Shown: one piece after another, positions 1-23,807 of the stretch
How the letters are laid out: every line of letters starts with the position of its first letter
Position numbering within the stretch: the stretch's first letter is position 1
IMG/VR virus record: IMGVR_UViG_3300031774_000155
Span: 1-23,807 of that record
Strand: one strand, 5' to 3'
Length of the DNA stretch: 23,807 nt
Source: a virus
Notes under the pieces: generated by a model
What the model was told of the DNA's origin: nothing
Databases searched by the model: none
The model's input: the letters and a program-made list of their open reading frames with translations, nothing else
Position numbers and translations under genes: made by a program

Positions 1-466
1 TTTCTGGCATTGGATTAGGTTTATGCCATATAATATCCTGTCTTAAATACCATCCATCTGCTCTTAATGCAAACGCAAGCATCCACGGAATACCTATTAA
101 ATCTTTTTCTTTTAACCCTTCTAACTTATTACCTCGTCTTGCACATTTGTCTGGTAAATCTTGCTTACTGTTAGAAACAGTTTGTTTAACTAATGATTGA
201 CCTTTTCCTGGTCTATAGTTATAATAACTATCACCCATATTCAACCATAATGTTCCATCATCTGTTAGATTATTACGCACCTCTCGGAATACTAATACTA
301 ATCTTTGAATATACTCTTCTGGAGATTCTTCTTGTCCTATCTGACAATCCTCCCCTCCATAATCTCTTAAACCATAATAAGGAGGAGATGTGACACACAT
401 CCTCGCCTTTTCATCGAATTCTTTAAGTGTTTCGAGACAATCTCCAAACAAAATTGTATCTTTCAT
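1..466 (-). CDS. DNA methyltransferase (N4/N6, beta-type order), 3'-truncated by window
   Basis: About 155 residues are visible and the C-terminus lies outside the window. The start reads MKDTILFGDC, followed by the catalytic motif TSPPYYGL at residues 26-33, then GTLWLNMGDSY, KDLIGIPW and DIIWHKPN. This is the usual block order of the common phage SAM-dependent DNA methyltransferases, in which the SAM-binding FxGxG motif comes last; here it would be off the edge. SPPY is more typical of N4-cytosine enzymes, but this subfamily also includes N6-adenine enzymes, so the target base is open. The ATG overlaps the stop of the upstream nuclease gene as ATGA, so translation is probably coupled. Possible roles are protection of the phage genome from host restriction or from the neighbouring nuclease. 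The family call is secure; the specificity is unknown. Confidence 0.93.
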   Translation of the reverse strand, partial: MKDTILFGDCLETLKEFDEKARMCVTSPPYYGLRDYGGEDCQIGQEESPEEYIQRLVLVFREVRNNLTDDGTLWLNMGDSYYNYRPGKGQSLVKQTVSNSKQDLPDKCARRGNKLEGLKEKDLIGIPWMLAFALRADGWYLRQDIIWHKPNPMPE

Positions 467-855
467 TTAATTAATACCTCAAATCCTTCATTGATTAATG
501 ATTTAATACTAAATGATGTTTTTAATTTACCATCTTTATTCATTAACTGTGTTATATTAGCAATGATAAATTTATCTTTAATTGTATCATGTATAGCGAT
601 ATAATCAAACTCTTTTCCAGTATAATTACCAGTTCCTTTATTTCTCTTTCTTCTAATATCTAAAACATTAGTATTTTTTACCTTTACATTATGACGTTTA
701 ACTTGTATCTTAGTGCTGGTCTTTGCAACCATAAAATCCCATCCAGTATCCAATTTAGGTTCTATTAACGAATATGATTCATCATCAATAAATTCATAAT
801 ATTGTGAAGCAAAAGCATATTCACTTGCAAGTCCTCTTAATCTATGCGGTTTCAT
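463..855 (-). CDS. small PD-(D/E)XK-fold nuclease
   Basis: This 130-residue protein has the compact layout of small PD-(D/E)XK nucleases: Glu12 in the first helix, Asp40 in TGWDFMV, and Gln51-Val-Lys53 in IQVKR, giving an E...D-x10-QxK active site. The Gln in place of the central Glu, together with the size, recalls the group I intron-associated PD-(D/E)XK endonucleases (I-Ssp6803I type) and Holliday-junction resolvase-like proteins. I see no intron sequence around it. Its start overlaps the helicase stop and its stop overlaps the methyltransferase start, both as ATGA, so the three proteins are probably made together. It could be a homing-type nuclease, a recombination nuclease working with the helicase, or the cutting subunit of a restriction-like system. 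The fold assignment is an inference from spaced motifs only. Confidence 0.7.
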   Translation of the reverse strand: MKPHRLRGLASEYAFASQYYEFIDDESYSLIEPKLDTGWDFMVAKTSTKIQVKRHNVKVKNTNVLDIRRKRNKGTGNYTGKEFDYIAIHDTIKDKFIIANITQLMNKDGKLKTSFSIKSLINEGFEVLIK

Positions 856-2027
856 TTTCTAATTACAGAAATAGCGGGTTCACCCTTGTTAAAAATAGTA
901 TCAACAACTGCTTCAACTTTACGAGATGTAGATATACCCACTCTATCATATACTGGTACAGAAATCAACCCAAAAGTCTTACTTTCACTACCTTTTCTTA
1001 TTACTCTACCAATAGTTTGACTAATAGTAATGTAATCCATATTTCTTAAGAATATTGCTGCTTCTAATCCTTTAACATTGATACCCTCAGATAATATACT
1101 ATGATGTAATACTACAAACTTCTTACCATCTTCTTTACCCCACTCATTGAGAGTATTAAAGAATGATTCACGGTCTACTTTCTTACCATCAACAACTGCC
1201 CCAGTTTTAGCAGTAATATACATCCATGAATATCCACGGTCTTTTAAGTTGATGCAAAAATCAGATTGTGATACTAAATTAACAATTTGTTTGGTAGATC
1301 TTGCACAGACTAATACTTTATCCATATCAATCTCATCAAGAGTAGATGTAACATAGTCACAATCATGCTCATGCTTAAATCTACTGTCATCTTGAACATC
1401 TATCTTCTTAATCTTAACTTTAGGTGGTAAGATTACACCTTGACGTACTAAATGAGGTGCAGGTACATTAACTAATACTTTACCATACACTTCCTCATTA
1501 TTCATTCCTACTCTCTCAGTAGAAATGCTATGCTTAGGAGTAGCAGTAAAGAAATAGCACCTACGATTATTTGTAGTTGCAAAAAATCTAACAGCAGGGA
1601 AAAAGTTTCTCTGAACACTATTATGTGCCTCGTCAAAGTAAATAGTATCTATTACAATAGCAGATTCTTGTACTTTATGTAAAGAATGATATGTTGTAAA
1701 GATTAACTTATTACTAAAACTATTATTATTCCATGCTCTTATCTTGTGAGTATTTGTTGTGCTGTAATAATGTGTCTCTCCACTATGAACATGGAGTACA
1801 TCTACATTATCAATTAGTTCTAAAAAATTTGCACATAATTGTTGTGCTAATAATATACGAGGTGCAACAACTACAATAGTTTTAGATACACTATCTGCAA
1901 ATTGTCTCTTAGCATCCTCAATCATACAAATAGTCTTACCACCACCAGTAGGAACAATTACTTGCCCCTTAGTGTGATGCTTAAGAATATCAACAATTTG
2001 TGTCTGATGTGGACGCAATTTAATCAT
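852..2027 (-). CDS. superfamily II DEAH helicase/translocase (UvsW- or Res-like)
   Basis: The 391 residues carry a full SF2 helicase set: RPHQ near the N-terminus (5-8), Walker A PTGGGKT (26-32), motif Ia VVVAPRILLAQQ (52-63), DEAH (132-135), motif III TATP (161-164), motif V SEGIN (313-317) and motif VI QTIGRVIR (337-344). The two RecA-like lobes are complete, with no long extra domain. Such proteins in T4-like phages resemble UvsW (branch migration and recombination) and the translocase part of type I/III restriction enzymes. It overlaps a PD-(D/E)XK nuclease gene as ATGA, so a two-subunit nuclease-helicase is possible. The leader upstream holds a structured element and a promoter-like repeat, and there is no Shine-Dalgarno before the ATG. 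The helicase call is very secure; its pathway is not. Confidence 0.93.
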   Translation of the reverse strand: MIKLRPHQTQIVDILKHHTKGQVIVPTGGGKTICMIEDAKRQFADSVSKTIVVVAPRILLAQQLCANFLELIDNVDVLHVHSGETHYYSTTNTHKIRAWNNNSFSNKLIFTTYHSLHKVQESAIVIDTIYFDEAHNSVQRNFFPAVRFFATTNNRRCYFFTATPKHSISTERVGMNNEEVYGKVLVNVPAPHLVRQGVILPPKVKIKKIDVQDDSRFKHEHDCDYVTSTLDEIDMDKVLVCARSTKQIVNLVSQSDFCINLKDRGYSWMYITAKTGAVVDGKKVDRESFFNTLNEWGKEDGKKFVVLHHSILSEGINVKGLEAAIFLRNMDYITISQTIGRVIRKGSESKTFGLISVPVYDRVGISTSRKVEAVVDTIFNKGEPAISVIRK

Positions 2028-2098
2028 AATAATAACAATATACCATAAAATCCCTTAAAACGCCATAGAGACGCTTACAGGGACGTTATAGAATGAAT

Positions 2099-2161
2099 GT
2101 GGAAGGTGGGTCACAGCACGTGCGAAGTCTGTTGGACGTTACCCTGTAGTATCCCTTCCAC
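2099..2161 (-). promoter_or_regulatory. structured leader element 1 (closed by an 8-bp stem)
   Basis: Bases 2099-2106 (GTGGAAGG) pair perfectly with 2154-2161 (CCTTCCAC). Inside, GGGT 2108-2111 can pair with ACCC 2141-2144, and ACAG 2113-2116 with CTGT 2129-2132. The element begins at the downstream end of repeat copy 1 and lies 72 bases before the helicase ATG, which has no Shine-Dalgarno. It therefore probably forms the folded 5' leader of the helicase-nuclease-methyltransferase mRNA. The outer stem and position match the element at 5029-5145, but the interior differs, so they need not be the same RNA family. I recognise no known riboswitch or ribozyme. Confidence 0.5.
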
Positions 2162-2187
2162 TATAAGGACAGTTTACTAGTCCCCCC
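2159..2187 (-). repeat. 29-bp repeat, copy 1 (G6 box plus -10-like box)
   Basis: On the minus strand this reads G6-AC-TAG-TAAA-C-TGTCC-TTATAGTG, directly after the TAG stop of the MjaI-like methyltransferase. It matches copy 2 at 24 of 29 positions and copy 3 at 22 of 29, with no gaps. TATAGT (2160-2165) resembles a sigma70 -10 box, and the G run lies at the -35 distance. GGAC...GTCC could also form a short hairpin. It contains the only CTAG (2177-2180) in the first 7.9 kb. It is either a phage-specific promoter for the helicase operon or a gene-boundary hairpin. Confidence 0.7.
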
Positions 2188-2188
2188 C

Positions 2189-2941
2189 CTATTTCATAAA
2201 GTTTTCTATAGGATTATACTTAAGTATTCTATCTCTTGCTATTTGACAATAACTCTCACTAATATCAATACCAATATATTTCCTCCCTAATTGATGTGCA
2301 ACTAATGTTGTTGTACCTACACCATTAAAAGGATCAACTACAATATCATTTTTATAAGAGAATAATTTAAGACATCTTTTCACTAACTCTTCAGGAAACA
2401 TTGCAGGATGATTATATTCTTTCATCCTTGTCTCTGGTGCTATTGACCAATGACCATTGACATATTTAATAAACTCTTCTTTAGTAATATCAATATTATT
2501 CTTATCACCCACATGCTTAATTGTATTCTTACTGAATACTTCAATAAATTCAAATGGATAATTTAAATAAGGACAAGAGGGAGATTTATAACTACCCCAT
2601 GCTGTTAGTTTCTTCAGGTTATTCTTTAACCAAAGTATTTCTCCCCTCCAAATTAATCCCTCTTCAATTAATGCTGTAGTCAAATAATGATGAGATGGAA
2701 AGTATTCTTTATAGTTTGGTTGAATATTAATAATTAAACGTCCACCATCTTTCAGTATACGTTTACACTCAGAAAATACAGTTACAAGAGTATTAATATA
2801 TTTGTGACCCTCATTCTTATCATCATGCTCATCATATTGCATGTCAAAATTATATGGTGGAGATGTAAGTACAATATCCACACTATTATCATCAATAGTT
2901 TCTAATGCTGTTAGTGCATCATTACAAATAATTTGATTCAT
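2189..2941 (-). CDS. MjaI-like type II DNA methyltransferase (probably m4C, CTAG)
   Basis: This 250-residue beta-class methyltransferase has the catalytic TSPPY at 26-30 near the N-terminus and the SAM-binding DPFNGVGTT at 203-211 near the C-terminus. TSPPY is the form usual in N4-cytosine enzymes. The gene directly upstream encodes an MjaI-family endonuclease; the two overlap by one base (TAATG), so methyltransferase translation depends on, or is coupled to, translation of the nuclease. M.MjaI-type enzymes modify CTAG as m4C, which would protect phage DNA from the partner enzyme. The protein is full length. Target specificity is inferred from the partner, not read from the sequence. A 29-bp repeat with a CTAG follows the stop codon at once, which would allow self-regulation by methylation. 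Confidence 0.9.
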   Translation of the reverse strand: MNQIICNDALTALETIDDNSVDIVLTSPPYNFDMQYDEHDDKNEGHKYINTLVTVFSECKRILKDGGRLIINIQPNYKEYFPSHHYLTTALIEEGLIWRGEILWLKNNLKKLTAWGSYKSPSCPYLNYPFEFIEVFSKNTIKHVGDKNNIDITKEEFIKYVNGHWSIAPETRMKEYNHPAMFPEELVKRCLKLFSYKNDIVVDPFNGVGTTTLVAHQLGRKYIGIDISESYCQIARDRILKYNPIENFMK

Positions 2942-3468
2942 TAAGTAACAACCAATCCCTTCGTTGTGTTCTTATAATATATTATATCATACTCTATAGT
3001 TTCTTTCCCTGCTTCAATAGTTTTCTTATAAGTATGAGGTTTAATTGATACATATTTACCATCAACAACTCCATCAATTCCTTTTGACTCTTCATCAGGA
3101 GTAGCAAGTCTATATTCACCAGTTTCAGATACCATCTCTAATATATCTAATTGAACTTGTAACCCTGAGAATGTTTTATTAACGATTAAATCTTTAGTCC
3201 AATTATATACATCATCACGATTAAGTTCATCTAAATTCTTTTTAATTCTCTGCACATAATCCCATATCTTATCAGCAGCAAGATCAATCTTATCAAGTCC
3301 TTGTGTCTCATCATAAAAAGATTCCCATCCATCTTGAGACGGATGAGGAGTAGATTCACGATAATCTTGTATTAAATCACTCATCTGACCTACATTCTTA
3401 GGTCTTGTTGCTTGAGAAAATGAATTCCCTAAGTTGATAACTGAACCAACATACTTTTCAACGGTCAT
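2941..3468 (-). CDS. MjaI-family type II restriction endonuclease (expected CTAG)
   Basis: This 175-residue protein matches my memory of the MjaI endonuclease family (Pfam RE_MjaI) along its whole length: RPKNVGQMSDLI near the start, a middle NWTKDLIVNKTFSGLQ block, and a C-terminal active site with E126/E127, ESKGID (Asp132) and VSIKP (Lys143), giving D-x8-SxK of the PD-(D/E)XK fold. It ends with IIYYKNTTKGLV, also typical. MjaI cuts CTAG. The gene appears intact and its stop overlaps the cognate methyltransferase start by one base. There is no clear Shine-Dalgarno, so expression may be low. In a phage, a complete restriction-modification pair could exclude competing phages or degrade host DNA. 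The call depends on recalled family features, without an alignment. Confidence 0.82.
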   Translation of the reverse strand: MTVEKYVGSVINLGNSFSQATRPKNVGQMSDLIQDYRESTPHPSQDGWESFYDETQGLDKIDLAADKIWDYVQRIKKNLDELNRDDVYNWTKDLIVNKTFSGLQVQLDILEMVSETGEYRLATPDEESKGIDGVVDGKYVSIKPHTYKKTIEAGKETIEYDIIYYKNTTKGLVVT

Positions 3469-3486
3469 AATAAAATAGAATCAAAT

Positions 3487-4044
3487 TTACTTACTTGTAA
3501 TCTTATTCTTTAATTCCTTCTCTGATTTCTTACCTGTATTCTTTAATATTTCATCACGCAATGCTCTTTCTCCTTTTTTATATAAAGACTTACGTTCTTT
3601 AGTAGTAAGACCAGATGCCTTGCGTGGTTTATAAGTAGGGTCAACAGTATTAGTCTTCTTTGTTAATAATTTGTCTGCCTGTTTCTTTAACTGATCTTTA
3701 CTCTGACCTCCAGACTTCGCTGCTCTTCTTTCTAATGCTGCCTTGCGTTGTGCTTCTCTTGCTGATAATGCAGCAGAACCTCTCTCTTTTGTTGGTTGCT
3801 CCTGCCTCTCAGTTGCTCTTCCTTTAGGTCTTTGCTTACCAATATCCTTACGAGGTTTGTAGTTTGCTGCTGGTGCAGTTTTACCTCCACCCACTGCTTT
3901 CACTCTTTTCTTTTCAGCATCAGTTTTCTTACGTTCACCCCCTATCTTATCACCACCTCTATGTGTTAAACCAGTACCAGACCCAAGACCTTCAACGTCC
4001 TTAATCTCTCTTGCTTCATTAATAAATTGGTAAAAAGATTTCAT
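3487..4044 (-). CDS. basic MKSFYQF-type cyanophage protein, function unknown
   Basis: The 185 residues begin MKSFYQFINEAR, the short aromatic/acidic N-terminal tag seen on many T4-like cyanophage proteins. The rest is very rich in Lys, Arg and Gln and looks disordered or coiled. The signature RKKTDAEKKRVKAVGGGKT and two copies of YKPRK (in ANYKPRKDIGKQ and PTYKPRKASGL) recall a conserved cyanomyovirus hypothetical family. The charge suggests nucleic-acid or capsid-interior binding, but there is no direct evidence. A CATAAATA box, matching the late consensus NATAAATA, lies about 20 bases upstream, which suggests late expression and a virion or packaging role. The MjaI-like endonuclease gene follows after 18 bases. 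Confidence 0.8.
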   Translation of the reverse strand: MKSFYQFINEAREIKDVEGLGSGTGLTHRGGDKIGGERKKTDAEKKRVKAVGGGKTAPAANYKPRKDIGKQRPKGRATERQEQPTKERGSAALSAREAQRKAALERRAAKSGGQSKDQLKKQADKLLTKKTNTVDPTYKPRKASGLTTKERKSLYKKGERALRDEILKNTGKKSEKELKNKITSK

Positions 4045-4062
4045 TGAAATATAATTTTTAAT

Positions 4063-4070
4063 TATTTATG
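4063..4070 (-). promoter_or_regulatory. late promoter box CATAAATA
   Basis: The minus strand reads CATAAATA, fitting the T4-like cyanophage late consensus NATAAATA. It overlaps the end of the upstream small gene and lies about 20 bases before the ATG of the MKSFYQF protein. Confidence 0.5.
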
Positions 4071-4275
4071 GATTAGGTGGTGTTGGAGTATCTTTATCAA
4101 GTTTCTTTCCACCCTTACTTACAAGACCATTATCATGGAAATACTTAACTCTTTCTCTTCTAAGTTTTATGAGTTTATCATACTGTGCTTGTTGTTCATT
4201 AGTATATGTGAAAGATTGTCTCTTCCATGCTTCTCGCAATTCAGCAAGTTGTTTAATAACTTCAGGTGGTCTCAT
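4066..4275 (-). CDS. small conserved phage protein, unknown function
   Basis: This is a 69-residue protein. It starts MRPPEVIKQLAELREAW, probably one amphipathic helix, and continues with QQAQYDKLIKLRRERVKYF, a second basic helix, before a Lys/Pro-rich tail. I recall similar PPEVxKQLAELxEAW proteins in cyanomyoviruses, where they are unannotated. It is the first gene after copy 3 of the 29-bp repeat, 32 bases downstream, so the repeat could drive it. Nothing suggests an enzyme. Confidence 0.75.
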   Translation of the reverse strand: MRPPEVIKQLAELREAWKRQSFTYTNEQQAQYDKLIKLRRERVKYFHDNGLVSKGGKKLDKDTPTPPNP

Positions 4276-4306
4276 GATGTTTAATTGAATGAAAAATAGT
4301 TTGTTA

Positions 4307-4335
4307 TATTATGAGGACAATTTATACGTCCCCCC
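4307..4335 (-). repeat. 29-bp repeat, copy 3
   Basis: On the minus strand this reads G6-AC-GTA-TAAA-T-TGTCC-TCATAATA. The -10-like box is CATAAT (4308-4313) at the same distance from the G run as in the other copies. It lies just after the stop of the Cys/His protein and before the next gene. Unlike copies 1 and 2, no long-range stem follows. Confidence 0.65.
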
Positions 4336-4338
4336 ATA

Positions 4339-4728
4339 TTAATAATCTTGTAATCTTCCCTCTTGTGACTTATACATTCCTCTATTAGAAGAAGATTTTA
4401 CTCCCTCTTCATTACCAGCAATATCATCATATTGAGAATAGTGCTGTATCTCTCTGGTTCTCCTATGCTTAACATACTCTAACTCATGCCAATGACAATC
4501 GTTACATAATAATAGAACATGAATCTTTTTATGTCGCATAGGTTGACCACTTGAATACATGCAAGTGGGTTTATCCTTAACATGAACTTCTATTGTTATA
4601 TAACGAGGACTCTCAAGAAATCCCTTTTTCTTTACTGGTGGATCTCCTTTAAAATATACCCATCCCTCTTCCCAATCACCATTAGGTCTTTTCCATATTA
4701 CATAATCATCTACTTCAGGTTCATACAT
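4339..4728 (-). CDS. conserved phage protein with HNH-like Cys/His segment
   Basis: The 129 residues start MYEPEVDDYVIWKRPNGDWEEG, a beta-rich SH3-like opening, followed by PRYITIEV and later LLLCNDCHWHELEYVKHRR. The CxxCHWHEL segment looks like half of a treble-clef or HNH site, but the partner Cys or His residues and the distal Asn/His of a true HNH nuclease are not evident. I recall a cyanophage hypothetical family with the same opening and the same cysteine/tryptophan block. The last 30 residues are polar and probably flexible. Its start shares one base with the stop of the upstream gene. A 29-bp repeat follows its stop codon. A metal-binding protein is likely; nuclease activity is doubtful. 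Confidence 0.75.
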   Translation of the reverse strand: MYEPEVDDYVIWKRPNGDWEEGWVYFKGDPPVKKKGFLESPRYITIEVHVKDKPTCMYSSGQPMRHKKIHVLLLCNDCHWHELEYVKHRRTREIQHYSQYDDIAGNEEGVKSSSNRGMYKSQEGRLQDY

Positions 4729-4853
4729 TAGATGAACTCCGCAAGATAATAATCAACTGTAACTTCTAATTTTGCTGCTTCTTGTTCACATTCTTCTATG
4801 AACTTTTCAAGCATTTCATCTGTTTTATTGATGAAGTGTTGTTCACTTGACAT
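4728..4853 (-). CDS. small acidic protein, unknown function
   Basis: This 41-residue protein starts MSSEQHFINKTDEML and ends DYYLAEFI; the middle (EKFIEECEQEAAKLE) should be a single acidic helix. The frame stays open for 28 codons upstream, but the ATG at 4851-4853 is chosen because a strong AAGGAGG stands six bases before it and because the upstream part would lie inside another real gene. It overlaps that gene by 11 bases and shares one base with the next. Confidence 0.72.
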   Translation of the reverse strand: MSSEQHFINKTDEMLEKFIEECEQEAAKLEVTVDYYLAEFI

Positions 4854-5013
4854 TGGAATCCTCCTTACAGGTACATGCGTTTGATATATTACGGAGTTTA
4901 AGATAAAGATTAGAGGAGAAATTTGCCTCCTCATCATTTAACAACTCCGTATTATTAAGTTTAAGAACTTGAACAAGATACTTAATCTCTTGTTTAGTTA
5001 GGTCAATTAACAT
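4843..5013 (-). CDS. small phage protein, unknown function
   Basis: Reading from the ATG at 5011-5013 gives 56 residues beginning MLIDLTKQEIKYLVQVLKL and ending ISNACTCKEDSNVK. The opening is a helical segment I recall from small cyanophage proteins of the TKEEIKYL type. It overlaps the next gene by 11 bases and carries that gene's ribosome site. Its own ATG has no Shine-Dalgarno, only an AT-rich stretch, and it lies 15 bases after the folded leader element 2. This protein is therefore a candidate for control by that leader. Confidence 0.68.
   Translation of the reverse strand: MLIDLTKQEIKYLVQVLKLNNTELLNDEEANFSSNLYLKLRNISNACTCKEDSNVK
4860..4866 (-). promoter_or_regulatory. ribosome binding site AAGGAGG fixing a start
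   Basis: The minus strand reads AAGGAGG, then six bases, then the ATG at 4851-4853. It lies within the coding region of the preceding 56-residue gene and marks the true start of the 41-residue protein. Confidence 0.75.
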
Positions 5014-5028
5014 AGTAATAAAAATAAA

Positions 5029-5145
5029 GTGAGGGAGTGGGGCATCTGCAAGGTTTCACCTATATGCCCAAATTTACCCTATGGGAATCGCTTACACCTG
5101 AACCCCCAGAACTTAATTGGGGCATAGGAACCACATATCCCTCAC
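5029..5145 (-). promoter_or_regulatory. structured leader element 2 (three-stem RNA)
   Basis: GTGAGGGA 5029-5036 pairs with TCCCTCAC 5138-5145 (8 bp). Within it are two further stems: GGGCAT 5040-5045 with ATGCCC 5064-5069, capped by AGGT/ACCT 5051-5061; and CCTATG 5078-5083 with CATAGG 5123-5128, holding CCCCA 5104-5108 paired with TGGGG 5118-5122. This makes a three-way junction in about 117 bases. It begins at repeat copy 2 and ends 15 bases before the ATG of a small gene without a Shine-Dalgarno. It does not match any riboswitch, tRNA or intron core that I know. Either strand could fold; the minus strand is favoured by gene direction. Confidence 0.6.
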
Positions 5146-5173
5146 ACTATAAGTACATTTTAAATGTCCCCCC
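5145..5173 (-). repeat. 29-bp repeat, copy 2
   Basis: On the minus strand this reads G6-ACAT-TTAAAATG-TAC-TTATAGTG, and it includes the last two codons and stop of the Dam-type methyltransferase. TATAGT (5146-5151) has the same spacing to the G run as in copies 1 and 3. ACATT/AATGT gives an alternative hairpin. Structured leader 2 follows at once. Confidence 0.7.
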
Positions 5174-5669
5174 TTTTATATAAGAATCCATATTTACCAA
5201 ATACTTTAGTAAATCTATCTAAATCTTTACCCAAATATACTATTGCTGATTGAAATGGTGCAGCACCTGTTCCAACACCAAATCTCAATCTCTTATTAAT
5301 TGCTATCCACGGATATTTTGCTACTGATCGCCACCACTTAGTAGAAATATCTAATTTAATTAATAATACCATCTCTTCTGCATTTCCTGATTCATATTGT
5401 AATGCAGCATAAGGAACCCAAGTTTTACTATCACTATAAGGATGATTCATAAACACTTTTCCATGCCAATCATGTGCTAATCCATTAGTTTCCTCTGTAA
5501 AATAATTTAATGCTGGAACATTAGGATTATCCACATCATTACAACATGGGTCAAGGTCAACAGTACCAAAAAATTTAAGAACATCTCCCACAAAATTAGT
5601 GGGAGTGTTCCATGTATCTTTACGATTACCTGTAGTTGCTGTTAGTACTTTAAGTGCAGTTGATGTCAT
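5160..5669 (-). CDS. phage Dam-type DNA N6-adenine methyltransferase
   Basis: The 169 residues follow the phage N6-adenine methyltransferase family (Pfam Dam, PF05869): DTWNTPTNF near 18-26, VDLDPCC at 37-43, catalytic-type MNHPYSD at 74-80, a WW pair at 112-113, and QSAIVYLG near 140-147. In most relatives the catalytic motif is NPPYS; here the second residue is His, so it reads NHPY, with Asn, Pro and Tyr kept. It probably modifies adenines of phage DNA to evade host restriction or to mark phage DNA. The ATG follows directly on the stop of the 470-residue protein (TAAATG), so translation is coupled. The last codons form part of repeat copy 2. Confidence 0.86.
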   Translation of the reverse strand: MTSTALKVLTATTGNRKDTWNTPTNFVGDVLKFFGTVDLDPCCNDVDNPNVPALNYFTEETNGLAHDWHGKVFMNHPYSDSKTWVPYAALQYESGNAEEMVLLIKLDISTKWWRSVAKYPWIAINKRLRFGVGTGAAPFQSAIVYLGKDLDRFTKVFGKYGFLYKRGDI

Positions 5670-7082
5670 TTAACCATAAATGTATTTTTTTAATGTAATT
5701 CGAGGAGCAACAGGTCTTCCCTTCTTTTTAACATTGCCTAATTTTTCAAAATCACTATGTGTACTGAAATTGTCAAGATTTATCCCTAAATTATCAGTAA
5801 CCCATTCGAATAAGGTTTGAATATTAAATGCTTTGTCTACACCATTAATCATACCATAAATGAATACCATCCGCAAGAAATTAAGTTCTTTATACATGTG
5901 AAGTGTGCGGTCTTTACCACCTAAAATATCACTTCCACCTTTAATATAAAGAACTTTATCATTCACCTGATAATATGCACTGGATTCACTACTATCAATA
6001 GAAAATAGTTCCCAAGTAAACCAATCAACAGCAGTTAGTTTCATTTTAAAAACATCTGCATAATTAGATCTAATATACTTACTAAAATCTTTATCTTTTA
6101 ATTGACAGTTAATTTTAGAAGCATTTCTTACATTTTTAAGAGGAAATAGTCGATGTTGCCAATAATCTTCAACATCTTGATTACCAATCTCTATAACCTC
6201 TTTATTAATAAGATTCAAGAAATCACTATACTTTTGTCCCCATAAGTTTGCATGTTTTCGAGAAAGAGATGTCATATCAAGACACAATGCACGAAATACT
6301 GCATTCCAGGAACCAGAATTATAAACTATAGATGATGTTCTTTCATCTACATTCACAATTATTTCTTGATATTGTTTAAAAGTTTTTGCCATTTCTGGCA
6401 CTTTCTTTGAAACTGCATTGTTATCAATTAACCCTAAAGGTCTATCCATATCTGATTGAGTCCACTTAACTAAATCAGATTTACCAGTAGTTACATCTAA
6501 TAACTTATATCCACCTAAAACTGATGTATAATTATCAGACTTAGATTTACCTGCTGTACTATGGTCAATAGTCTCATAGATTGCCTCATATTCATCATTA
6601 GAATCAATAAGTACAATCTCATAAGGCATTCTTTCATCCTTGTCAGGAATAAAACTACTTAAACTATAATCTTTTGGAAGTGTAATTAATCCATTTATAA
6701 TATTACTAATAAGAACCAGCAAAGTATTACCATCCATTTGTAATGGATCCCATGCGGTAACTAAATTACCAAAGCAATCATAAAAATCTTTGGTTGGAAC
6801 TACAATCATGTTACCACGATTAGCAGCAAGAGAGTTATATCCCCTATAGCGACCTTTACTGTCTTTTGCTAAGAAATATGTTCTGTAAATATCAGTCTCA
6901 TCACGTTCTTCAGAATTACGTTGGAGAGTAACTGGAATAGTATTCTTTTTATAGTTATTTCCTTCTTTCTTTAATAATCCGTTATAAATTGGAAGATGTA
7001 AATTAAATGATTTCTCATTCTCATCATTTTTGTGCTGTTCTCTGGCACATGAAGCAATCTGCTCCAAAAAAGCATTTGACAT
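5670..7082 (-). CDS. unknown 470-residue protein coupled to methyltransferase
   Basis: This 470-residue soluble protein has no signal peptide or membrane segment and no motif I can name firmly. Visible features are LQMDGNT and LITLPKDYS near 115-140, a segment YETIDHSTAGKSKSDNYTSVL near 170-190 that faintly recalls the ID...R/KS..D.L pattern of ParB-like phage proteins, and a basic C-terminus (KKKGRPVAPRITLKKYIYG) suited to nucleic-acid contact. GGAG lies seven bases before the ATG, supporting the start. The Dam-type methyltransferase begins directly after its stop. It may be a DNA-binding partner, an inhibitor or a nuclease of a new family; I cannot choose between these. Confidence 0.85.
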   Translation of the reverse strand: MSNAFLEQIASCAREQHKNDENEKSFNLHLPIYNGLLKKEGNNYKKNTIPVTLQRNSEERDETDIYRTYFLAKDSKGRYRGYNSLAANRGNMIVVPTKDFYDCFGNLVTAWDPLQMDGNTLLVLISNIINGLITLPKDYSLSSFIPDKDERMPYEIVLIDSNDEYEAIYETIDHSTAGKSKSDNYTSVLGGYKLLDVTTGKSDLVKWTQSDMDRPLGLIDNNAVSKKVPEMAKTFKQYQEIIVNVDERTSSIVYNSGSWNAVFRALCLDMTSLSRKHANLWGQKYSDFLNLINKEVIEIGNQDVEDYWQHRLFPLKNVRNASKINCQLKDKDFSKYIRSNYADVFKMKLTAVDWFTWELFSIDSSESSAYYQVNDKVLYIKGGSDILGGKDRTLHMYKELNFLRMVFIYGMINGVDKAFNIQTLFEWVTDNLGINLDNFSTHSDFEKLGNVKKKGRPVAPRITLKKYIYG

Positions 7083-7164
7083 AATTTTCTCCGAGTAATA
7101 GGTTTGGAGTGATAAACGTGTAAGTTTTGTTTATCGGTTATTATTTAGTATAAACTATTTTTAA

Positions 7165-7464
7165 TTACTTGTCAACACTATGATCTTTTTCCCACACCAT
7201 ATATTTGGGGTTGTTGACTTCATTATTCTTCCAGATACCATAAAAGTGCATCTTAATGACATCAAATCCAAATTCTTCATTGATGTTCTTACCTGCTATT
7301 TTAGCAAGTCTACAAAATCCTGGAGCATCTCCATAAGTTAAACAACTCCATTCTGGACATTCTCTGGCATATTTATACCAACTACGAAAAATAGTTGGAT
7401 CAGAACCTGGTTTTGCAATTTGATTGCGAATAAACTCTTCAAGGATTTCAATAGAATAATACAT
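7165..7464 (-). CDS. unknown 99-residue protein
   Basis: This small protein starts MYYSIEILEEFIRNQIA and has an aromatic- and Cys-containing centre (ECPEWSCLTYGDAPGFCRLA) and a Trp/Lys-rich end. The three cysteines (in ECPEWSC and GFC) could bind a metal or form disulfides, but the spacing matches no family I know. It lies six bases after the exported glycine-zipper protein, so they may be co-transcribed. An 80-base AT-rich gap separates it from the next gene. Confidence 0.7.
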   Translation of the reverse strand: MYYSIEILEEFIRNQIAKPGSDPTIFRSWYKYARECPEWSCLTYGDAPGFCRLAKIAGKNINEEFGFDVIKMHFYGIWKNNEVNNPKYMVWEKDHSVDK

Positions 7465-7470
7465 TATAAA

Positions 7471-7932
7471 TCAACCTCCAGCAGCATCACATCCAATGTG
7501 ACTACCAATAACTGCACCCAATGGAATTGCCCACCAACGACCATCTCCTCTGGACAATGCAGCACCAGCACCACCACCTAATAATAAACCTGCAATCTTA
7601 CCATCACTACAATCATTAGTATCCTCATAAACAGTCACATGTCTACGATAATATGGTCTATCTTCTCTTATTGGTCTTGATGGTCTATGCCATCCAACAT
7701 TAGAATCTTCACAAGGAACTTCAATAGTATCCTTCCACGACTTTACATATCCAGGATTATCTTCTGTTCCTGGAATATATTCCTCTCTATATTCTGTCTT
7801 AAAACAACTTCTTTGATTAGAATACCCTCTTTGCGATTCACCTGAAAAAACAGGTGATGCAAGAATAGGAGTTGTTGTTAGCAAAAGTGCTCCAAGAACT
7901 CCTCCTACTTCCTTTTGCCAAAACTGGTTCAT
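7471..7932 (-). CDS. exported glycine-zipper protein
   Basis: The 153 residues begin with a signal peptide: a short charged start (MNQFWQKEVGG), a hydrophobic core (VLGALLLTTTPI) and a likely cut after Ala25 in PILA-SP. The mature part has paired cysteines, a Pro/Arg/Tyr-rich middle, and a C-terminal glycine zipper from about 112 (KIAGLLLGGGAGAALS, then PLGAVIGSHIGC), as in the 2TM glycine-zipper proteins of cyanobacterial envelopes. It should be exported to the periplasm or outer membrane of the infected cell. Such a gene is probably host-derived. Envelope modification, superinfection blocking or lysis are all possible. No Shine-Dalgarno of note precedes the start. Confidence 0.8.
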   Translation of the reverse strand: MNQFWQKEVGGVLGALLLTTTPILASPVFSGESQRGYSNQRSCFKTEYREEYIPGTEDNPGYVKSWKDTIEVPCEDSNVGWHRPSRPIREDRPYYRRHVTVYEDTNDCSDGKIAGLLLGGGAGAALSRGDGRWWAIPLGAVIGSHIGCDAAGG

Positions 7933-7983
7933 TTTCTTAATTTTTTACCTATAACTCAGTATATATCTACAACTACTAGTAAG

Positions 7984-8202
7984 TCAAGAGATTGTGGACA
8001 GTTCTCTAAGTGCCACCATATTTGTGAAAAGTCCCTCCATATTATAAAACAACTGAAAATTCTCTGTGGTTACATAATGTCCCTTAATATCATTACCATC
8101 ACAGTGCCAACCATATGCCTTAACTCTTTCATCAACACCATCTATTCTCATTTTCTTCTTACCATCTAAGTAAGAAAGGTACTTCTCGTCCAGATTAATC
8201 AT
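7984..8202 (-). CDS. unknown 72-residue protein
   Basis: The protein starts MINLDEKYLSYLDGKKKMR and contains AYGWHCDGNDIKGHYVTTEN. The strand/turn pattern suggests a small beta-rich fold. It has no recognised family. A sigma70-like promoter lies just upstream (8227-8254), which would make it an early gene. The gap after it holds the second CTAG of the first 11.6 kb (7976-7979). Confidence 0.7.
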   Translation of the reverse strand: MINLDEKYLSYLDGKKKMRIDGVDERVKAYGWHCDGNDIKGHYVTTENFQLFYNMEGLFTNMVALRELSTIS

Positions 8203-8226
8203 AGTTCTATGGCGGTGTGTGTTGAT

Positions 8227-8254
8227 ATTATAACATAGTTATATGACTTATCTA
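8227..8254 (-). promoter_or_regulatory. sigma70-like (early) promoter
   Basis: On the minus strand TAGATA (8249-8254, four of six to TTGACA) is followed by a 16-base spacer and a perfect TATAAT (8227-8232), about 25 bases before the ATG of the 72-residue protein. A weak ACTCT/AGAGT hairpin (8265-8278) lies between it and the upstream gene. Confidence 0.5.
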
Positions 8255-8285
8255 TGAATTTAATACTCTCTTTAGAGTTCCGCAA

Positions 8286-8486
8286 TCATTCGTCACGTTC
8301 TTGCATAGCAGTATCAACAATGTCTTGTAATTTCTCAAACTCTTTCATACTCTCAATATCATATAATAGTTTAGATATTTGAGTTATAACTAAAGGTTTT
8401 TCATTCACCGCAGCACATTTAAGTGCAGACCTAATGCTACCCTCCGCTTCAAGTAGATGATCTAATGTTTGTTCAGATAATGCCAT
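8286..8486 (-). CDS. small conserved phage protein, unknown function
   Basis: This is a 66-residue acidic, all-helical protein: ALSEQTLDHLLEAEGSIRSAL, a middle helix, then MKEFEKLQDIVDTAMQERDE. The two-helix layout with the EAEGxIRSAL segment recalls a small family common in cyanomyoviruses with no known role. It lies two bases after the gene upstream and so probably shares its mRNA. Confidence 0.75.
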   Translation of the reverse strand: MALSEQTLDHLLEAEGSIRSALKCAAVNEKPLVITQISKLLYDIESMKEFEKLQDIVDTAMQERDE

Positions 8487-8488
8487 AA

Positions 8489-8623
8489 TTAATACCTTGA
8501 TGGGATTTTGTTGTAATCAGTAGGAGTATATTCATAACCATACTTCTTAAGATACTCTTCAAATAGTTCATCAGGAACTTTACCTTCCCAATACTCTTTC
8601 TCAGTGTATTCTCTCTTAATCAT
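8489..8623 (-). CDS. small phage protein, unknown function
   Basis: The 44-residue protein starts MIKREYTEKEYWEGKVPDEL and ends TDYNKIPSRY. The frame is open further upstream, but the ATG at 8621-8623 is chosen because AAGGAG stands four bases before it and because the upstream part runs through another conserved gene. The ATG overlaps the stop region of that gene (ATGATTAA). The protein is charged and aromatic, probably helical, and has no known family. Confidence 0.72.
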   Translation of the reverse strand: MIKREYTEKEYWEGKVPDELFEEYLKKYGYEYTPTDYNKIPSRY

Positions 8624-8762
8624 TAGACTCCTTTTTTTGTTTTTCTTCTTGCTTAATACGCCACCTAACTTGTTTGGCATATTTAACATCTTCTTCAGTA
8701 TACCAGTCTGGATGCTTTTTTGCAAGTTTAATAATCTTCTTTGCTGCTTTCTTGTCCTTCAA
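8616..8762 (-). CDS. small basic phage protein with non-ATG start
   Basis: This frame reads KDKKAAKKIIKLAKKHPDWY, then TEEDVKYAKQVRWRIKQEE and a short KQKKESND tail, 48 residues from the TTG at 8760-8762. The KKHPxWYTEEDVxYAK pattern recalls a short family common in cyanophages. No ATG is available upstream. The alternative start is ATT at 8775-8777, four bases after GGAG, which would add ITYFI. A late promoter lies just upstream. The basic helices could bind nucleic acid. The gene is likely real, but its start is uncertain. Confidence 0.62.
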   Translation of the reverse strand: MKDKKAAKKIIKLAKKHPDWYTEEDVKYAKQVRWRIKQEEKQKKESND

Positions 8763-8792
8763 AATAAAATAAGTAATTGTACTCCGAAAGAC

Positions 8793-8800
8793 TATTTATA
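8793..8800 (-). promoter_or_regulatory. late promoter box TATAAATA
   Basis: The minus strand has an exact T4-type late box TATAAATA, overlapping the stop codon of the ferredoxin gene. It lies about 30 bases before the start of the small basic gene. Confidence 0.6.
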
Positions 8801-9086
8801 ACTCATCCTCCTGTTCTGTAAGTAAGGTAACTTCATCAGAAGTTGGGTAAGAAACACAAGTAAGACAATATCCTTCATCCATTTGATCATCATCAAGATA
8901 TGTTTGTTCCTCTTGATTCACTTCACCTGATACGACTTTCATACAACATGAAGAACATGCACCTGCTCTACAAGATGATGGATGGTCGATACCTGCTTCT
9001 TCTGCTGCATCTAATATTGTAGTATCTCCATCACACTCAAAAGTTTCTGTTGTCCCATCTGGTGCTTGTAAAGTAATAGTTGCCAT
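8796..9086 (-). CDS. petF: plant-type 2Fe-2S ferredoxin
   Basis: The 96-residue protein has the full plant/cyanobacterial ferredoxin layout. The cluster ligands are Cys39, Cys44, Cys47 and Cys77, spaced C-x4-C-x2-C-x29-C (in [13 protein letters not shown] and CLTC), and the surface is acidic and ends in EQEDEL. Additional cysteines are at 8-residue-scale distances (Cys18, Cys48, Cys74). Cyanophage ferredoxins pass photosynthetic electrons to enzymes such as bilin reductases or ribonucleotide reductase, acting in the host cytoplasm. An AATAAATA late box lies 25 bases before the ATG. It is clearly host-derived metabolism carried by the phage. The family is certain; the redox partner is not visible here. 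Confidence 0.95.
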
Positions 9087-9110
9087 TGTATCAAATCTAC
9101 GATTCGATTG

Positions 9111-9118
9111 TATTTATT
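9111..9118 (-). promoter_or_regulatory. petF: late promoter box AATAAATA before ferredoxin
   Basis: The minus strand AATAAATA matches NATAAATA and lies 24 bases before the ferredoxin ATG, overlapping the stop of the upstream gene. Confidence 0.55.
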
Positions 9119-9449
9119 GTTCAGTCAATACTCCATCACGTACCTTCACCGTTTCCTCATAAAAGATTCTATCACCATATCCTATCATCAACTGTTTCCA
9201 ATTACCACTATCTAATGGTTGATATATTTCCCTTATAGAATCCTTCCCTTTATTAGTTGACCATGTACGTTCCCACCATGCATTACCAGAATCATAATGA
9301 TACCCATCTGATTCTAATCTATCAATAAAACAATCAACCTCTTTACCATCAAGATAACAATGTACTCTGTCAGGATTAAAATCTTCACCCCTATGAGTGC
9401 CAACATTAATATTAGTCACATTTCTCTGCAACCACTTAAAGATTTTCAT
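9114..9449 (-). CDS. unknown 111-residue protein sharing a KWLQR motif
   Basis: The protein starts MKIFKWLQRNVTNINVG and continues with an aromatic beta-rich body (DGYHYDSGNAWWERTW). The opening closely matches a segment of the upstream neighbour (SKWLQRHVTEVQVQF), so the two genes share a module. The start is firm: AAGGAGG lies six bases before the ATG. It overlaps the upstream gene by 14 bases. The function is unknown. Confidence 0.78.
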   Translation of the reverse strand: MKIFKWLQRNVTNINVGTHRGEDFNPDRVHCYLDGKEVDCFIDRLESDGYHYDSGNAWWERTWSTNKGKDSIREIYQPLDSGNWKQLMIGYGDRIFYEETVKVRDGVLTEQ

Positions 9450-9639
9450 TAACTTCCTCCTTACACTCTTGCATTGCTAATAATGTCTCATAAGGAATCC
9501 ATGCAGGTTCCTCATCTTTAAACTGAACCTGAACCTCAGTTACATGTCTCTGCAACCATTTGGAATAAGACTCTCTCACCATTTTAACAGGACTCAGAGG
9601 ATTCTTCATTTGTTCCATAGCATCTTTGTTATGTAGCAT
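9436..9639 (-). CDS. unknown small protein with internal KWLQR motif
   Basis: From the ATG at 9637-9639 this encodes 67 residues: a Met-rich start (MLHNKDAMEQMKNPLSPVKM), the shared motif SKWLQRHVTEVQVQF, then an acidic end (MQECKEEVNENL). The start is uncertain. Other ATGs lie at 9682-9684 and 9616-9618, none with a good Shine-Dalgarno; the one given keeps an 11-base overlap with the gene upstream. The shared motif links it to the following gene. Confidence 0.6.
   Translation of the reverse strand: MLHNKDAMEQMKNPLSPVKMVRESYSKWLQRHVTEVQVQFKDEEPAWIPYETLLAMQECKEEVNENL
9456..9462 (-). promoter_or_regulatory. ribosome binding site AAGGAGG
   Basis: Minus-strand AAGGAGG, six bases before the ATG at 9447-9449, lies inside the previous gene and fixes the start of the 111-residue protein. 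Confidence 0.7.
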
Positions 9640-9784
9640 TGTTTTCTGTAACATCGTATTCAATAACAATTTTTTTATAAGCATCCCCTTTACTATTAGT
9701 CACCTCATATCTTTGAGCAGTACCACCAAGTAATGAGGTTATTGTCATTAGTTCTGCTACTAATGTCTCTTCATCTCTAATCAT
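9629..9784 (-). CDS. unknown 51-residue protein
   Basis: Reading from the ATG at 9782-9784 gives MIRDEETLVAELMTITSLLGG, followed by TAQRYEVTNSKGDAYKKIVIE and a short acidic tail. The helix-then-beta-hairpin pattern and the ATGA overlap with the stop of the upstream 127-residue gene support a real, translationally coupled gene. No family is recognised. Confidence 0.62.
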   Translation of the reverse strand: MIRDEETLVAELMTITSLLGGTAQRYEVTNSKGDAYKKIVIEYDVTENNAT

Positions 9785-10164
9785 TTATTTTTCCTCATTG
9801 GTACGTCAAGTGTCCATGCAGATGATTCTAATTTAACCATATCAAAGTTTTTCTTAAATTCCTTTTCTCTTTCTTTCTTTTCCTTCTCCATTGTTACATC
9901 AAGGGATTCGATAGTTCTCTCACCATAATGAGTTTCTCTCATACCCAAGTATTCTAAAACTGCCTCATCAACCATAAAATAGAGTGCATCCCAAGTTAAA
10001 GTATCTCTTAACCCAGTTGCAATACGGTCAATATCAGCTCCATCCAAGTATTCACCTTTACATACTTGTTCTGAGTAATCATCATATTGAGAAATAAGTT
10101 TTGCTCTAATCTCTACCAACTCATTGAGGTTGATAGTTACCTTTACATCATCATCAATGGCCAT
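9781..10164 (-). CDS. unknown 127-residue protein
   Basis: The acidic N-terminal half (MAIDDDVKVTINLNELVEIR) is followed by a helical region (GADIDRIATGLRDTLTWDAL) and a charged coiled-coil-like stretch rich in Lys/Glu (EKEKKEREKEFKKNFD). No catalytic motif is visible. A consensus-like sigma70 promoter 22-50 bases upstream should give a leader of only about 15 bases, and no Shine-Dalgarno is evident. This gene appears to start a new early operon, with the 51-residue gene next by ATGA overlap. Confidence 0.75.
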   Translation of the reverse strand: MAIDDDVKVTINLNELVEIRAKLISQYDDYSEQVCKGEYLDGADIDRIATGLRDTLTWDALYFMVDEAVLEYLGMRETHYGERTIESLDVTMEKEKKEREKEFKKNFDMVKLESSAWTLDVPMRKNK

Positions 10165-10184
10165 TGCAACATTATAATTATAAC

Positions 10185-10220
10185 CAATATAAAACCCCCT
10201 GACTGATTTGTCAAGGGGTT
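10185..10220 (-). terminator. rho-independent terminator
   Basis: On the minus strand AACCCCTTGAC pairs with GTCAGGGGGTT (10210-10220 with 10193-10203, one mismatch) around a six-base loop, followed by TTTTATATT. It ends transcription of the 49-residue gene. The same bases hold a promoter (10186-10214). Confidence 0.75.
10186..10214 (-). promoter_or_regulatory. sigma70 promoter embedded in the terminator
   Basis: The minus strand has a perfect TTGACA (10209-10214), a 17-base spacer and TATATT (10186-10191, five of six). The -35 box lies in the upstream arm of the terminator hairpin and the -10 box in its T tract. Transcription would start near 10179 and enter the 127-residue gene. Confidence 0.6.
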
Positions 10221-10303
10221 ACTTACTTACTTGTTAACTTTTTGCTTAATTAAGGTGGATGTGAGTGTGTTAGCATTTTATTTAAATCTAAGGTTTACTT
10301 AAT

Positions 10304-10453
10304 TTAAACTAAAACCTCCTTACATATGCGTTTACAAACTGACTGACTTTCATCACATTCGATTAAACACTCGTAATAATCTGCGATTAAATCATTCTCA
10401 GGATCGAAATTGCTCTCTCCTGCTAACTGGTTATATGGTATTAAGTTGTGCAT
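10304..10453 (-). CDS. small Cys-rich phage protein
   Basis: From the ATG at 10451-10453 there are 49 residues: MHNLIPYNQLAGESNFDPEN, then ADYYECLIECDESQSVCKRI and CKEVLV. The four cysteines have spacing CxxxC...CxxxC, as in metal-binding or disulfide hairpins; I recall similar YxECLIxCD...CKRICKE proteins in cyanophages. GGAGAAGG precedes the start, a late-type TATAAATA lies about 90 bases upstream and a terminator follows, so it looks like a single-gene transcription unit. The function is unknown. Confidence 0.72.
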   Translation of the reverse strand: MHNLIPYNQLAGESNFDPENDLIADYYECLIECDESQSVCKRICKEVLV

Positions 10454-10540
10454 TAACCTTCTCCATTAAACGACAATAGAACATAATATAGACCTTTAAT
10501 GCATGTGGTTCCTCTTAATGTACCTCTCGGTGACTACTAA

Positions 10541-10548
10541 TATTTATA
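10541..10548 (-). promoter_or_regulatory. late promoter box TATAAATA
   Basis: An exact TATAAATA on the minus strand in the 141-base gap upstream of the 49-residue Cys-rich gene. Nothing else stands out in this gap. Confidence 0.55.
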
Positions 10549-10594
10549 CAAGTTATGTTTGTATTTGCTGATACAATTTAACAAAAATTTATAA

Positions 10595-10924
10595 CTAATA
10601 CTCTCTCTTTTCTGACATATAATAATCACCCAATGTTCCACTCATTAGAGTTTCGCTAATATCACCATTAGGTGTACTAATTGTAGGTTCTACATGAGTA
10701 TTCTTCTTGCCAAATGGTAATGGTTCTGTATGAGGATTAGGTATTGAATGAACAATTTTAATCACCTGTTCTCTTATTTCCATTAACTCATTATAACATT
10801 TCTGATTATGAGAACAACCACGTAATTCATGGTCTGGTTTATGTAATGATTCCAGGAATAGAGTCTTGCCACGATCCCACTTTTCCTGCTTAGTTTCACT
10901 ATCAACTGGACTCTGATCTTTCAT
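10595..10924 (-). CDS. unknown 109-residue protein
   Basis: This is a polar, probably partly disordered protein starting MKDQSPVDSETKQEKWDRGK, with a central LRGCSHNQKCYNELMEIREQ helix carrying two cysteines and a Pro/Thr-rich end (STPNGDISETLMSGTLGDYY). It overlaps the upstream gene by 23 bases. No family is recognised and no strong ribosome site is seen. Confidence 0.68.
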   Translation of the reverse strand: MKDQSPVDSETKQEKWDRGKTLFLESLHKPDHELRGCSHNQKCYNELMEIREQVIKIVHSIPNPHTEPLPFGKKNTHVEPTISTPNGDISETLMSGTLGDYYMSEKREY

Positions 10925-11087
10925 TTAATTCACATTCAGGGTTTGCTTGGTGTAATACATCAACTATTTCTTGTTTGATTTCTGGAGATAACTTTTTGTC
11001 ACTCAAAAGAGTGTCCCTGATACTAATAATATCAGGACAACTTATTGAAATAGCAACAAGAGTAGCAAACATAGAAACAATATCCAT
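10902..11087 (-). CDS. small protein with hydrophobic N-terminus
   Basis: The 61 residues start MDIVSMFATLVAISISCPDI, a hydrophobic stretch that may be a membrane anchor or signal, followed by a charged helical part (DKKLSPEIKQEIVDVLHQ) and PECELNE. The layout (hydrophobic start, Cys, helix, second Cys near the end) recalls small cyanophage proteins of unknown role. It lies eight bases after the upstream gene. Confidence 0.7.
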   Translation of the reverse strand: MDIVSMFATLVAISISCPDIISIRDTLLSDKKLSPEIKQEIVDVLHQANPECELNERSESS

Positions 11088-11095
11088 TGCTATAC

Positions 11096-11290
11096 TTATT
11101 TAACAACTTCCCAATGGTCATCACAAGACTCGTGCATAGAGAACTTGTACCTACCAGAAATAGATGAAAGATATAATTTACCATGTTGACGTTTTTCTAC
11201 ACGACAAGAATGCAATAAATCCATCTCTTTAGAAAATCTCTCTTTTGCTTGAGAAGATTTTGGATTCACGCAAAGCATTTCAGATTTCAT
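11096..11290 (-). CDS. unknown 64-residue protein
   Basis: This small basic protein starts MKSEMLCVNPKSSQAKERFS and has a beta-rich second half (KLYLSSISGRYKFSMHES). Its ATG overlaps the stop of the short membrane protein upstream as ATGA, so translation is coupled. No family is recognised. Confidence 0.7.
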   Translation of the reverse strand: MKSEMLCVNPKSSQAKERFSKEMDLLHSCRVEKRQHGKLYLSSISGRYKFSMHESCDDHWEVVK

Positions 11291-11391
11291 AGTAAATTGT
11301 TAATAAGAATAGAAGACACACGAACACCCCAGTTCATAAGAACCATAAAGGATGCTATAAAAACAAGTTTCTCTGATCCAGTTAATTGCAT
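11287..11391 (-). CDS. 34-residue single-pass membrane protein
   Basis: From the ATG at 11389-11391 the frame reads MQLTGSEKLVFIASFMVLMN, then WGVRVSSILINNLL. Residues 9-30 form one transmembrane helix. The gene sits directly after the terminator and overlaps the next gene as ATGA. The coupling and clean hydrophobic profile favour a real gene despite its size. The ribosome site is weak. A role at the host membrane is likely; nothing more can be said. Confidence 0.55.
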   Translation of the reverse strand: MQLTGSEKLVFIASFMVLMNWGVRVSSILINNLL

Positions 11392-11417
11392 TTTTATTTG
11401 CTAACTGTACATAGTAT

Positions 11418-11446
11418 AAACCCCCACACCGAAGTGCAGGGGTTTT
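11418..11446 (-). terminator. terminator with UUCG loop, end of the tail-gene block
   Basis: On the minus strand AAACCCC pairs with GGGGTTT around an inner CAC-TTCG-GTG stem-loop (the very stable UUCG loop), then TTTATACT. It follows the last tail gene by about 20 bases. The T-rich flanks on both sides could let it work both ways. Confidence 0.75.
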
Positions 11447-11468
11447 GTGTGCCAGTTTTATTAACGTC

Positions 11469-11921
11469 CTATGATGAGGGTTCCGTTGGCCAAGTGACTG
11501 AGTGAGGAAATCCACTACTATTAGGTAAATCCCTCAATTCTTGACGGTATGTTGTCCAAGAACTACCGATTGAAACTCCAGTATCCACTGATTTAGTAAC
11601 TAACCAATCAGTTTTTGCCAATTTTGAATCTCTTGCCAGTCTTACACTAGATGCAGCAATAGCATCAATATCTGCTGTTACTCCAATTCCTACACTCCAT
11701 TTTTCAGTCCATATACCACTAATCTGCTCTTCACCATTACGATAAACATACTGATATGGTGCTGAATATGATGGTTGAACACCTGGACGTATTCTATCAT
11801 AACCCATTTCATCCAAGACACCATCTTGCATTGGGTCTGGTAAAGACATCTTAGAATTGTCAAACCTGAATTGGTGATCAGTTTTTACTATTCCACTTGT
11901 ACGTTCTCTATACTCTGCCAT
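11469..11921 (-). CDS. tail fibre assembly chaperone-like protein
   Basis: The 150-residue protein ends with the pattern of phage tail-assembly chaperones: ARDSKLAKTDWLVTKS, then WTTYRQELRDLP, SGFPHSVTWPTEP (about 95-148). This YRQxLRDLP...GFP..V.WP signature is common at the ends of fibre loci, where the protein helps the adhesin next to it to fold or attach. The N-terminal half (RERTSGIVKTDHQFRFD) is not recognised. It follows the last large adhesin gene by 31 bases, has its own AATAAATA box and is closed by a terminator. The chaperone role is inferred from the C-terminus and position. Confidence 0.78.
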   Translation of the reverse strand: MAEYRERTSGIVKTDHQFRFDNSKMSLPDPMQDGVLDEMGYDRIRPGVQPSYSAPYQYVYRNGEEQISGIWTEKWSVGIGVTADIDAIAASSVRLARDSKLAKTDWLVTKSVDTGVSIGSSWTTYRQELRDLPNSSGFPHSVTWPTEPSS

Positions 11922-11943
11922 ATCTAATAAGTATCCGTAGTTT

Positions 11944-11951
11944 TATTTATT
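11944..11951 (-). promoter_or_regulatory. late promoter box AATAAATA
   Basis: Minus-strand AATAAATA in the 31-base gap between the large adhesin and the chaperone-like gene. Confidence 0.5.
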
Positions 11952-11952
11952 A

Positions 11953-14814
11953 TTAAGAGATTGCCATGTACCAGTAGTCACCACCATTGGCATTAGCACT
12001 ACCAGACATACCGCCATTAACACCACTATAAGAAGCACTGCCAATTAGTTGAAATCCTGTATTGGTAGGACTGAGAAACTGTCCTTCATATTGAGGATGG
12101 TAAGTATTAATTCTATCCCAGAAAAACACAGGATCGTCTCCAGACATGTTAGGGTAAACTGCACCCCACATTGCTTGGACTGCACCATGCTTACCAGCAG
12201 CACCAGTGCTACCATATCTACCACCACCTCCACCAGCACCCCATTGACCAGCACACTTGTTACCAGCATTACCGCCAGGAGAACCACCATTATATCCTGA
12301 ACCTCCAGTTAGAGAGGGGTTTGGTGGGTTTTGGTCATAAACACCACGACCATTCATATTAATACAATATTTACCATTATTATTAAAATAGTTTCCACCT
12401 CCACCGCCGCCACCAAATCCACCAGCACCAGAAGAATAGTGACCATATCCAGCAGCTTGAGGACTATTATACTGATATCCATTACCACCTAAGTTATATC
12501 CACCACCTCCACCACCATCACCACATAGCATCACTGCCTGTGTAGAAGCATATCCACCACCTCTTCCACCTTGTGCCTCCATAATCTTTGTTCCTCCTTG
12601 AGTAACATAAGAATTGCCACCACAACATCCCCCACATCCTGTACCACCTCCACCACATGCTCCAACAGAAGGACCACCAGAACCTACACATACACCAAAT
12701 GTATCGCCAGGAGTCACACTTACAGAGTTCTTATAAGCACCTCCTCCTCCACCTCCTCCCATTCCACTATATCCTGAATTAGGAGATTTACCTGCTCCAC
12801 CTGCTCCTATTGCAGCAAAACTAACAGAGGTAACACCAGAAGGAACAGTAAAGGTATGACTACCTGCAGTAGACCAGGTTGAATTTCCAGCAGCACTCTG
12901 TGGTGCATTTATTCCTCTTACATAATCCCACAGCATCCAAGATTCATTAACATCAACTCTTTTAATCATAACATATCTTGCTGCTGATTCAAATCCACAA
13001 TCTATAGAGAGAGTACTACCTGTACCAGTATATTTGCCAATTTTACATACTCCAGGACAACTTGAAAAAACACATGCAACATAATCACTGCTCATTGTAT
13101 TTACTGAACTATCATCACCAATTATAATCCAAGAAGAATTGGGACGACCTTTAAGATAAGTATCGTTTGCTGTGTGTGTGCTAGTATTATTACCTTCATT
13201 CAAGAAAGTTCTTACATATGTATTATTATCAGCATCAAAATCAAAGAATATATGCCCTCTACGATTAGCATTGGTACATTTTATCCACATGAATTCGGGT
13301 GCTTTTCCCAAATTGTGAGCTACATAACGAGTTGATGCATTATTTCCTTTCCACATTGAGGTTTTAAAAAATTGCCTTGCTTTCTTAAATGACCAACCAA
13401 CAAAATCTGCATTTGAATTAACATCTTCCCAAAATCCTTGGGAAAATGCCAAGTTATACTTTTCACCTTCCGTTGTATATCCGTTATGATGACCACGAAT
13501 TTCCCAATTTTGTCCCAAACTCATATAAGATTCATTAAACTGTCGAAGAGTCCAATCCGTATATGAAGGATCACCACTACTGGCATCTGGATTAGTTCTC
13601 CATACCATATCTGCCCTTATACCAGTATCAAATCTCATTTGCTCCTCACCAGTTGTTGCTGCTGGAAGAGTTGCTTTACCTTTTGCTGCTCCAAATACTT
13701 CTGCCCCACTTCTCGGTATTTTTTGGTCTTGTACTATAGCATAATAAACATACCTCTGAGATGAACCAGCACCTTTGCAACTAAACCCATAAGGATTACC
13801 ATCTAGTGCTCTTACCTGTACCTGATGTTCTATCTGCACACCAGCATTAGTAGAATAATCAACCATCTTTGGCATTCCACCACCACTACTATTATATGCA
13901 CCTTGTGTTACCAATCCAAACATACTATCACACGCTTCCCAATCACCAGAAGGACTGGATGAAGTATTTTTTTTAGTTAAAACAAAACGAGCATTCTGTC
14001 TATTCCAACTTGTTGGAGTTATATCCACTGATGCTCCTCCTCCACCACCGTTTGTATAAGTTCCAGTACCTGCCACACATTCTCCACCTTCAGGACCAAA
14101 CTTTGCCTGATTTGCTCCAAATAAAAATGCAATATAATTCTTTCCGTTTTGATTAGTATAATCACTGCTACCTATGTTAATAACAGAAGCTGTAGGATTT
14201 AATCCGTGCCATGCATTACCATCACTAAAGACACTTCCAGTATCATAAAATGAAGACCTTTGACCAGTAGGGTCAGCAAATGCCGAATGATATATTGCAC
14301 TTGTTCCATCAGGAAGACCGCTTGTATAATCAATCTGGAAGATCCACATCATAGAAGGGGCACATCCTAAATTATGGGGGATTTGGGTAGCACTAGTACC
14401 ATTCCCACTATATTCTACGATATCGAAAAAATATGGTTCCTTCTTCCAACATGATGCAACATAATTATTACCACCTTCATTGGCAGATGCCCAGTTGAGA
14501 GCTGCTAATGAAAACCCATCATCATCAAAACTTGATATTCCTCTATCAGTATTATATTGTTGAGCAGCAAGAGATGCCATCTGAAAATATTTAGATGCAC
14601 CACTAACACTATTATATAAGACAGGTACTCCACTTGAACCACCACCAGACAAGTTTTTAATTATAACCATATCGGGTTTAAACCCTACACCTGTTACACT
14701 CTTAGCAGTAGATTGTGCTCCATCGTAAAGAACAGTATTAAATAAATCTTCAACACATTTGGGTGCTTTATATCCTGCAGCACCCTGCATATTTTTAAAA
14801 GTAGTAGCATCCAT
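11953..14814 (-). CDS. large tail adhesin with inserted glycine-rich domain
   Basis: This 953-residue fibre protein is built from repeats of a marine-phage fibre module (I believe listed as DUF7483): VGFKPDMVIIKN (43-54), IPHNLGCAPSMMWI (145-158), VAHNLGKAPEFMWIK (498-512) and GKYTGTGSTLSIDCGF...VMIKR (593-619). After WDYVRGIN (629-636) a glycine-rich domain is inserted at about 648-886, with a beta start (HTFTVPSGVTSVSFAAIGAG), long Gly runs and a Cys cluster (TGCGGCC). The repeat module then resumes (GFQLIG) and ends YWYMAIS. Glycine-rich domains of this type bind receptors in T4-like adhesins. It lacks the MPVHSR N-terminus of its two relatives and follows the trunk-like protein by six bases, so it probably mounts on that protein. 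Confidence 0.88.
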   Translation of the reverse strand: MDATTFKNMQGAAGYKAPKCVEDLFNTVLYDGAQSTAKSVTGVGFKPDMVIIKNLSGGGSSGVPVLYNSVSGASKYFQMASLAAQQYNTDRGISSFDDDGFSLAALNWASANEGGNNYVASCWKKEPYFFDIVEYSGNGTSATQIPHNLGCAPSMMWIFQIDYTSGLPDGTSAIYHSAFADPTGQRSSFYDTGSVFSDGNAWHGLNPTASVINIGSSDYTNQNGKNYIAFLFGANQAKFGPEGGECVAGTGTYTNGGGGGASVDITPTSWNRQNARFVLTKKNTSSSPSGDWEACDSMFGLVTQGAYNSSGGGMPKMVDYSTNAGVQIEHQVQVRALDGNPYGFSCKGAGSSQRYVYYAIVQDQKIPRSGAEVFGAAKGKATLPAATTGEEQMRFDTGIRADMVWRTNPDASSGDPSYTDWTLRQFNESYMSLGQNWEIRGHHNGYTTEGEKYNLAFSQGFWEDVNSNADFVGWSFKKARQFFKTSMWKGNNASTRYVAHNLGKAPEFMWIKCTNANRRGHIFFDFDADNNTYVRTFLNEGNNTSTHTANDTYLKGRPNSSWIIIGDDSSVNTMSSDYVACVFSSCPGVCKIGKYTGTGSTLSIDCGFESAARYVMIKRVDVNESWMLWDYVRGINAPQSAAGNSTWSTAGSHTFTVPSGVTSVSFAAIGAGGAGKSPNSGYSGMGGGGGGGAYKNSVSVTPGDTFGVCVGSGGPSVGACGGGGTGCGGCCGGNSYVTQGGTKIMEAQGGRGGGYASTQAVMLCGDGGGGGGYNLGGNGYQYNSPQAAGYGHYSSGAGGFGGGGGGGNYFNNNGKYCINMNGRGVYDQNPPNPSLTGGSGYNGGSPGGNAGNKCAGQWGAGGGGGRYGSTGAAGKHGAVQAMWGAVYPNMSGDDPVFFWDRINTYHPQYEGQFLSPTNTGFQLIGSASYSGVNGGMSGSANANGGDYWYMAIS

Positions 14815-14820
14815 AATTAA

Positions 14821-15912
14821 TTAACTGGTGTAATTGACAAGATAAGACATACGGAAATTACTTGTATTAGGATTAGTAACTCCCATAACTAAATGCTTCT
14901 TACCTGTAGTTAAGGTAGGTGCACTATTGTCTGGCCACAAGAAAGTTCCTGGCCAAGCAATACTTCCACTTGAGTAATCTATAAGTAAAGTAAATGAATA
15001 TACACTGGTCGTAGGAACATTAGAAATAGTAAAGGTTACACTACCTGCCACTTGCTTTCTAAAGAAATTACCCTTTGAACAATCTATATCAACTGCTGCG
15101 ACATCAACCTGACTACTAACTTCATTTCCATCTCCTATATCAAAAGTTCCTCTTGGTGCTGCTGTTGAAATACCAACTGATCCAATACCTGAAATGCGAA
15201 TTCTATCATTTTCATTAGTTCCAAATCTAAGACTATCGTCAGTCTGATTATAAATTATATATCCATTGTATTCATTACCACCTGATGTTGCACTAGAAAA
15301 GTATATACTTCCAGAATTACTTGTTCCAGAACGAATAGTCATTCCAGTATGCCCTGACGTTGCAATCGTTAAATCATCAGCACTTGCATGACCTTCATCG
15401 GTTGTTCCTATAAGCACCCTATCACTTGCATTAACATTAGTTACATCTAAATCTGTTCCATGAATATTTCCACCAGTTATAGAACTACCAACAGAAAGTG
15501 CTCCTCCTGATAATATCCATTTCTCTCCTGTTTGAGACCACAATAAAGATTTATTACCATCTGCTCCACCGTATACTTCTATACCAGCACCATCTGCTGT
15601 TGTATTAGATGGGTTAGTTGTAGAACCAATACCAACTGTCTTATCAGCGACATCAAGGGTTTCTGTATTAACTATAGTTTGAGTACCATCTACTCGGAGG
15701 TTACCAGATATAGTTACTGCTCCACCAACGTTAATATCCCCACCAAGAGTCCTCACATCTAAGGACGTTGCAGTGATAACACCCGCATTACCAATTTGAA
15801 TAGTTGTTCCTACATCGAAAGCAGAAGCAGTTACAATACCAGAGGCAGTAAGCCCTTCTACTGTATTAGCAGTTCCTTTACCTTGTAGTATCTGTGCTTT
15901 AGTCTGACTCAT
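14821..15912 (-). CDS. trunk-type tail fibre protein
   Basis: This 363-residue protein is rich in short beta repeats, with the start SGIVTASAFDVGTTIQIGN, then NLRVDGTQTIVNTETLDVAD (71-90) and ADGAGIEVYGGADGNKSLLW (106-125), and a C-terminal domain with TISNVP...YSFTLLIDYSSGSI...WPDNSAPTLTTGKKHL that is widespread in cyanophage fibres. The 71-125 block is closely related to residues 47-100 of the other trunk-like protein at 21522-22286. It should form a trimeric fibre shaft in the virion tail. A late AATAAATA box lies about 20 bases before the ATG. Confidence 0.87.
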   Translation of the reverse strand: MSQTKAQILQGKGTANTVEGLTASGIVTASAFDVGTTIQIGNAGVITATSLDVRTLGGDINVGGAVTISGNLRVDGTQTIVNTETLDVADKTVGIGSTTNPSNTTADGAGIEVYGGADGNKSLLWSQTGEKWILSGGALSVGSSITGGNIHGTDLDVTNVNASDRVLIGTTDEGHASADDLTIATSGHTGMTIRSGTSNSGSIYFSSATSGGNEYNGYIIYNQTDDSLRFGTNENDRIRISGIGSVGISTAAPRGTFDIGDGNEVSSQVDVAAVDIDCSKGNFFRKQVAGSVTFTISNVPTTSVYSFTLLIDYSSGSIAWPGTFLWPDNSAPTLTTGKKHLVMGVTNPNTSNFRMSYLVNYTS

Positions 15913-15931
15913 TGCTTCGTATACTTTCTTT

Positions 15932-15939
15932 TATTTATT
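15932..15939 (-). promoter_or_regulatory. late promoter box AATAAATA
   Basis: Minus-strand AATAAATA, 19 bases before the ATG of the 363-residue fibre, in the short gap after the upstream adhesin gene. Confidence 0.55.
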
Positions 15940-18900
15940 TTATGCAATAGCTAAGTAAATAAATGTACTTCCACTATCATTGACACCTGTAACAGCACCA
16001 CCTGCAACACCAAATCCTGAAGTTGTTACTCCAATATAATCTTTACCAGTAATTTGTGGAGCATAATTATTCCAGTACCAATATGGGTCAAATAAACTAC
16101 CTGCTGTTGCAGCATTAGGGAAAGTTCTTGCAAGTCCAGCAGAATTCTCACCCCATATAATTCTAATGCCACCTTTTGCACCTTTCATACCATCACCACC
16201 ACCACCTTGAGAACCACCGCCTCCACCAAAGTATGCGTCACTCTCATATCCATTAACCCAAGATTGAGCACCATCTCTACCACCACCAACATTATTATTA
16301 GGACCAGGTGGAGTTAAAGTATTTGAAACTGATCCACCTTTACCACCAGAACCATTACCTGAAGTACTACTACCACCATCTCCAGAATCCCCTTCACCAT
16401 ATAATCCTGTTCCACCGCCACCACCACCAAGGGCGTTTCCACCAACTCCAGCAGCTCCTCCACCAGCACCACCACCTAATCCATCAGCACCAGTTTGGAC
16501 ACCGTTTGAGGCAGTTGTGCCTTGATATCCCGCAGTTCCACCAACACCAGTATATCCACCAGCACCACCACCACCGCCTCCAGCGTTTGATCCACCTTGC
16601 CAACCACCTCTTCCACCATCTCCACCACCATCAGTGTTAGCAGAGCGAGTTCCACCATCTCCTGGTGATTGTGGATAAGTAGATCCACCACCACTTCTGT
16701 ATATTGCACCCTTTCCACCATAAGCAACATAAGTCTCCGAACCTACAGTAAGAGTGCTATTACCACCATCAGTACCATTATAATAAGAACCAATACCACT
16801 AGATTCACCATGTGATCCTCCAACACCTACTGTTAGGTTATAAGTTGTTCCAGGAACTACAGTAATATTATTCTTCCATGCTAATGCACCACCTCCTCCA
16901 CCACTTTGACTTGAAGAATTTGGGGTTCCACCGCCACCACCAATAAGAACTGCACTAATCTTTGTTATTCCAGCAGGAGCAGTCCATGTGAAATCTCCAG
17001 GACTACCAAATAGTGCTTCACCAGCATCTACAGGTGAAATAGACATTCCTTGCATATCATCCCATATGAAGAAGTTATCCGTTGTATTTGCATTCTTAAT
17101 CATAATAAAGCGTGGAGCAGATGAAAATCCACAATTCACATCTATAGCTTGATTTGTACCAGTATATACTCCCACCTTACATATTCCTTCTATAGAAGAA
17201 AACGCAAATCCCCTAAATCCTTGATCTGCTATACCAGAACCAGTTGAAAGTTCTGCACCTGTGTAAAATTCAGACGCAGTTGGTTCCTGATTGTTCCACC
17301 AAGTTTGAGGTGCAAAAGCAGTAACAGAACCATCTGAAGTACTGTGTATACTGGCACCCATAGTAGCACCCATACCAGCATGATAAATTTTCCATCTAGC
17401 AAAAGGGTCGGCAGAAGTTCTTAATGGTTTAACTACCATAAACTCAGGTTTTTCACCAAGACTATGGCTAACAGTTACAACACCAACATTACCCCATTTA
17501 TAGTTCCATGCAAAAGTATCAAAAAATCCTCTAGCCTTCCTAAAAGCATACATTCCAGTATTAGCATCCGTCACATAACTTCCACCACTTTCTACAACAT
17601 ATCCCTTCTCTATAATTCCAACATAATAATTATTTGCACCACTTAAAGCAGGATCTACCTCCGCAGGTCCAAGGGAATTACTCTTTAATGCAGCATACTG
17701 CTGATCATCCTCAATTCCAGTATCAACTTGGTTTCCAAAACTTTTAAATTGAATCCAAGGACTTTTAACCACACCATTAAACAAACCACCTTTCCACCAA
17801 GCCATATCTGGAGTAAATCCAGGTTGTTCCATTGGTGTCCGATTTATACCAGATCCCTTAAATGCCTGGAAGAAAGAAGTTCCACCTATACCCGAATGAG
17901 CTATATTATATTGCTCTGGAGTTCTTTGAGGTTTTCTTACCGCAAGGTAAATATATTCAGCTCCTTCCGCAAAAAGATTACCATGCTGTCCACCCGTGCC
18001 TTCAACCCAAAATCCATTAGCTTCATTACTTATCTGGAGCCAAGAAGTTTGCGGTCCTGGTTGGTCTGTCCTAAAATAAGGACTTTTAGCCCTAGTAGTA
18101 CCACTAGTATTCTCATAATAACCATCAAACCAACCTGATGATGTATTAATCAGACGAGCAGGATTATCGCCAGATCCTTCTCTACGTTTAATCCATACCA
18201 TATCAGGTTCAAATCCTAAATCAGTAAATGCATCAGCAGCATATCTATCAGCCCTAACAACACCCACTCCACAAGCAATTGCGTTCTCTGTACCATCATC
18301 ACCAAATCCACCATCAGCATCAGCAAAGAAATAACCAATGTACTTATGTGTATTATAATTAATATATTGAGTTGTACTGTCAGCAGCACCATGCAGTAAA
18401 ATGGATTTGGTTCCCATAGCTTTTACTGCATAAGGGGACTGACTTACCCTATTCTGACCATCATTCCATTTATAATAAAATTTCCAAGGTTCGTTTCCTC
18501 CTCCAACTCCAGTATCACTATATTTGTGATAACAAAGCCAATCATCATCAGCACTAAGATTCTTTATTAGAATCATGCCAGGTTCACATCCTAACTCGTG
18601 AAAAATTTCATGACCCTCTGTTGCGTTTCCTGTCCATGTCTGAATATCCAAAAATTTCTTTTTCTTCTTAAATTGAATCGATAGATTCAAATCCAACTGG
18701 TCATCATTTCCTACACTCTGTGCCGCCCAATTTGTAGAATGAACCACATATCCATCATCATGTGTCTCAAAATCAACTGCAGCACCATTACCACCACCAG
18801 CATCTAAGGTAACATTCTCAATAGCTGCAAGTCTATTATTGTCTTGCAAGACAAGAAACTGACTACCAATACCAATAGTTGCATTACCATTGGCACCTGG

Positions 18901-19179
18901 GTTCGATGTAGGAACAACTATCTGTTTTCCTGTAGTTAATTTAGTAACAACGTTATGTGCACTATTAGCATTAGTAAATTTATGCCATACAAATCCTTCA
19001 TCTTCAGGTTGCGACATGTCAACATATGTTGTTACTTTTTGTGCACCATTATTAGTAAGTGGTCTTGTAAAAGTCTGTAGATTAAAATAATCCTCTACAT
19101 AGTTCGACTCAGTAGGAACCCTATCGGTTTTCCCAGTAGCGAAAGCATTTATTGAAGTAATACGACTATGTACAGGCAT
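15940..19179 (-). CDS. giant tail adhesin with inserted glycine-rich domain
   Basis: The 1079 residues begin MPVHSRITSINAFATGKTDR, nearly the same as the next adhesin upstream. Fibre repeats follow: FHELGCEPGMILIKN (193-207), LGFEPDMVWIKRR (321-333), SHSLGEKPEFMVVK (571-584), and GVYTGTNQAIDVNCGF...IMIKN (670-696). After IWDDMQGM (705-712) a glycine-rich domain occupies about 728-1010: a beta start (DFTWTAPAGITKISAVLIGG), then many G4-G7 runs, ending GGIRIIWGENS. The repeat module then resumes and closes with TFIYLAIA. Such domains form receptor-binding tips. The shared MPVHSR end is probably the attachment part. Expressed in the tail operon; a clear late box is missing, with only CCTAAATA at 19194-19201. 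Confidence 0.88.
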   Translation of the reverse strand: MPVHSRITSINAFATGKTDRVPTESNYVEDYFNLQTFTRPLTNNGAQKVTTYVDMSQPEDEGFVWHKFTNANSAHNVVTKLTTGKQIVVPTSNPGANGNATIGIGSQFLVLQDNNRLAAIENVTLDAGGGNGAAVDFETHDDGYVVHSTNWAAQSVGNDDQLDLNLSIQFKKKKKFLDIQTWTGNATEGHEIFHELGCEPGMILIKNLSADDDWLCYHKYSDTGVGGGNEPWKFYYKWNDGQNRVSQSPYAVKAMGTKSILLHGAADSTTQYINYNTHKYIGYFFADADGGFGDDGTENAIACGVGVVRADRYAADAFTDLGFEPDMVWIKRREGSGDNPARLINTSSGWFDGYYENTSGTTRAKSPYFRTDQPGPQTSWLQISNEANGFWVEGTGGQHGNLFAEGAEYIYLAVRKPQRTPEQYNIAHSGIGGTSFFQAFKGSGINRTPMEQPGFTPDMAWWKGGLFNGVVKSPWIQFKSFGNQVDTGIEDDQQYAALKSNSLGPAEVDPALSGANNYYVGIIEKGYVVESGGSYVTDANTGMYAFRKARGFFDTFAWNYKWGNVGVVTVSHSLGEKPEFMVVKPLRTSADPFARWKIYHAGMGATMGASIHSTSDGSVTAFAPQTWWNNQEPTASEFYTGAELSTGSGIADQGFRGFAFSSIEGICKVGVYTGTNQAIDVNCGFSSAPRFIMIKNANTTDNFFIWDDMQGMSISPVDAGEALFGSPGDFTWTAPAGITKISAVLIGGGGGTPNSSSQSGGGGGALAWKNNITVVPGTTYNLTVGVGGSHGESSGIGSYYNGTDGGNSTLTVGSETYVAYGGKGAIYRSGGGSTYPQSPGDGGTRSANTDGGGDGGRGGWQGGSNAGGGGGGAGGYTGVGGTAGYQGTTASNGVQTGADGLGGGAGGGAAGVGGNALGGGGGGTGLYGEGDSGDGGSSTSGNGSGGKGGSVSNTLTPPGPNNNVGGGRDGAQSWVNGYESDAYFGGGGGSQGGGGDGMKGAKGGIRIIWGENSAGLARTFPNAATAGSLFDPYWYWNNYAPQITGKDYIGVTTSGFGVAGGAVTGVNDSGSTFIYLAIA

Positions 19180-19206
19180 GAGATATTTTTAGATATTTAG
19201 GATAAA

Positions 19207-21510
19207 TTAAGCAGTAGCAGCAAGAACCCAGTATATATATTCACCACCAGAAACATTAACAGGATTAGCAGCAGTATTAGTAATCCTTAGACCACTAATA
19301 TGACCACTAGCTGGATTACCAGTACTGGTAAGTGAGTTAATATAAGTTGTATTACCAAGATTATATTGATCACCAATTTGATTCATTTTCATAAATTGGC
19401 ATCCACCAGTAGTCACAATAGTTGACATAGATTCATTCCACATGTACCAATCACCTGTACTTCCAGCATCAGCTCTTTTAATTAAAACACTACCCAATCC
19501 ATTAGCTATAGTACCACTAGTAAATCCACAATCAATATCAATTTGATTTCCTGTACCTGTATAACTACCAATCTTACTCCATCCAGGATATTCTCCAAAG
19601 ATATAAGCTGCGTATAAGTATTCATTTTGATTCGTCTTATAACTTGTACCAGTACCGTTAACAACAATCTTCTCATTATCAATTGATACAAGTGAACCAT
19701 CTTCACCTGAAAAATTCTCTTTTCCAGTAGTTAAATTAAGCTTTAACTGTTTAGTTAATCCCAAAGATTTATGATATACGGCCCAATCCTGACCTGCATT
19801 CCATCCTTTAAGCCATATCATAGCAGGCTCAACTTCAAGGTTATGGTAAATAGCTCGATTATTTGTATTATTCCCAACCCAGTTTTGCATATCAAAAAAC
19901 TTCCTATGAGTATTTAATGTCATATTAAACATATAAGCATTATTGGATGTCATCCAAGTACCACCACCACCAATTCCTTGCTTGGCAATACCACCAGTAG
20001 CTGAGTCTGTAACATTAGGATTACCAGTCAAATAGTACCAACCACCATCAGTTGGGGCATGTCTTTGACGTGTACCATCTTGACCACCAAAACTATCAGA
20101 ATTACTGGTTGAATTCCATCTCAGGTACTTCCAATTCTCAAAACGACCTACTACATATGTTTTACCATCCTCAGTTCCACTACCTGATGTATTACTCACC
20201 CTTTTATTAAGGAAGAAATCTAAGGTTCTTGACAAACCCTTACCAACTACCCATTGATTAAATCCTGGACTAAGAGCAAAGTTTGAGTTGAAAACATTTG
20301 CTATAGTATTAACAGAATCATAAGGTGTTCCTGTAGGAGGTGCAAGAGTTGCATTTCTATATGCAGAATCCCCTATTGCCATGAATACAGAATTTTGCAA
20401 GGTATGCACCCCCTGTGCAAATCCTTTGGCAGTTTTATATCCCATATCCCCATGGCTAGCTCCAGAAGCAGGATCTTGTTCAGAGTCAATAGATTCTGGG
20501 AAACACCAATAAGTACTGTTCTCATGAAAACGCATAACTCTATACTTATCCGCAACTCTCCAAGAATCTGGAATAGAAGCACTATGATCTTGAATACAAC
20601 TCTTACCCATTAACATTTGTACTGGCATTCCACAATCCACTTCAGGATAATGAGTTGAATTAGGTGCACTTGGACAATCACCACAAAATACTAATGGTTT
20701 ATTTTTTTCTTCACCAAATATACAATCTTCTGGTGCTTCATTATGACCCCACATATACACATTATAGACCACCCCAGAAACATTTAAATTATTTCCAACA
20801 GTAAAATTAGTTGCATTTGGTCCTCCAAGAGAAGTAGGAAAAAAACCATTATCGGCAGCTATACCAGCGTCATTTGACAAACTAGTAAAATAATGTCCAG
20901 GATCACCTCCATTATATCCTCTATGCCATACAACAGGCCGATGCCAAGAAGTATTTCCTGTTCCATCATCAGTCTGACCTTTGACAACGATCATACCAGG
21001 AGTACATCCCAAATCGTGGGCTATCTGTGTAGTACCTGCACCATCAGCACCTCCTGTGTAAGAGAATAAAGTAAAGAATTTTTCCTGCTTCGCAAAAGTA
21101 TATGAGATATAGTTATAATTTATATTATTCCATCTCGTATTATTACCAAGAGTAAATCCATCAGTATTAAAAGATGTTATTGCATTACCTGCACTGGTCT
21201 GAGGCCATAAATTTCCCCCCGAATTTGCCATAAGTTGATACTTATTAACACCCATCAAAGTATCCATCTGTATCATTGGCGTATTTCCCCCTCCACCGTT
21301 AGCACCAACTTGCTTTATCCAAATTAACCCACCTTTATTTTCAAGATCTATATTATTATAAATTCTCTTAGGATTACTATTCGCTCCAGCGTAGTAAAAC
21401 TGAGAAAAAATATCTTCCTGATAAACAGGATCTCCTGTAGGTACAGGAACCCTTTTTGTTTTACCAGTCGCAAAAGCACTAGGCGTTGTTACACGAGAAT
21501 GTACAGGCAT
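19207..21510 (-). CDS. tail adhesin, MPVHSR family, without glycine domain
   Basis: The 767-residue protein starts MPVHSRVTTPSAFATGKTKR, paralogous to the 1079-residue adhesin at its attachment end. Fibre repeats include FFTLFSYTGG...IAHDLGCTPGMIVVKG (145-178), FFDMQNWVGN...YHNLEVEPAMIWLKG (538-569) and SKIGSYTGTGNQIDIDCGF...VLIKR (645-679), with the repeat closing at EYIYWVLAATA. The terminal repeat is uninterrupted, unlike its two larger relatives. The central part (about 250-450) is Cys- and Pro-rich and has no match in the neighbours, so it may carry its own binding surface. It follows the trunk-like protein by 11 bases, with AAGG before its ATG. Confidence 0.87.
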   Translation of the reverse strand: MPVHSRVTTPSAFATGKTKRVPVPTGDPVYQEDIFSQFYYAGANSNPKRIYNNIDLENKGGLIWIKQVGANGGGGNTPMIQMDTLMGVNKYQLMANSGGNLWPQTSAGNAITSFNTDGFTLGNNTRWNNINYNYISYTFAKQEKFFTLFSYTGGADGAGTTQIAHDLGCTPGMIVVKGQTDDGTGNTSWHRPVVWHRGYNGGDPGHYFTSLSNDAGIAADNGFFPTSLGGPNATNFTVGNNLNVSGVVYNVYMWGHNEAPEDCIFGEEKNKPLVFCGDCPSAPNSTHYPEVDCGMPVQMLMGKSCIQDHSASIPDSWRVADKYRVMRFHENSTYWCFPESIDSEQDPASGASHGDMGYKTAKGFAQGVHTLQNSVFMAIGDSAYRNATLAPPTGTPYDSVNTIANVFNSNFALSPGFNQWVVGKGLSRTLDFFLNKRVSNTSGSGTEDGKTYVVGRFENWKYLRWNSTSNSDSFGGQDGTRQRHAPTDGGWYYLTGNPNVTDSATGGIAKQGIGGGGTWMTSNNAYMFNMTLNTHRKFFDMQNWVGNNTNNRAIYHNLEVEPAMIWLKGWNAGQDWAVYHKSLGLTKQLKLNLTTGKENFSGEDGSLVSIDNEKIVVNGTGTSYKTNQNEYLYAAYIFGEYPGWSKIGSYTGTGNQIDIDCGFTSGTIANGLGSVLIKRADAGSTGDWYMWNESMSTIVTTGGCQFMKMNQIGDQYNLGNTTYINSLTSTGNPASGHISGLRITNTAANPVNVSGGEYIYWVLAATA

Positions 21511-21521
21511 ATATTTTTACC

Positions 21522-22286
21522 TTAATGATATCCACCACTGACCACACCCAATACGGTATAGTTGTCGCATGTACTTGCTGACCCTACTGTATTAATTCCA
21601 GTAAATGATTGTATATAATATCCATGTGATGTTGTAAGTCCATTCACAGCAGCAGTGAGTGAACCACCTGCCCATTGAATCGTCTTTGTTACTCCGTTAA
21701 GTTTAACTGCTGTTACTGTTTGTGCAAGTCCTGCATGACCATTAATAATTGCACAGAATGTAAGAGTAGAATTATCAAAATCACTGGTTACTGGAATGTT
21801 TGTAACATTCAAAGTTATAGGACCAGTTGCATTCGTACAAATTGCAATATTACTACTATTTCCTGCATAGGTTAATGATGCAGTATTACCTGCAAATATG
21901 GTACTCTTCTCCGAAACCGTAAATATTCTTGTTTCATCAGTTGCAAGAGGTATATTAAAATCAAATCCTTTCTTTGTATTATCATATAATAAAGTCTTAT
22001 CTCCGTCACTACCACCATAAACAACAAGACCTGCATCAGCAGCAGTTGTATCCGATGCGGTTGAAGTTGATGCTACACCAACTGTCTTATCAGCAACATC
22101 AAGTTTTTCTGTATTAATAATTGTTTCCGTTCCTTGAACTGTTAAGTTACCAGGAATTAGAATAGTATCAGTCGTACCACCAATCGTGGTAGCAGTAAGA
22201 ACTCCACTAATACTTACGCCATTAGGAAAAGTAGGAGCACCAGTTCCTGCTCTATCGACATAATTATCCGATCTAACTTTAGACAT
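21522..22286 (-). CDS. trunk-type tail fibre protein (short)
   Basis: The 254-residue protein starts MSKVRSDNYVDRAGTGAPTF, a start common to cyanophage fibre/collar proteins. It carries NLTVQGTETIINTEKLDVAD and a Gly-Gly block (AGLVVYGGSDGDKTLLYD) at 47-102, paralogous to the 363-residue fibre. A beta-rich C-terminal domain follows (TLTFCAIINGHAGLAQTVTAV, GGSLTAAVNG, YTVLGVVSGGYH). It is probably a fibre shaft or adaptor carrying the adhesin encoded next. A late AATAAATA box lies 33 bases upstream, and GGGGGAG precedes the ATG at a long distance. Confidence 0.86.
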   Translation of the reverse strand: MSKVRSDNYVDRAGTGAPTFPNGVSISGVLTATTIGGTTDTILIPGNLTVQGTETIINTEKLDVADKTVGVASTSTASDTTAADAGLVVYGGSDGDKTLLYDNTKKGFDFNIPLATDETRIFTVSEKSTIFAGNTASLTYAGNSSNIAICTNATGPITLNVTNIPVTSDFDNSTLTFCAIINGHAGLAQTVTAVKLNGVTKTIQWAGGSLTAAVNGLTTSHGYYIQSFTGINTVGSASTCDNYTVLGVVSGGYH

Positions 22287-22318
22287 TTGGGTTCACTCTC
22301 CCCCGACTATTATTTCTT

Positions 22319-22326
22319 TATTTATT
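22319..22326 (-). promoter_or_regulatory. late promoter box AATAAATA
   Basis: Minus-strand AATAAATA in the gap before the 254-residue fibre gene, matching the late consensus used elsewhere in the tail block. Confidence 0.55.
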
Positions 22327-22333
22327 TAGCCAA

Positions 22334-23807
22334 TTAGCTATGAGCATAATACAAGTACGTAGCCCCACTTCCATTATAATCTGCATTGGAATTAAGAGTA
22401 AATCCTGTTGAAATAGGTCCACCAGTATACGCATTACCAGTTGTCTGAGCACCATCAGTATTAAATTCAAGAGAAGGATTATTATTACCATCAACCCATC
22501 CTCTTACTGTATCCCAAGTAAGCCAACTACCACCACTATCAACACGCTTAATTATAATAAATCTGGGTTGGAATCCAGTGGTCACGGTTATCGTAGTGCT
22601 GGAGCCAGTGTAGGATCCGCACTTGCTGATTCCCGTAACACTGGCGAAGAGCATAGCTACATATCTATAACCAGTATAGTTTGCTCTACCTGAAGTGCTT
22701 AAAGAGAAATGAGTAGAAGTAGGGGCTGTTGAATTAAATGTTCCATAAGCATTTAATTCTCCATCATTAGTATTTAATTTCATATATTTATTCCAATCAG
22801 TCATCGCATCGGCTCCTACAGCCCATTCCTCAGAACCGTCCATTCTCTTTATAAAAATCATCTCAGCAGGTTTTGCTAATGAATGTGGAATTTCTCGTAC
22901 ACCTGAAAGTCCCTCGTAAGTCACCACATCGCAGCCCTGGCCCCTCTTCCACATCCATGACTGCACAGCAGTATTAAATCCACCAGCAGCCCAACCTACA
23001 TTACTATCAAATTTAATTCCACTATAAGTAGCTTCTGGGTTAGTGCCATTTGTTCTCAACCATCTACCGCTTATCAATCTATCTGAAAGAACCCAATCAT
23101 TAGTAGCAGCAGTTTGTTTGTATATACCAAGGTCAACAGGGAAACCACTATCAAAGTTAGGAACTGAAATATCTGAACTACCATTACCAACATCCATAGC
23201 GAATGCATCAGTTCCTGCTTCTGGTGGTTTTCCTACATAACCATCTGGCATTCTGATCGCCATCCACATCATTTCCTTATCATTTTCATTAATAAGAACA
23301 CCAGCACTAGCATCAACTATGAAACCAGTAGGCGTTAAAGATATTCTCTCAGCAACATATTCAGCGTTGGCTAAATTAGGATAAAGATAGTTTTCATCCC
23401 CCTCTGTTACAATTCCACGCAGAGAATCAAAGACAGACCAATTATTACTACTTTCAAGTGACTTAAACATTATGTATTGCGGTTGCCATCCTGTATAAAT
23501 TTCAATATCAGCAGAACTATTTCCAATATACTTACCACACTTGATTACATTTTGTTCACCGTCGTCTCCAAAAACAAAACCTCCTAAATCATCGAAAGGG
23601 CTATCTGGTCTTCCTGATGGACCGCCTACCGCAACAATCGTTCCAGGAGTTACGGTTGAACCTGAATCAGATACTTGATTGCAGCATAAAAGCGATACAA
23701 GACTTGCAGTTGCACCTTGAGATGTAGTCGTTAAAGGTTCATTAGTAGGTTTAAATGATGTTGTCCATAAACACTGTCCTTTTATAAAACGAACATTAGA
23801 AATATCT
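22334..23807 (-). CDS. tail fibre/adhesin with LamG-like domain, 5'-truncated
   Basis: The frame is open to the window edge, so the N-terminus is missing; an internal Met at 23468-23470 is not the true start because the fibre repeat (ADIEIYTGWQPQYIMFKSLE) runs through it. The first visible residues (ISNVRFIKGQCLWTTSFKPT, then PLTTTSQ...LLCCNQ) are the usual end of the concanavalin/LamG-like domain found in marine phage fibres. Fibre repeats follow: IPHSLAKPAEMIFIKR, SKCGSYTGSSTTITVTTGFQ and FIIIKRVDS...WDTVRGW, ending with ATYLYYAHS. The terminal repeat is uninterrupted. About 490 residues are visible. It is a virion tail protein, with probable glycan binding by the LamG part. Confidence 0.86.
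   Translation of the reverse strand, partial: DISNVRFIKGQCLWTTSFKPTNEPLTTTSQGATASLVSLLCCNQVSDSGSTVTPGTIVAVGGPSGRPDSPFDDLGGFVFGDDGEQNVIKCGKYIGNSSADIEIYTGWQPQYIMFKSLESSNNWSVFDSLRGIVTEGDENYLYPNLANAEYVAERISLTPTGFIVDASAGVLINENDKEMMWMAIRMPDGYVGKPPEAGTDAFAMDVGNGSSDISVPNFDSGFPVDLGIYKQTAATNDWVLSDRLISGRWLRTNGTNPEATYSGIKFDSNVGWAAGGFNTAVQSWMWKRGQGCDVVTYEGLSGVREIPHSLAKPAEMIFIKRMDGSEEWAVGADAMTDWNKYMKLNTNDGELNAYGTFNSTAPTSTHFSLSTSGRANYTGYRYVAMLFASVTGISKCGSYTGSSTTITVTTGFQPRFIIIKRVDSGGSWLTWDTVRGWVDGNNNPSLEFNTDGAQTTGNAYTGGPISTGFTLNSNADYNGSGATYLYYAHS

Follow-up and report, generated by a model that had tools for sequence, protein, structure and literature searches.

A Predicted CTAG-Specific Restriction-Modification Pair in a Cyanophage Fragment and Related Phages That Carry the Nuclease Alone and Have Lost CTAG

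Closest Described Systems

The archaeal CTAG-specific restriction endonucleases (RE) MjaI and MthZI are PF09568 (RE_MjaI) nucleases and have the same invariant residues as the phage nuclease that is the subject of this article. The MthZI gene is convergent with that of its DNA methyltransferase (MTase) on plasmid pFZ1, whereas in the phages the MTase gene follows the RE gene and overlaps with it. Lytic viruses with encoded restriction enzymes are known among the chloroviruses (CviAII and others), in which the enzymes are thought to degrade host DNA (PMC7019647). The chloroviruses differ, however, in having a eukaryotic host and in that their nuclease and MTase genes are reported to be always adjacent; their nucleases are packaged in the virion. 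Lytic viruses whose genomes are entirely free of CTAG, as is that of cyanophage S-SM2 (see below), have been described in the HF1 group of haloviruses, which lack both CTAG and GATC, but there the CTAG absence is attributed to a CTAG system of the host rather than to a virus-encoded nuclease (PMC7230728).

The closest relatives are found in cyanophages. A tblastn search revealed the RE in ten cyanophage records, where it is annotated as a restriction enzyme, among them S-SM2 (75% identity) and S-H9-2, S-RIM32, and S-CAM3 (about 60%). In these four (60–75% identity, same RE family) the annotation reads “restriction enzyme type II R/M system 1.” S-CAM3, S-RIM32, and S-H9-2 have, like the DNA studied here, an RE gene that comes first and an overlapping MTase gene (annotated DNA methylase, 70–71% identity), but at other genomic positions, with psbA or regA as neighbors. 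S-SM2, by contrast, has the RE without an MTase, an absence on which its annotation is silent. Since ten cyanophage records already carry an annotated RE, the original prediction that an intact phage-borne pair is unusual does not hold, and in a survey of related phage contigs RE and MTase occurred together in most loci. The pair is already known in cyanophages; what is new is a nuclease that stands alone in genomes from which all its sites have gone. Searches of the open-access literature returned no report of such an arrangement in a phage, and a survey on how viruses of prokaryotes avoid restriction sites names neither CTAG nor cyanophages in the main text.

The Gene Pair and Its Surroundings

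The window, i.e., the whole stretch of DNA analyzed, is a virus record of 23.8 kb whose helicase, ferredoxin, and nearest relatives indicate that it is a fragment of a marine T4-like cyanophage. The span 2189–3468 lies on the minus strand and is read in the order RE, then MTase. The RE gene (2941..3468, minus strand) encodes a predicted CTAG cutter of 175 amino acids and the MTase gene (2189..2941, minus strand) a partner of 250 amino acids of the N6/N4 type. Both open reading frames are intact, as had been claimed, and share base 2941: in the sequence TAATG (2939..2943, minus strand) the RE stop codon TAA overlaps with the MTase start codon ATG, which is predicted to couple translation of the MTase to that of the RE. 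At the equivalent junction in relatives the overlap is 4 or 8 bases rather than the one base of the window. The motifs quoted earlier were likewise found, RPKNVGQMSDLI and ESKGID...VSIKP (with D132 and K143) in the RE and TSPPY and DPFNGVGTT in the MTase. Because both proteins recur with 100% identity on an independent metagenome contig (L002/L126), the pair is no assembly accident.

Directly upstream of the RE gene a basic protein of 185 amino acids (3487..4044, minus strand; pI 10.4) is encoded, with equivalent neighbors in S-SM2 and in contigs L012, L094, and L007. Its N-terminus, MKSFYQFINEA (MKTFQEFIAEA in the L094 counterpart), appears similar to the propeptide by which T4 internal head proteins are targeted to the capsid, an analogy suggesting that an injected head protein may be encoded immediately upstream of the RE. 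Downstream of the MTase gene follows a helicase gene (852..2027, minus strand), which serves as a landmark: S-SM2, L012, and L094 have first the upstream gene, then the RE, and then the helicase, without MTase. Two further genes of the window should be mentioned. The protein of 130 amino acids encoded at 463–855 (minus strand), which overlaps with the helicase gene by a few bases, carries the PHROG 16903 label “methyltransferase,” while by impression its sequence is more like that of a small PD-(D/E)XK nuclease. At 5160–5669 (minus strand) a phage Dam-type adenine methyltransferase (PF05869, 8e-21) is encoded, the second DNA methyltransferase of the window.

In many relatives the RE gene appears to be preceded by a promoter of the sigma70 type. 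Of 29 non-redundant loci, 14 had an exact TATAAT before the RE gene (1.8 expected from shuffles), several times with a full or near-consensus −35 element; among the other genes of four cyanophages the proportion was 4–12%. This suggests that the host RNA polymerase transcribes the RE gene early. No such promoter was found for the RE of the window or for that of the S-SM2 clade. The window has instead a late-promoter-like octamer, CATAAATA (4063..4070, minus strand), 26 bp upstream of the 3487–4044 gene, possibly the late promoter of the operon; none was seen at this place in the relatives. Late-promoter-like octamers of the form NATAAATA occur nine times in the window on the gene (minus) strand and not at all on the opposite strand, several of them 25–40 bp upstream of genes.

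Nuclease and Methyltransferase

The assignment of the RE to the MjaI family, previously made from the sequence alone, was confirmed by a full-length profile match (PF09568, 4.7e-45; 153.8 bits with a cut-off of 22.7; profile positions 3–164 of 164) and is in line with a PADLOC REase_II match (1.8e-43). None of the catalytic candidates E126/E127, D132, and K143 varies among the aligned relatives, the plasmid-borne MthZI homologue from Methanothermobacter included. The AlphaFold model of the RE (pLDDT 88.3, pTM 0.59) gave for residues 82–175 two restriction enzymes, NhoI and Eco15I, along with Holliday junction resolvases as best PDB matches, all of them weak (Z ≤4.6, no Foldseek E <0.66); a secure fold assignment, to the PD-(D/E)XK nucleases or otherwise, did not result. 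Ratios of dN/dS were 0.07–0.12 in all comparisons, those within clades having only the RE included (0.08–0.12 for the window RE versus relatives); these values indicate that the nuclease is under strong purifying selection, also where the MTase is gone. The MTase matches N6_N4_Mtase (PF01555, 7.8e-47), and its PDB relatives include a DNA cytosine-N4 methyltransferase (1.2e-20), both of which support the view that the partner is of the m4C type.

The order of the two genes had been considered odd, rightly so. In cyanophage-type homologues with an MTase, the MTase gene always comes after the RE gene, with an overlap of 1, 4, or 8 bases. Of 80 cellular RE_MjaI loci and one virus locus inspected, 67 had a recognizable MTase gene within 1.5 kb, which was convergent in 36 cases, preceded the RE gene in 29, and followed it with the same orientation in two. 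With two of 67 cellular loci being RE-first, this order is unusual and yet not unique to phages. An RE-first arrangement is also found in cyanophage ACG-2014j (L087 2508–3786), where an endonuclease annotated as RsaI is directly overlapped by a methyltransferase. This system was considered as a parallel for site avoidance and rejected: the observed/expected ratio (O/E) of GTAC in ACG-2014j is 0.41, which lies within the range of other cyanophages (0.39–0.75) and therefore reflects no specific avoidance.

The genomic position of the genes varies. The pair adjoins psbA in S-H9-2 and S-RIM32 and regA in S-CAM3, and the RE is located at the helicase locus in S-SM2 and in the window, which suggests repeated transfer.

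Relatives With the Nuclease Only

The genome of S-SM2 is complete (190,789 bp) and contains not a single CTAG, where about 291 are expected from a Markov estimate. No MTase was found in the whole genome by searches for PF01555, for open reading frames with MTase motifs, or in the annotation. S-SM2, L012, and L094 have the flanking genes of the window, with RE followed by helicase and the MTase missing. In S-SM2, but not in L012, a gene for a protein of 379 amino acids, SSM2_067 (L019 9636–10775), without any Pfam or PHROG match, is located between the lone RE and the helicase.

A second RE-only clade (G008, G009, G016), in which the RE is followed by other genes, nests beside that of the window; no PF01555 match was found in G008 and G009, and CTAG was counted 0 times with 106 expected in G009 and 0 times with 23 expected in G016. 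A third group consists of distant uncultured phages, the RE of which has 27–32% identity and matches PF09568 at 1e-26 to 1e-32. Their contigs, of up to 160 kb, showed no PF01555 MTase and the following CTAG counts (observed/expected): G028 0/325, G018 0/165, G019 0/127, G021 0/111, G020 0/89, G025 0/77, and G022 3/91. It should be noted that among the RE-only phages the genome of S-SM2 alone is complete and that in metagenome contigs the absence of an MTase may reflect their being fragments. In the RE tree, the cyanophage RE-only clades are found in two places inside RE + MTase clades, consistent with two losses of the MTase, although some of the inner branches are weakly supported; the distant group forms a separate branch.

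CTAG was completely absent from 13 of the 17 RE-only contigs. The remaining sites are unevenly placed. All nine of G008 lie inside one long tail-fiber-like gene, the three of G022 within 610 bp of a contig end, and the two of L012 in a stretch without match to S-SM2; L094 also retains two. In the window, 16 of the 18 CTAG are located at 11.6–23.3 kb in and around the tail genes. This distribution would fit recent import from phages without RE.

CTAG Frequencies

The pooled O/E of CTAG was 0.01 in the RE-only phages and 0.23 in those with RE and MTase, whereas two control sets without the nuclease gave 0.90 and 1.06. The classes differed in Mann-Whitney tests (p about 1e-6 for RE-only versus RE + MTase and 7e-6 for RE-only versus RE-less isolates), with the reservation that these p values ignore relatedness and that several contigs are near-duplicates. 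Among phages with RE and MTase the O/E ranged from 0 to 1.11, and several contigs were not depleted (among them L103 with 14 sites and 12.6 expected and L106 with 22 and 23.2). CTAG avoidance is therefore not inevitable. In ten cyanophages without RE_MjaI match the O/E was 0.73–1.06, with 289–607 CTAG each. Synechococcus WH8102 is listed as host both for S-H9-2 (RE and MTase; O/E 0.14) and for Sf-FS3 (no RE; O/E 1.01), so that in this case host restriction does not explain the loss.

Similar controls are available for the distant group. Of 80 tail-sheath relatives of G028, 77 had a CTAG O/E of 0.66–1.34, and the remaining three were short contigs with zero CTAG and no RE on them (L421, L422, L428), which are predicted to belong to RE_MjaI-carrying phages. 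None of the 32 larger records from the two relative sets had an RE match; 25 of these are kin of G028 with a pooled O/E of 1.06, while CTAG is completely missing from the other seven, all of the G020 group. Of the RE neighborhood these seven fragments contain no more than a piece at the contig edge of G033, and for this reason they neither support nor contradict the association.

CTAG is not the only palindrome missing from cyanophages. CCGG is wholly absent (0 of 67–98 expected) from the genomes of S-H9-2, S-RIM32, and P-SSM2 (L034–L053, L148–L157), and P-SSM2 lacks CGCG and GCGC, too. Host restriction or another phage nuclease are candidate causes.

Proposed Mechanism and Alternatives

The window very probably encodes a working type II restriction-modification pair of a lytic cyanophage, a CTAG cutter directed against non-self DNA, with self DNA protected by methylation or by loss of sites. 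The genome statistics strongly support CTAG as the recognition site, and the CTAG erasure in relatives without MTase indicates that the nuclease is active and directed at other DNA in the infected cell. The nuclease would cut unmethylated CTAG in the host chromosome, in rival phages, or in both, while the coupled MTase would mark the phage's own sites. Protection by the MTase may be partial enough for selection against CTAG to persist, so that carriers would lose CTAG besides methylating it. Once the loss was essentially complete, the MTase would become dispensable and could be deleted, as in the S-SM2 clade and in that of G008, G009, and G016, leaving a lone nuclease from which the genome is protected by site erasure; thereafter CTAG could not return. 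We infer the order of these steps, like the activity, CTAG specificity, and target of the enzyme, from sequence comparisons. The earlier proposal that the nuclease is used after the phage has modified its own genome is thus correct for methylation in some lineages, but RE + MTase phages still avoid CTAG, and in S-SM2 and other phages without MTase it is the near absence of sites that protects.

If instead CTAG were missing because the hosts restrict it, the phage nuclease would be incidental. The haloviruses provide a precedent (PMC7230728), zero-CTAG fragments without RE exist (L421, L422, L428, and the G020 group), and several cyanophages, whether or not they carry this RE, have next to no copies of other palindromes such as CCGG. 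This is nevertheless quite improbable, since the ten RE-less cyanophages are normal for CTAG, one of them sharing its host strain with an RE carrier, depletion goes with the presence or absence of RE and MTase in each of three groups, and the RE-less G020-group fragments miss the RE neighborhood save for the piece in G033. The normal relatives of G028 and the RE-less phages that share family and host strain with carriers lead us to reject host restriction as the sole or main cause. Lone phage methyltransferases are common, and PF01555-type relatives are present in phage records, so one could also think of an inactive RE beside an MTase that alone matters by protecting from host restriction. 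This we find hardly credible for a nuclease that is conserved under purifying selection and kept without MTase in several lineages, in exactly those of which CTAG is erased.

What the cutter is mainly aimed at is a separate question. Degradation or shut-off of host DNA early in infection, as in the chloroviruses (PMC7019647), comes close to being an even call; the sigma70-like promoters before the RE genes of many relatives point to early expression by the host polymerase, but the operon of the window has a late-promoter-like site instead. Exclusion of competing phages in co-infection, rather than degradation of host DNA, is conceivable as the main task, although we lean against it: the RE-less cyanophages with their hundreds of CTAG would be susceptible, and CTAG, being generally under-represented in bacteria (PMC4687349), would be a poorer site for shredding host DNA, but chlorovirus nucleases are not responsible for mutual exclusion (PMC7019647).

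Significance

Whichever DNA is the main target, we consider it likely that the lone restriction enzyme is a phage weapon without MTase, made safe by complete site erasure, which arose by at least two MTase losses in cyanophages and is found in a separate phage group, with foreign tail-fiber DNA as the leak. Both the functionality of a phage-borne restriction enzyme and its recognition site would then be indicated by sequence alone. Self-protection by erasing the site rather than methylating it lets the antidote gene be discarded. It is predicted that a palindrome wholly absent in one lineage, but of ordinary frequency in related ones, may betray a phage-encoded nuclease. Recombination with foreign DNA, moreover, reintroduces sites, which implies that gene flow from phage to phage is hindered.
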